The notes beneath the pieces are model-generated. The model searched no databases and was not told the origin of the DNA. It was given only the letters and a program-made list of their open reading frames with translations. From Buchnera aphidicola (Diuraphis noxia) (GTDB lineage Bacteria > Pseudomonadota > Gammaproteobacteria > Enterobacterales > Enterobacteriaceae), in assembly GCF_001700895.1 (NCBI RefSeq), contig NZ_CP013259.1, positions 124,001-188,000 on the forward strand: DNA of 64,000 nt. The letters are read 5' to 3'. Both the position numbers and the translations under genes were made by a program. Positions 1 to 64,000 of this stretch are shown here, piece after piece; position 1 is the first letter of the stretch, and every line of letters begins with the position of its first letter.

Positions 1-1541
1 TTTCATGTTGGTTATATACTAAAAAAAGTTTATATGAAAAAATTAAATTTTATTTGAATTTTGTTCAATTAATATTAAATCAAAAATTGCAATTGTTAAT
101 ATTAGTGCCGTATATTAAACATATACATGTAATTATATTTTTTTTAAAAAAATTTTTTGATGTTGGTATCGATATTATTCATTCAAATTTAACACATACT
201 CAGTATTTCAAGAACTGGATAAAAATAAAAAATAGAGAAAGTTCTATTATTGTTGGTACGAAAAAAAGTGTTTTTTTGCCTTTTTTTAAATTAGGTGCTA
301 TTCTTATTTTTGAAGAACATAACTTAAATTATAAGAATACAGAAAAATGTAGATATCATGTTAAAGATATAGCAATATTAAGAGCATATAAAGAAAAAAT
401 ACCTATAATTTTAGATTCAGAAACTCCTTCATTAAAAACTTTACATAATATTTTATGTAGAAAATATTTTAATATAAATATTAAAAAATATGATTATTCA
501 GTACAATTTCATAAAAATATTATCAATCTTAAACGAGAAAAAGTAAAACTTGGTCTTTCTCTTTCTTTGATTAATCAGATTATTCAACATTGTAAGACAG
601 GACAGGCGTTATTAATTTTTAATAAAAAAAGTTTTTTTTTCTTTGTGTTAAAGTGCAGTCAATGTCAATGGATATTTACATGTCATAATTGTAAAACTTA
701 TTTTGAATCTAACGAGTATAAAAATATTTTATTTTGTAAATTTTGTTTAATAAAAATTAAAAAACCATTATTTTGTTATAAATGTTATTCTTTATCTTTA
801 ATGGTAATAAATTTAAGTATAGAAAAATTAAAAAATATGCTACAGGATATTTTTCCTGATAAAAAAATATTTTTTTTGTTAAATAAAAACCACATAAAGA
901 AAGAAATGTTTGATAAAACTTGTTTTGATTTTTTATTTTCTACTCCTTGTGTTATTTTTTCAACAGAAGAAATTGTTCAAAATTATTATTTTCCATATGT
1001 AACGCTAATTAGTTTACTTTGTATTGATAATTATTTTTTTTCTTTTGAATTTCGGAATATGGAATATTTTTTACAATTGTACTTTAATTTGATTCAATTA
1101 ACTAAGTATAAAAAAAATTTACCTACAATTTCAGTACAAACATCATATTTAGAAAAGTCAATTTTAAATAATTTATCTGATAATAAGTATCACTTTTTTG
1201 CTAATGAAATATTATTAATAAGAAAAAAATTTCTTTTACCACCTTGGTGTTGTCAAATTATGATTTATTGTGAAAATGTAAATCCTGAAAAAAATATTAT
1301 TTTTTTACAATTAATCAAAAATATGTTAAAAAAAAAATCTAATAAATATAATATTATTTTGTGGTTTTTTGGTCCAAATCCAGTTTTTTCATTAAAAACA
1401 AAAAAAATAATTTACCAATTACTAATTCAATCTTTGTCTCGTATGCAACTTAATAAGTTATTAAACGAATGTATACAAACAATAAATTTATTTTCTATTT
1501 CTAAAACAATAAAATGGTTTGTAGATATTGAACCTAATTAA
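1..1541 (+). CDS. priA: PriA-like primosomal protein N', 5' partial, ATPase motifs eroded
   Basis: PriA normally reloads the replicative helicase at stalled forks. The reading frame is open from base 3, so the gene starts outside the window; the TTG at 54 is only an internal codon. The visible ~512 codons align collinearly with the helicase and C-terminal domains of E. coli PriA. All eight zinc-binding cysteines are kept as four CxxC pairs (654-785). The ATPase motifs are not: the Walker A segment GVTGSGKT is replaced by KKSLYEKI (21-44), DEEH reads FEEH (309-320), and motifs V (about 960-995) and VI (about 1074-1115, AGRAGR in E. coli) are unrecognisable. Identity rests on the zinc region, the KIPIILDSETPSLKTL stretch and the C-terminal WFVDIEP ending. 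It probably cannot hydrolyse ATP; it may be structural or an early pseudogene. Confidence 0.85.
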   Translation, partial: SCWLYTKKSLYEKIKFYLNFVQLILNQKLQLLILVPYIKHIHVIIFFLKKFFDVGIDIIHSNLTHTQYFKNWIKIKNRESSIIVGTKKSVFLPFFKLGAILIFEEHNLNYKNTEKCRYHVKDIAILRAYKEKIPIILDSETPSLKTLHNILCRKYFNINIKKYDYSVQFHKNIINLKREKVKLGLSLSLINQIIQHCKTGQALLIFNKKSFFFFVLKCSQCQWIFTCHNCKTYFESNEYKNILFCKFCLIKIKKPLFCYKCYSLSLMVINLSIEKLKNMLQDIFPDKKIFFLLNKNHIKKEMFDKTCFDFLFSTPCVIFSTEEIVQNYYFPYVTLISLLCIDNYFFSFEFRNMEYFLQLYFNLIQLTKYKKNLPTISVQTSYLEKSILNNLSDNKYHFFANEILLIRKKFLLPPWCCQIMIYCENVNPEKNIIFLQLIKNMLKKKSNKYNIILWFFGPNPVFSLKTKKIIYQLLIQSLSRMQLNKLLNECIQTINLFSISKTIKWFVDIEPN

Positions 1542-1646
1542 CATCTTAAATTATTTTTAATAAAGAAATATTTTTAAAAATTATATTTTATCAGAATAAG
1601 TTATATGAAAAGTATTTTTGATATTAACTTAAAAAAAGGTTTTTTA

Positions 1647-2918
1647 ATGAGTCATTTTAATTTAATTAATACATTATATGATAGAGGTTTAATTTCTCAT
1701 ATTACGCATAAAGATAATTTACAAAAACTTCTTCAAAGTAATTTTATATCACTGTATTGTGGTTTTGATCCTACAGAAGAAAGTTTACATGTAGGTCATC
1801 TTTTACCTTTAATTGTACTGAAAAGATTTCAAATGTTAGGACATAAACCTATTGTATTAATAGGAGGAGCTACAAGTTTAATTGGAGATCCTAGTTTTAA
1901 ACAAAAAGAGAGAGAATTTTACTGTAGTAAGAATATTGATATTTGGACAAAAAAAATTAGTAAACAAATTTCTTGTTTTTTAGATTTTAATTGTGGTCGA
2001 AATAGTGCTTTGTTATTAAATAACAATAAATGGTTTAAAAAAATCAATATTTTATCGTTTTTACGTGAAATTGGGAAATATTTTTCAATTAACACGATGA
2101 TTAATCGTTCATCAGTTAAACAACGTATATCAAGACCAGATCAAGGTATTTCATTTACAGAATTTTCTTATAATTTATTACAAGCATATGATTTTTTTCT
2201 TTTAAATCAAATGCACGAAGTAAACTTACAAATTGGAGGAGCGGATCAGTGGGGTAATATTTCCGCAGGAATGCATTTAATAAATCGTAAATCTAAGAAA
2301 GAAGTGTATGGTTTGACAGTACCACTTCTTACTCAGTCTAATGGGGTTAAATTCGGTAAAACAGAATCAGGAACAATTTGGTTAGATGCTAATAAAACTA
2401 GCCCCTATAAATTTTATCAATTTTGGATGAATATAGAAGATAAAAATATTTATAATTTTTTAAAAATGTTTACTTTCATCAGTTTATCAGAAATTAAAAA
2501 AAAAGAAGAACAAAAATATATTGATAATAAAATTATTGAAGACAAAACTGATCTTGCAAAAAATATTACTCGTTTTATACATGGTGAAGAAAAATTATTA
2601 GCAGTGGAAAGAATTACAGAATTTCTTTTTTTAAAAGGTCTCCAAAATATTACAGAATCTGATCTTCAACAGTTAAAGCAAGATGGTATTCCCGCAATCA
2701 AGGTAGAAAAAAAAATAAAAGATTTACAAGAAGCATTAGTATTAGCTTCATTAGCTACTTCTAGAACACAAGCTAAAAATATGATTTTTGCAAATGCTAT
2801 ATCTATTAATACTCAAAAAATTAAAATCAACCATCTATTTAAAAATCAAGATAAATTATTTGGAAAATTTACTTTATTATCTAGAGGAAAAAAAAATCAC
2901 TGTTTGATTTGCTGGTAA
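1647..2918 (+). CDS. tyrS: Tyrosyl-tRNA synthetase
   Basis: Charges tRNA-Tyr in the cytoplasm. Class I signatures are present: HVGH near residue 48 and KFGKT near residue 235, with a C-terminal S4-like RNA-binding domain from about residue 355. I chose the ATG at 1647, giving 423 residues (E. coli 424), because MSHFNLINTL matches the E. coli N-terminus and an A-rich AAAGG lies upstream; the in-frame ATG at 1605 would add 14 unmatched residues. The gene converges on sufA with only 5 bp between the stop codons. Confidence 0.97.
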   Translation: MSHFNLINTLYDRGLISHITHKDNLQKLLQSNFISLYCGFDPTEESLHVGHLLPLIVLKRFQMLGHKPIVLIGGATSLIGDPSFKQKEREFYCSKNIDIWTKKISKQISCFLDFNCGRNSALLLNNNKWFKKINILSFLREIGKYFSINTMINRSSVKQRISRPDQGISFTEFSYNLLQAYDFFLLNQMHEVNLQIGGADQWGNISAGMHLINRKSKKEVYGLTVPLLTQSNGVKFGKTESGTIWLDANKTSPYKFYQFWMNIEDKNIYNFLKMFTFISLSEIKKKEEQKYIDNKIIEDKTDLAKNITRFIHGEEKLLAVERITEFLFLKGLQNITESDLQQLKQDGIPAIKVEKKIKDLQEALVLASLATSRTQAKNMIFANAISINTQKIKINHLFKNQDKLFGKFTLLSRGKKNHCLICW

Positions 2919-2923
2919 GTTTT

Positions 2924-3316
2924 TTAACTAATAGAAAAACTTTCACCACAACCACAAAATCTTTCTATTTTAGGATTAGTAAATTTAAATATTTTATTAA
3001 TATTATTTTTTACAAAATCTATTTCAATTCCCTCTAAAAGAGACATTTCATTAGAATAAACACAAATAAAAATGTTTTGATAAAAAAAAGTGATTTCTTT
3101 TTTATTTTTTTCTTTTTTTGATTCTGATTTTTTAATTAATGTCATAGTATAACGAAATCCTGCACATCCAGATTTTTTGATACTTAATCTTATTCCTTTA
3201 TTATCAGAATGTGATTCTATTAAAAATAAAATTTGTTTTATTGCATTTTTAGTAATTGAAATTCCTTTCCATTCATTTTTTTTCGGAACGTAAGTGTTAA
3301 TATTATATTTTTTCAT
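2924..3316 (-). CDS. sufA: A-type iron-sulfur carrier protein SufA
   Basis: A-type carrier that accepts Fe-S clusters from the Suf scaffold and passes them to target proteins. The three cluster cysteines are present as SGCAGF near residue 51 and CGCGES near the end. The N-terminal TYVPKKNEWKGISIT and the closing FVKNNINKIFKFTNPK match SufA better than IscA or ErpA, and in E. coli sufA is also beside ydiK. An insert of lysine and glutamate residues lies after the first cysteine. The rest of the suf operon is not in this window. It diverges from ydiK. Clients nearby include the many Fe-S subunits of complex I and IspH. Confidence 0.9.
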   Translation of the reverse strand: MKKYNINTYVPKKNEWKGISITKNAIKQILFLIESHSDNKGIRLSIKKSGCAGFRYTMTLIKKSESKKEKNKKEITFFYQNIFICVYSNEMSLLEGIEIDFVKNNINKIFKFTNPKIERFCGCGESFSIS

Positions 3317-3528
3317 AATTTTTTTCGTTTTAAAAAAATATTAGTTAAAAACCTTTTCAGGGTTAATTTAATTGTATAAATTTGTATATTCAATAATGTT
3401 ATTTTTATTAATTATTTTACAAAATTTAATGTTATAATTTTTTTACAGAAATTTTTGTGTCTCATTAAATTAAATTAATTTTTACAAAAATCATTTATAA
3501 TGTAAAAATATTGAGGTAAAGTAATTAT

Positions 3529-4623
3529 ATGCAAAATCCAAAAGAAAAAATAGATTTATCGCAATCTATTTTATCACTAATATTTATTTTTGCTATGAGC
3601 GTAATAAGCTTTTTAGTAATCCATCCATTTATATTAGGCTTTTCTTGGGCTAGCATGATTGTAATTGCCACTTGGCCACTGATGTTAAAGATACAAAATA
3701 TTTTATGGGGTAAACGTTTATTTGCAGTATTAAGTATGATTATTATTTTGCTTTTATTATTTATAATTCCAGTTTTTTTTGTAGTAAATAGTTTGATTGC
3801 AACGAGTATACCTTTAATTCATTGGTTTAGCTCCAATACTTTAGAATTTCCAGAGCTTATTTGGCTTCAAGATATTCCTTTAATTGGTAAAAAAATATTT
3901 ATTAGTTATCAAGAATTATTAGAGGGCGATGGAGGTGAGCTAATTCGAGAAATTAAACCTTACATGGGACGTACAACTGAGTTTTTTATTAGTCAAGCTA
4001 AAAATTGTGGCTTGTTTTTTATGCATTTAATATTAATGTTATTTTTTAGTATTATTTTATATTGGAATGGTGAAAAAGCAAGTAATGCTATACGTCGTTT
4101 TGCATTACGTCTCAGTTTAAAAAACGGAGATGCTATTATTTTACTGGCAGTACAAGCAGTAAGAGCAGTTGCATTAGGTGTAGCAGTCACTGCTTTAATT
4201 CAAGCTGTTTTATCTGGCATAGGATTATTAATTTCTGGGGTTCCATATTGGGCATTATTAATGATAATTATTGTTTTTTCTTGCTTAATACAATTAGGTC
4301 CCTTACCAATTCTAGTACCTTCAATTATATGGCTTTATTGGAACAATAGTACGACTTGGGGTACAATACTATTAATTTGGAGTTGTCTTGTTTTTATATT
4401 AGATCATATATTGAGACCTTTTTTTATACGTATGGGTGCTGATTTTCCTATTTTACTAATTTTATCTGGAGTTATTGGTGGTTTATTAGCGTTTGGAATG
4501 ATAGGTGTGTTTGTTGGACCTGTAGTATTGGTAATATTTTATCGTTTAATAATATCATGGATTTATGGTATTTCCATTGCTTCTTTTTTAAAGAACCCAT
4601 CTTCTTTAAAAGAAAAACATTAA
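3529..4623 (+). CDS. ydiK: YdiK, AI-2E/PerM-family inner-membrane permease
   Basis: Polytopic membrane protein of the AI-2E transporter (UPF0118/PerM) family; substrate unknown. The 364 residues match E. coli YdiK (370) end to end. Paired hydrophobic helices lie at about residues 15-85, a soluble segment at about 90-150, and a C-terminal helix bundle carries the family signatures LVQLGPLP-like (here LIQLGPLPILVP), IRMGADFPILLILSGVIGG and GMIGVFVGP. Identity to E. coli appears higher than for most membrane genes here. GAGG 12-15 bp before the ATG is a reasonable ribosome site. The sufA/ydiK/aroH neighbourhood is the E. coli order. Confidence 0.93.
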   Translation: MQNPKEKIDLSQSILSLIFIFAMSVISFLVIHPFILGFSWASMIVIATWPLMLKIQNILWGKRLFAVLSMIIILLLLFIIPVFFVVNSLIATSIPLIHWFSSNTLEFPELIWLQDIPLIGKKIFISYQELLEGDGGELIREIKPYMGRTTEFFISQAKNCGLFFMHLILMLFFSIILYWNGEKASNAIRRFALRLSLKNGDAIILLAVQAVRAVALGVAVTALIQAVLSGIGLLISGVPYWALLMIIIVFSCLIQLGPLPILVPSIIWLYWNNSTTWGTILLIWSCLVFILDHILRPFFIRMGADFPILLILSGVIGGLLAFGMIGVFVGPVVLVIFYRLIISWIYGISIASFLKNPSSLKEKH

Positions 4624-4909
4624 TACTAATCATATTAGACAACGTCAATATATTTAATTAAATATAGTCATAAAATATGATAATATAAATAACAGTTTAA
4701 TTGTATATAATAATTTTTAATCAAACAACTAATATATTTATGTTATTTACAGTTTACTAATTAGAACTTTTTTTCTTAAAAATTTAAAAAATTTTCTATA
4801 GATGATATTTATAAAATATTAGAAATTTCAATGTATAATTATTTAGTTTTTTATAATTTTTTATCACATCTTGTTATTCTTTCTAGAAAAAATTCATTTA
4901 GAGAAAAAA
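4624..4909. other. Non-coding spacer between ydiK and aroH
   Basis: About 286 bp with almost only A and T. I see no open frame of useful length, no tRNA-like cloverleaf and no strong hairpin. It must contain the aroH promoter, but several TATAAT-like words occur by chance in such sequence and I cannot choose one. A weak GAGA 9-12 bases before the aroH ATG may act as the ribosome site. Confidence 0.5.
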
Positions 4910-5956
4910 ATGAAAAAAACAGATGAACTACGTACAATACGCATTGATCCATTAGTAACGCCATCTGAATTAGCAAAACAATATTCTATTACTTCAGATA
5001 TCATGGACAACGTCATTACAACTAGACAAAATATTGCTCGTATTATGACTGGAAAAGATTCTCGATTACTAGTTATAATAGGTCCATGCTCAGTCCATGA
5101 TCCTATTGCAGCAGTAGAATACGCACATCGATTGTATGAATTACGTGTCAAATATAAAGATCGTCTTGAAATTATAATGCGTACATATTTTGAAAAACCG
5201 AGAACAGTTGTTGGATGGAAGGGATTAATTTCAGATCCAGATTTAAATGGTAGTTTTCGAGTAAATCACGGTTTAGCAGTAGCTCGTAAGTTATTGTTAG
5301 ATATTAATGCCTTAGGAATGCCTGCAGCAACAGAATTTCTTGATATGGTAATAGGGCAATTTATTGCTGATTTAATCAGTTGGGGTGCTATTGGTGCTAG
5401 AACGACAGAAAGTCAAATTCATAGAGAAATGGCTTCCGCTCTTTCATGTCCAGTAGGGTTTAAAAATGGTACAGATGGAAACATACGCATTGCAATTGAT
5501 GCAATTCGTGCAGCAAGGGTACGTCATTTGTTTTTAGCCCCTAATAAAGATGGCCAAATGACAATTAATCATACTAGTGGTAATCCATATGGACATATCA
5601 TTATGCGTGGTGGTAGCACTCCTAATTATCATGCTGATGATATTAAGTCTGCAGTAAAATATTTACGTGAATTCAATTTATCAGAATACTTAATGATTGA
5701 TTTTAGTCATGGCAATTGTTTAAAGGAACATCTTCGCCAAAAAGATGTTGCCAAATCTGTTTCATATCAAATTTCTCATGGTTCTAAATCTATATTTGGA
5801 GTTATGATTGAAAGTTTCTTACAAGAAGGTTTTCAAACAGTAATCGATAATCAACCATTAGTTTATGGACAATCAATTACTGATCCTTGTTTAAATTGGG
5901 AAGATAGCACTTTAATTATTAAACAATTAGCAGATGCTGTAGACACTCGTTTTTAG
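4910..5956 (+). CDS. aroH: 3-deoxy-D-arabino-heptulosonate 7-phosphate synthase, AroH type
   Basis: First step of the shikimate pathway: condenses phosphoenolpyruvate and erythrose 4-phosphate, feeding the aromatic amino acids an aphid symbiont supplies. The ATG at 4910 (MKKTDELRT) gives 348 residues, exactly the E. coli AroH length; the longer open frame from 4871 adds unmatched residues. Conserved blocks include LLVIIGPCSVHDP, MRTYFEKPRT, GWKGLISDPDLNGS, SALSCPVGFKNGTDG and DFSHGNC. Resemblance to the tryptophan-sensitive AroH isozyme is strong (ending TDPCLNWED...LADAVDTRF). No other DAHP synthase is in the window. A strong terminator follows. Confidence 0.97.
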   Translation: MKKTDELRTIRIDPLVTPSELAKQYSITSDIMDNVITTRQNIARIMTGKDSRLLVIIGPCSVHDPIAAVEYAHRLYELRVKYKDRLEIIMRTYFEKPRTVVGWKGLISDPDLNGSFRVNHGLAVARKLLLDINALGMPAATEFLDMVIGQFIADLISWGAIGARTTESQIHREMASALSCPVGFKNGTDGNIRIAIDAIRAARVRHLFLAPNKDGQMTINHTSGNPYGHIIMRGGSTPNYHADDIKSAVKYLREFNLSEYLMIDFSHGNCLKEHLRQKDVAKSVSYQISHGSKSIFGVMIESFLQEGFQTVIDNQPLVYGQSITDPCLNWEDSTLIIKQLADAVDTRF

Positions 5957-5959
5957 CTG

Positions 5960-5996
5960 ATATGCTAGTCAAAAATATTTGACTAGCATATTTTTT
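5960..5996 (+). terminator. Intrinsic terminator after aroH
   Basis: A perfect 14-bp inverted repeat (ATATGCTAGTCAAA at 5960-5973 with its complement at 5978-5991) has a 4-base loop and is followed directly by a T run. It starts 3 bp after the aroH stop and separates aroH from thrS. Confidence 0.9.
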
Positions 5997-6088
5997 ATAC
6001 AAAAATTTTTTATATGAAAATAAATGGTATCATAAACATTTATTTCTTTAAATCATGAACAATTAAAATTTTTATTAAGGATTTAAGA

Positions 6089-8017
6089 ATGCCTGTAGTG
6101 AAATTTTGTGATGGAAGTCATCAAGTATACGAGCATTCAGTTTCGTTGATAGATATTATCAAAAATAAAAACCCTAACATAATCAAATCTCTTTTTGCAA
6201 TTTCTGTTAATAATAACTTTTCACATTTAAACACTTTAATAACAGAAGATTCTTATATAGAATTCATCAACCAGAAACATCATAAAGCTGTAAATTTAAT
6301 TCGATATTCTTGTATACATTTACTAAATTACGCAGTTAAAAACATCTGGCCGACTGCCAAAATCGCGGAAAGTAATATTTCAAAAAATGGTTTTTATTCT
6401 GATATAGATTTAGATGATAAAATTTCAGAAAATGATTTGATTTTATTAGAAAATCATATGAAAAAACTTGTGAATAAAAAATATGATATTTTTAATAAAA
6501 AAGTCTCTTTTACTGAGGCGATCAAAATATTTCAACAACGTTCTGAAAAATATAGAATATTATGCATTAATAAAAAAATTAATTTTAACAAGAATATTTC
6601 TTTATATTATCACGAAAATTATGTAGATATTGATATAGGAATGCAAATTTTTAACATAAAATTTTGCAAATATTTTAAGTTAAACAAACTTGGAGGTGTG
6701 TACTGGAAAGGAGATAGTAAAAATAAAATGTTAAAACGCATTTATGGTACAGCTTGGTCTCACAAAAAAGAGTTAGATGAACATTTAAGTTATGTAAATG
6801 AATTAGAAAAAAGAGACCATAGAAAAATCGGAAAATTTTTAGATATGTACCATATGCAAGAAGAGTCTCCAGGTATGATTTTTTGGCATCATAATGGTTG
6901 GATTGTTTTTAATGAATTACGTAATTTTGTTCGAGTAAAATTAAAATATTATCAATATAAAGAAGTTAAAACTCCGTTATTAATGGATAAAATTGTGTGG
7001 GAAAAAAGTGGACACTGGGACAATTATAAAAATTCAATGTTTACCACATTATCAGAACATCGAGAATATTGTATTAAACCCATGAATTGTCCAGGACATG
7101 TTCAAATCTTCAATAGCACATTAAAGTCTTATCGAGATTTACCTATTCGTATGGCAGAATTTGGCAGTTGTCATCGTAATGAATCTTCCGGTTCTTTACA
7201 TGGTCTTATGAGAGTCCGAAATTTTACTCAAGATGACGCACATATATTTTGTACCCGAGAACAAGTACGTTCTGAGATAAATGATTGTATTAAAATGATA
7301 TATGATTTATATAGTATTTTTGATTTTAATAAAATCTTAGTAAAACTGTCAACAAGACCAAAGAAACGTATTGGTAACGATGTAATTTGGGATCAAGCAG
7401 AAAAAGATTTATCTGATATGCTAATTGAAAATCATTTATCATTTGAATATCAATCAGGTGAAGGTGCTTTTTATGGACCTAAAATTGAATTTATTTTACA
7501 AGATTCTTTAAAAAGAAATTGGCAATGTGGAACAATTCAACTTGATTTTTATCTTCCTATACGTTTAAATGCATTTTATATTAATGAAAATAATGAACGT
7601 AAAGAACCAGTAATCATTCATAGAGCTATATTAGGTTCGATAGAACGATTCATTGGAATATTAATTGAAGAATGCTCAGGTAATTTACCAACTTGGTTGT
7701 CTCCAGTACAGATTGTTATTATTAGCGTTTCTGATATTAGTATAGAATATGTTAAAAAGTTATCTAAGAAATTTCTTGATGTTAATATTCGTATAGAATC
7801 TGATTTAAGGAATGAAAAAGTCGGTTTTAAAATTCGTGAACATACATTACGTCGGATTCCTTATATATTAGTTTGTGGGGAAAAAGAAATGAAATTTAAT
7901 AAAATTTCTGTGAGAAATAGAAATGGTCATAATTTTAATATGATTGATAGTAATATTTTTATTAAAAAATTACAAAAAGAAATTTTGATGCGTAATTTTT
8001 ATCAAATGGAGGAATAA
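6089..8017 (+). CDS. thrS: Threonyl-tRNA synthetase with a degenerate editing site
   Basis: Class II synthetase charging tRNA-Thr; 642 residues, the same as E. coli. Domain order: TGS-like domain (1-60), editing domain (about 65-225), catalytic core (about 240-535) and anticodon-binding domain (535-642). Catalytic zinc ligands are kept: Cys in MNCPGH, His in TQDDAHIF, His in IHRAILGS. The editing site is not: the HxxxH pair of E. coli (His73, His77) reads H77...Y81 here, and Cys182 and His186 are Asp182 and Gln186 (YVDIDIGMQ against YVDMCRGPH). Aminoacylation should work, but clearance of Ser-tRNA-Thr is probably lost. First gene of the translation cluster; infC starts 3 bp after its stop. 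Confidence 0.97.
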   Translation: MPVVKFCDGSHQVYEHSVSLIDIIKNKNPNIIKSLFAISVNNNFSHLNTLITEDSYIEFINQKHHKAVNLIRYSCIHLLNYAVKNIWPTAKIAESNISKNGFYSDIDLDDKISENDLILLENHMKKLVNKKYDIFNKKVSFTEAIKIFQQRSEKYRILCINKKINFNKNISLYYHENYVDIDIGMQIFNIKFCKYFKLNKLGGVYWKGDSKNKMLKRIYGTAWSHKKELDEHLSYVNELEKRDHRKIGKFLDMYHMQEESPGMIFWHHNGWIVFNELRNFVRVKLKYYQYKEVKTPLLMDKIVWEKSGHWDNYKNSMFTTLSEHREYCIKPMNCPGHVQIFNSTLKSYRDLPIRMAEFGSCHRNESSGSLHGLMRVRNFTQDDAHIFCTREQVRSEINDCIKMIYDLYSIFDFNKILVKLSTRPKKRIGNDVIWDQAEKDLSDMLIENHLSFEYQSGEGAFYGPKIEFILQDSLKRNWQCGTIQLDFYLPIRLNAFYINENNERKEPVIIHRAILGSIERFIGILIEECSGNLPTWLSPVQIVIISVSDISIEYVKKLSKKFLDVNIRIESDLRNEKVGFKIREHTLRRIPYILVCGEKEMKFNKISVRNRNGHNFNMIDSNIFIKKLQKEILMRNFYQMEE

Positions 8018-8023
8018 GGTATT
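8008..8023 (+). promoter_or_regulatory. infC: infC ribosome site and AUU start codon
   Basis: GGAGG at 8008-8012 and AAGG at 8016-8019 precede an ATT at 8021 that is in frame with IF3. Translation from ATT gives [16 protein letters not shown], matching E. coli MKGGKRVQTARPNRIN. In E. coli this rare AUU start lets IF3 repress its own translation; its persistence here suggests the same control. Confidence 0.85.
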
Positions 8024-8560
8024 AAAGGTGGAAAACGAATTCAATTAACACGTCCGAATCGTATCAATAATGAAATACGCGCGACTAAAGTGCGTCTTAC
8101 AGGAATTGAAGGCGATCCAGTTGGTATTGTTAATTTACGTGATGCTTTAAAAAAATCAGAAGAATTAGGACTAGATTTAGTCGAAATTAGTCCAAATGCT
8201 GCACCACCAGTTTGTCGTATTATGGATTATGGAAAATTCCTTTACGAAAAAAGTAAATCTTCTAAAGAGCAAAAGAAAAAACAAAAAGTGATTCAAATAA
8301 AAGAGATAAAATTTCGTCCTGGAACAGATAAAAGTGATTATCAAGTTAAATTACGAAATTTAATACGTTTCTTAGAAGATGGTGATAAAGTTAAAATAAC
8401 TTTACGATTTAGAGGTCGTGAAATGGCACATCAAAAAATAGGAGTGAATGTTCTGAATAGAGTGAAAAATGATTTAAGTGAATTAGCAATAGTTGAATCA
8501 TTTCCGTCTAAAATTGAAAGTCGTCAAATGATAATGATTTTAGCACCGAAGAAAAAATAG
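8021..8560 (+). CDS. infC: Translation initiation factor IF3
   Basis: Binds the 30S subunit, prevents premature 50S joining and checks the start codon and initiator tRNA. Starting at the AUU codon at 8021 gives 179 residues (E. coli 180). The N-domain carries [18 protein letters not shown] and the lysine-rich linker [20 protein letters not shown]; the C-domain carries [14 protein letters not shown] and ends MILAPKKK. A start at the GTG at 8090 would cut off 23 conserved residues. It lies 3 bp behind thrS and upstream of rpmI and rplT as in E. coli. Confidence 0.97.
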
Positions 8561-8641
8561 TATTTTTTTGTATACAAAAACATACAACTTGTTTGTAATC
8601 AGCTTTATATTTGTCTTTTTATCATTTAAATAAAATATCTT

Positions 8642-8839
8642 ATGCCAAAAATTAAAACTTTAAAAAGTGCAGCAAAAAGATTCAAAAAAACTGCATCTGG
8701 TGAATTTAAGCGTAAACAAGCTAATTTACGTCATATTTTAACAAAAAAAACGACAGCAAAAAAACGTCATTTACGTCCTAAGATTTTAGTAGCTAAAGGA
8801 GATATAAAAAAAGTAAAATCTTTTTTACCATATGCGTAA
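8642..8839 (+). CDS. rpmI: 50S ribosomal protein L35
   Basis: Small basic protein of the large subunit, 65 residues as in E. coli, beginning [17 protein letters not shown] and containing [10 protein letters not shown] and KRHLRPK. The C-terminal LPYA is conserved. It is followed after 43 bp by rplT. In E. coli, L20 represses rpmI and rplT through a structure in the infC-rpmI leader; I could not confirm such a fold in the 81-bp gap here. Confidence 0.97.
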
Positions 8840-8882
8840 ATTTATTTGATTTTTTTGAGATTTTACGGAAAGGAGAACATAA

Positions 8883-9239
8883 ATGGCTCGTGTAAAACGT
8901 GGTGTGACTTCTCATGCTCGTCATAAAAAAATATTAAAACAAGCCAAAGGTTATTATGGAGCACGTTCTCGTGTATACAGAGTAGCCTATCAAGCAGTAA
9001 TAAAAGCTGGACAATATGCTTATCGTGATAGACGTCAAAGAAAAAGACAGTTTCGTCAATTATGGATTTCACGTATTAACGCAGCTGTTCGTCAAAGTCA
9101 GATGTCTTATAGTAAATTTATGTATGGTTTAAAAAAAGCATCAATTAAAATAGACCGAAAAATTTTATCTGATATTGCTATATTTGATATATTTTCATTT
9201 AACGAACTAGTAAAAAAATCCAAAGAAGCTTTTTTATAA
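8883..9239 (+). CDS. rplT: 50S ribosomal protein L20
   Basis: Large-subunit assembly protein and, in E. coli, the repressor of its own operon. The 118 residues begin [20 protein letters not shown], with the family blocks [31 protein letters not shown] and RINAAVRQ. A strong GGAAAGGAG ribosome site lies 8 bp before the ATG. It is the last ribosomal gene before the hairpins that separate it from pheS. Confidence 0.98.
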
Positions 9240-9255
9240 ATAATATATTTCAAAG

Positions 9256-9296
9256 TTTTTTTAGAGGGGAATGTTTATCTCCCCTCCTCGAAAAAA
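9256..9296. other. GC-rich hairpin downstream of rplT
   Basis: GAGGGGA (9264-9270) pairs with TCCCCTC (9280-9286); outside it a T7 tract (9256-9262) can pair with an A6 tract (9291-9296). A block of G and C this dense is rare in the window. No T run follows on either strand, so it is not a standard terminator; it may be an RNA-processing or 3'-end-stabilising element. Confidence 0.55.
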
Positions 9297-9364
9297 GATA
9301 TTGTTACAAAACATATTATTTAATTAATATTTTTAAATCTATATTGATTAAAAAAATATTAGTT

Positions 9365-9396
9365 AAAAAAAAGCTTCCTTTATGGAAGCTTTTTTA
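9365..9396 (+). terminator. Intrinsic terminator or attenuator ahead of pheS
   Basis: GCTTCC (9373-9378) and GGAAGC (9384-9389) form a stem with a 5-base loop, extended by A and T arms and followed by T7. It lies about 55 bp before the pheS ATG. In E. coli the same gap holds the pheM attenuator, but I see no phenylalanine-rich leader peptide here. Confidence 0.8.
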
Positions 9397-9446
9397 CTAT
9401 CACATTGAATATATTATCAAAATAAAATTACAATAAGAACATTAAG

Positions 9447-10439
9447 ATGTTAAATTTAAAAAAATTATTAAATAGTATTGAAATCAATATAAAGAATTCT
9501 ACAAATAAAGAAGAATTAGATAAAGTGAGAATCAAATATTTAGGAAAAAAAGGTATTTTAACTTCTTATATGAAACATTTAAAATATTTTTCTTCAGAAG
9601 AAAAGAAAAAATATTGCTTTACTATTAATCAAATAAAACAAAAAGTCATTTTTCATATTAACGCAAAAAATAAAATATTAGATAAAATTATATTAAATCA
9701 ACGTATCAAAAAAGAAAAAATTGATGTCTCTCTCCCCGGTCGTCGTATTGAACATGGTTCTTTACATCCTATAACACATACTATTAGTTGTATAAAACAT
9801 TTTTTTTTAAAGATAGGTTTTCAATCTGTTAATAGTCCTGAAATAGAAGATGAATATCATAATTTTGATGCTTTAAATATTCCTAAAAATCATCCAGCTA
9901 GAGATAGTCATGATACTTTTTGGTTTGATAGTAATAGACTATTGCGAACTCAAACTTCCAATATGCAAATTCGTATTATGAAAAAAGAAAAACCCCCTAT
10001 TAGATTGATTTTTCCTGGAAAAGTGTATCGTAACGATCATGATCATACACATACACCTATGTTTCATCAAGTAGAAGGATTAATAGTTGATAAAAACATA
10101 AATTTTGCAAATTTAAAATGGATTATTTACAATTTTTTGTATGATTTTTTTAAAACTAAAATTTCTATTCAGTTTCGACCATCATATTTTCCTTTTACCA
10201 CGCCTTCTGCAGAAGTAGATATTATAGATGATAAAGGAAAAGCATTAGAAATACTCGGGTGTGGTATGGTACATCCTATTGTTTTAAAAAATGTAAATAT
10301 TAATTCTAATATATATTCTGCTTGTGCCTTTGGAATAGGAATTGAAAGAATTGCAATGTTACGTTATGGAATTACTGACATTCGCTGTTTTTTTGAAAAT
10401 GATGTAAGATTTTTAAAACAATTCCAGTATAATTGGTGA
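9447..10439 (+). CDS. pheS: Phenylalanyl-tRNA synthetase alpha subunit
   Basis: Catalytic subunit of the alpha2-beta2 PheRS. The 330 residues (E. coli 327) comprise an N-terminal coiled-coil region (1-90) and the class II core: [17 protein letters not shown], motif 2 region [19 protein letters not shown], and motif 3 [14 protein letters not shown]. It lies 6 bp before pheT. The ribosome site is poor (AAGAAC before the ATG). Confidence 0.97.
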
Positions 10440-10445
10440 GGTAAA

Positions 10446-12839
10446 ATGAAATTTAGTGAAACATGGTTACGTGAATGGATAAATATAAAAATTGATAGTA
10501 ATATTTTATACAATCAAATTTCTAGTTCTGGTATAGAAATAGAATATGTAAAAAAATTTGAACCGATTTTTAATGGTATCATAGTTGGTAAAGTTATTGA
10601 ATGTAGAACGCATGAAAAATTAAATAACTTGAAAATAATAAAAGTAGATGTAGGCACTACTAATATACTAAATATCGTTTGTGGAGCATCTAATTGTCGT
10701 TATGGTATTAAAGTAGCGGTGGCGCTTGTTGGCTCTAGTTTACCTAAAAATATAAAAATTGAAAAAAAAATTTTACACGGAGAAATATCTGAAGGGATGT
10801 TATGTTCTTTTTTTGAATTAGGTATGTTTTATACTGATAAAATTATTGAGTTACCTCAAGATATATCTATAGGATCTAATGTTAATGATCATTTATTATT
10901 GAAAGATAATATTATTAAAATCTCTACTACTTCTAATCGTCCAGATGGATTAAGTATTTTAGGATTATCACGTAATATTGCTGCTTTGAATAATGTTAAA
11001 ATGTCACCTTTACAATATAAATCTATTTCTCTACAAACTCAAAAAAAAATTGATATTTACGTTAAGTCTAAAAGAGAGTCTATCAACTATTTTGGAAGAG
11101 TTATTGAAGATATCAATATTAATGTTGAAACTCCATTTTGGATAAAAAAGAAATTATTTTTTTCCGATATTTTATTAGTAGATGTTATTACAGATATTAT
11201 TCATTATATTTTAATTGAGATTGCTCAACCTTTAAATGTATTAGATTTTAATAAAATTGATGATTTTATCGTAATTCGGCATGCTAATAACAAAGAAAAT
11301 ATTTTTTTGAAAGATAATACTAAATTACATTTAAATGAAAAATGTTTAGTGATCTCTGATAAAAATAAAATATTATCTATTCCTGGAAATATTAATTCTT
11401 ATATTGCAGATATTAATAAAAATACTAAAAATATATTTTTAAGTTCTCTTTATGTTAATAAAAAATCAATTTCTTATATTATAAGAAATATAAAATCTAA
11501 TCAAATATTAGAATATTATAATTATGGTATTGACGTATCTCTTCAAAAATATGCTATTGAATATGCAACTGATTTAATTTTAAAAATATGTGGTGGTAAA
11601 CCGGGTCCTATTGTTGAAATTAATCATTTGACTATGAATTCATTTTCATTTAACAAACATATAAGATTGTATTATGAAAATTTAAATAAAAAAGTAGGAT
11701 GCTTAATCGATAGTAAAGTTGTTACAAACATTTTATATAATCTTGATTATCAAATCATTTGTGAGAAAAAATACTGTGATGTTATCCCACCAAAATGGCG
11801 ATTTGATATATTGATTGAAGAAGACGTAATAGGTGATCTACTGCGAATATATAGATATGATAATATTCCATTAAAACCATTAAAAGAATCTTTAAATTTT
11901 AGAAAACAAACTGATTTAACCGATTTTTTATTAGATAGATTTTCTATTATTTTAATTAATAAAGGTTATAATGAAATTATTACTTATGGTTTTATTGATC
12001 CTAAAATACATGAATTGATGTTTTTAAACAAAAAAAAATTGTTATTATCAAATCCTATTTCTCAAGACATGTCATGTATGCGTATATCTCTATGGCCTGG
12101 TTTGCTTAAAACTCTTTCTTATAATAAAAATCGTCAGCAAAAAAATATTCGTTTTTTTGAAACTGGACTTTGTTTTTCGATAAAAGAAGAAAAAGAACTT
12201 GGTGTTCAACAGGAAATGTTTTTAGCAGCTATCATTAGTGGTGATTATACTAAAGAAAATTGGTGTTGTAAAAAAAGATCAGTGGATTTTTATGATTTAA
12301 AAGGTGATTTAGAATGTATATTAGAATCTATTATTGAATTAGATGATGTACAATTTAAACATGAAATTATACCTGGTTTACATCCAGAGCAAAGTGCATC
12401 AATATATTTTAACAATAGTTGTATTGGTAGTATCGGTGCAGTAGATCCAAGATTAGAAAAAAAATTAAATGTCAACAGTTCTACATTTTTATTTGAAATA
12501 TCATTAAATAATTTTTCAAAAATTAAATCATCATTAAAAATTGAAAAAATTTCAAAATTTCCCACTAGTCGACGTGATCTTGCAATATTAATATCGAAAG
12601 ATATCGCTGTTTCTGAGATTATTAATGCATGTAAAAAATTTTTTATTAATAAGAAAGTGGAAATAAATTTATTTGATATATATTCTGGACCAGAACTTTT
12701 TAATCAGACTCAAAGTTTAGGTATCAGCTTTGTCTTTCAAAATATGAAAAAAAATTTAAAAGAAAATGAAATTAATTTAATGATACATGATTGTATAGGA
12801 CTCTTAAAAAGAAAATTTCAAGTTATTTTAAGGAAATAA
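10446..12839 (+). CDS. pheT: Phenylalanyl-tRNA synthetase beta subunit with a degenerate editing domain
   Basis: Partner of PheS; 797 residues (E. coli 795). N-terminal tRNA-binding fold (about 40-150) contains [10 protein letters not shown] and VCGASNCR; the core and C-terminal ferredoxin-like anticodon-binding domain (about 700-797, [13 protein letters not shown]) are conserved. The B3/B4 editing domain (about 215-375) is not: the QPMHAFD motif reads QPLNVLD (11226-11246), the GGxxGG loop is SIPGNINSY, the conserved Glu of LLECAFF is Ser in FLSSLYV (near 11442), and the HTDASHRYERG block is unrecognisable. Removal of Tyr-tRNA-Phe is probably lost, while subunit assembly and charging should remain. 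Confidence 0.97.
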
Positions 12840-12843
12840 ATTA

Positions 12844-13158
12844 ATGGTACTTACAAAAGCTGAAATTTCAGAAAATTTATTTGAAAAATTACAATTAAGT
12901 AAACAAGATTCAAAAAAATTTGTAGAGTTTTTTTTCGAAGAAGTTAGACTTTCATTAGAAAAAGGAGAAGATGTTAAATTATCTGGGTTTGGAAATTTTG
13001 AAGTAAAAGATAAAAAAGAACGTCCTGGTAGAAATCCTAAAACAGGTGAAGTAGTTTTAATTACCGCTAGACGAGTAGTTACTTTCAAAGCCGGTCAAAA
13101 ATTAAAAAATAGAGTTCAAAATTATTTAACAAAAAAAAACAGTAGTACTTATTCTTAA
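12844..13158 (+). CDS. ihfA: Integration host factor alpha subunit
   Basis: HU/IHF-family DNA-bending protein of 104 residues (E. coli 99). Starts [13 protein letters not shown]; the beta-arm signature [24 protein letters not shown] is complete, including the Pro of the kinking tip. It follows pheT after 4 bp, as in E. coli. No ihfB is in this window, so whether it acts as heterodimer or homodimer cannot be judged here. Confidence 0.96.
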
Positions 13159-13192
13159 TAAAATGATTTTATTTTTTTAAAAGAATTAAATA

Positions 13193-15396
<2,204 letters not shown>

Positions 15397-15420
15397 TTGA
15401 TATATAAAGAGGATTTTAAA

Positions 15421-15753
15421 ATGAATTTTTTTACACAAAATGCTAATACTATTGCCAGTGTATCTTCGGAAAGTAATTCATATTCTTTAGTTATTATGTT
15501 TATAATATTTTTGTTAATTTTTTATTTTATGCTCTTTCGCCCTCAGCAAAAGAAAGATAAAGAACATAAAAACCTTATAAATTCCCTTTCTCAAGGAGAT
15601 GAAATTATTACCACGAGTGGTTTATTAGGACGAATAATTAGAATTACAAAAAATGGATATATTTTACTTCAATTAAACGATACTACAGAAGTTTTTATTA
15701 AATGTGAATTTGTAGCATCATCCTTACCTAAAGGTACTTTAAAATCTTTATGA
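15421..15753 (+). CDS. yajC: YajC, Sec translocon accessory protein
   Basis: Single-span inner-membrane protein that associates with SecDF and the SecYEG channel. I chose ATG 15421 (MNFFTQNANTIAS), behind AAAGAGGA, which gives 110 residues, the E. coli length. A hydrophobic helix at about residues 20-40 is followed by FRPQQKKDKEHKNL and a soluble domain ending LNDTTEVFIKCEFVASSLPKGT. In E. coli secD and secF follow, but here the next gene is the convergent glyS. Confidence 0.95.
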   Translation: MNFFTQNANTIASVSSESNSYSLVIMFIIFLLIFYFMLFRPQQKKDKEHKNLINSLSQGDEIITTSGLLGRIIRITKNGYILLQLNDTTEVFIKCEFVASSLPKGTLKSL

Positions 15754-15770
15754 TATATAAATTTTCATAC

Positions 15771-15788
15771 AATAAAAAATTTTTTATT
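15771..15788. terminator. Possible bidirectional terminator between yajC and glyS
   Basis: AATAAAAAATTTTTTATT is a perfect 18-bp palindrome of only A and T between two convergent genes. It offers a T run to both strands, but the stem is weak and such palindromes can arise by chance in this composition. Confidence 0.35.
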
Positions 15789-15798
15789 ATATAAATAT

Positions 15799-17871
15799 TT
15801 AATATAAATAAGAAAAATTTGTGATTTTTGAAAAAATATGTATTATTCTTTGTAATAAAATTAATCTATTTTTTCGTATTTCTAAATTATTATGGTTTAT
15901 CTTAACGTTATCAAAAAAATGTTGTATAGGTTTTTCAAATTCTGTTAATTTTAATAAAATTTCTTTATATTTTTTTTCTAAAAATAAATTTTTTGTGTTG
16001 ATTTTAAAATTTTCTATTTGATTGAATAATGTAATTTCTTCTGGTTGTTTTATAAGTTTAATATTAATTTCTCCAAATATATTTTTATGTTCTTTTTCTA
16101 TAATATGCGATATTCTTTTGATAGATAAAAGAATTGATTTTGAATCATCTAACTTATAAAAATTAGATAAATCTTTTATTTTTTTATCAATATTTATTAT
16201 TTGTGTGTGTTTACATGATAAAACTGATTTAATAATATTTTTATTATATTTTTTTTCTTCATACCAATTAAATAATCTAATCATAAAAAAATTGATTATT
16301 TTATTATATACAAGTGAATTATTAATAAGATTTTTATCATATAAAGAAAGACTTTTTTTAATCAAACGCTTTAAATCTAATAAAATATGTTTTTTTAAAA
16401 TAATACGCAATATTCCTATAGATAAACGTCTTAATCCAAAAGGATCTTTGTTTGCAGTTGGAATATTACCATTGTAAAACATTCCTGATAATGTATCAAT
16501 TTTATCAGCAATAGATAATGAACAACCAATAAGAGTGGATGGTAATTTATCCCCAGAAAAAGATGGTAAGTACTGTTCTTTTAAAGAAATTGCAATATCT
16601 TTTTTTTCTTTATCTTCTAAAGCATAATACATACCTACAGTTCCTTGTAAATTTGGAAATTCACATACTATATTAGTCACTAAATCACATTTTGATAGCA
16701 GTGCTGCTCGTATAGAATCTTTCTTATTACTACCACTATAATTTGATATCCATTTCATAAGTGATTGAATACGCATTGTTTTTTCATACATAGAACCTAA
16801 ATTAGTTTGAAATAAAATTTTTTTTAGAAATACAAGATGATTTTCTAATTTGATTTTTCTATCATTTTGGAAAAAAAAATCAGCATCTGAAAGTCGTGCA
16901 TGCATGACTCTTTCATAACCTAAAACAATTTTTTTAGAATTTTCTATACAAGTGTTGCAAATAAAAATAAAATATTGAAAAATATTATTTTTTTTATTAT
17001 ATATTGGAAAACATTTTTGCTGTTTTTCTAAAATATGTATTAATATTTTTTTTGGTAATTTTAAAAATTTTTTATCAAAAGTCGCTAAAAATGCCCTAGG
17101 TGATTCGACTAAATTAGTCACCTCTTTAATTAAAGAATCACTATTTTTTATATCACCTTTTATTTCTGTTGCTATTGAATTGATTTGTTGTATAATACTT
17201 TTTTTTCGAGATTCATAATCTGCAATAATATTATATTTTTTAAAAAGAATTTCGGGATAATCTTTTGCATGATTAATTTTTATTTTTTCTTCTTTATAAG
17301 AAAGATGATTTTGCAAAAAACGATCAGATGTTATATTAAAAATTTTCCCTAGAACAATGTTTTTATCTAATAAAATAACAATATTGCGAATAGGTCGAGA
17401 AAATTTATTGTTATTAATTTCCCATCTCATAGATTTTTTAATAATAATTTTTTTTAAAGATAATTCAATAATTTTAGGAAGTAGGAATTCAATGTTTTCT
17501 TGCTTTTTTATTATTTGATATGATAACCATTCACCTTTTTCGTTTTTAAAACGACTTATTTGATTAATTTGAATATCATAAGATTTTATCCAACGAGAAG
17601 CTATTTCTGTAAATTCGCCATTTTTATCATATGCATGTTTTATAGATGGACCTCTTTTATTTATTGTGGATATTTTTTGCGTTACATCGATATCTAAAAT
17701 TTGTAATGCAAGTCTTCTTGGAGTAAAAAATTGTTTGATCATTTTATATGAAATATCATAAAACTTTAATTCTTTTGTAAAATTTCGATAAAAATCTGAA
17801 TATATTTCATGAAGAAATCTAGAAGGCAGTTCTTCAGTTCCAATTTCAATTAATAGTATTTTTTTCTTCAT
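15799..17871 (-). CDS. glyS: Glycyl-tRNA synthetase beta subunit
   Basis: Large subunit of the bacterial alpha2-beta2 GlyRS, involved in tRNA recognition. 690 residues (E. coli 689), beginning [19 protein letters not shown] and containing [56 protein letters not shown] and [16 protein letters not shown]. Its ATG at 17871 lies inside the 3' end of glyQ (26-bp overlap), so the two are probably translationally coupled. Confidence 0.97.
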
Positions 17872-18784
17872 TTTTTTCTCTGTTTTTTTTGCATAAAGGA
17901 AAACCTAGTTTTTTTCTTAAATTTAAATATTCTATTGCAATTTGTGCAGTTAATTTTCGAATCCTTAAAATATAATTTTGACGTTCATTAGAAGAAATAG
18001 CTTTCCTTGCATCTAATAAGTTAAATATATGATTTGCTTGTAATGTTTTTTCATAGGATACTAATAATAATGGTTTTTTTAAATTCATTAATTTTTTTGC
18101 TTCTAGTTCATATTTTTCAAAGGAACTAAATAAAAAGTTAATATCAGAATACTGAAAATTATATGCTGACTGTTCAATTTCATTATCTTTAAAAATATCA
18201 CCATAAGTTATTTTTTTGTATTTATTTTCTTGCCAAATAAGATCATAGACGTTTGATGTATTTTGTATATGCATAGCAATTCTTTCTAATCCATATGTTA
18301 TTTCTACAGTCACAGGATTACATTCTAAGCCACCTACTTGCTGAAAATAAGTAAATTGTGTTATTTCCATTCCGTTTAGCCACACTTCCCAACCAATTCC
18401 CCAAGCTCCTAAAGTAGGATTTTCCCAATTATCTTCGACAAAGCGTATATCGTTCAGTTTTTCATGGATATTAAGTAGATTAAGTGATTTAAGATAAATA
18501 TTTTGAATGTTTTTTGGAGGTGGTTTAATAATTACTTGAAATTGATAATAATGTTGTAAACGATTAGGGTTTTTCGCATATCTTCCATCGGAAGGACGAC
18601 GACAAGATTGTATATATGCAGCGTTAATTGGTTCTGGACCAATTGTTCCTAAAAAAGTTATATTATGAAAAGTACCAGCTCCTATTGGTATATCTAATGG
18701 TTGAAAAATGATACATTTTTGTTGTATCCAGTATTTTGTTAAATTTTGAATAAGATTGTGAAAAGTATTATGATGATTTTTCAT
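17846..18784 (-). CDS. glyQ: Glycyl-tRNA synthetase alpha subunit
   Basis: Catalytic subunit of GlyRS. Class II blocks are strongly conserved: [74 protein letters not shown] and [15 protein letters not shown] chose ATG 18784 ([15 protein letters not shown]), giving 312 residues (E. coli 303). The frame stays open upstream to 18913, adding 43 codons that match nothing in the family; the ribosome site before 18784 is weak, so the start is less certain than the product. The C-terminus is longer than in E. coli and runs into glyS. Confidence 0.95.
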
Positions 18785-18948
18785 TGGATGTCCAGCAAAA
18801 AATAAAGATATATTTTTATCTTGTTTTATTATATCTAATAATAGATTTTCTTTTTTTTTTGTATTAAAATCTATATTAATAATTTTTATATATTTTATAC
18901 ATTTAAAATGCATAATATGTATTATACTTTAAAAAGTAAGAAAACAAG

Positions 18949-19614
18949 ATGATAATTTTTAGTAAAGAAGCTCATATTGCTTATAATGTTTTGTTAAAAA
19001 AAAAATTAGAAAATTCTATCTTAAAAGAATACAATGATATAAATGAAAAAGAAAGAGAATTATTAATTTCTAAATATATACGTAAAATTATGATTTTATT
19101 AAACTTAGATGTAAAAAACGAAAGTTTAAAAAATACACCAAATCGTATATCAAAAATGTATATTAATGAAATATTTTCAGGTTTAAATTATAAAAATTTT
19201 CCTAAAATAACATTTATAGACAACGTAATAAATTCTAATGAAATGATTTTAGTTAAAAATATCATTTTATTTAGTACATGTGAACATCATTTAATTACTA
19301 TTAATGGACAAGCTACTATTGCATATATCCCCCAAAAAAAAATTATAGGTCTATCTAAAATAAATAGAATTGTTCAATTCTATTCTAAAAGACCGCAGAT
19401 ACAAGAGCGTTTAACAAAACAAATATTGTTTGTCTTACAAGCCTTATTAGAAACTAATAGCGTTGCAGTTGTTATAAATATGGAACATTTTTGCGTCAAA
19501 GCACGTGGAGTGTGTGATGTTAATAGTCGTACTATTACGTCTTCTTTTGAAGGTTTATTTAAATCTGATAAACATCTTCGTAATGAATTTTTTTTACATC
19601 AAAATATTACCTAA
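18949..19614 (+). CDS. folE: GTP cyclohydrolase I (FolE)
   Basis: Converts GTP to dihydroneopterin triphosphate, the entry to folate and also to queuosine (preQ0) synthesis. 221 residues (E. coli 222). Zinc ligands are present: Cys and His of STCEHH and the Cys of HFCVKARGV. Further family blocks are FPKITFIDN, IGLSKINRIVQFYSKRPQIQERLT and FEGLFKSD. It diverges from glyQ with little room for promoters if glyQ extends to 18913. FolA and FolC are also encoded in the window, and so are QueA and Tgt, the late users of preQ1. Confidence 0.95.
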   Translation: MIIFSKEAHIAYNVLLKKKLENSILKEYNDINEKERELLISKYIRKIMILLNLDVKNESLKNTPNRISKMYINEIFSGLNYKNFPKITFIDNVINSNEMILVKNIILFSTCEHHLITINGQATIAYIPQKKIIGLSKINRIVQFYSKRPQIQERLTKQILFVLQALLETNSVAVVINMEHFCVKARGVCDVNSRTITSSFEGLFKSDKHLRNEFFLHQNIT

Positions 19615-19771
19615 TAAAGTAAATATATTCAATTAATTTTGATTGATTAAAATGTATTTTCTCAGTAAAATATTATTTTAATTTAAAAAATTTATTTTGA
19701 TTTATTTTTTTATATAATTTTGTAATTTTTTATAAAAGAATACAAATATTTTTTTAAGAGATGATGAAAAT

Positions 19772-20617
19772 ATGAAATATATTGGTGCACATATTAGTTC
19801 TTCTGGTGGCATAGAAAAAGTGATTTTTCGTGCTTTTCAAATAAAAGCAACTGCTTTTTCTTTTTTTACTAGAAATCAACGCCAATGGTTTTCCCCTCCA
19901 CTATCTGAAAAAAAAATAAATCAGTTTAAAAGATATTGCATTAAATATCAATTTACACCTCAACAAATTTTACCCCATAGCAGTTATTTGATTAATTTAG
20001 GTCATCCTAATAATGTGTTATTAGAAAAATCTAGATTATCTTTTATAAATGAATTAATTCGTTGTGATCAGCTTGGTCTGAAATTTTTAAATTTTCATCC
20101 TGGTAGTCATTTAAATATAATTACTGAGATTAATTGTTTAAAAAGAATATCTGAATCAATAAATATAGCTTTACAAAAAACAAAAAATGTTATTGCAGTG
20201 ATAGAAAATACTGCAGGACAAGGAACTAATGTTGGATATTGTTTCGAACATATATCTAAAATTATTAAGGATATCGAAGATAAATCTCGTATTGGAGTAT
20301 GTCTTGATACTTGTCATTTATTTGCTTCAGGATATGATTTACGTACTGTAAAAAATTGTAAAAATACATTTCAGAAATTTTATGAATTTATAGGTCTTGA
20401 ATATTTAAAAGGTATTCATTTAAATGATTCTAAGAAAATGTTTAACAGCCGTATTGATCGACATGAAAATTTAGGATTAGGAAATATAGGAAAATTAGCT
20501 TTTACATGGATTGTACAAAATAAAGATTTTTATCATCTTCCTATGATATTAGAAACAATTAATTCTAAAATCTGGGAACAAGAAATTTCTTGGCTAAGAT
20601 CACAAACAATAAATTAA
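19772..20617 (+). CDS. nfo: Endonuclease IV
   Basis: AP endonuclease of base-excision repair, using a trinuclear zinc site in a TIM barrel. 281 residues (E. coli 285). Metal-ligand segments are all present: [62 protein letters not shown] and LET. It may share a transcript with rplY, which follows 28 bp later. Confidence 0.97.
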
Positions 20618-20645
20618 ACTTTTTTCTTTTACAAGAGGTTAAAAT

Positions 20646-20930
20646 ATGTTAGTAATTAATGCAGAAAAAAGATTGAATACAGGCAAAAGTTTTAGTAGAA
20701 AATTGCGTCTTTATAACAAATTTCCAGGAGTTTTATACGGATTAAAAAAATCTGTAATTTTACTTACATTAGATCATAATACTGTTTTTAATTTACAAAA
20801 GAAAACAAATTTTTATAAGAAGAACTTATTATTACTTATTCAAGATAAAAAATATCAGGTTAAAGTTCAAGCTATTCAAAGACATTCTTTTAAGTTAAAA
20901 TTATTACATATTGATTTTCTATGTGTTTAA
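20646..20930 (+). CDS. rplY: 50S ribosomal protein L25
   Basis: 5S rRNA-binding protein of the large subunit; 94 residues as in E. coli (single-domain form without the C-terminal Ctc extension). Contains [20 protein letters not shown] and ends [29 protein letters not shown] sits 8 bp before the ATG. It converges on yabI with only 12 bp between stops. Confidence 0.95.
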
Positions 20931-20942
20931 GAATAAATTTTA

Positions 20943-21713
20943 TTAAATACCTTGGGATAATATAGTTATAAAAGTGCTTTTTAAAATAAGCATTGTAGGA
21001 TGAAACTGTATAGCGATTAAACTAAAAACTCCAAAAAAAACAGTTATTACAGCTATCCAACCAGTCTTCTTTTTCGTTAAAAAAGAACTAGTATGAATTT
21101 TATATTTTTTCATTTTCCACCATTTTGATACTGACCATACTGCAATCCATATTAAAATAGAAATAATTAATAAAAACCATTTAAAGTAATCGCTTTGTGG
21201 ATTTTGAGGCATATTTATAGTAATTCCTGTAATGATGCCTGGGAAAAAATAAACTGGAGGCCATAATATACATCCAATTATGCTAGGACATATAAAATTT
21301 TTCAAAGGTAGTTTTAACATACCAGATACCATTGGTATTAAAGGTCTAGTTGGTCCTATAAAACGACCAAGAATAATTGCTATTATACTATGCCTGTGTA
21401 GTACAGATTTAGTTTTATTAAATAATTTTTGATTATTTTTTAAGTATCTAAAATTAGATAGCCAGTTTTTAAAATATAAACCAATGTAATATGAAATCCA
21501 ATCTCCTAGTAAACATCCAATTGTACCGGCAATCCAAGCAGGATAAAATGATAACTGTCCACTACCTATGAATGTTCCTAATGTTGTCATTAAAATAATT
21601 CCTGGAATTAAGAGTCCCACTAAAGCAAGAGATTCTAAAAAGGAAATTGTACCTACTGCTATCAATGAATAAGTTAAAGATTGTGTAATAAAATTTTCTA
21701 ACCAGGATTCCAT
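20943..21713 (-). CDS. yabI: YabI, DedA-family inner-membrane protein
   Basis: DedA-superfamily membrane protein; these proteins are linked to lipid-carrier recycling and membrane homeostasis, but the exact role of YabI is unknown. ATG 21713 (MESWLENFITQSLTYSL) gives 256 residues, close to E. coli YabI (254). The frame can start 10 codons earlier at 21743 without family support. The signature LGRFIGPTRPLIPMVSGML and GCLLGDWISYYIG are well kept; several hydrophobic helices cover the rest. It diverges from surA. Confidence 0.93.
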   Translation of the reverse strand: MESWLENFITQSLTYSLIAVGTISFLESLALVGLLIPGIILMTTLGTFIGSGQLSFYPAWIAGTIGCLLGDWISYYIGLYFKNWLSNFRYLKNNQKLFNKTKSVLHRHSIIAIILGRFIGPTRPLIPMVSGMLKLPLKNFICPSIIGCILWPPVYFFPGIITGITINMPQNPQSDYFKWFLLIISILIWIAVWSVSKWWKMKKYKIHTSSFLTKKKTGWIAVITVFFGVFSLIAIQFHPTMLILKSTFITILSQGI

Positions 21714-21912
21714 AAGTCCTCGTTTTTTAAAGTTTTTTAACATTTAAGTATTTTAAATAGATATTTGATACTTTATATTTTTTTTAAAATAACCTCAAGA
21801 AAAATTTTTAAAAATTTTGACTACTTATTTAGAAAAAAGTAATATATTATTTTTATAATTGCTTAATACAGAAACTGTTTTAGTATTAATAAAATACATT
21901 AAAAGAATAATT

Positions 21913-23199
21913 ATGATTAAATTTTGGGTTTTCTTATTTTTATGCATCATTAATAGTACATTTTACGTATTAGCTGATGATGGTGAAATAGATGAAATTA
22001 AAGTTATTGTTAATGATCAAATACTATTAAATAGTGATATTGATAACATAATGTTTATGCTAGAAAAAGAAGGTAAAAATGTTATAACACCTTTGAAAAG
22101 TAATTTTTTAAAGGAAAGAGTAATTGAAAAATTAATTGTTAATAACTTAATTTTACAACAAGCAAATAAAATGAATATTTCAATAACTAAAAAACAAATT
22201 AACGATGTAATTAAAAATATTGCTTTCAAAAAAAACATGAGTGTGAATGAATTCAAAAATCAAATTATATTAAATGATAATATTTCTTATGAAAATTACT
22301 TGAAAAATATTGAAAATATGTTAAAAACTAAATTAGTACAAAATTATGAACTTCATAAACGTATTCATATACCTGAAAAAAAAGTAAATTTTGTATTTAA
22401 AAAAATCATTAACAAAAATAAAACTTTAAAAAAAATAAATTTAAACTATATTTTTTTACCCTTTTTGAAAAAAAAATCTGATATTTTTTTTACGAATAAA
22501 AAAAAATTATCAGAAGAAATTTTTAAAAAACTAAATAGTGGTTATAGTTTTGATAAGTTATGTAACGAATCTAAAATATATAACAGTGATTTGTTATTTA
22601 AAAAAAACTTTTGGATAAAACTGAACACTTTACAAAAAAATTTTTCTAAAACTTTAGAGATTTTCAAAAAAAAACAAGTTTTAGGTCCTTTTTTAAAAAA
22701 TAATGGATTTTATATTTTTCAAGTTGATGATATTTTAAATAATCAAGAAAATATTTTAACTGAATTTTATATTCAGCACTGTTTAATAAAGAATTCTATT
22801 ATCTTAAATGATGTAGAAATAAAAAATAATACTTTTAATATATATAATAACATCAAAAATAGAGTTTATAGTTTTGATTATGCTGTCAAAAAATTTTCTG
22901 ATGATATTGATTCGTCAAATAAACAAGGTGATTTAGGATGGATTTCAAACGACTCTTTAGACACAAATTTTCAAAAAGAGTTATTATTATTAAAAGAAAA
23001 TGAAATTAGTCAACCGATTAAATCTCAAATGGGTTGGCATATCATTAGATTATTAAAAAAACGTAAAATAGATCAATTTTATAATTTACAAAAACATCAA
23101 TCTTATGATTTTATATTACATCGAAAAATGTTTTTAGAAAAATATAATTGGATACAAGATCTTAAAAATTCTTCTTATATAAAAATTATACAACCATAA
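21913..23199 (+). CDS. surA: Periplasmic chaperone SurA, first parvulin domain degenerate
   Basis: Chaperone and peptidyl-prolyl isomerase for outer-membrane proteins. ATG 21913 starts a clear signal peptide (MIKFWVFLFLCIINSTFYVLA) and gives 428 residues, as in E. coli; the upstream open frame from 21859 is not supported. The N-terminal chaperone part is recognisable. The first parvulin domain (about residues 160-270) is lysine-rich with little family signature, while the second (about 275-380) keeps SSNKQGDLGWIS and ISQPIKSQMGWHIIRLL. pdxA, which follows surA in E. coli, is absent and rsmA comes next. Confidence 0.92.
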   Translation: MIKFWVFLFLCIINSTFYVLADDGEIDEIKVIVNDQILLNSDIDNIMFMLEKEGKNVITPLKSNFLKERVIEKLIVNNLILQQANKMNISITKKQINDVIKNIAFKKNMSVNEFKNQIILNDNISYENYLKNIENMLKTKLVQNYELHKRIHIPEKKVNFVFKKIINKNKTLKKINLNYIFLPFLKKKSDIFFTNKKKLSEEIFKKLNSGYSFDKLCNESKIYNSDLLFKKNFWIKLNTLQKNFSKTLEIFKKKQVLGPFLKNNGFYIFQVDDILNNQENILTEFYIQHCLIKNSIILNDVEIKNNTFNIYNNIKNRVYSFDYAVKKFSDDIDSSNKQGDLGWISNDSLDTNFQKELLLLKENEISQPIKSQMGWHIIRLLKKRKIDQFYNLQKHQSYDFILHRKMFLEKYNWIQDLKNSSYIKIIQP

Positions 23200-23286
23200 A
23201 AAATATTATTTTTGACATTTGAATCTACTTATCTGTAAATTAAAAGTAATCAATTATTTTATAAATTAAATAAAAAAGTATCATGA

Positions 23287-24105
23287 ATGATTGTAAAAAA
23301 ACTATATAAATATCATCCTCTGAAAAAATATGGACAAAACTTTCTTATAAATAAGAAAATAGCAAGAGAAATTATTCAAAAAATCAATCCTCAGTACCAA
23401 CAAAAATTAGTAGAAATTGGACCAGGATTGGGTGCATTGACAAAACCAATATGTGAATTTTTAGAAAAATTAATTGTTATTGAAATTGATGCTAATTTGT
23501 TAAATTTATTAAAAGAACGTTCATTTTACTCAAAGTTAAGAATTTTTTGTAATAATGCTTTAAATTTTAATTATATGAGTTTATTAGACAAAAATTGTCA
23601 ATTAATTCGTATTTTTGGGAATTTACCATACAATATTTCTACTTCTTTAATTATTTTTTTATTTCAATATATTAAAATTATTCAAGATATGCATTTTATG
23701 CTCCAAAAAGAAGTAGCTAAACGATTAGTCGCTTCTCCTGGCAATAAATATTACAGTCGTTTAAGCATCATATCTCAATATTATTGCAATGTTAAATTAT
23801 TATTGAATGTTAATTCAGAAGAATTTTGGCCGAAACCAAAAGTTGATTCTGTTTTTGTGAATTTTACCCCACATTTAAATTCTCCTTATTATGTTCACGA
23901 TGTAAGCGTTCTTAGTTTTATTACAAATATAGCATTTCAAAATAGAAGAAAAATGTTACGTCACAGTTTAAATAAACTATTTTCTGAAAAAAAATTAATT
24001 CAATTAGACATTAATCCAAGATTAAGAGCAGAAAATATTTCTATTTTAGAATACTGTAAATTATCTAACTATTTGTATAAAAAAAATATTGCAAGAAAAA
24101 CATGA
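23287..24105 (+). CDS. rsmA: 16S rRNA adenine dimethyltransferase RsmA (KsgA)
   Basis: Dimethylates two adjacent adenines in the 3' hairpin of 16S rRNA during 30S maturation. 272 residues (E. coli 273). SAM-binding VEIGPGLGALTKP and catalytic FGNLPYNIST are intact, as are HFMLQKEVAKRLVA, YSRLSIISQYY and RAENISILEYC. It sits between surA and apaH, with the E. coli neighbours pdxA and apaG missing. Confidence 0.97.
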   Translation: MIVKKLYKYHPLKKYGQNFLINKKIAREIIQKINPQYQQKLVEIGPGLGALTKPICEFLEKLIVIEIDANLLNLLKERSFYSKLRIFCNNALNFNYMSLLDKNCQLIRIFGNLPYNISTSLIIFLFQYIKIIQDMHFMLQKEVAKRLVASPGNKYYSRLSIISQYYCNVKLLLNVNSEEFWPKPKVDSVFVNFTPHLNSPYYVHDVSVLSFITNIAFQNRRKMLRHSLNKLFSEKKLIQLDINPRLRAENISILEYCKLSNYLYKKNIARKT

Positions 24106-24162
24106 ACATTAAATATGTTTTGAATTTTTAGTATATAAATTTAGAGAGAAAACATAATATAT

Positions 24163-24984
24163 ATGAGTACTTATTTTATTAGTGATATTCATGGTTGTTA
24201 TAAAGAATTTAAGATTTTATTAGAAAAATCTTCTTTTGATTATAAAACAGATTATTTATGGGTAGCAGGAGATTCAGTATCTCGAGGTCCTGATTCTCTT
24301 AAAGTCTTAAGATATCTTTATTCATTATCATTAAAAAATAGAGTACAAATGGTACTCGGAAATCATGATTTAAATTTAATTGCGGTACACGCTGGTATTA
24401 AGAAAAACAAAGAAGAAAATTATTTTGATGAAATCCTTTCTTCTCATGATAGTGATAAATTAATAAACTGGTTACGTAGTCAAAATCTTATAAAGGTAGA
24501 TAAAAATCGTAAAATCATTATGTCACATGCCGGAATTAGTCCGCAGTGGGACATTCCGACTGCAGAAATATATGCATTTCAAATTAAAAAATTTTTATCA
24601 CATAGTAATTATGCTTTATTTTTAGAATCTATGTATGATAATACAGTGAATTTTTGGGACTTACATTTAAATCAATTAGATAAATTACGATATAGTATGA
24701 ATTCATTGACTAGAATGCGATACTGTTATCCTGATGGTCGATTAAATATGTTTTATAAACAATCTCCTAATTTAGTTAAATACCCTTTACAACCATGGTT
24801 TGTTATGCAACATAATATTTCCAAAGATTATTCTGTATTTTTTGGCCATTGGTCTACTTTAAAATCCATTGATATACCTAAACCTTTTATTTCTTTAGAT
24901 TCTGGTTGTTGTTGGGGTGAAGAACTGACTTTATTTCGGTGGGAAGATAAAAAAGTGTTTTTTCAAAAAAGTCTATTAAAATAA
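24163..24984 (+). CDS. apaH: Diadenosine tetraphosphatase (symmetrical) ApaH
   Basis: Hydrolyses Ap4A and, in E. coli, removes nucleoside-tetraphosphate RNA caps. 273 residues (E. coli 280). Metallophosphatase motifs are kept with small changes: SDIHG (GDVHG in E. coli), GDSVSRGP, GNHD and SHAGI; the closing LDSGCCWGEELTLFRWEDK is strongly conserved. It converges on folA with an 11-bp gap. Confidence 0.96.
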   Translation: MSTYFISDIHGCYKEFKILLEKSSFDYKTDYLWVAGDSVSRGPDSLKVLRYLYSLSLKNRVQMVLGNHDLNLIAVHAGIKKNKEENYFDEILSSHDSDKLINWLRSQNLIKVDKNRKIIMSHAGISPQWDIPTAEIYAFQIKKFLSHSNYALFLESMYDNTVNFWDLHLNQLDKLRYSMNSLTRMRYCYPDGRLNMFYKQSPNLVKYPLQPWFVMQHNISKDYSVFFGHWSTLKSIDIPKPFISLDSGCCWGEELTLFRWEDKKVFFQKSLLK

Positions 24985-24995
24985 TCAGATATTTT

Positions 24996-25484
24996 TTATC
25001 TAGATAAAATTTCAAATATACAATTATAAGGATTTTCTTTGTTTTTTATGAAAGTTTTTTTGAATAATACCTTCCAATATGGAAATGTTTGATATTTAGG
25101 AAAGTAAGTATCTCCAATAAGATTAATATCTATATGAGTTAAGTATAATTTGTTAGCATAAAATAACATATTTTTATATATTTGAGCTCCTCCGATAATC
25201 ATAATTTCTTTATCATGTTGCGCAGAAATAATAGCATTGGATATTGAATTTGCCCATATGACATTTTTTTTTTGAATTTTTTTCTTACTAACCACTATAT
25301 TATGACGCATTGATAGAGGTTTATTAATTGATTCCCAAGTTAAACGCCCCATAATAACATTTTTATTAATTGTATTTTTTCTAAACCATTTTAAATCTTC
25401 TGGCATATGCCAAGGTATTTTATTATTATATCCAATAACTAAATTATTGGATATAGCAGCTATTAGACTTATATTTATTTTCAT
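24996..25484 (-). CDS. folA: Dihydrofolate reductase
   Basis: Reduces dihydrofolate to tetrahydrofolate with NADPH. 162 residues (E. coli 159). Conserved: SLIAAISNNLVIGYNNKIPWHMPEDLKWF with the catalytic Asp, NVIMGRLTWESI, and IMIIGGAQIYKNML. It lies downstream of carB on the same strand. With FolE and FolC it forms part of a folate pathway; other folate genes are not in the window. Confidence 0.97.
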   Translation of the reverse strand: MKINISLIAAISNNLVIGYNNKIPWHMPEDLKWFRKNTINKNVIMGRLTWESINKPLSMRHNIVVSKKKIQKKNVIWANSISNAIISAQHDKEIMIIGGAQIYKNMLFYANKLYLTHIDINLIGDTYFPKYQTFPYWKVLFKKTFIKNKENPYNCIFEILSR

Positions 25485-25573
25485 AAAAACATTCTTATAT
25501 ATATTATAAATATGTTTTACAACATATTTATAAATTTTTAAATTGCTAAAACAATTTTTGTTAATTTATTGTA

Positions 25574-28500
25574 TTATATTTTTTTATGCATTTCTTGCAG
25601 AGACATAAAGTTTTTGATTGGGTTTTCATTTAGAGCTATAACTGTTGCGAATGCACCATTTATCGTTGTATCATAGTGAACATTGTATTGTAATGCACTA
25701 CTACATATTAATTTAGCATCTTTAATACCTTGTTGAGAAGAGGTAGTATTGACAATATACGAATATTCTCTGTTTTTTAAACGATCTTGTATGTGAGGAC
25801 GTCCTTCATGGACTTTATTTACCAATCTAGATTGAATTCCAGATTTTTTTAATATCATAGATGTCCCTTTAGTAGCATCTATTTCAAAACCTAATTTTTT
25901 TAATTTGACAGCTAAATTTATAATGTTATTTTTATCGTTATCCCTGACTGAGAGAAGAACACGACCAGTTTTTTTCATATTAGTATGTGCACCAATCATA
26001 GCCTTAGAAAATGCTTCAGAAAAATTTTTACCAATGCCCATTACTTCTCCTGTTGAACGCATTTCTGGACCTAATATAGGATCTACGCCTTGAAATTTAT
26101 CAAAAGGTAAAATAGCTTCTTTTACTGAAAAATATGGTGGAATAATTTCTTTTGTAAAACCTTGTTCTAATAATGTTTTTCCATACATAACTCTTACAGA
26201 GATTTTTGCCAATGCCAGACCTGTAGCTTTTGATACAAATGGAACAGTTCTAGCAGCTCTGGGATTAACTTCAATAATATATATTTTGCTATTTTTAATA
26301 GCAAATTGTACGTTCATTAAGCCTTTTACAGAAAGTTCAAAAGCTAATTTAGTAACTTGATATCTAATTTCATTTTGAATTTTATTGTTTAAAGTATATA
26401 CAGGTAAAGAACATGCAGAATCTCCAGAATGCACTCCTGCTTGTTCAACATGTTCCATAATACCTCCAATCAATACCGTTTTACCGTCGCAAATAGCATC
26501 TACATCAACTTCTGTAGCATGATCTAGATATTGATCCAATAAAATAGGAGTAGTATTTTTTGTATTTAAAATTGTTTTAAAGTAGTTTTTTAAACTATTT
26601 TCTTCGTAAACAATTTCCATTGCTCTACCACCAAGCACATAAGATGGTCTTACCATAATTGGATAACCAATAATGTTCGCTTTTTTACATGCTTCTTTAA
26701 AATTTAATGCAATTGCATTTAAGGGTTGTCGCAATTTTAATTTATTAACCGTTTTTTGAAATCGATCACGATCTTCTGCATTGTCAATAGAATCTGGACT
26801 AGTTCCAATGATAGGTATGCCTGATTTTTCAAATTGACGAGCTAATTTCAATGGTGTTTGACCTCCATATTGAATAATAACACCTTGAGGATTTTCTATC
26901 CTGACTATTTCTAAAACATTTTCTAACGTAATTGGTTCAAAATAAAGTCTATCTGAAACATCATAATCAGTAGATACTGTTTCTGGATTACAATTAATCA
27001 TAATAGCTTCAAACCCATCTTCTCTTAAAGCTTGTGCAGCATGTACGCAACAATAATCAAATTCTATACCTTGTCCTATTCTATTTGGACCTCCACCTAA
27101 TATAATAATTTTTTTAGTATTTTCTGTGGGATAAGATTCACATTCATCTTCCCATGTGGAATACATATATGCTGTTTCTGTAGAGAATTCAGCCGAACAT
27201 GTATCAATTCTTTTATATACAGGATGTAAATTTAATTTGTAGCGCAAATCTCTTATTTCAGATTCTTTTTGATTTGTTAGTGTTGCAATACGTTGATCAG
27301 AAAACCCTTTACGTTTAATAAAATAAAAGAAATCATATGTTAAACCTAAAAATCCATTTTTTTTGATTCTTTTTTCTAACAAAATAATTTCTTTAATTTG
27401 AATAAGAAACCATGGATCAATGGATGTTAATTCGAAAATGTCTTTTACAGACATACCTAAACGGAATGCATCACCGATATACCAAAGGCGTTCAGAACCA
27501 GCGTCTTTTAATTCATGTCTTACTTGTATTAAACATTCTGGATTAAAAGAAGAAATTTTGGTATCAAATCCACTAGCACCTATTTCTAAACCGCGAATTG
27601 CCTTTTGTATAGATTCTTGAAAAGTACGTCCTATTGCCATAACTTCGCCTACAGATTTCATTTGAGTAGTAAGTCTATCGTTACAACCTGGAAATTTTTC
27701 AAAATTAAATCTAGGAATTTTTGTTACTATATAATCGATTGATGGTTCAAAAGAAGCAGTAGTATTAGTTCCTGTGATATCGTTAGCTAATTCATCTAAC
27801 GTATATCCAACAGCTAGTTTTGCAGCTATTTTAGCAATTGGAAATCCAGTAGCTTTAGATGCTAATGCAGAAGATCGAGAAACTCTAGGATTCATTTCAA
27901 TAACGATCATTCGACCATTTTTTGGATTAATAGCGAATTGTACATTGGAACCACCAGTTTCTACACCAATTTCTCTCAAAATTGACATAGAAGCATTTCT
28001 CATAATTTGATATTCTTTATCAGTCAAAGTTTGTGCAGGTGCCACAGTAATCGAATCACCTGTATGAATTCCCATAGGATCTAGATTTTCAATAGAGCAT
28101 ACAATAATACAATTATCATTTCTATCTCGTACAACTTCCATTTCATATTCTTTCCAACCTATTAGAGATTCATCAATTAAAAGTTCTTTATTAGGAGAGA
28201 GTTTAAGACCCCTTTCACAAATTTCTTCAAATTCTTCAAGATTATACGCAATTCCTCCGCCACTGCCTCCCATAGTGAAAGAAGGGCGAATAATACATGG
28301 AAATCCTACATCATGTAAAATTGAAAACGCTTTTTTCATATTATTCGCAATACCACATTTCGCTGTTTCTAATTTTAGTTTTTTGATTGATTGTTCGAAT
28401 AATTTTCTATTTTCAGCTTTTTTAATTGCACCAATTGTTGCGCCAATAATTTTTATGTTAAATTTATTTAAAACTCCTTTTTTATCTAATTCTAAAGCAC

Positions 28501-28792
28501 AATTCAAAGCAGTTTGACCTCCCATAGTTGGTAATAATGCATCTGGTTTTTCTTTTTTAATAATTTGTTCTATCACTTTCCAGTGAATAGGTTCAATATA
28601 TGTAGAGTCAGCCATGCATGGGTCTGTCATAATAGTAGCAGGATTAGAATTTACAAGAATAATTCTATATCCTTCTTCTTTTAATGCTTTACAAGCTTGT
28701 GCTCCAGAATAGTCAAATTCACATGCTTGTCCAATGACTATTGGACCTGCACCAAGAATTAAAATTGATTTTATATCAGTAGATTTAGGCAT
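25574..28792 (-). CDS. carB: Carbamoyl-phosphate synthase large subunit
   Basis: Makes carbamoyl phosphate for arginine and pyrimidines from bicarbonate, ATP and ammonia channelled from CarA. 1072 residues (E. coli 1073). Two homologous ATP-grasp halves start [21 protein letters not shown] and [19 protein letters not shown]; metal and ATP sites such as [20 protein letters not shown] and [19 protein letters not shown] are intact. A C-terminal regulatory domain (about 930-1072) is present. It begins 18 bp after carA. Confidence 0.98.
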
Positions 28793-28810
28793 TTTTTTTT
28801 CCCTAATGAA

Positions 28811-29959
28811 TTACTGAGTTATAGTTTTTTGATAAATAATTAATTGAATAAAACGATCAAATAAAGAAGAAGCATCATGTGGTCCAGGACTAGCTTCTGG
28901 GTGTCCTTGAAAACTAAAGGAAAATTTATTAGTTAACGCTAGTCCTTGTAATGTTCCATCAAAAAGAGAAGTGTGTGTGATTTCTATATTTTTAGGTATA
29001 TTTTTTATATCTACAGTAAAATTATGATTTTGAGATGTAATAATAACGCGATTAGTTTTTATTTCTTTTACAGGATGATTGCCTCCGTGATGTCCAAATT
29101 TCATTTTGGTAATTTTGGCTCCGCTGGCTAATGCGAGTAATTGATGTCCTAAACATATTCCAAACATTGGAATATTATTTTTCAGAAAATACTGAATAGC
29201 ATTAATAGCATAAATACAAGGCCTTGGATCACCTGGTCCATTAGATAAAAAAATTCCGTCTGGAGATAGATTCATTACAATTCTAGGATCGGTAGTAGCA
29301 GGAACAACTGTCAAATAACAATTTCTATCTACAAGCATACGTAATATATTTCTTTTTACTCCAAAGTCATATACAACGATATGAAATAAAGCTTTTTCTT
29401 TTTGAATCGAAAAAAATTTTTTTTTATTAAAATTAAAACTACCTTCGTACCAATTGTAAATAAATTTAGTAGACACTTCTTTTGCTAAATCTAAACCTTG
29501 TAAACTTAAACAGTTATAAGCTGTTTTTTGTGCTATAGAATAATTTTCTTCTTTATCTTCTATAATGCATCCATTTTGCGAACCTTTGGTGCGTAAAATG
29601 CGAGTTAACTTTCTTGTATCAATATCTGATATTGCAATAATATTATTATCTTTTAAATATGAAGAAAGATTTTTTGTATTTCTATAGTTACTTGCAATTG
29701 CAGATAAATCACGAATAATTAATCCCTTAGCATGAATTTTATCTGATTCTTCATCGTTAGAATTTGTTCCGACATTACCAATATGAGGGTGAGTTAATGT
29801 TATGATTTGATGAGAATAAGAAGGATCAGTAATAATTTCTTGATAACCAGTTATTGATGTGTTAAAAACAACTTCACCTACAGTTATTCCTGTTGCTCCA
29901 ATAGCTTGTCCGTGAAATTTAGTTCCATCTTCTAAAACCAGTACTGCCGATTGGTTCAA
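28811..29959 (-). CDS. carA: Carbamoyl-phosphate synthase small subunit (glutaminase), UUG start
   Basis: Glutamine amidotransferase subunit supplying ammonia to CarB. The class I triad is present: Cys in [14 protein letters not shown], and His and Glu in [14 protein letters not shown] place the start at the TTG at 29959, giving 382 residues, the E. coli length; E. coli carA also starts with UUG. The in-frame ATG at 29971 adds MEGV, but its own GGAGGGTG sequence is a near-perfect Shine-Dalgarno placed for the TTG. Protein from TTG reads [17 protein letters not shown]. Confidence 0.95.
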
Positions 29960-30040
29960 AACACCCTCCATTAAGAAAATAATTATTAAATTTTTTATAT
30001 ATTTTATATTAACTAAAATTAATATTTTTGTCTATTCTGA

Positions 30041-30068
30041 TGTATACAAAACATTTTTTACATGTAAA
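30041..30068 (-). promoter_or_regulatory. Candidate carAB promoter
   Basis: On the minus strand TTTACA (30063-30068) and TATACA (30041-30046) are separated by 16 bp, in the 126-bp gap between dapB and carA. It resembles a sigma-70 promoter. I see no arginine-repressor (ARG) box beside it, unlike E. coli carAB. A chance match is possible in this composition. Confidence 0.4.
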
Positions 30069-30085
30069 ATAATTATTAAAATTGT

Positions 30086-30895
30086 TTAAGACGATAATAC
30101 ATCCATCATATTAAATAAACCGTTTTGTTTTTCATGAACCCAGATGGCAGATTTTATAGCACCTTTAGCAAAAGATGCTCTATTAAAAGCGGTATGAGTT
30201 ATTTTAATTTCTTCACCATCGCTAGAAAACATCACTGTATGTTTACCCACAATATCACCTGCACGAATAATAGAAAATCCAATTTTTTCCTGTTTTCTAA
30301 TCCCGGTTATACCTTTTTTATAATATATAGAATGTTTATTTAAATCCCATTGCATTACTTTAGATATTACATTTCCTATTTCTAATGCAGTACCTGAAGG
30401 GGCATCGATTTTATTTCTATGATGATATTCAATAATATTAATGTCAGAATTTTTTCCTATAATTTCACTAGTTTTTTTAATTAATTTAAATAATAAATTT
30501 ATTCCTATGCTAAAATTTGAAGAAAGAACTATACTAATATTTTTAGAATATTTTTCTATAATATTATATTCTTCTTTGGAAAATCCAGTGGTGCCAATAA
30601 CAATATTTTTTTTAAATTTATGACAATACTCTAAATATTTGAATGTACCGTTAGGTCTCGTAAAATCAATGAGGACATCAAAATCATTTTTTTGTATATT
30701 AAGTTCGTCGCTTATTATGACACCTATTTTCCCTATTCCAATAACTTCTCCAACATCTTGTTTGATAAGTTTATGATCTTTTTTTATTAATGCTGCTGTT
30801 AAACATGTATTGTGATTTTTTTCGATTTCTTTAATAAGTTCTTGACCCATACGACCTGTCGCACCAGTTACTGCAATACGAGTTTTTTTATTCAT
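30086..30895 (-). CDS. dapB: 4-hydroxy-tetrahydrodipicolinate reductase
   Basis: NAD(P)H-dependent step of the diaminopimelate/lysine pathway, serving both peptidoglycan and lysine supply. 269 residues (E. coli 273). N-terminal Rossmann motif VTGATGRMGQEL, catalytic EYHHRNKIDAPSGTALEIG and IIRAGDIVGKHTVMF are conserved. Its start overlaps the end of ispH by 8 bp, so it is probably cotranscribed. Confidence 0.97.
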   Translation of the reverse strand: MNKKTRIAVTGATGRMGQELIKEIEKNHNTCLTAALIKKDHKLIKQDVGEVIGIGKIGVIISDELNIQKNDFDVLIDFTRPNGTFKYLEYCHKFKKNIVIGTTGFSKEEYNIIEKYSKNISIVLSSNFSIGINLLFKLIKKTSEIIGKNSDINIIEYHHRNKIDAPSGTALEIGNVISKVMQWDLNKHSIYYKKGITGIRKQEKIGFSIIRAGDIVGKHTVMFSSDGEEIKITHTAFNRASFAKGAIKSAIWVHEKQNGLFNMMDVLSS

Positions 30896-31859
30896 TATTT
30901 TTTTCCATTTTATTCTTATATGTTTGGATTTTTAATAATTTTTGTGGAATTTTAAAAAAATTTTTTTCTTCAAATCCTATTGTTTTAACTGATTGATTAG
31001 CTCCGAGTGTTTGTAAATATTGGACAACCTCTTTTACTAGTATTTCTGGAGCTGAAGCACCTGCAGTAATACCAATAGAGTGAATATTTTTTAACCATTT
31101 TGTTTTAATATCAACAAAAGAATTAATTAGTTTTGTCAATATACCAGCTTCTCTTCCTAACTCTGCAAGACGATTAGAATTGGAAGAATTTTTTGAACCT
31201 ATTACAAATATTATATCACTTATTTTAGATAGTTCACGAATTGCTTTTTGACGATTGGTTGTGGCATAACATATATCTTCTTTATTGGGAGCACAAATTT
31301 TTGGAAATTTGTTTTTTAAACAAGAAATAATATGTTGTGTTTTTGTGACTGATAGAGTTGTTTGAGTCACAAAATTTAATTTGTCAGTATTTTTGATACT
31401 TAATTTATTTACATCTTGTGTGGATTGTACTAAGTATATTTTCCCATTTTTATTATCGTATTGTCCCAACGTACCTTCAACTTCAGGATGTCCTTTATGA
31501 CCAATAAGAATTGTTTCTATTCCCTTTTTGCTATATTCTGATACTTCTTTATGCACTTTAGTTACTAATGGACAAGTAGCATTTAGAATAATTAAATTTT
31601 TCTTTATTGCTTCTTTTTTAATTTGTTTTGACACACCATGAGCTGAAAAAACAACTATTGAATAGTTTGGAATTTGTGAAATTTTTTCAACAAAAATTAC
31701 ACCTTTTCTACGTAATCTTTTGATTACATATTCGTTATGCACTAATTCATGTTTAACATAAATTTTTTTTTTATATATTTTTAAAGCGTTTTCGACTATT
31801 AAAATAGCTCTTTTAACACCTGCGCAAAATCCTCTAGGATTAGCTAATATAATATTCAT
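30888..31859 (-). CDS. ispH: 4-hydroxy-3-methylbut-2-enyl diphosphate reductase (LytB)
   Basis: Last step of the MEP isoprenoid pathway, an Fe-S enzyme. 323 residues (E. coli 316). The three cluster cysteines are present in NPRGFCAGV, NATCPLVTKVH and DICYATTNRQ; SSNSNRL and TAGASAPE are also kept. It lies between lspA and dapB; fkpB, which precedes it in E. coli, is missing. IspE of the same pathway is encoded at 58437-59312. Confidence 0.97.
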   Translation of the reverse strand: MNIILANPRGFCAGVKRAILIVENALKIYKKKIYVKHELVHNEYVIKRLRRKGVIFVEKISQIPNYSIVVFSAHGVSKQIKKEAIKKNLIILNATCPLVTKVHKEVSEYSKKGIETILIGHKGHPEVEGTLGQYDNKNGKIYLVQSTQDVNKLSIKNTDKLNFVTQTTLSVTKTQHIISCLKNKFPKICAPNKEDICYATTNRQKAIRELSKISDIIFVIGSKNSSNSNRLAELGREAGILTKLINSFVDIKTKWLKNIHSIGITAGASAPEILVKEVVQYLQTLGANQSVKTIGFEEKNFFKIPQKLLKIQTYKNKMEKNNE

Positions 31860-31945
31860 TTTTATATTTTTCTCTAAAATAAAAATTTTTATAGATTTCT
31901 AATTAGATAACAACTATTTTCAATTTCAATAACTCATTTTCATGT

Positions 31946-32425
31946 TTAATGATTAATACGTATTAAAAGAATAATTCCAATAAAAATACTACAATCAGCT
32001 ATATTAAATGTAGCAAAATGCCAATTATTAATATGTATATCAATAAAATCTATCACAAAACCATAAAAAATTCTGTCTATTAGATTTCCTATTGCTCCTG
32101 CAATAATTAAAGAATAAGCTATGATTTTCTTAGTTTTTATTGTTTTGGATTTTACGATAATTCTTATTATCACTAATATAGTAAAACTACTTATAATTAG
32201 TAAAAACCATTTTTGCCATATTTTTTGATCGGATAAAAAACTAAATGCTGCACCGTAATTATGAACATGAAAAAAATTTAAAATTGAAAAAATTTCTTTT
32301 TTTTCATTGTTTCTTATGTGATTTATTATCCAATTTTTGCTAAATAAATCGATTAATACTATCAAGATTATTATAATGAAATGAATCCATTGGTGTATTT
32401 TTTTTAAACATTGATTTTTTTTCAT
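31946..32425 (-). CDS. lspA: Lipoprotein signal peptidase
   Basis: Inner-membrane aspartyl protease that removes prolipoprotein signal peptides. 159 residues (E. coli 164), four hydrophobic helices. The two catalytic aspartates are in [17 protein letters not shown] and [17 protein letters not shown] is the usual conserved loop. It overlaps the end of ileS by 4 bp. Confidence 0.96.
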
Positions 32426-35238
32426 ATGAAAACACGTTTTTCACCTTTTCCTATTGTATTTAAAATACAACGATTGCAAATTTCATTTTCTAACTGATTT
32501 TTAAAATCATGAAAATAGTGCCAGCAACGTGGACATTTTTTACCGGTAATTTTTTCTAAAAAAATTTTTAAAAAAGAAATATTTGTACTTTTTTTCGTAT
32601 TTTTAGGTGCAGTTTCATATGGTTTTACTTTTGCTTCAGACGTTAAAAATATAAATTTTAATTCTTGATCTAAAATTTTTAATTTATTCAATAATTCATG
32701 TGAAACATATAATGTTAGAGATATTTCCAAGGAATTATTAATAGTTTTATTTTTTATTAATTCTTCTAGAAATTTATTTATTTCATGTTTAATATTAATT
32801 ATTTCTTCCCAAAATTTACAGTTGAACATATCTGCATTATTCAAATAAAATAATTTATCAAACCATTCTTCTGTGAATACATATTGAGCTTTATTTTTTG
32901 GTAAGTAATTCCATATTTCATGAGCAGTAAAAGATAATATTGGTGCTATCCATCGAACAAGTGCATGAATAATATAATATATAGTTGTTTGACAACTTCG
33001 TCGTTCTTGACTATTTTTTTTCAAAGTGTATTGTCTATCTTTAATGATATCAAGATAAAATGATCCCATTTCCATTGAACAAAAATACATTATTCTCTGT
33101 ACGACTGCATGAAAGTTATATTTTTTATAAAAATCAATAATTTCTTCTTGTACAGTTTTAGTATGGCTTATAGCCCATTTATCTAAATAAACCATATTAT
33201 TTTTCGATATTATATCTTTTTCAGGATCAAAGTCATTAATATTAGCTAACATAAATCTTGCAGTATTTCTAATTCTACGATATGTATTTGATGTAATTGT
33301 TAATATTTCATTAGAAATTGAAATATCATTAGAATAATTAGAAGAAGCTACCCATAACCTTAAAATATCTGCTCCTAATTTATTAGTTATGTTATTAGGA
33401 CTAATAGTATTTCCTATGGATTTAGACATTTTTTGTCCCTTTCCATCCACTACAAATCCATGAGTTAACACTTCAGAATATGGCGCTTTTCCATTAATTA
33501 ACATCGATATTATAAGTGAAGACATAAACCAACCTCGATGTTGATCTGAACCTTCTAAATACATATCAGCATGATTTTTTTTATATTTTTTATTTTTATA
33601 TTGTATGGAAGTATGTGTATTACCAGACTCAAACCATACATCCAAAACATCTAAGATGTGATCATATGATTTATAGTCTTCTTCTAGAATTTCCTTTAAG
33701 TCTATCTTCCAACATATTTTTAATCCTTCTTTTTCTACTTTTTTTGCTATTTTTTCTATTAAAAAATGATTTTTAGGATGAATTTCTTTTGTTTTTTTAT
33801 GTACAAAAATTGACATTGGTACTCCCCATTTTCTTTGTCTAGAAATGCACCAATCAGGTCGTTTCTTAATCATTTCACTTATTCTTGCTTGTCCCCATGT
33901 AGGTATCCAAAATACGTTTTTAATTGCTTTTAAAGATTTATCACGGAGTTGGTTATGATCTATTTTGATAAACCATTGTGGAGTAGCTCTATATATAACT
34001 GGACTTTTATGTCGCCAACAATGTGGGTAGTTGTGTTTTAACACTTCATGATGTAATAAAAAATTATTTTTAGATAATATTTTTATAATAATTGAATTTG
34101 CTTTAAAAATATTCATCCCATCTAGTTTTGGATGAATATTAGAGATATAGTTGCCATTATAATCTACTAAATTACTTGTTTTAATATTATATTTTTGACT
34201 AACTTTATAATCATCTGGTCCATGATCAGGTGCTGTATGAACTGCTCCTGTTCCAGTTTCACATGTTACATGTTCTCCTAAAATAACAGGTAAAAAAACA
34301 TTTTTTAAAAATGGATGTAAAAAAATTATATTTTCTAAATTGTTCCCTGTTATAGAACTTATTATTGTCCATTTTTTTATTTTTAATTTATTTAATACGT
34401 TATTAACTAATTCTTGTGCAATAATTAAAATATATTTTTCAGTTTGAATTAATTGATATTGAAAATTTGGATTAATTGAAATAGCTTTACTAGATGGTAG
34501 AGTCCATGGTGTTGTTGTCCAAATAGGAAAATATATGTCTTTTTTACCTAATTTTTTGATATTAAATATATTTTCTATTATTGATGTATTTTGATTTTTA
34601 AATGCAACTATAATGGAATCTGATTGTTTTTTAGAATATTCAATTTCTGCTTCAGATAAAGAAGAAGAACATTCAAGACACCAATGAATAGGCTTAAAAT
34701 CTTGATATAAATATTTTTTTTTAATAATTTGAGACAATGTTCGAATTATATTGGCTTCATTTTTAAAATCCATTGTGAGATGAGGATTTTCCCAATCACC
34801 TATTATTCCAAGTCTAATAAAATCTTTTTTTTGTTTTTTAACTTGATTTTTTGCATATTTTCTACATTTTTCTTGAAATTCTGAAATAGATGTTTCTATA
34901 TTATTAGAAATAATTTTTTCTACTTTTTGTTCAATAGGTAAACCATGGCAGTCCCAAGACGGAATATAAGGAGCATCAAATCCTGATATATTTTTAGATT
35001 TTATAATAATATCTTTTAAAATTTTATTGACAGCATGTCCAATATGAATATTTCCATTAGCATATGGCGGACCATCATGTAAAAAAAATATTTTTTTTCC
35101 CTTTTTTTTTATTCTAATTAGTTCATATAGATTATTTTCATTCCAATTTTTTAAAATTTCCGGTTCTTTCTTTGAAAGATTGCCTTTCATAGAAAATTTT
35201 GTTTTAGGTAGATTTAGTGTTTTTTTATAATCATTCAT
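32422..35238 (-). CDS. ileS: Isoleucyl-tRNA synthetase
   Basis: Class I synthetase of 938 residues, the E. coli length. HIGH motif in [18 protein letters not shown] in [10 protein letters not shown], and a C-terminal zinc ribbon formed by KCPRCWHYF and ICNRC. Unlike the ThrRS and PheRS of this window, the CP1 editing domain is intact: [15 protein letters not shown] and [17 protein letters not shown] match E. coli closely, so Val-tRNA-Ile proofreading should be active. It sits between ribF and lspA as in E. coli. Confidence 0.98.
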
Positions 35239-35253
35239 GATATTTTCTTTTTT

Positions 35254-36198
35254 TTATAAATGATAAGAAATATTAAAATATTGTTTTGCTTTTTTAATAT
35301 CATTTTCAATTTGATTTTTAAGTTTTTGTATTGAAGGGAAAAATAGTTCGTTTCTTATTTTTTTTAAAATGATTACTTCTATATATTTTCCGTATAAATC
35401 TATTTTTATATTAAACAAATAAACTTCAAGAACTCTGTTGTTTTGTACTTGAGAAAAACTGGGTTTGATTCCAATATTACATATTCCTAATAATGTTTTA
35501 TTTAAAAAACAATTCACTTTTACTACATATACTCCATTGCTTAATAAAAAACTTTTGTTTAGAAGTATATTTGCTGTAGGATAACCTATTTTTTTTCCTA
35601 TAGATTTACCGTGCACTACTTTACCATAAATACTGAATAAACGACCTAAAAACTTAGATGCTAGTGTTATATTATTTGCAGATAACACTTCTCTAATTTT
35701 AGTACTGCTAATTTTGATATTATTTTTATAAACAGGTTGTACTTGTATAATTTTAAATGAAAATTTCTTGCTTAGTTTTTCTAGCATATCAATGTTTCCA
35801 GATCTTTGACATCCAAATCTAAAATCATTTCCTATGATTATAAATTTTATATGTAGTTTATTTATTAGTATCTTTGTGATAAAATCTTTTGCAGTTAGTG
35901 ATTGAAAAAATTTATTAAATTTAATACATAAAATATAATCAATATTATAAGACATAATATGTTTGATTTTTTCTCGAAATCTTGTAATTCTTATTGGCGC
36001 ATTTTTATTCTTTAAAAACTCTAACGGTTGAGGTTCAAATAGTATTATTATGCTTGGTATATTATATTTTTCCCCTATTTTATATACACGAAGAAATAAT
36101 TTTTGATGTCCTAAATGTATTCCATCAAAATTTCCAATTGTAACAACTGCATTAGCATGAATTTCTTTAAGATTATGAATTCCTCTTATGATGTTCAT
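35254..36198 (-). CDS. ribF: Bifunctional riboflavin kinase / FAD synthetase
   Basis: Makes FMN and FAD from riboflavin. 314 residues (E. coli 313). The N-terminal adenylyltransferase has VTIGNFDGIHLGHQKL and GNDFRFGCQRSGN; the C-terminal kinase has GKVVHGKSIGKKIGYPTAN and a late LEVYLFN. Complex I (NuoF) and other flavoenzymes need its product. It starts the ribF-ileS-lspA-ispH-dapB series and diverges from rpsT. Confidence 0.97.
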   Translation of the reverse strand: MNIIRGIHNLKEIHANAVVTIGNFDGIHLGHQKLFLRVYKIGEKYNIPSIIILFEPQPLEFLKNKNAPIRITRFREKIKHIMSYNIDYILCIKFNKFFQSLTAKDFITKILINKLHIKFIIIGNDFRFGCQRSGNIDMLEKLSKKFSFKIIQVQPVYKNNIKISSTKIREVLSANNITLASKFLGRLFSIYGKVVHGKSIGKKIGYPTANILLNKSFLLSNGVYVVKVNCFLNKTLLGICNIGIKPSFSQVQNNRVLEVYLFNIKIDLYGKYIEVIILKKIRNELFFPSIQKLKNQIENDIKKAKQYFNISYHL

Positions 36199-36394
36199 TT
36201 TTAAACTAACCTTTGAAAATGTAGTGGTTTGAATTGTTAAAAAAGATATTTTTTAAAAAAGCGATTTTTAGATGTAAATTATCGCTTATTGAAATATTTT
36301 TTTAATTAATTTGATAAAAATATTTTTAGTATATTGATATCGCTTATATGTTGAAATAAAGATGTAATTTGTTAAAAATTTTAGGAGGTTAAAT

Positions 36395-36658
36395 TTGGCA
36401 AATATCAAAGCTGCTAAAAAAGATGTCATAACATCTGAAAAACGTCGAAAAAACAATACTAGTCGACGTTCAATGATTCGTACTTATATCAAAAAAGTAC
36501 GATTAGCTATTATCTCAGGACAAAAAGAAATAGCTCAGAAAGCATTTAAAAAAATGCAGCCTATTGTAGATTCCCACGTGAATAAGGGTTTAATACATAA
36601 AAACAAAGCTGCACGTTATAAATCTACTTTATACTTACAGATTTCTAAAATGCGTTAA
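36395..36658 (+). CDS. rpsT: 30S ribosomal protein S20, UUG start
   Basis: Primary 16S rRNA-binding protein; 87 residues, as in E. coli. Starts [18 protein letters not shown] after a TTG codon at 36395, preceded by AGGAGGT at 36383-36389. E. coli rpsT also uses UUG, which is part of its translational autocontrol. Ends at KMR; a hairpin follows. Confidence 0.96.
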
Positions 36659-36718
36659 AGTTAAGTATTTCGATAGTATTGCCTCTAATTGTATTTTAAG
36701 AAGCAATACTTTAACTTT
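36657..36718. terminator. Hairpin between rpsT and dnaJ
   Basis: AGTATTGC (36675-36682) pairs with GCAATACT (36703-36710), and an outer arm AAAGTTAA (36657-36664) pairs with TTAACTTT (36711-36718). It lies between two convergent genes and could end transcription from both sides. There is no long T run, so strength is uncertain. Confidence 0.55.
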
Positions 36719-36729
36719 AATAACAAGTT

Positions 36730-37866
36730 TTATTTTGTTAAATCATCAAAAAATCTTTTTACTCCATCAAAAAATCTTTTTGAACGTGGACTATTTTTTT
36801 CACCACGAAAACCATTGAAACTTGTTCCTAACTCAAATAAAAGATTTTTTTGTTTTGCATTCAGATTAACGGGTGTTTCTACTACAACTCGACATAACAA
36901 ATCACCTTTGTTTCTATTTTGTACAGATTGCACTCCTCTTCCTTTAATACGAAAGAGTTTTCCTGATTGTGTTTCAGATGGAATCTTTAATTTAACTCTT
37001 CCGTCTAAAGTAGGGACTTCTATCTCTCCGCCTAAAGCGGCCATGCTAAAATTTATTGGTACTTCACAGTATAAATTATTTTCCTCTCTTTCAAAAATAG
37101 GATGCTTTTTAACTGTAATTTGAACATAAAGATCACCTGGTTCTGCACCATTGATACCAGATTCTCCTTCTTTATTTAAACGAATTCGATCATTGGTATC
37201 GATTCCAGGTGGAATTTTTACAAGTAATGTTTTATATGTTTCCACTCTTCCTTGTCCATGACATGAACGACAAGGATCTTGAATTATTTTTCCCTTTCCA
37301 TAACATGTAGTACAAGATTGTTGTACAGTAAAAAATCCTTTTCTAATATGTATTTGACCTTTTCCATGGCATGTATGACATGATCGAGGTTTTGTGCCAA
37401 TTCTAGATCCACTTCCATAACATATTTTGCAAGTTTGTAAAGTGGGAATACGAATTTCTTTTTTTGTTCCTTTGACTGCTTCTTCTAATAAAATTTCCAT
37501 ATTATAACATAAATCAGATCCTTTTTTAGCTCTTTGATTTCTGTTTCCTCCAAATATATCTCCAAAAACATCTCCAAAAATATCTCCAAAATCTGAAGAG
37601 CTAGTAAATGTACTATATGTACTATTTCCAGCATTATTATGATCGAAAGCAGAATGTCCATATTGATCATATGCAGTTCTTTTTTCTTCGTTGATTAATA
37701 TTTCATATGCTTCTTTTACTTCCTTAAATTTATTTTCTGCAGTTTTATCTCCCTGATTACGATCAGGATGATATTTCATTGCTAATTTTTTGTATGCTTT
37801 TTTAATTTCACGTTCTTCCGCAGATCTTGAAATTCCTAAAACTTCATAATAGTCTTTTTTTGCCAT
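36730..37866 (-). CDS. dnaJ: Chaperone DnaJ (Hsp40)
   Basis: Co-chaperone that delivers substrates to DnaK and stimulates its ATPase. 378 residues (E. coli 376). J domain with YHPDRNQGD, a Gly/Phe-rich linker ([15 protein letters not shown]), four CxxCxGxG zinc repeats between about residues 145 and 210, and the C-terminal substrate domains. It lies 97 bp downstream of dnaK with a GC-rich hairpin between. GrpE is not in this window. Confidence 0.98.
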
Positions 37867-37897
37867 TCTTGCTTGCTCTGTTTGAGTTTAAAATAAT

Positions 37898-37930
37898 GCA
37901 CGGGCGTAGAGGAATTTTCTACGCCCGTGC
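37898..37930 (-). terminator. GC-rich hairpin between dnaK and dnaJ
   Basis: GCACGGGCGTAGA (37898-37910) is perfectly complementary to 37918-37930, a 13-bp stem with 9 G/C pairs and a 7-base loop. It is among the strongest hairpins in the window. Downstream on the minus strand comes ATTATTTT, an imperfect T tract, so a partial terminator that lowers dnaJ relative to dnaK, or an RNA-stability element, is likely. Confidence 0.7.
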
Positions 37931-37963
37931 TAGTTTAAATTCTATTATAATTATCCCTATGTT

Positions 37964-39877
37964 TTATTTTTTAGGATCTTTGATTTCTTCAAATTCAGCA
38001 TCTACGACATTTTCGTCTTTTTTGTTAGATGGGTTGTTTTTATTATGTGAATTTTCTTCAGATTTTTTTTGATTTATTTCGTTTAGCTTTGATGATTTTT
38101 TTAAAAGAATTTGTATTTTTTCTTCAATGTCAGATTTATTTTCTCCTTTTAATGATTTTTCTAAATCATCTAAAGCACATTTAATTTCATTTTTATCTTT
38201 TTCTTCAAGGATATTTTTATTTTTATCTAATTGTTTTTTTGTAGTATGAATTAATTGATCAGCGTGATTTCTTGTTTGAATTAATTCTTCGAATTTTTGA
38301 TCAGCTTCAGAATTAGCTTCAGCATCATCTATCATTTTTTTAATTTCTTCTTCTTTCAGCCCAGAAGATGCTTTAATGGTAATTTTTTGTTCTTTTCCTG
38401 TTTTTTTATCTTTTGCAGAAACATGTAATATTCCATCAGAATCGATATCAAATGTTACTTCAATTTGTGCTGTTCCTCTAGGTGCTGGTTCAATTCCATC
38501 TAAATTAAATTGTCCTAACGATTTATTATCTAATGATTTTTTACGCTCACCTTGTAATACGTGTATGGTTACTGCTGATTGATTATCCTCTGCTGTTGAA
38601 AAAACTTGACTATGTTTAGTAGGAATAGTAGTATTTTTCTTTATAAGTGGAGTCATTATCCCACCCATTGTTTCAATACCTAATGATAATGGAGTGACAT
38701 CAAGTAATAAAACATCTTTAACCTCTCCAGATAGCACACCCCCTTGAACAGCAGCACCTACTGCAACAGCTTCATCTGGATTTACATCTTTTCTAGGTTC
38801 TTTTCCAAAAAAATTTGCGACTTTGGTTTGAACCATTGGCATTCTTGTTTGACCACCTACTAAGATTACATCATTCACGTCTGAAATTGAAAGTCCTGCA
38901 TCTTTTAACGCAACCTTTACTGGTTCAATAGAACGTATTATTAAATCTTCTACTAAAGATTCTAATTTTGATCTAGTAACTTTAATATTTAAATGTTTAG
39001 GACCGTTAGAGTCTGCTGTAATATATGGGAGATTGACATCTGTTTGTTGTGCAGATGATAGTTCTATTTTTGCTTTTTCTGCAGATTCTTTTAACCGTTG
39101 CATAGCTAAAGGATCATTCCTTAAATCTATACCTTGTTCTTTTTTAAATTCTGTGACTAGGTAATTAATTAATCTACTATCAAAATCTTCGCCTCCAAGA
39201 TGAGTATCTCCATTTGTCGCAAGGACTTCGAACGTTTTTTCTTTGTCAACGTCATCAATTTCAATAATAGATATATCAAACGTCCCACCGCCTAAATCAT
39301 AAACAGCAATTGTTCTATTTCCTTGCCCTTTATCTAAACCGTAAGCGAGTGCAGCAGCTGTAGGCTCATTAATAATTCTTTTTACTTCTAATCCTGCTAT
39401 TCTTCCTGCATCTTTAGTAGCTTGACGTTGAGCATCATTAAAATAAGCAGGAACTGTTATGACTGCTTCTGTTATTTTCTCTCCTAAGTAGTCTTCTGCA
39501 GTTTTTTTCATTTTTTTTAAAACTTCTGCTGAAATTTGAGGAGGAGCTATTTTTTCTTTTTTTATATTAATCCATGCATCACCGTTATCAGAATTGATAA
39601 TTTTATACGGCATTATTTTTATATCACGTTGAACTTCATCATCTTGAAATTTTCTACCAATTAAACGTTTTATTGCAAATAATGTATTTTTTGGATTTGT
39701 AATAGCTTGACGTTTAGCTGGTTGTCCGACTAAAACTTCTCCCTCTTGAGTATATGCAATGATTGAAGGTGTTGTACGGTCACCTTCTGCATTTTCTAAA
39801 ACACGAGGTTTGTTGCCATCCATAATGGCAACACAAGAGTTGGTTGTTCCCAAGTCAATACCAATAATTTTACCCAT
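37964..39877 (-). CDS. dnaK: Chaperone DnaK (Hsp70)
   Basis: ATP-dependent chaperone. 637 residues (E. coli 638). The nucleotide-binding domain begins [12 protein letters not shown] and contains [28 protein letters not shown] and [11 protein letters not shown]; the substrate domain contains [14 protein letters not shown]; the tail ends [17 protein letters not shown] stands 7 bp before the ATG. A sigma-32 type promoter lies about 127 bp upstream, so it is probably heat-regulated. Confidence 0.99.
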
Positions 39878-40003
39878 GAAAATTTCTCCTATAATAGCTT
39901 GATAAATTGGGTTTTCAACCTTTATGCAACCATTTTTTTGGCTTTTAATAAACTAATAAAATAGTATTTTTATTGCATGTTAGCTTTAAAGTTGAATGAT
40001 TAT

Positions 40004-40034
40004 TAAATGGGGTCTCTTTTTCTGCCATCAAGGG
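40004..40034 (-). promoter_or_regulatory. Sigma-32 (heat-shock) promoter of dnaK
   Basis: Read on the minus strand, CCCTTGAT (40027-40034) is followed after 14 bp by CCCCATTTA (40004-40012). This fits the sigma-32 consensus (CTTGAAA and CCCCATnT) and closely resembles the E. coli dnaK P1 promoter. It is in the dnaK-nuoA divergent gap; apart from this the 39878-40196 gap holds only A/T-rich sequence in which a nuo promoter must lie but cannot be singled out. Confidence 0.9.
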
Positions 40035-40196
40035 TTTAGGTTAAAAAAAACTAAAGTTTTTTATAATAAAATATGAACTGTTTTGGAATTTTTTATTTAT
40101 TAAAAATCATATTTTTATTAATATATTTCATATTATAATATTTTTTTATTGTATACTTTACTTATAATTATAATAAAAACTTTTTCTATAAAAAAC

Positions 40197-40562
40197 ATGG
40201 AAATCACAATGGAATATTTATCTTTTTTTATTTTTATAATGTTCTCTTTTGGATTTTGTTTTTTTATGCTTCTATTAAGTTATATGTTAGGTGGTAGATC
40301 TACATCTAGATATAAGAACACACCTTTTGAATCAGGTATTTCTTCTATAGGAAATACTTTTCTTCATTGCTCTGCAAAATTTCATTTAATTGCGATTTTT
40401 TTTGTTATTTTTGATGTTGAGGCATTATATTTATATGCATGGTCTGTCAGTATTACTGAGTCTGGATGGGTTGGATTTGAAGAAGCTTTTATGTTTATAA
40501 TGTCTATTATATTAGGATTAATTTATTTAATTCGTACAAAAGCACTAAATTGGATATCTTAA
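40197..40562 (+). CDS. nuoA: NADH-quinone oxidoreductase subunit A
   Basis: Small membrane subunit at the junction of the arms of complex I. Three hydrophobic helices; the loop between the first two carries KNTPFESGISSIG, and AKFHLIAIFFVIFDVEALYLYAW is the conserved core. The start may be ATG 40197 (MEITMEYL, 121 residues) or ATG 40209; I prefer the first only slightly, since neither has a good ribosome site. Shorter than E. coli (147) mainly at the C-terminus. Confidence 0.94.
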   Translation: MEITMEYLSFFIFIMFSFGFCFFMLLLSYMLGGRSTSRYKNTPFESGISSIGNTFLHCSAKFHLIAIFFVIFDVEALYLYAWSVSITESGWVGFEEAFMFIMSIILGLIYLIRTKALNWIS

Positions 40563-40597
40563 AAAATTTACATATTTAACATTTAAACGAGAGAAAA

Positions 40598-41275
40598 ATG
40601 AATTATACTTTAACTAGAGCAGAAAATCATAAACGCAACGTCAATTTTCCTAGAAAAAATACTACTTCTGTCGAAGATCCTGTAAAGCAATATATTAAAA
40701 AAAATATATTTATGGGTAAAATCACTCAATTGATACATACAATAGTTAATTGGGGAAGAAAGAATTCTTTATGGCCTTATAATTTTGGACTGTCATGCTG
40801 TTATGTTGAAATGGTATCTGCTTTTACTTCTGTTCATGATGTTGCTCGTTTTGGATCTGAAGTATTAAGAGCTTCTCCAAGACAAGCTGATGTTATGGTG
40901 ATTGCTGGTACACCATTTATCAAAATGGCACCTGTGATTCAAAGATTATATGATCAAATGTTAGAGCCAAAATGGGTTATTTCTATGGGATCTTGTGCTA
41001 ATTCGGGTGGAATGTATGATATTTATTCTGTTGTGCAAGGTGTAGATAAATTTTTACCCGTAGATATTTATATTCCTGGTTGTCCACCTCGTCCTGAAGC
41101 GTATATTCAAGGTTTAATGTTATTACAAAAATTAATTAAAGAAGAAAGAAGGCCGTTATCTTGGATTATTGGAGAACAAGGTATATATAATAAAAAAATG
41201 GTTTCTGAAAAAGAAAAAAGAAGAAATAAAAGAATTAATGTAATTAACCTTCCTACTTCTGAAAATATTTCATGA
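40598..41275 (+). CDS. nuoB: NADH-quinone oxidoreductase subunit B
   Basis: Carries cluster N2, the last electron carrier before quinone. 225 residues (E. coli 220). The four cluster cysteines are in [21 protein letters not shown] and [13 protein letters not shown] lies before the ATG. Second gene of the nuo operon. Confidence 0.98.
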
Positions 41276-41314
41276 TATACTTGATCTTGTTAAGATAAGA
41301 GTAACGAGCAATAT

Positions 41315-43117
41315 ATGATAAATTTAAATCGAAAAGAAAAAAAATTTTTATTTAAAAATGTTTTCAAAAACAGTTCAAATGATTCAATAGTAAAAAATTT
41401 ATTTCGTGCATTTGGTCAGCAATGTTTTATTGAACAAATCACTATCACTGGTTTTCCTATATTATGGATTGATAAAATATTTTTATTAAAAATAGGTGAA
41501 TTTTTATATAATTTATCTAAACCTTATACTATGCTTTATGATTTACATGGTATTGATGAGCGTTTGCGATTAAATCGAGAAAATTTACCCCCTGCAGATT
41601 TTTCTGTTTTTTATCATTTAATATCTATTGAACGAAATTCTGATGTTATGTTAAAAGTTCCATTACTAGAACAAGATTTAATTTTACCGACATTTACTAA
41701 TTTATTTCCAAATGCTAATTGGTATGAACGTGAAACATGGGATATGTTTGGTATTGTTTTTGATAAACATCCTAATTTAACTCGCATTATTATGCCAAGT
41801 ACGTGGATAGGACATCCATTAAGAAAAAATTATTCCGCAAGAGCAACTGAATATGAACCGTATTTTTTAAATGAAAAAAAAGAAGATTTTGAAATGGAAG
41901 GATTGAAGTTTAATCCTGAATTATGGGGAATGAAACGTAAACACAATAACGTAGAGTTTATGTTTTTAAATTTAGGTCCTAATCATCCTTCTGCTCATGG
42001 GGCTTTTAGAATTGTTTTACAACTAGATGGTGAACATATTGTAGATTGTGTACCAGATATTGGATATCATCATCGTGGAGCTGAAAAAATGGCAGAGCGT
42101 CAATCATGGCATAGTTATATTCCTTATACTGATCGAATTGAGTATCTTGGAGGCTGTGTAAATGAAATGCCTTATGTATTAGCTGTCGAAAAATTAGCTA
42201 ATATTATAGTTCCAGAAAAAGTTGAAGTGATACGAGTAATGATGTCAGAATTATTTCGAATAAATAGTCATTTACTATATATTTCTACATTTATCCAAGA
42301 TGTTGGTTGTATGACACCTGTTTTTTTTGCGTTTACTGATCGTCAAAAAATATATGATTTAATTGAAGCAATTACAGGTGCTCGTATGCATCCTGCTTGG
42401 TTTCGTATTGGAGGAGTTGCTAATGATTTACCAAATGGTTGGAATATTTTATTAAAAGAATTTCTTCATTGGATGCCAAAAAGATTAAAGTATTATATCA
42501 AAATTTCGTTACAAAATAGTATTTTAATCAATCGTTCTAAAGGAATTGCTGAATATAATAAAACAGAAGCTTTGAAATGGGGTGTGACAGGAGCAGGATT
42601 ACGTGCTACAGGATTAGATTTTGATGTGCGAAAATGGCGACCATATTCTGGATATCAAAACTATGAGTTTGATGTTCCGATAGGAAAAGGTATTAGTGAT
42701 TGTTATTCAAGAGTAATGATTAAAGTAGAAGAAATCTATCAAAGTCTTATTATTTTAAGACAATGTTTGAATAATATGCCAGAAGGTCCATTTAAAGCTG
42801 AACATCCTTTAACCACACCACCTGATAAGCTATCTGTTTTGCAAAATATAGATACTATGATCAATCATTTTTTACAGGTTTCTTGGGGACCAGTTATTCC
42901 AAAAAATGAAAGTTTTCAAATGATTGAAGCAACGAAGGGAATTAATAGTTATTATTTAATTAGTGATGGTGGTACGATGAGTTATCGTACAAGAATACGT
43001 ACACCTAGTTTTCCACATTTACAACAAATACCTTCAGTAATTCGTGGAAGTTTAATATCAGATCTAATTGCATATTTAGGTAGTATAGATTTTGTTATGT
43101 CTGACGTGGATAGATAA
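41315..43117 (+). CDS. nuoC: NADH-quinone oxidoreductase fused subunit C/D
   Basis: Quinone-site subunit of the peripheral arm, fused as in E. coli (600 residues in each). The C part (about 1-185) ends with [18 protein letters not shown]; the D part carries [40 protein letters not shown] and the ending [11 protein letters not shown]. Also called nuoCD. Its stop is 2 bp before the presumed nuoE ATG. Confidence 0.98.
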
Positions 43118-43119
43118 TT

Positions 43120-43628
43120 ATGTATAAAAAAAAAGTAAATTTCGGAAAATTAGTATAAAATTTCAACTAACTAAAGAAGAAGTACAAGAAATAGAAAGTC
43201 AAAAAAAATATTATGAAAATTATAGAGCTATTTCTATAGAAGCATTAAAAATTGTTCAAAAAAAAAGAGGATGGGTTTCTGATCAAGCGATTTATGCCAT
43301 TTCTGAAATACTTCAAATGAATCCTAGTGAAATCGAAGGGATTGCTACTTTTTATAGTCAAATTTTTCGCCAACCTGTAGGTCGTAATATCATTCGTTAT
43401 TGTGATAGTGTTGTTTGTTTTTTAACAGGTTATGAAATTATAAAAACAACATTAGAAAATTCTTTAAAAATAAAAACTGGAGAAACAAGTAAAGATAATC
43501 GGTTTACTTTATTACCAGTTTGTTGTTTAGGAAACTGTGATAAAGCTCCAACTCTTATGATTAATGAAGACACATACTCTTTCTTAAATGCTGAATCTAT
43601 TAAACATTTATTGGAATTATACAAATGA
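43120..43628 (+). CDS. nuoE: NADH-quinone oxidoreductase subunit E, start frameshifted at an A9 run
   Basis: Holds the N1a 2Fe-2S cluster. The body is intact from about 43137 on: [47 protein letters not shown], and the four ligands in YCDSVVC and CCLGNC. The ATG at 43120, 2 bp after nuoC, is out of frame with the body: after ATG TAT and nine A residues (43126-43134) its frame stops near 43156. One extra A gives a continuous protein of 169 residues (E. coli 166). The body frame has a stop at 43125 and no ATG before 43317, well inside the conserved region; AUU at 43149 is the only other candidate I see. It overlaps nuoF by 4 bp. Confidence 0.88.
43126..43134 (+). other. Poly(A)9 slippage site in nuoE
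   Basis: Nine consecutive A residues just behind the presumed start codon. Adding one A joins the start to the conserved NuoE frame. Such tracts support RNA polymerase slippage in A+T-rich endosymbionts; a miscounted homopolymer in the assembly would look the same. Confidence 0.6.
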
Positions 43629-44956
43629 ATCAAACTATTCGTTCTGCTGAAACACACCCCTTAACTTGGCGATTAAGACATGATCAAAAAACTATTTGGA
43701 TAAAAGAATATTGCAAAAAAAATGGTTATGCATCTTTAAAAAAAGTATTAAAAAATATGTCTTCTAAAGAAGTTATTCAGACAATACAAGAATCAGGTTT
43801 AAAAGGAAGAGGAGGAGCAGGTTTTTCTACTGGTTTAAAGTGGAGTTTAATGTTTAAAAATACATTTTCTTCAGATCATCGTTATTTAATATGTAATGCA
43901 GATGAAATGGAACCAGGTACTTACAAAGATAGATTGTTGATGGAAAAACTTCCTCATCAATTAATTGAAGGAATAATATTATCTTCATATGCATTAAATG
44001 TTTCTCGTGCTTATATTTTTTTAAGAGGAGAATATATTTCTGCTGAAAATATTTTAAAAACTGCTATAGAAGAAGCAAAAACTTTTGGTTATCTTGGTAA
44101 TAATATTTTAGGAAGTGCATTCAATATTGAATTAGTTTTACATACTGGAGCAGGTCGATATATTTGTGGAGAAGAAACTGCTTTAATTAATTCATTAGAA
44201 GGTCGCAGAGCTAATCCTCGATCTAAACCTCCATTTCCAGCCGTATTTGGTTTATGGGGAAAACCTACTTGTGTAAACAATGTTGAAACATTATCTAATA
44301 TTCCAGCGATTTTATTGTATGGTGTTAATTGGTATAAAAGTTTATCTAAAAGTATTGATAGTGGAACTAAATTAATGGGTTTTTCAGGAAAAGTAAAAAA
44401 CCCTGGTGTTTGGGAATTACCTTTTGGCATAAGTGCACGTGAAATATTAGAAAAATATGCTGGTGGCATGCAGAATGGATTTTTTTTAAAAGCTTGGCAA
44501 CCTGGAGGTGCCAGTACGGATTTTTTAATTGACAAACATTTAGATTTACCAATGGATTTTCAAAATATTAGTAAAGCAGGTAGTCGTTTAGGGACAGCTC
44601 TTTGTATGGCCGTAGACAATAAAACTAATATGGTTTCATTGGTATATAATTTAGAAAAGTTTTTTTCTCGTGAATCATGTGGTTTATGTACTCCTTGTAG
44701 AGATGGATTACCATGGATTGTGAAGATACTAAAAAGTTTAAAAAAATCTGAAGGATATAAAAATGATGTAAATATTTTAGAACGATTATGTAAAAATTTG
44801 GGTCCAGGAAAAACATTTTGCGCTCATGCACCTGGAGCAATCGAACCTTTACAAAGTGCTATAAAATATTTTCGTTCTGAATTTGAAGCTGGAATTAATA
44901 TGAAAAATGTACAGTTTAATAAAAAAATTCCAGGAATACAGTCTAATGTTCTTTAA
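43625..44956 (+). CDS. nuoF: NADH-quinone oxidoreductase subunit F
   Basis: NADH- and FMN-binding subunit with cluster N3. 443 residues (E. coli 445). FMN/NADH site: [15 protein letters not shown] and [33 protein letters not shown]; cluster cysteines in [12 protein letters not shown] and TFCAHAPGA. Starts by an ATGA overlap with nuoE, implying translational coupling to that frameshifted gene. A 104-bp gap precedes nuoG. Confidence 0.98.
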
Positions 44957-45060
44957 CATTAATAATCAACATTTTAAAAAATCAGTATTTTTTTATTTAA
45001 TTTGTATAAAATTATTTTAAGAAAATTTTCTTTAAATATCAGTTTTGGAATTATTCTCTT

Positions 45061-47775
45061 ATGGCTAGAATTTATGTAGATAGTAAAACATATGATGTTG
45101 ATGAATCAGAAAATTTACTTCAAGCGTGTTTATCAGTAGGTATTGATATTCCCTATTTTTGTTGGCACCCTTTAATGGGAAGTTTAGGAGCCTGTCGTCA
45201 ATGTGCTGTAACACAATATAATGATTTTGAAGATTGTAAAGGTCGATTGATTATGTCGTGTATGACTCCTGTAATAGATGGAATGATAATTTCTGTTAAT
45301 GATATAGAATCAAAAACTTTTAGAAGTTCTATAATAGAACTTTTATTAACTAATCATCCACATGATTGCCCGATATGTGAAGAAGGTGGTCATTGTCACT
45401 TACAAGATATGGCTGTAATGACAAAACATAATGTTCGTAATTTTAGGTTTAAAAAAAGAACATATAAAAATCAATATTTAGGATCGTTTATTAAGCATGA
45501 AATGAATAGGTGTATTGCTTGTTATCGTTGTGTTAGATATTATAATGATTATGCGGATGGAACGGATTTTGGTGTGTATGGTTGTAATAATAACCTCTAT
45601 TTCGGTCGTATAGAAAATGGGGGTTTAGAGAATGAACATTCAGGGAATTTAATAGAGTTATGTCCTACTGGAGTTTTTACAGATAACACTCATTCTAAAA
45701 AATATAATCGTAAATGGGATATGCAATATGCTCCAGGCATTTGTCACAATTGTAGCGTTGGTTGTAATATTAGCATTGGAGAACGTTATGGTGAAATTCG
45801 TCGAATAGAAAATAGATATCATCAAAATATCAATCATTATTTAATTTGTGATCTCGGTAGATTTGGTTATTCTCATACTAGTTTAAGCAAACGTCCAAAA
45901 AAACCCGTTTATGTAAACAGTGATAATTCTATGATATTAAATTTTCAAGAAGCAATAGAATTAGGTGCTTTGTTTTTTGAAAAATATAGTCGTGTAATTG
46001 GAGTGGGATCTTCTAGATCAAGTATAGAAAATAATTTCGCATTACAAGAATTAGTGGGAAAATCAAATTTTTCTCATGGAATGACGAAAAAAGAAGAAAA
46101 ATGCATTACAATAATTTTAGATTGTTTGAAAAATAGTGGTTTATATAGTCCTAATTTAAAAGAAATTGAAAGCTATGATGTAATTTTAGTTTTAGGAGAA
46201 GATTTAACACAAACATCCCCTCGAGTTGCGCTTGCAATACGTCAAGCAATGAAAAAAAAAGCACATGATATGGCAAATTTACATCAGATTCCTAAATGGA
46301 ATAGTACTCCTATTTCGCAAATTGTAGAACATCATAAAAATTCTTTATATATTATTCATACTCATGAAACTAAATTAGATGATGTTGCTGAATGGTCTTA
46401 TTTTGCATCGATTCATGAACAAGTGAATTTTTCATATGCTATTGCGTGTGAGTTAGATGAAAAGTTACCAAAATTATCAAATTTAAGTGTTGTTTTAAAA
46501 GAAAAAGTTTCAACTATTGCAAATAGATTACTTTCGTCAAAAAAAGCATTAATTATTTCTGGTTCGCATTCTTTTAGTAGTTCTATTATAAAATCTGCGA
46601 TAAATATCGCTACGTCTATTAAAACACGAAATATTAATCATCATGTTGGTTTAGCTTTTTTAACATCTTCTTGTAATTCTTTAGGGCTAAGTTTAATTGG
46701 AGGTATCTCTATAGATACTGTCTTAAAACAGTTCAAAGAAAAGAAAGTAGATGCAGTGATTTTTATGGAGTACGATATATATCGTTTTTTATCTAAATAT
46801 GATTGTGATTTTGTGTTCAAGAACAAAAAAAAAATAATTACAATAGATCATCAGCATACTGAGACTTATGAAAAATCTGGATTAAAATTACCGGCAACTA
46901 ACTTTACAGAAACTTCTGGAACTATAGTAAACTTTGAAGCAAGAGCACAAAGATTTTTTCAAGTGTATGATCCTATGTTCTATGATAACAGAAATTGTCT
47001 TCATGAAAGTTGGAAATGGTTACATTATATTAAATCAAAGATAAATAAGACAGAAATATCTTGGTTTAATTTAGATGATGTGATAAATGCATGTATTGAA
47101 AAATATCCAATTTTTAAAAAAATTAAAAACAATGAAAAAAATGCTAATTTTCGCATTCATGGTCAAAAAATTTCTCGTTCTCCTAATAGGTCTAGTGGAA
47201 GAACTGCTTTACGTGCCGATATTAATATTCATGAACCTGAACAACCTAAAGATATCAACACTATGTTTTCTTTTTCTATGGAAGGATATAATCAACCTCA
47301 CAAATGTATATCTCATATCCCATTTGCTTGGTTTCCTGGATGGAATTCACCTCAAGCGTGGAATAAGTTTCAAGACAAAATAGGAAAGTCTCTAATATCT
47401 GGTAATTCAGGAACACATCTGTTTAAAAAAAATAAAATAATAAAAAATTTTTCCTTTATTCCAATCCTAAAAAATTTTATGAAAGAAAAATATTGGTATA
47501 TAATTCCTTATTATCATATTTATGGAAATGAAGAATTAACTCAATATTCATTGATTATACAGGAAAATATTCCTGAAGCATATGCCTTAATTAGTTTAGT
47601 AGATAGTATTAAATTAGGTTTGAATAAAGATTCAACATTACAATTTCATTGTTTAAAACAAAATTATCGTTTAAAGATACGGATTTCTAAGCATTTATCT
47701 TCAAAACAGATCGGCTTACCTGTAGGAAGAAAAAGTTTTCCTATTTCTCTTATTGGTCAAAAAGTTCAATTGTAA
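45061..47775 (+). CDS. nuoG: NADH-quinone oxidoreductase subunit G
   Basis: Large Fe-S subunit of the peripheral arm; 904 residues (E. coli 908). The N-terminal 2Fe-2S site is CWHPLMGSLGACRQC, followed by HDCPICEEGGHCHLQ and CIACYRCVRY. The additional N7 site found in E. coli is present as CHNCSVGCN with a later Cys in LICDLGR. The remaining part is the molybdopterin-oxidoreductase-like domain. An in-frame run of ten A residues lies at 46825-46834; slippage there would damage rather than repair the product. Confidence 0.97.
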   Translation: MARIYVDSKTYDVDESENLLQACLSVGIDIPYFCWHPLMGSLGACRQCAVTQYNDFEDCKGRLIMSCMTPVIDGMIISVNDIESKTFRSSIIELLLTNHPHDCPICEEGGHCHLQDMAVMTKHNVRNFRFKKRTYKNQYLGSFIKHEMNRCIACYRCVRYYNDYADGTDFGVYGCNNNLYFGRIENGGLENEHSGNLIELCPTGVFTDNTHSKKYNRKWDMQYAPGICHNCSVGCNISIGERYGEIRRIENRYHQNINHYLICDLGRFGYSHTSLSKRPKKPVYVNSDNSMILNFQEAIELGALFFEKYSRVIGVGSSRSSIENNFALQELVGKSNFSHGMTKKEEKCITIILDCLKNSGLYSPNLKEIESYDVILVLGEDLTQTSPRVALAIRQAMKKKAHDMANLHQIPKWNSTPISQIVEHHKNSLYIIHTHETKLDDVAEWSYFASIHEQVNFSYAIACELDEKLPKLSNLSVVLKEKVSTIANRLLSSKKALIISGSHSFSSSIIKSAINIATSIKTRNINHHVGLAFLTSSCNSLGLSLIGGISIDTVLKQFKEKKVDAVIFMEYDIYRFLSKYDCDFVFKNKKKIITIDHQHTETYEKSGLKLPATNFTETSGTIVNFEARAQRFFQVYDPMFYDNRNCLHESWKWLHYIKSKINKTEISWFNLDDVINACIEKYPIFKKIKNNEKNANFRIHGQKISRSPNRSSGRTALRADINIHEPEQPKDINTMFSFSMEGYNQPHKCISHIPFAWFPGWNSPQAWNKFQDKIGKSLISGNSGTHLFKKNKIIKNFSFIPILKNFMKEKYWYIIPYYHIYGNEELTQYSLIIQENIPEAYALISLVDSIKLGLNKDSTLQFHCLKQNYRLKIRISKHLSSKQIGLPVGRKSFPISLIGQKVQL

Positions 47776-47789
47776 CAGGAATTTATTAA

Positions 47790-48758
47790 ATGATTTCGTT
47801 TAAAACAAATGTATTTGAAATATTTTTTTGTTTTTCAAAAGTTATTTGTATTTTGTTTTTAGTAATATTTTCTGCAGCTATGTTAAGTATTATTGAACGT
47901 AGACTATTAGGTTTCTTTCAAAATAGACATGGTCCTAATCGAGTAGGTTGGATGGGTAGTTTACAACTTTTCGCTGATATGATTAAAATTTTATTTAAAG
48001 AAGATTGGACCCCTCCCTTTAGTAGAAAATTTATTTTTAATTTATCGCCAATCATTTCTTTTGTTGCTTTATTGTTCGTTGTTCCAATTATTCCGTTTAC
48101 GTCTAATTTAATTATCATTGATTTAAACATAGGTATTTTGTTTTTTTTGATGATGGCTAGTTTATCTGTTTATTCTGTATTGTTTGCTGGTTGGTCTAGT
48201 AATAATAAATATTCTTTATTAGGTGCAATGCGTGCTTGTGTTCAAACTTTAAGTTATGAAGTATTTTTGGGTTTATCTTTAATGGGTGTAGTAGCACAAT
48301 CAGGATCTTTTAAAATTTTAGATATCATTAATTATCAAAAAAATATGTGGAATGTATTTCCACAGTTTTTTGGTTTTTTAAATTTTTTTATAGCAGGATT
48401 GGCTGTATGTCATCGACATCCGTTTGATCAGCCAGAATCTGAACAAGAATTAGCGGATGGTTATCATATTGAATATTCTGGAATGAAATTTGGTTTATTT
48501 TTTATTGGAGAATATATTTCTATTATTGTGATTTCATTATTAATAGTGACAATATTTTTTGGGGGTTGGTTTGGACCTTGGGTTGATAGTTATATATGGT
48601 TGTTTTTAAAAACAGTATTGTTTATTTTTATTTTTATTTTAATACGAGCGTCTTTGCCGAGACCAAGATATGATCAAATGTTGTCATTTGGATGGAAATT
48701 TTGTTTGCCGTTAACGTTATTAAATTTGTTATTAACTGCTTTTTTTATATTATTATAA
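47790..48758 (+). CDS. nuoH: NADH-quinone oxidoreductase subunit H
   Basis: Membrane subunit forming the quinone cavity roof with NuoB and NuoD. 322 residues (E. coli 325), eight predicted helices. Conserved loops: [36 protein letters not shown], and the acidic loop [23 protein letters not shown], usually reported as important for quinone reduction. Final helix precedes [18 protein letters not shown]. Confidence 0.97.
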
Positions 48759-48781
48759 TTTTTTAAGAGAATTTTTTATTT

Positions 48782-49324
48782 ATGACATTAAAAAATATTA
48801 TTTTTGGATTTTTCACTCAGATAAGAAGTATTTTAATGATTGGTTTGAATATTTTTTCTAGATCTGAAACTAGATTATATCCTGAAAAAAAAGTATCTCT
48901 TTCTCCTCGTTACAGAGGACGTATTATATTAACTCGAAATACAGATGGAAAGGAACGTTGTGTTGCTTGTAATCTATGTGCTGCAGTATGTCCAGTAGAT
49001 TGTATTTCTTTACAAAAATCTGAAAAAATAGATGGTCGTTGGTATCCAGAATTTTTTAGAATCAATTTTTCTCGATGTATATTTTGTGGTTTATGTGAAG
49101 AAGCATGTCCTACAGCAGCTATTCAGTTAACTACTGATTTTGAATTATCTGATTTTAAAAGAAAAGATTTGATATATGAAAAAAAAGATTTATTAATTTC
49201 AGGTCCAGGTAAATATCCAGATTATAACTTTTATAAGTTTTGTGGTGTGTCTATAAAAGATAAAGAAATAAATAAATTACATTCTGAATCTGAACCTGTT
49301 GATGTAAAGAATTTATTACCATAG
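48782..49324 (+). CDS. nuoI: NADH-quinone oxidoreductase subunit I
   Basis: Ferredoxin-like subunit with clusters N6a and N6b. 180 residues, as in E. coli. The two 4Fe-4S motifs are [15 protein letters not shown] and [12 protein letters not shown]; an amphipathic N-terminal helix anchors it to the membrane arm. Nothing unusual. Confidence 0.98.
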
Positions 49325-49335
49325 GGAAATTTTTT

Positions 49336-49836
49336 ATGGAATATGGTTTTTATATATGTTCGTTTATAGCTATAATGTCTACTTTTTTCACAATAATTCA
49401 AAAAAATGCAGTATATTCTTTATTTTATTTGATTATATCTCTTTTATCTATATCTGGTATTTTTTTTTCGATTGGAGCATTATTTGCCGGAGCTTTAGAA
49501 GTTATTATTTACGCGGGGGCTATTATAGTTTTATTTGTGTTTGTGATTATGACTCTTAATTTTGAAAATGAACATAATATCAAATCAAAAAAAATTTTTA
49601 CCCCAATTTTTTGGATCTTATCTGGTATTTTATCGTTGACATTCTTTTTATTAATGAGTTATGCAATATTTTCTTTAAAAAATCAAAAAATAGAAAGATT
49701 GGTGATTGATGCAAAAATAGTAGGTATTAGTTTATTTGGTCCTTATGTGTTATTAGTTGAGGTCTCTTCGCTTCTTTTACTTGCTGCTTTAATTGTAGTG
49801 TTTCATATAAGTGGTAAAAAAAAACATATTAAGTAA
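49336..49836 (+). CDS. nuoJ: NADH-quinone oxidoreductase subunit J
   Basis: Five-helix membrane subunit, 166 residues (E. coli 184, truncated mainly at the C-terminus). The characteristic pi-bulge helix region GALEVIIYAGAIIVLFVFVIM is fully conserved. It begins 11 bp after nuoI. Lysine-rich C-terminus. Confidence 0.96.
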   Translation: MEYGFYICSFIAIMSTFFTIIQKNAVYSLFYLIISLLSISGIFFSIGALFAGALEVIIYAGAIIVLFVFVIMTLNFENEHNIKSKKIFTPIFWILSGILSLTFFLLMSYAIFSLKNQKIERLVIDAKIVGISLFGPYVLLVEVSSLLLLAALIVVFHISGKKKHIK

Positions 49837-49872
49837 AAATATTATTAATTAATTTTGAAGGAATGATAATGC

Positions 49873-50175
49873 ATGATTTCTTTATTTCACGGATTATTTC
49901 TATCATTAGTATTATTTGTTTTAGGTTTAACATCTTTGATGATTAGACGTAACATATTCTTTATATTAATTAGTTTAGAAATAATGATAAATGCTGTTGC
50001 ATTAGCATTAGTTTTTGTAGGAAATTACTGGCAACAATCAGATGGTCAAATAATGTATATATTTGCTATTACATTAGCTGCATCAGAGGCTAGTATAGCA
50101 CTAGCATTATTGCTTCAATTTTATAGACGTCAAAAAATATTAAATATTGATATTTTAAGTGAGATGCGTGGATGA
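49873..50175 (+). CDS. nuoK: NADH-quinone oxidoreductase subunit K
   Basis: Three-helix membrane subunit of 100 residues, as in E. coli. Starts [19 protein letters not shown] at ATG 49873; an out-of-frame ATG at 49863 was not used. The two membrane glutamates (SLEIMINAV and [14 protein letters not shown]) needed for proton transfer in the family are present. It overlaps nuoL by 4 bp. Confidence 0.97.
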
Positions 50176-52016
50176 ACATTATTTTATTAATAATACTTTC
50201 CCCGTTAATTGGGTTTTTATTGTTATCCTGTTCACAAGGTAGAATTTCTAACAGAAAGACTTCTTGTATAGCTATATCTTCAGTATTTATATCATTTTTT
50301 ATTACTGTGTTTTATGGAAAGAATCTGATTAAAAATATTAATCATAATTTTACTCAAAAATTATATAATTGGGTCTCTATTGATGAATTTAAAATCGATT
50401 TTAGCATTTTTTTAGATGAATTATCTTTAAATATGTTACTTATGATTACAGGTATTGGTTTTTTAATACATATTTTTTCTTCTTGGTATATGAAAAACAA
50501 AGAAGGTTATTCACGTTTTTTTGCTTATACAAATCTATTTATAGCTAGTATGTCAGTATTAGTGTTAGCTGATAATTTTTTATTAATGTATTTAGGATGG
50601 GAAGGTGTTAGTGTCTGTTCTTATTTATTAATTGGATTTTATTATACTAAAACTTACAATAATTATTGTGCTTTAAAAGCTTTTATTTTAACTCGTATTT
50701 CTGATATTTTTTTAATAATTGGAATATTTTTAGTATATCAAGAATACGGTACTTTTAATTTTCAAGAAATTAAATTCTTATCAACGTTTTTACAGATAGA
50801 AAACGGTTATAATTTAAATTGCATTGCTGTTTTTTTATTAATAGGTGTGATTGGTAAATCTGCGCAAATTCCATTGCATACTTGGTTATCAGATGCAATG
50901 GTTGGTCCGACTCCTGTTTCAGCTTTAATACATGCGGCTACTATGGTAACTGCTGGAGTCTATTTAATAGCACGAACACATTTTTTATTTTTATTAGCTC
51001 CAAATATATTATATTGGATGAGTTTTATCGGAACGTTAACTATATTAGTTTCTAGCTTTTCCGCTTTATGTCAAAATGATTTGAAACGTATTTTAGCTTA
51101 TTCTACGATGAGTCAAATAGGTTACATGTTTTTAGCTTTAGGAGTTAAAGCTTGGGGTGCAGCTATTACACATTTGATCATGCATGCAGTGTTTAAAGCA
51201 TTATTGTTTTTATCCGCAGGATCATTAATTTTATCATGTAATGAAAAAAATATTTTTAAATTAGGTGGCTTGCGAAAAAAATTTCCTTTTTTGTATTTTA
51301 GTTTTATAGTAGGAGGCGCATCTTTAAGTTCTGTGCCTTTAGTTACCTCTGGATTTTATAGTAAAGGAGATATCTTATTTCATGTTTTAAAAAGTGGATA
51401 TAATAATTTATTTTTAATTTCTTTATTTTGTTCCTTTCTAACTGCTTTATACACATTTAGAATGATTTTTGTAATTTTTCATGGACCTAGTTATAATCAA
51501 GTTACTCTTTATAAAGGATTTTCACATAATGCACCTTTATTAATTCTTTTATTTTTTTCTACATTTTTTGGAACCTACATATGTCCTTCATTTTTTCATG
51601 TGTTTCCATTATTTAATATTTCGACAGATGATAAATTTATATTAGAAATTATATGTAGTCTATTGTCTCTTGCTGGAATATATTTATCCTATTATTTTTG
51701 GATTAAAAATCCGGGTTTTATTGATCGTTTATGTAAAATTAAATATTTAAATAACATACATAGTTGTTTATTAGAAGGGTATTATTTTGATTGGTTGTAC
51801 AATTTATCTGTTGTAAATTTGTATTTGCGTATTTCAAAAATATTATCTTGTGATCCTATAGGTCGAGTTTCTTATTTTTTTATCAAAATAACATATATTT
51901 TAAACTTTTATTTATTAAAAAGTAGCAGTGGTTATTTAAGGTTTTATATAGTTTCAATGATATTAGGTATTAATTCAATATTTATGTTGATTTTAATTTA
52001 TTGGTTTTATTTTTAA
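50172..52016 (+). CDS. nuoL: NADH-quinone oxidoreductase subunit L
   Basis: Distal antiporter-like proton-pumping subunit; 614 residues (E. coli 613). Key segments [59 protein letters not shown] region and [23 protein letters not shown] are intact. The long C-terminal lateral helix region is retained. An 81-bp gap follows. Confidence 0.97.
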
Positions 52017-52097
52017 ATAAACTTTATTTTTTTATGATAAATAATAATCAGTTTCATTTATTCAATACTTATAGTAGATAATAGGAAAATACGTGTA

Positions 52098-53585
52098 ATG
52101 TTACTTTCTTTATTAATTATAATTCCATTTTTTAGTAGTTTATTTGCTTTTTTTTCTTATAAATTACATAAGAATATACCGCGTTGGATTGCTTTGAGTG
52201 GAATATTATTAACTTTATTAGTTGCTATTCAGATTTTTTTACAAAAACATTATTTTTTTATTGAAAATTCTAATTTTCATAATTGGAGTTCTGAATTTCA
52301 AATACCTTGGATACCGACATTAGGTATTGAATTTAATATTGCAATTGACGGTTTTTCTATTGTAATGTTAATTTTTTCTTGCATTTTATCTTTCATTGCT
52401 ATTTTATGTTCATGGAATGAAATAAAAAATCACCAAGGATTTTTTTATTTTAATTTTATGCTAGTTTTAACTGCAACTATTGGGATTTTTATTGCTATTG
52501 ATCTTTTTTTGTTTTTCTTTTTTTGGGAAATAGTTTTAATTCCCATGTATTTTTTAATATCTTTATGGGGTAATGCACCTCAAAGAGACAAAAAGCATTT
52601 CACAGAAAATAAGTTTTTTATATATGGACAAATTTCTGGTTTAATATTACTTGCATCTATTTTGTTATTAGTTTTTACTTATTATGAAAATACTCATGTT
52701 TTGACTTTTAATTATAATATATTACTGACACAATCAATTAATAAACATATAGAATACTTAGTTATGTTGGGTTTTTTTATAGCGTTTGCAATAAAAATGC
52801 CTATTGTCCCATTTCATAGTTGGTTACCTAATGTTCATTCTAAATCTACATATTGTGGTTCAGTAGAAATTATAGGTTTGTTATTAAAAACTGCTCCTTA
52901 TGCTATTTTGAGATATAATTTAGTACTTTTCCCTTATTCAACAGAAATATTTACTTCTATAGCCATGTTTTTAGGTCTGATTAGTATGTTTTATGGAGCT
53001 TTTCTTGCTTTTTCTCAAAGTAACTTGAAAAAACTAATTGCGTATTCATCTATTTCTCATATGGGATTGATTTTAATTGGTATTTATAGTAATAGTGCAA
53101 TTGCACTTCAAGGAGTAATAATTCAGATATTATCAAATAGTGTATCTACTACAGCTTTATGTATTTTATCTGGTCAACTTTATAAACGTATAAAAACTCA
53201 AGATATTTCTCAAATGAGTGGTATATGGTCGTTTGTTTATTGGATACCTGGTTTTGCTTTATTTTTTTCTTTAGCAAATCTAGGAATTCCTGGAACAGGG
53301 AATTTTATTGGTGAATTTCTAATTTTATCTGGAATATTTTCTAATTTTCCATATATATGTATATTTGCAGTCATAGGTATTGTTTTTTCTTCTATTTACT
53401 CCTTAAGTATGATTCAAAGAATTTTTTATGGTTCTGATAAAAAAAAATTAACTGTTGATTTTACAACTAAACAAGAATTATCGATAATGTTAGCGTTGGT
53501 TCTTATGTTAATTTTTTTGGGAACGAATCCGCAAAAAATTATAAATATTTCATATAGTTTTATACATAGTATTCAAAAAAAATAA
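52098..53585 (+). CDS. nuoM: NADH-quinone oxidoreductase subunit M
   Basis: Antiporter-like membrane subunit. 495 residues (E. coli 509). WEIVLIPMYFLISLWG carries the conserved glutamate; KMPIVPFHSWLPNVHS carries the conserved lysine and the family His; NLKKLIAYSSISHMGLILIG follows. Note SKSTYCGSVEIIGLLLKT in place of the usual AHSQAPTAGSVDLAGILLKT-like stretch, a small change in a normally strict region. Confidence 0.96.
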   Translation: MLLSLLIIIPFFSSLFAFFSYKLHKNIPRWIALSGILLTLLVAIQIFLQKHYFFIENSNFHNWSSEFQIPWIPTLGIEFNIAIDGFSIVMLIFSCILSFIAILCSWNEIKNHQGFFYFNFMLVLTATIGIFIAIDLFLFFFFWEIVLIPMYFLISLWGNAPQRDKKHFTENKFFIYGQISGLILLASILLLVFTYYENTHVLTFNYNILLTQSINKHIEYLVMLGFFIAFAIKMPIVPFHSWLPNVHSKSTYCGSVEIIGLLLKTAPYAILRYNLVLFPYSTEIFTSIAMFLGLISMFYGAFLAFSQSNLKKLIAYSSISHMGLILIGIYSNSAIALQGVIIQILSNSVSTTALCILSGQLYKRIKTQDISQMSGIWSFVYWIPGFALFFSLANLGIPGTGNFIGEFLILSGIFSNFPYICIFAVIGIVFSSIYSLSMIQRIFYGSDKKKLTVDFTTKQELSIMLALVLMLIFLGTNPQKIINISYSFIHSIQKK

Positions 53586-53619
53586 CACTTCTATCCTAAA
53601 AATAAGGTTATAATGAGTA

Positions 53620-55089
53620 ATGATGATAAATTTAGAACAATTAATCGTATTCTTACCTTTTTTTATTATTATTTCTACTTTAGCAATCGTTATACTTTCT
53701 ATTTCTTATAATAGAAATCATTTTTTTACTTCTATATTTGTTATAATTAGTTTTACACTTGTGTTTTTTTCATTATTTTTTTTAATTAAAACAGTTCCTA
53801 TAGATGTAGTTAATTTGTTTCGTATTGATAAATATTCTATTTTTTATATAGGAATGATTCTTATTTGTAGTATTAGCACATGTATTTTTGCCTATCCGTC
53901 TTTAATTAAATATCCGTATAATAAAGAAGAATTTTATTTATTAATATTAATTTCAACATTAGGGGCTATACTGTCAGTAGTTTCTAATCACATGGCTTCT
54001 TTGTTTATTAACATTGAAGTTACCTCGATACCAATATTTGGTTTAATTGCTTATTTTAATAATAAAAAAAACTCTTTAGAAGCTGTATTTAAATATGTAA
54101 TTTTATCTAGTGTTGCATCTAGTTTTTTATTATTTGGTATTGCATGGGTTTATTCTATTTCTGGAAATTTAAGTTTGATATCTATTAATGAAACATTGAA
54201 TGTTATATCTTTAAATGAAAGATTAATTCTTTTTTTCGGTGTTGTAATGATATTAATGTCTTTGTTTTTTAAATTGTCAATTGTACCGTTTCATTTATGG
54301 ACTCCTGATGTTTATCAAGGAACTTCTTCAGTAGTATTGTCGTTTTTCTCAACCGTTGGAAAAATTTCTACTTTTTGTGTTTTATTGCATTTTTTATCTA
54401 AAATTTCTAGTTTAAATGATAATATATTTTATAATATATTGTTATTCATTATTGTTTGTTCTATGTTAGTTGGAAATTTAATGGCGCTTTTCCAAAACAA
54501 TATTAAAAGATTTTTTGGATATTCTTCAATTTCACAGATAGGTTATTTATTTATAGTTTTATTAGCATCAAAAGATAATTACTTATTATCTTTAGAGGCG
54601 AGTTCTATATATCTATGTGGTTATTGTTTTAGCAATATAGCATATTTTGGTGTAATTAATTTAATTACTAATTACCATAAAAACAATCAAGCTAATTTAA
54701 TATCTTCATATACAGGTTTCTTTTGGAATCAACCAATTTTATCAAGTATATTGACACTTGTTTTGCTTTCTTTATCTGGTTTTCCAATGACCTTAGGATT
54801 TATTGGAAAATTTTATATTTTATCAATTATTGTAAAAGAACATTTGTGGATAGTGGGTATTTCTTTTTTAATAAGTACTTTGTTAGGTTTTTATTGTTAT
54901 TTGAGATTTATTATCACCTTATATGTATATCCATCAAAAACAATGTTAGAAAACAATTTAAAAATATCTAATAATTACTTGTATAATCCTTCAAAATTAG
55001 TAATATTTTGTTCAGGTATTGTATTGTTAATATTTGGTATTTATCCAAATCCTTTAATTAATTATATCAAATCCTTTTTATACTTTTAA
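53620..55089 (+). CDS. nuoN: NADH-quinone oxidoreductase subunit N
   Basis: Third antiporter-like subunit, last gene of the operon. 489 residues (E. coli 485). SLFINIEVTSIPIFGLIAYF, FKLSIVPFHLWTPDVYQGTSS and NIKRFFGYSSISQIGYLFIVL are conserved. Two adjacent ATGs (53620, 53623) can serve as start. It ends 13 bp before a weak hairpin. Confidence 0.97.
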   Translation: MMINLEQLIVFLPFFIIISTLAIVILSISYNRNHFFTSIFVIISFTLVFFSLFFLIKTVPIDVVNLFRIDKYSIFYIGMILICSISTCIFAYPSLIKYPYNKEEFYLLILISTLGAILSVVSNHMASLFINIEVTSIPIFGLIAYFNNKKNSLEAVFKYVILSSVASSFLLFGIAWVYSISGNLSLISINETLNVISLNERLILFFGVVMILMSLFFKLSIVPFHLWTPDVYQGTSSVVLSFFSTVGKISTFCVLLHFLSKISSLNDNIFYNILLFIIVCSMLVGNLMALFQNNIKRFFGYSSISQIGYLFIVLLASKDNYLLSLEASSIYLCGYCFSNIAYFGVINLITNYHKNNQANLISSYTGFFWNQPILSSILTLVLLSLSGFPMTLGFIGKFYILSIIVKEHLWIVGISFLISTLLGFYCYLRFIITLYVYPSKTMLENNLKISNNYLYNPSKLVIFCSGIVLLIFGIYPNPLINYIKSFLYF

Positions 55090-55102
55090 AAATGTTATTC
55101 TT

Positions 55103-55121
55103 AAATACATAAGATGTATTT
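55103..55121 (+). terminator. Weak hairpin after nuoN
   Basis: AAATACAT (55103-55110) and ATGTATTT (55114-55121) form an 8-bp stem with a 3-base loop, followed by ATTCATTTATATTT. Placement suits an end of the nuo operon, but the stem is A/T rich and lacks a clean T run. Confidence 0.4.
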
Positions 55122-55557
55122 ATTCATTTATATTTATTATGTTTATATTATTAGGATTTGTTACGATTTTAATATCAATAGTATTTATAAAAAATACTCT
55201 TTTAAAATATTTAATTTTATGAACTTTCTTAGTCTAAAAATGCTATTATATTTTGCAATATATTTATTAAAAATAAAATTTTTTATAGTATTTTATTTTC
55301 AATTTTTATTAATCATTTTAAAAAGTGTTTTGATAGAACTATCTAAAAAAATTTATATTTTATGATTTGATCACTTAATTAAAATTATTAAAAATATTAA
55401 TAATAAAAAATTTTTTTGTATTAAAAAAATTTAGTATTTTTGAAATTAATATTTAACTAACTATTTTTTTTAAATTCAACTTATTAAAAATTATTTTTCA
55501 TATAAAAACATTCATAAAAACATTAAGTTTAATTTTTATACAAAAACTAAAAATCAT
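55122..55557. other. Gene-free, extremely A/T-rich spacer before folC
   Basis: About 435 bp and the longest gap in the window. A frame of 83 codons (55114-55365) exists, but its composition of Ile, Phe, Lys, Leu and Tyr is what random A/T sequence yields, it starts inside the hairpin above, and I recognise no family. There is no tRNA-like element. It may be the remains of a lost gene, and it should hold the folC promoter. Confidence 0.5.
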
Positions 55558-56828
55558 ATGATTAACAAAAAAAAATCTTTATCTGCGTGGTTAAAGTATT
55601 TAGAAATATCAAATAAAAAAAAGATTAATTTGAATGAATTAAAATTGATAGCTGAAAAATTAGATTTATTAAATTTTAAATCTTTTGTTTTTACTGTAGC
55701 TGGAACGAATGGAAAAGGTACAACTTGTGCAATATTAGAAAAATTATTTTTAGATTCAGGTTACCAAGTTGGACTATATACTTCACCTCATCTGATAAGT
55801 TATTTAGAAAGAGTTCGAATCAATGGGGCTACTCTTAGTGCTGAAGAACACATAGCTTCTTTCGAAGAAGTAGATTATATAAGAAAAACAACTATTTTGA
55901 CTTATTTTGAATTCATCACTCTTTCAGCATTGATTTTATTTAAAAGATATTCATTAGATATTATAATATTAGAAGTAGGATTAGGAGGGAGATTAGATGC
56001 CACTAATATTGTAGATCCTAATTTATCTATCATTACTAATATAAGATTAGATCATACTAAGATATTAGGTAAAAATCGTTCACTTATTGCACGTGAAAAA
56101 TCTGGAATTTTTAGAAAAAATATAATTTCTGTAATTGGCGAAACTGACATTCCAGATTCCATGAATAAAATAGCTCAAAAAAAAAAGCAATATTAAAAAA
56201 AATTAATCTTGATTATTATTTTTGGAAAGAAAACTATTATCGTTGGAATTTTATTCATTCAAATGTTCAATTATATAATTTACCTGTAGTTAACACTCCT
56301 TTATCCAATGTTGCTATTGCTCTATCAGCAATATATTATACAGATTTTAAAATTAATGAAAAAATTATAAATGAATCAATTCTTACTGTTCAATTACCAG
56401 GTAGATTTCAAGTTATCTCTTCTTCACCAAATATTATTCTTGATGTGGCTCACAATCCAGATGCTGCATTATATTTATCAGAAAAAATAGACGAAATGTT
56501 TATAAAAGGGAAAATATATGCAGTAATAGGTATGTTTCGAGATAAAGATATTTCAGGAACTGTTTTTCCTTTAAAAACAAAAATTGATTATTGGTATGCC
56601 TCTCCTTTAAAAAACTCTCGAACTGCAACTATAGATCAATTACAAAACACTTTGCCTATAAATAATACATTTTTTTCGAATAGTATTGATGAAACTTATA
56701 AAAAGTTACGTAAATTAGTAAAAAAAGAAGATGTTATTTTAGTATTTGGTTCTTTTGTGACTGTTGCGGAATTTATTATAGCAAGTAATATACAAAATCA
56801 TATAATTTTAGGAAACACATGTTTATAA
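55558..56828 (+). CDS. folC: Folylpolyglutamate/dihydrofolate synthase, frameshifted at an A10 run
   Basis: Adds glutamates to folates. The N-terminal half (55558-56196 frame) has the ATP loop GTNGKGTTCAI, LEVGLGGRLDATNIVDP and REKSGIFRKN, then stops at 56194-56196 just after ten A residues (56177-56186). The other frame continues without a stop to 56828 with LPGRFQVI, ILDVAHNPDAALYL, GMFRDKDISGT and FGSFVTVAEFI, all FolC. Adding one A yields 423 continuous residues (E. coli 422). No other damage is visible, so recent decay, polymerase slippage or a sequencing miscount are all possible. A strict annotation would call it a pseudogene. It overlaps cvpA by 10 bp. Confidence 0.87.
56177..56186 (+). 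other. Poly(A)10 slippage site in folC
   Basis: Ten A residues at exactly the point where the FolC frame breaks. An 11th A (or loss of two) rejoins the halves as Q-K-K-K-A-I-L-K. Confidence 0.65.
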
Positions 56829-57285
56829 TTGATTACATAATAATTTGTATTATTTTGATCTCTTTTATGATTGGATTTTATCGTGGTTTTCATAAAGAAT
56901 GTATTACCTTTTTGTTTTGGTTATTTAATTTTTATTTTTTTAATAGTTATCATTATTTTATTTCTTTTTATAAAAATTCTTTACAATATACTTTTTTTAA
57001 AAAAAAATTTTAATTATTATGACATTCGTTGTTTTGTTTTGTTTTAAACAACTATTCAATTATTGTTTAACAAAAATAATAAAAAATAATCATCTCTCTT
57101 TTTTAAACTTTTTTTTAGGAGGTTTATTTGGAATATTTCGTGGTGTCATATTAGTATGTTGTGTTCTATTTTGTTTTAAATATATGAATCTAGATAATTT
57201 TGAAGATTATGTAAAATATTCTATTTTTATTTCTTTTTTTTCTAAAATTTTTATTTATTTATTTGATTTTTTTAATCGTGTTTAA
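56819..57285 (+). CDS. cvpA: CvpA-family membrane protein, frameshifted at an A9 run
   Basis: Inner-membrane protein of the colicin V production family; cellular function is unclear. The first frame gives MFIIDYIIICIILISFMIGF and YRGFHKECITFLFWL, close to the E. coli N-terminus, and stops at 57011-57013 after nine A residues (56999-57007). The second frame continues as LIIMTFVVLFCFKQLFNYCL, FLGGLFGIFRGVILVCCVLF and a short tail, matching helices 3 and 4. One added A restores about 155 residues (E. coli 162). It overlaps folC; the E. coli neighbour dedD is absent. A strict annotation would call it a pseudogene. Confidence 0.82.
56999..57007 (+). other. Poly(A)9 slippage site in cvpA
   Basis: Nine A residues flanked by T runs at the frame break of cvpA; a tenth A restores the frame. 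Confidence 0.6.
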
Positions 57286-57286
57286 A

Positions 57287-57333
57287 ACTAAGCACATTGC
57301 TTATATGAGTATAAGAATTATATTGTGCTTAGT
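57287..57333. terminator. Hairpin between cvpA and prs
   Basis: ACTAAGCACA (57287-57296) pairs with TGTGCTTAGT (57324-57333), with a smaller CTTATA/TATAAG hairpin inside. The genes converge. On the minus strand the stem is followed by TTTT, so it best fits a prs terminator, perhaps also blocking read-through from cvpA. Confidence 0.6.
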
Positions 57334-57379
57334 ATTAACAACATTTAAAAAATTTTGTAAAAAATAAAATATCACAAGT

Positions 57380-58327
57380 TTAATGTTCAAACATTGCTGA
57401 AATAGATTCTTCGTTACTAATTCTTCTGATGGCTTCCGCTAGCATTCCTGATAAAGTTAACGTACGTACATTAGGTAATAATTCAATATTGGTTGATAAC
57501 GGTATCGTATCACATACGACAACTTCATCAATAACAGAAGTTTTTAAATTTATTGAAGCATTTCCAGAAAAAATAGGATGAGTTGCATAAGCAAATACCC
57601 TTTTAGCTCCTCTTTCCTTAAGAGCTTCTGCAGCTTTACAAAGAGTACCTCCTGTGTCAATCATATCATCAACTAAAATGCAATCACGATTTGCAACATC
57701 TCCAATAATATGCATAATTTGAGAGATATTGGCACGAGGTCTTCTTTTATCTATAATTGCCATATCAGTATCATAAAGTAGTTTGGCAATTGCTCTAGCT
57801 CTTACGACTCCTCCAATGTCAGGTGAAACTACAATAGGATTTTTTAATTCTCTTTGGAGCATATCTTCTAAAAGAATTAAACTACCAAAAACATTATCTA
57901 CAGGTACATCGAAAAAACCTTGTATTTGTTCTGCATGAAGATCTACTGTTAATACTCGATCTACTCCAATACTAGATAGAAAATCAGCCACTACTTTTGC
58001 TGTTATTGGTACTCGTGCTGACCTTACTCGACGATCTTGACGAGCATATCCGAAATATGGTATTACTGCAGTAATTCTACCGGCAGAAGCTCGTCTTAAA
58101 GCATCTATCATCACAACTAACTCCATTATATTGTCATTAGTAGGCGAACATGTAGATTGAATAATAAAAACATCTCCGCCTCTTACATTTTCATTAATTT
58201 GAACACTAATTTCACCATCACTAAATCGACCTACAGAAGCATTTCCTAAATTAATATATAATCGATCTGCAATAAATTTCGCTAGTTTTGGAATAGAATT
58301 TCCTGCAAACAGTTTCATATCAGGCAT
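57380..58327 (-). CDS. prs: Ribose-phosphate pyrophosphokinase
   Basis: Makes PRPP for nucleotides, histidine, tryptophan and NAD. 315 residues, as in E. coli. Starts [19 protein letters not shown]; contains FGYARQDRR, the metal-binding [17 protein letters not shown], and the PRPP loop [19 protein letters not shown]. It lies downstream of ispE with 109 bp between, as in E. coli. Confidence 0.98.
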
Positions 58328-58436
58328 AAAAAACCTTATTTTTCTGTGATATATTTTAAATGAACGGTATTTTTTTATATTATTATCATATTTTTAAAGT
58401 TTAATAACAAAATGATGAAAAAAATATTTTTTCGAA

Positions 58437-59312
58437 TTAATAAGATATATTTTTTCTTTTATAAATGAGACTGTGTAATGGTGAAATATTCGTCCCTTTT
58501 ACTATGATTTTTTTTGTATTTTTAGGTAATAATAAAAACGCTTTTTTAGCTGATTGTTTATTTTGAAACTCAGAAAAAATACAGGATCCAGTACCTGTTA
58601 TTCGTGAAGGTGCATATTTAGATAATTTTAAAATTAATTTTTTTATTTTAGTAAATTTTTTTGTGACGATATACTCTAAATCATTAGTAAAATTTAATTT
58701 TAGTAATTGTTTTATAGATTGTTTAGATTTTCTTTTTGTTAAACAAGGGCTTGAAAATACATCTTTTGTTAAGATTTTTATATCAGGATATACAAGTAAA
58801 TACCATTTTTCTTTTTTTTTAATTGGATATAATATTTCTCCTATTCCTTCACCTATAGCAGTATTTCCCATAACAAAAAAAGGTACATCTGCCCCTATCT
58901 CAAGACCAAATAAAGCAAGTTCTTTTAAGGTAAATTGTGTATTCCATAACTTGTTTAAAACAATTAAAACAGTTGCAGCATTAGAAGATCCACCTCCTAG
59001 TCCGCTACCAATTGGTATTTTTTTATTTAAAAATATTGTAGCACCCAAATTATAAGAGTTAGTTTTTTTGTATAGTAATGCTTTTTTTTTTAATAAATTA
59101 GCTGCAATAATAATAGTATTTTTTATATTAATAAGAGATTTTTTTTTGGTAAATAACTTAATTGTACCTTTTTGATTAGGGATTATTTTTAATGTATCAC
59201 TGTAATCAAGAAATTGAAATAATGTTTGTATATAATGATATCCATCGGGACGTATGCCAGTTATATATAAAAAACGATTAATTTTTGCGGGAGATGGCCA
59301 GGTATAAATCAT
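58437..59312 (-). CDS. ispE: 4-diphosphocytidyl-2-C-methyl-D-erythritol kinase
   Basis: GHMP-type kinase of the MEP isoprenoid pathway. 291 residues (E. coli 283). N-terminal WPSPAKINRFLYITGIRPDGYH, ATP loop KKIPIGSGLGGGSSNAATV, and RITGTGSCIFSEF are conserved. It diverges from prfA; lolB and hemA, which lie between them in E. coli, are gone. Confidence 0.97.
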   Translation of the reverse strand: MIYTWPSPAKINRFLYITGIRPDGYHYIQTLFQFLDYSDTLKIIPNQKGTIKLFTKKKSLINIKNTIIIAANLLKKKALLYKKTNSYNLGATIFLNKKIPIGSGLGGGSSNAATVLIVLNKLWNTQFTLKELALFGLEIGADVPFFVMGNTAIGEGIGEILYPIKKKEKWYLLVYPDIKILTKDVFSSPCLTKRKSKQSIKQLLKLNFTNDLEYIVTKKFTKIKKLILKLSKYAPSRITGTGSCIFSEFQNKQSAKKAFLLLPKNTKKIIVKGTNISPLHSLIYKRKNISY

Positions 59313-59485
59313 TTATTTTTTTATTAAAATAAATTTCAAGTTATTTTTGTTAAAAATACAATAAAAACATTAAAAATGATATAATAATTTTAATAAATGT
59401 AGATATTTCAATTTTACAGTTTTTTTGAATTATTAAATAAAAAATATATTTTTTATATACAATATGTTAATAAATGGAAAAAATT

Positions 59486-60571
59486 ATGAATGATTCTATT
59501 TTAAATAAATTAAAATCTTTACGAAATCGTTTTAAAGAAATTGAAATTTTACTTACTCAAAAACATATTATCTCTAATCAAGAAAGCTTAAAGAGTTTAT
59601 CTCAAGAATATTTAAAGCTTTCTAAAGTGGTTAAATGTTTTATGAAATGGGAAAAATTAGAACTTGATATTGAAAATATTTACTCTTTATGTGAAGATAC
59701 AGAAATACAAGAACTAGCAGAAAAAGAATTAATTTTATATAATAAAAAAAAGAAAATTTTAGAAAGAAAAATTAATAAATTATTAATTCCTCAAGATCCT
59801 AATGACGAACGCAGTTGTTTTATTGAAATTAGAGCGGCTACAGGAGGAGATGAATCTTCAATTTTTTCTAGTGAATTATTTCGTATGTATACTAAATATG
59901 CTGAATCTTGTGATTGGAAAGTTGACATAATGAGTGCTAGTGAGAATGAAAAAGGAGGATTTAAAGAAATAATTGCGAAAATTACAGGAAAAGGTGTATG
60001 TGGTCGTTTAAAATTTGAATCTGGTGGTCATCGTGTACAAAGAGTGCCAGAAACAGAATCACAAGGTAGAATTCATACCTCTACTTGCACTGTTGCTATT
60101 ATGCCAGTCGTACCAAAAACTGAAATGGAAGAAATTCATATGTCTGATTTAAAAATTGATACTTTTCGTTCTTCTGGAGCTGGAGGACAACATGTCAATA
60201 CGACTGATTCTGCTATTCGAATTACTCATATTCCTACTGGTCATGTTGTTGAATGTCAAGATGAACGATCGCAACATAAAAATAAAGCTAAAGCTTTATC
60301 TATTTTATCTGCGCGTGTGCACGCAGAAAAATTACGAAAAACTCATGAAGAAAATGCTTGTATGAGAAAAATTTTATTAGGAAGTGGTGAACGATCAGAT
60401 AGAAATAGAACATATAATTTTCCTCAAAATAGAATTACAGACCATAGAATTAATCTCACTATATATAAACTAAATGAAGTATTACAAGGAAAATTAGAAT
60501 TGCTTATCGAACCAATTATACAAGAATATCAAGCGGATTTTCTTTCGTCTTTATCAAAATCTAAATTATGA
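59486..60571 (+). CDS. prfA: Peptide chain release factor RF1
   Basis: Terminates translation at UAA and UAG. ATG 59486 ([12 protein letters not shown]) gives 361 residues (E. coli 360); the frame also opens at 59474 (MEKI). Stop-codon recognition tripeptide appears as PET (PxT type), and the catalytic GGQ is in [15 protein letters not shown]. The end overlaps prmC, which encodes the methylase for that glutamine, by 4 bp. Confidence 0.98.
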
Positions 60572-61395
60572 ATATTAAAAATTGGTTAAAACAATCTATT
60601 GAAAAATTATCTTTGTGTGATAATCCTAAATATGAAGCTGAATTGTTATTAAGATATGTATCAGGTTGTACTCATAGTTTTATTTTGACTTCTGATACGA
60701 TAAAATTAAATAGACAAAAATATCAATATTTAAATTATTTAGTTTATCGTAGATCTTTAGGAGAACCTTTAGCTTATATAACGAAAGAAAAAGAATTTTG
60801 GTCTTTATCTTTAAGTGTTTCATATGATACTCTTATTCCCAGGCCTGATACAGAAATTTTAGTGGAACAGGTAATATCTAAGATCCAAAAACGACATGCT
60901 TTAATTCTTGATTTAGGTACTGGATGTGGAGCTATCGCTTTATCATTAGCTAATACTTGTTCTCATTGGAGAGTTATTGGTGTTGATAAATCAAAAAAAG
61001 CTCTTAAAATAGCTCAAATTAATGCATGTAAATTAAATTTAAAAAATGTTTCTTTTTTTTTTAGTAATTGGTTTTCACATATAACTAGTAAATTTCATGT
61101 AATTGTAAGCAATCCACCATATATTGGTAAAAAAGATATCAAATATTTAAAGAAAGATATTTTTTTTGAACCTTATATGGCTTTAATATCAAAAAAAAAT
61201 GGACTATCAGATATCGAAATTATTATAAAAAAAGCAAAGTTTTATTTATTTTCTAAAGGTTTATTGTTTATAGAACATGGATGGCAACAAAAATTAAAAG
61301 TACAAAAATTATTTAAAAAACATAATTTTTTTGAAATAAAATCCTATCAAGATTATGGGGGAAATGATCGTCTTACAATCGGAAAAAAAAAATGA
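60568..61395 (+). CDS. prmC: Release factor glutamine methyltransferase (HemK)
   Basis: Methylates the GGQ glutamine of release factors. 275 residues (E. coli 277). Substrate-binding N-domain, then SAM site [16 protein letters not shown] and the catalytic [18 protein letters not shown] is intact. Ends with three lysines encoded by an A10 run directly before the stop. Coupled to prfA by a 4-bp overlap. Confidence 0.97.
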
Positions 61396-61560
61396 TAAAT
61401 AAAATTTTATATATTTCTACGAATTCTTAATATCAACAATCTTGTAATCATAATAAAAGAAAACAATATTATACATTACTATAAAATATATATATAATTA
61501 TATTATCACTTATGCAATTTAAACTTTTAATTTTTTACAAACATTACGATTATTGAACAT

Positions 61561-62370
61561 ATGAAATCTTTTTCTAATATCAATTTTTCTAAAATATCGC
61601 TTTTTGAATCTATCATTGCTGTTTCTCAAGTTATTCGATCAGATTTTCCGGCACATGCTGTGATCTCTGAATTAAAAACTAGAATAAAGGAAGCAGAATC
61701 CTATATTTCATCTGAATGTACACCAAATAGACAACTAAAAAAATTATTAGAATTATTCTATATTCACTGGAAATTTGGTGGTGCAAGTGGCATTTACAAA
61801 CTTTCAGATACACTGTGGATTGATAATGTACTAAAAACACGTCAAGGTACAGCAGTGTCTTTAGGCATTGTATTTTTACATATTGCACAAGCATTAAAAT
61901 TACCATTAAATCCTGTTATATTTCCTACTCAGCTTATTTTAAGAGCAGATTGGATTAATAAGAAAAAATGGTTAATTAATCCGTTTAACGGCGACATATT
62001 AGATCAACATACATTAGAAGTATGGTTAAAAGGTAACATTAGTCCTACTGCAGAATTATATGAAAATGATTTATATAAAGCTGAATCTATTACTGTTGTT
62101 CGAAAAATGTTGGATATATTAAAATCTGCTCTAATGGAAGAAAAAAAAATGGAATTAGCATTAAATGTAACTAATGTACTTTTAGAAATCGATCCAAATG
62201 ATCCATATGAAATTCGTGATCGAGGATTAATATATGCACAGTTAGAATGCAATCATGTCGCTTTAACAGATTTAATTTATTTTGTAGAACATTGTCCTGA
62301 AGATCCAATTAGTGAAATTATTAAAGTTCAAATTCATTCTATTGAACAAAAAAAAATGATATTACATTAA
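61561..62370 (+). CDS. sirB1: SirB1, transglutaminase-like/TPR protein
   Basis: Conserved protein of unknown function (also YchA), 269 residues as in E. coli. The N-terminal transglutaminase-like region contains TRQGTAVSLGIVFLHIAQAL and LPLNPVIFPTQLILR; VWLKGNISPTAELYENDL follows; the C-terminal TPR-like part ends NDPYEIRDRGLIYAQLECNH and CPEDPISEIIKVQI. E. coli places it near prfA and prmC, with sirB2 between, which is missing here. It converges on nadE with a 13-bp gap. Confidence 0.94.
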   Translation: MKSFSNINFSKISLFESIIAVSQVIRSDFPAHAVISELKTRIKEAESYISSECTPNRQLKKLLELFYIHWKFGGASGIYKLSDTLWIDNVLKTRQGTAVSLGIVFLHIAQALKLPLNPVIFPTQLILRADWINKKKWLINPFNGDILDQHTLEVWLKGNISPTAELYENDLYKAESITVVRKMLDILKSALMEEKKMELALNVTNVLLEIDPNDPYEIRDRGLIYAQLECNHVALTDLIYFVEHCPEDPISEIIKVQIHSIEQKKMILH

Positions 62371-62383
62371 AATATTTTATGTG

Positions 62384-63190
62384 TTAAAATATTATTGGTT
62401 TATTTCTTTTATGCAATGTATTTAAATATAATTTTTCAATAATTTCTTTACTAGAAATATCTATTTTTTTTCCTTCTAAATAAGAATCGATGTCGTCATA
62501 TTTGACTCCTAAAACAGATTCGTCTTCTCTTTGTGGATGTTCATCTTCAAGGTCCGCAGTTGGTTTTTTTAAATAAAGATGACTAGGACATCTTAGTTGC
62601 TTTAATAAAAGAACACCTTGTCGTTTGTTTAATGTAGAAATAGGATTTATATCTGTTCCGTTATCTCCATATTTTGTAAAAAAACCACTAATAATTTCTG
62701 ATGCATGTCCTGTTCCTACTACTAAACCATTTTTTACTGCAGCGATACTATATTGTACGATCATTCTTTCTCTTGATTTTATATTTCCTTTTATATGATC
62801 TGAAATAATAATTCCAGAGTTTTTTAAAGCTTGTTCATTACTTAAAACTGCATTTTTAATATTTATATTTAGGACACAATCCGGATTTATAAAATTGATT
62901 GCATCTTGACAATCTTTTTCATCTTTTTGTATACCATATGGTAAACGTAATGCAATAAATTGATAATTTGTATTTTTTGTCTTTTTTCTTAATTGCTCAA
63001 TACTAATTTGACATAATTTTCCAGTTAATGTGGAGTCTTGTCCTCCACTAATACCAAGTATTAAAGTTTTTAAATGAATATTGTTAAGTAAATATTTTTT
63101 TAAAAAATTAATACGATTTTTAATTTCTATTTCTGGTATAATTATTGCTTTTACTTTTAATAATTTAATAATTTTTTTTTGCATATTCAC
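62384..63190 (-). CDS. nadE: NH3-dependent NAD synthetase, GTG start
   Basis: Amidates nicotinate adenine dinucleotide to NAD. 268 residues (E. coli 275, shorter at the C-terminus). Pyrophosphatase loop [55 protein letters not shown] and [11 protein letters not shown] are conserved. I keep the GTG at 63190, which aligns MNMQKKIIK with E. coli MTLQQQIIK and has AGGA 7 bp upstream; ATG 63184 is the alternative. No glutaminase domain. Confidence 0.96.
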
Positions 63191-63206
63191 ATTTTTATCC
63201 TAATTC

Positions 63207-63223
63207 TCCTCTTATTAAGAGGA
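63207..63223. other. Small hairpin between divergent nadE and ackA
   Basis: TCCTCTT and AAGAGGA form a perfect 7-bp stem with a 3-base loop 16 bp upstream of nadE and about 60 bp upstream of ackA. On the plus strand A/T-rich sequence with TTTTTT follows. It lies between two divergent starts, so it is not an ordinary end-of-gene terminator; its minus-strand arm contains AGGAG. Confidence 0.45.
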
Positions 63224-63283
63224 TAAATTTATTATTTTTTGATAAATTAAACTTTTTTTAAACACACACTATTATACTAAATA

Positions 63284-64000
63284 ATGGATAAAAAATTGAA
63301 AAATTTTATTTTTGTGTTAAATTGTGGAAGTTCTTCTATAAAATTCGCAATATTAAATCCTGATAGTAAAAAAACATATCTTTCTGGTTTAGTAGAATAT
63401 TTATTTTTACCAGATACATGTATTACATGGAAATATTTAGATAAAAAATATAAACAAATTATAGGTTCAAATATCAATCATAAATTTGCATTAGATTTTA
63501 TTATAGAAAAAATTTTACTAAAACAAAAAGATATTTTAAAAAATATTGTTGGAATAGGGCATAGAGTAGTACATGGAGGAATCAAAATAAAAAAATCCGT
63601 GTTAATAGATGAAAACGTACTGACACATATTCAAGATGCTGCGTTATTTGCTCCGTTACATAACCCGGCTAATTTAATTGGTATTAAAATAGTTATGGAA
63701 AAATATCCCATTTTGTCTAAGAAAAATGTAGCAGTTTTTGATACATCTTTTTATAAAGACATGCCCGAAACTTCTTTTTTATATGCGATTCCTTATAATT
63801 TTTATGAAAAATATAGGATTAGACGCTATGGAGCTCATGGTATTAGTCATAATTATGTGGCTCGTGAAGCTTGCACTGTTCTAAATAAAAAATTTCATTC
63901 CTTGAATATTATAACTTGTCATTTAGGAAATGGATCTTCAATTTCAGGAATTTGTAACGGTGTATGTGTAGATACTTCTATGGGTTTCACTCCTTTAGAA
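63284..64000 (+). CDS. ackA: Acetate kinase, 3' partial
   Basis: Interconverts acetyl phosphate and acetate with ATP formation. The first 239 codons are in the window. ATG 63284 starts MDKKLKNFIFVLNCGSSSIK; the phosphate-binding NCGSSS, IGHRVVHGG, AALFAPLHNPANLIGI, VAVFDTSFY, RRYGAHGISHNYV and CHLGNGSSIS are all conserved. No frameshift is seen. It diverges from nadE. Confidence 0.97.
   Translation, partial: MDKKLKNFIFVLNCGSSSIKFAILNPDSKKTYLSGLVEYLFLPDTCITWKYLDKKYKQIIGSNINHKFALDFIIEKILLKQKDILKNIVGIGHRVVHGGIKIKKSVLIDENVLTHIQDAALFAPLHNPANLIGIKIVMEKYPILSKKNVAVFDTSFYKDMPETSFLYAIPYNFYEKYRIRRYGAHGISHNYVAREACTVLNKKFHSLNIITCHLGNGSSISGICNGVCVDTSMGFTPLE

Follow-up and report, generated by a model that had tools for sequence, protein, structure and literature searches.

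The stretch of DNA analysed here, referred to as the window, covers 64,000 nucleotides of the genome of Buchnera aphidicola (Diuraphis noxia) and opens inside the gene priA (Table 1). The part of priA within the window is a frame of 512 uninterrupted codons followed by TAA. Inspection of the sequence upstream of the window found codons 1-215 open as well and the gene intact in this genome, with an open frame of 732 aa, or 727 aa when counted from the GTG start at G000:C1:123358. The gene order is nth-priA-tyrS, where the three names are our own assignments and the domain borders within PriA are those we presume.

Table 1. Features of the priA locus; positions are those of the window unless a contig is named
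Feature	Position	Strand	Basis
priA codons 1-215 (3' binding domain, winged helix)	upstream of window, G000:C1:123358-124002		open in same genome
priA codons 216-727 and stop	3..1541	+	open frame; TIGR00595 over cut-off
former Walker A / motif I (KKSLYEKI for GVTGSGKT; Lys kept, glycine loop lost)	21..44	+	sequence, AlphaFold model
former motif II (FEEH for DEEH; Asp lost, EEH kept)	309..320	+	sequence comparison
former motif III region (LDSETPS for LGSATPA)	411..431	+	sequence comparison
cysteine-rich region; eight Cys codons at 654, 663, 681, 690, 735, 744, 774, 783	648..800	+	8/8 Cys
former motif V (FSTEEIVQNYYF for IGTQMLAKGHHF)	957..992	+	sequence comparison
former motif VI (LIQLTKYKK; QxxGRxGR lost)	1089..1115	+	sequence comparison
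PriA C-terminal domain (PF18074)	1230..1538	+	39.1 bits, cut-off 26.9
tyrS, neighbour used as control gene	1605..2918	+	single open frame in 36/36 genus genomes

The window product is collinear over its whole length with all five solved PriA sequences that it matched, which agrees with the alignment over more than 500 uninterrupted codons proposed in the first-pass annotation. The best structure match joins residues 2-511 to residues 234-744 of 4nl4 chain H (E 1.8e-84). The product scores 259.1 bits with the PriA family model TIGR00595, against a cut-off of 230.35, and it has the eight-cysteine zinc region and the PriA fold. The 13 other NCBIfam rows for this protein are below their own cut-offs. 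In Pfam only the PriA C-terminal domain passes, and the DEAD and PriA Cys-rich models gave no match at E up to 1.

The ATPase motifs and the zinc site

The first-pass annotation read Walker A as KKSLYEKI, motif II as FEEH and the motif V region as EEIVQNYYF (966-992), with AGRAGR of motif VI gone, and each of these readings holds at its place. Its claim that every motif is lost is slightly too strong: parts of the motifs remain. In the 27 genus copies without a break, K occupies the Walker A lysine column in 96%, the EEH of motif II is kept in 93-100% without its Asp, the T-P of motif III is kept in 100% and the motif V Thr in 96%, while the listed P-loop glycines, motif II Asp, motif V Gln/Lys/Gly and motif VI residues are kept in 0-11%. 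The AlphaFold model predicts that helix 225-241 extends into the former Walker A segment (residues 222-229).

None of the 36 Buchnera genomes, with the nine broken copies read from their pieces, retains the glycine loop of Walker A, the Asp of motif II or motif VI, so that the loss is not specific to this strain and a strain-specific pseudogene is ruled out. The same is seen in the protein database, where among the 120 homologues listed of 130 found, Walker A and motif VI are both missing from 46/46 Buchnera-like proteins; the other 74 have Walker A in 73 cases and motif VI in 73, the sole one without Walker A being P0053, annotated as from a Donacia endosymbiont. The marks of an active SF2 DNA helicase, namely Walker A, the Asp of motif II and the arginines of motif VI, are absent, and what is found is a maintained gene with degraded ATPase motifs, as in PriA pseudohelicases of the Deinococcus kind. 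From these sequence comparisons we take the motor of Buchnera PriA to be lost, with no recognisable ATP site. The portions of the literature on Buchnera and PriA that we consulted held no report we could find of this motif loss.

A general decay of helicases in this genome is ruled out for the four DEAD-family matches, all of which retain the Walker A loop (two are below the Pfam cut-off) and which we read as DeaD, Mfd, RecD and SecA. The idea that motif residues were lost preferentially is not supported either. Of 114 deeply conserved columns, the motif residues are kept in 8/27 and the other non-zinc residues in 35/79 (Fisher p 0.26). Nor do the lost motif positions appear to carry newly fixed residues under special constraint: in 11 of the 44 lost columns at least 85% of copies share a new residue, compared with 31% of all columns.

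The zinc cysteines in the same set are kept at 8/8 and stand out against the motif residues (p 0.0005). The zinc site is exceptional in its retention, and loss from the motifs is no greater than loss elsewhere. All eight zinc cysteines, reported for this gene in the first-pass annotation (654-785), are kept in 36/36 genus genomes, in 13/13 decayed PriA of other small genomes of the family and in 11/11 intact controls. The eight-cysteine pattern is matched by 46/46 Buchnera-like proteins and by 51 of the 74 other homologues (120 listed of 130), the latter number showing that it is too strict for distant PriAs.

Selection on priA and its broken copies

Pairwise maximum-likelihood dN/dS for priA, calculated with purpose-written scripts for seven close pairs of intact copies (with dS >1 for some pairs), is 0.083-0.183, compared with 0.056-0.087 for tyrS and 0.058-0.209 for nth in the same pairs. 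These values are far from the value near 1 that would speak against a kept protein. The first-pass annotation had envisaged a constrained zinc module beside looser helicase lobes, a contrast that we do not see: the constraint on both lobes (lobe 1 0.05-0.20, lobe 2 0.06-0.18) is close to that on the zinc region (0.00-0.19 over 51 codons). The C-terminal domain has 0.03-0.33, where the 0.33 of one of the seven pairs is not clearly below 1. Estimates for the winged helix are noisy, with values >1 in two pairs on 32 codons that are indistinguishable from 1. In eight genus genomes (L027-L032, L034, L035) the winged helix is mostly deleted in frame, giving proteins of 662-667 aa.

A neutral simulation at a distance of 0.49, which equals the dS of the closest intact pair, gave at least 35 in-frame stops in each of 40 runs, whereas that pair has none. 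This argues against the first-pass alternative of merely relaxed constraint, yet nine of the 36 genus genomes have a broken priA, compared with none for tyrS and one for nth (by length, G022 was counted as one frame). In eight of the nine there is a single break, beside a run of 9-12 A or T, and in G008 there are several. G004 and G009 are broken at one and the same run, and G007 and G019 at another; these shared runs (L038/L041; L040/L043) point to slippage hot spots. In G014 it is nth, adjoining priA, that is split into two frames (L015). The nine broken copies have a dN relative to tyrS of 1.64-2.51, overlapping the 1.55-2.37 of 11 intact pairs. Since they evolve no faster than the intact ones, the breaks could be recent, the product could still be made, or some breaks could be sequencing errors. 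Frameshift rescue by transcription slippage was not seen in the part of PMC5574713 consulted, although an excerpt of PMC3164680 cites a demonstrated case.

Restart partners and their docking sites

No PriB passes its cut-off in any of the 36 genus genomes. Each has one match to the PriB model (24.6-28.3 bits), whose frame of 172-204 aa we take to be SSB; it reads as SSB in this genome, where it ends in DFDDEIPF. There is no priB between rpsF and rpsR in the four genus genomes inspected, this one included, and a PriA-PriB restart pathway therefore lacks its PriB. A test for PriC was negative in all 25 small genomes that it covered, eight of them of this genus, and positive in the free-living control. 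In contrast, DnaT is present in 36/36 genomes with a DnaC-like frame beside it in 36/36, and both were read directly in this genome, so that the genes for DnaT-DnaC dependent loading of DnaB are there. Rep-family matches of 723-1072 bits occur in 15/15 Buchnera-type genomes tested (five over the cut-off of 951), and four of the matches, this genome's included, are listed with one TAA. Most other small genomes score about 500-590, near the second match of the free-living control (601), and their matches are thus probably UvrD; the exceptions are G050 and G088, which are over the cut-off, G068 with broken pieces and G136 with none.

Gene order marks four further genomes with priA beside tyrS (G125, G065, G126 and G087) as Buchnera-type, and all four have DnaT. 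Another six are Buchnera-type by DnaC and its neighbours (G056, with DnaC and not the neighbours, was left out), and in these no priA was found, nor any piece of it near tyrS. Their best PriA-family matches are weak (E 7e-20 to 3e-4) and are taken as Mfd. G079, G144, G045 and G094 among them also have no DnaT, while G053 (L180) and G134 (L181) keep it, which suggests that DnaT may have a PriA-independent role. PriA without DnaT occurs in 0/40 Buchnera-type genomes, a count whose members are not phylogenetically independent. A PriA-DnaT contact would fit this co-occurrence.

In the E. coli complex, PriB docks on D438, S481, T482 and H483 of PriA (PMC10175261, in excerpt). In the 36 genus PriA, position 438 is acidic in one, S481 is kept in nine, and neither T482 nor H/Q483 is found. 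Elsewhere position 438 is acidic in 7/7 PriB-bearing sequences versus 1/9 other small genomes without PriB, the one being G093 with its Asp. The PriB contacts suggested in the first-pass annotation are accordingly unlikely, because PriB was not found in the 36 genomes and the docking residues are gone. The DnaT linker, which binds PriB in E. coli (PMC13377028, in excerpt), has 16 aa and a net charge of +3 here, whereas in the free-living reference G036 it is 31 aa long with a charge of -3; the 36 copies average +1.1 (range -3 to +4), and AT bias alone could raise the charge. DnaT is closer to G036 in its C-terminal part (55% identity) than in its N-terminal part (29%). D17 and G37 of PriA, which we take to be residues of the 3'-end pocket, are lost in 36/36, and this may weaken fork recognition. 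At the presumed SSB-tail contact sites, 27 copies keep W83 in 27, R698 in 22, Y87 in 12 and Q702 in seven.

Outside the genus, Walker A is lost in the small genomes G040, G082, G093, G098 and G122, and G050, G101 and G150 lack motif VI but largely keep Walker A. G136 (contig of 258 kb) was read in part in this comparison; with UGA read as Trp it has no Walker A by eye. In-frame UGA in its rpoB (L160) and priA (L080) suggests that UGA is read as an amino acid, which gives a PriA frame of 598 aa. On an rpoB tree, many of whose forks are weak, a minimum of two changes is required to account for the loss of motif VI. PriB is over the cut-off in five of six small genomes with intact PriA versus one of 13 with decayed PriA, but with only two independent pairs on the rpoB tree a correlation of PriB loss with ATPase loss is suggestive and we do not claim it; G068 has an intact ATPase site and no PriB. 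Some genomes with decayed PriA, such as G040, G098 and G122, have neither a DnaT match nor PriB over the cut-off, and their PriA keeps all eight cysteines.

Possible roles of PriA in Buchnera

We lean towards the reading, which we hold to be somewhat probable, that purifying selection maintains Buchnera PriA as a pseudohelicase, an ATP-free platform that would recruit DnaT and DnaB-DnaC without PriB or PriC. As judged by the comparisons above, the fold and the zinc module are kept and the gene is maintained in most of the genus; loss of the motifs in 36/36 together with the low dN/dS supports the non-catalytic but kept PriA that the first-pass annotation proposed. ATP-free PriA would still bind forks, and the zinc module, the shell of the helicase lobes and the C-terminal domain would expose a docking site for DnaT, which would then bring DnaB-DnaC to the lagging strand. 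PriB and PriC would take no part in such a stripped-down, ATP-independent PriA-DnaT-DnaC restart route, and any unwinding would come from another enzyme, for which a Rep-like helicase is the candidate. Given a dead PriA and no PriB or PriC found, use of the three E. coli routes as described is not likely. Direct PriA-DnaT-DnaC loading is the most economical reading, with direct contact to DnaB as its main rival.

This platform reading has its difficulties. E. coli can dispense with the PriA ATPase on the PriB route, but priA300 combined with deletion of priB causes a severe defect, and losing priB and priC together is lethal (PMC9713433 and PMC10175261, in excerpt), so the set of parts in Buchnera would fail there. 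The nine broken copies and the six Buchnera-type genomes without priA indicate that PriA is dispensable in some of them, and the other small genomes with decayed PriA and no DnaT mean that DnaT cannot explain all cases. The loss of D17 and G37, the Asp 438 of G093, the absence of PriB in G068 and the possible role of AT bias in the linker charge also count against it.

A non-catalytic PriA could instead be kept for a contact other than DnaT, either direct binding of DnaB, as has been proposed in Deinococcus, or SSB and fork protection. The PriA of D. radiodurans has no ATPase and binds forks and DnaB in a species without clear priB or dnaT (PMC4504706, in excerpt), and the cysteines kept in G040, G098 and G122 point the same way, but in Buchnera-type genomes PriA is never kept without DnaT and the SSB-tail residues are only partly kept; we consider this rather unlikely. 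That priA is under relaxed constraint, heading for loss and open by chance, is less credible still. The excess of broken copies over tyrS and nth, a priA dN 1.5-2.5 times that of tyrS, the eight deleted winged helices, the six genomes without the gene and the one high value of the C-terminal domain would all suit it. It is difficult to reconcile, however, with dN/dS comparable to that of nth, with no stops where neutrality gives a minimum of 35, with broken copies that evolve no faster than intact ones, and with zinc cysteines that are never lost. It is very improbable that an altered site still binds or hydrolyses ATP. In favour of this, the Lys column of Walker A and the EEH of motif II persist, and a precomputed DEAD-domain label is found on three of the 46 Buchnera-like proteins (120 listed of 130), but the glycines of the P-loop, the Asp of motif II, the Gln/Gly of motif V and the arginines of motif VI are gone, and the modelled helix would enter the place of the phosphate loop.

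Returning to the platform reading, it can be extended, tentatively and with less confidence, to a fourth restart route in which PriA is ATP-independent, the zinc module alone opens the DnaT site, DnaB is loaded via DnaT and DnaC without PriB or PriC, the PriA, DnaT and PriB interfaces were reshaped together, and the motor was lost more than once in small symbiont genomes.

The closest precedent is the D. radiodurans PriA pseudohelicase (PMC4504706, in excerpt). The two share the lack of matching ATPase motifs, no clear PriB and a gene that is kept. In D. radiodurans the Walker A Lys is Arg, motifs I and II match poorly and DnaT is also absent, whereas Buchnera PriA has lost the glycine loop, the motif II Asp and motifs V and VI but mostly keeps the Lys, is accompanied by DnaT and DnaC, and sits inside the Enterobacteriaceae among relatives with intact PriA. 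With E. coli PriA and its helicase-dead form K230R (priA300), Buchnera PriA shares the domain order, the zinc cysteines and the C-terminal domain. K230R still assembles primosomes by the PriB route, but dead E. coli PriA needs PriB to work well, and neither PriB nor PriC was found in Buchnera. The E. coli PriA-PriB-DnaT preprimosome (PMC10175261 and PMC13377028, in excerpt) has PriA, DnaT, DnaC and the SSB tail in common with Buchnera, which differs from it in having no priB between rpsF and rpsR (4/4 inspected) and in the loss of the PriB-docking residues.

What the PriA motor is for is an old question, because E. coli with helicase-dead PriA is viable and able to recombine (PMC4504706, in excerpt). 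Here a clade and other small genomes have dropped the motor in nature and kept PriA, and Buchnera, where neither PriB nor PriC was found, did so in the background that leaves E. coli severely defective, which makes a direct test of a minimal restart platform possible. Neither the Buchnera annotation 'replication restart helicase PriA' nor the listing of Buchnera PriA as an ATP-dependent factor in the part of PMC6389857 consulted is supported by the sequence. Buchnera PriA probably works as a passive loading platform, not as the helicase of its label.
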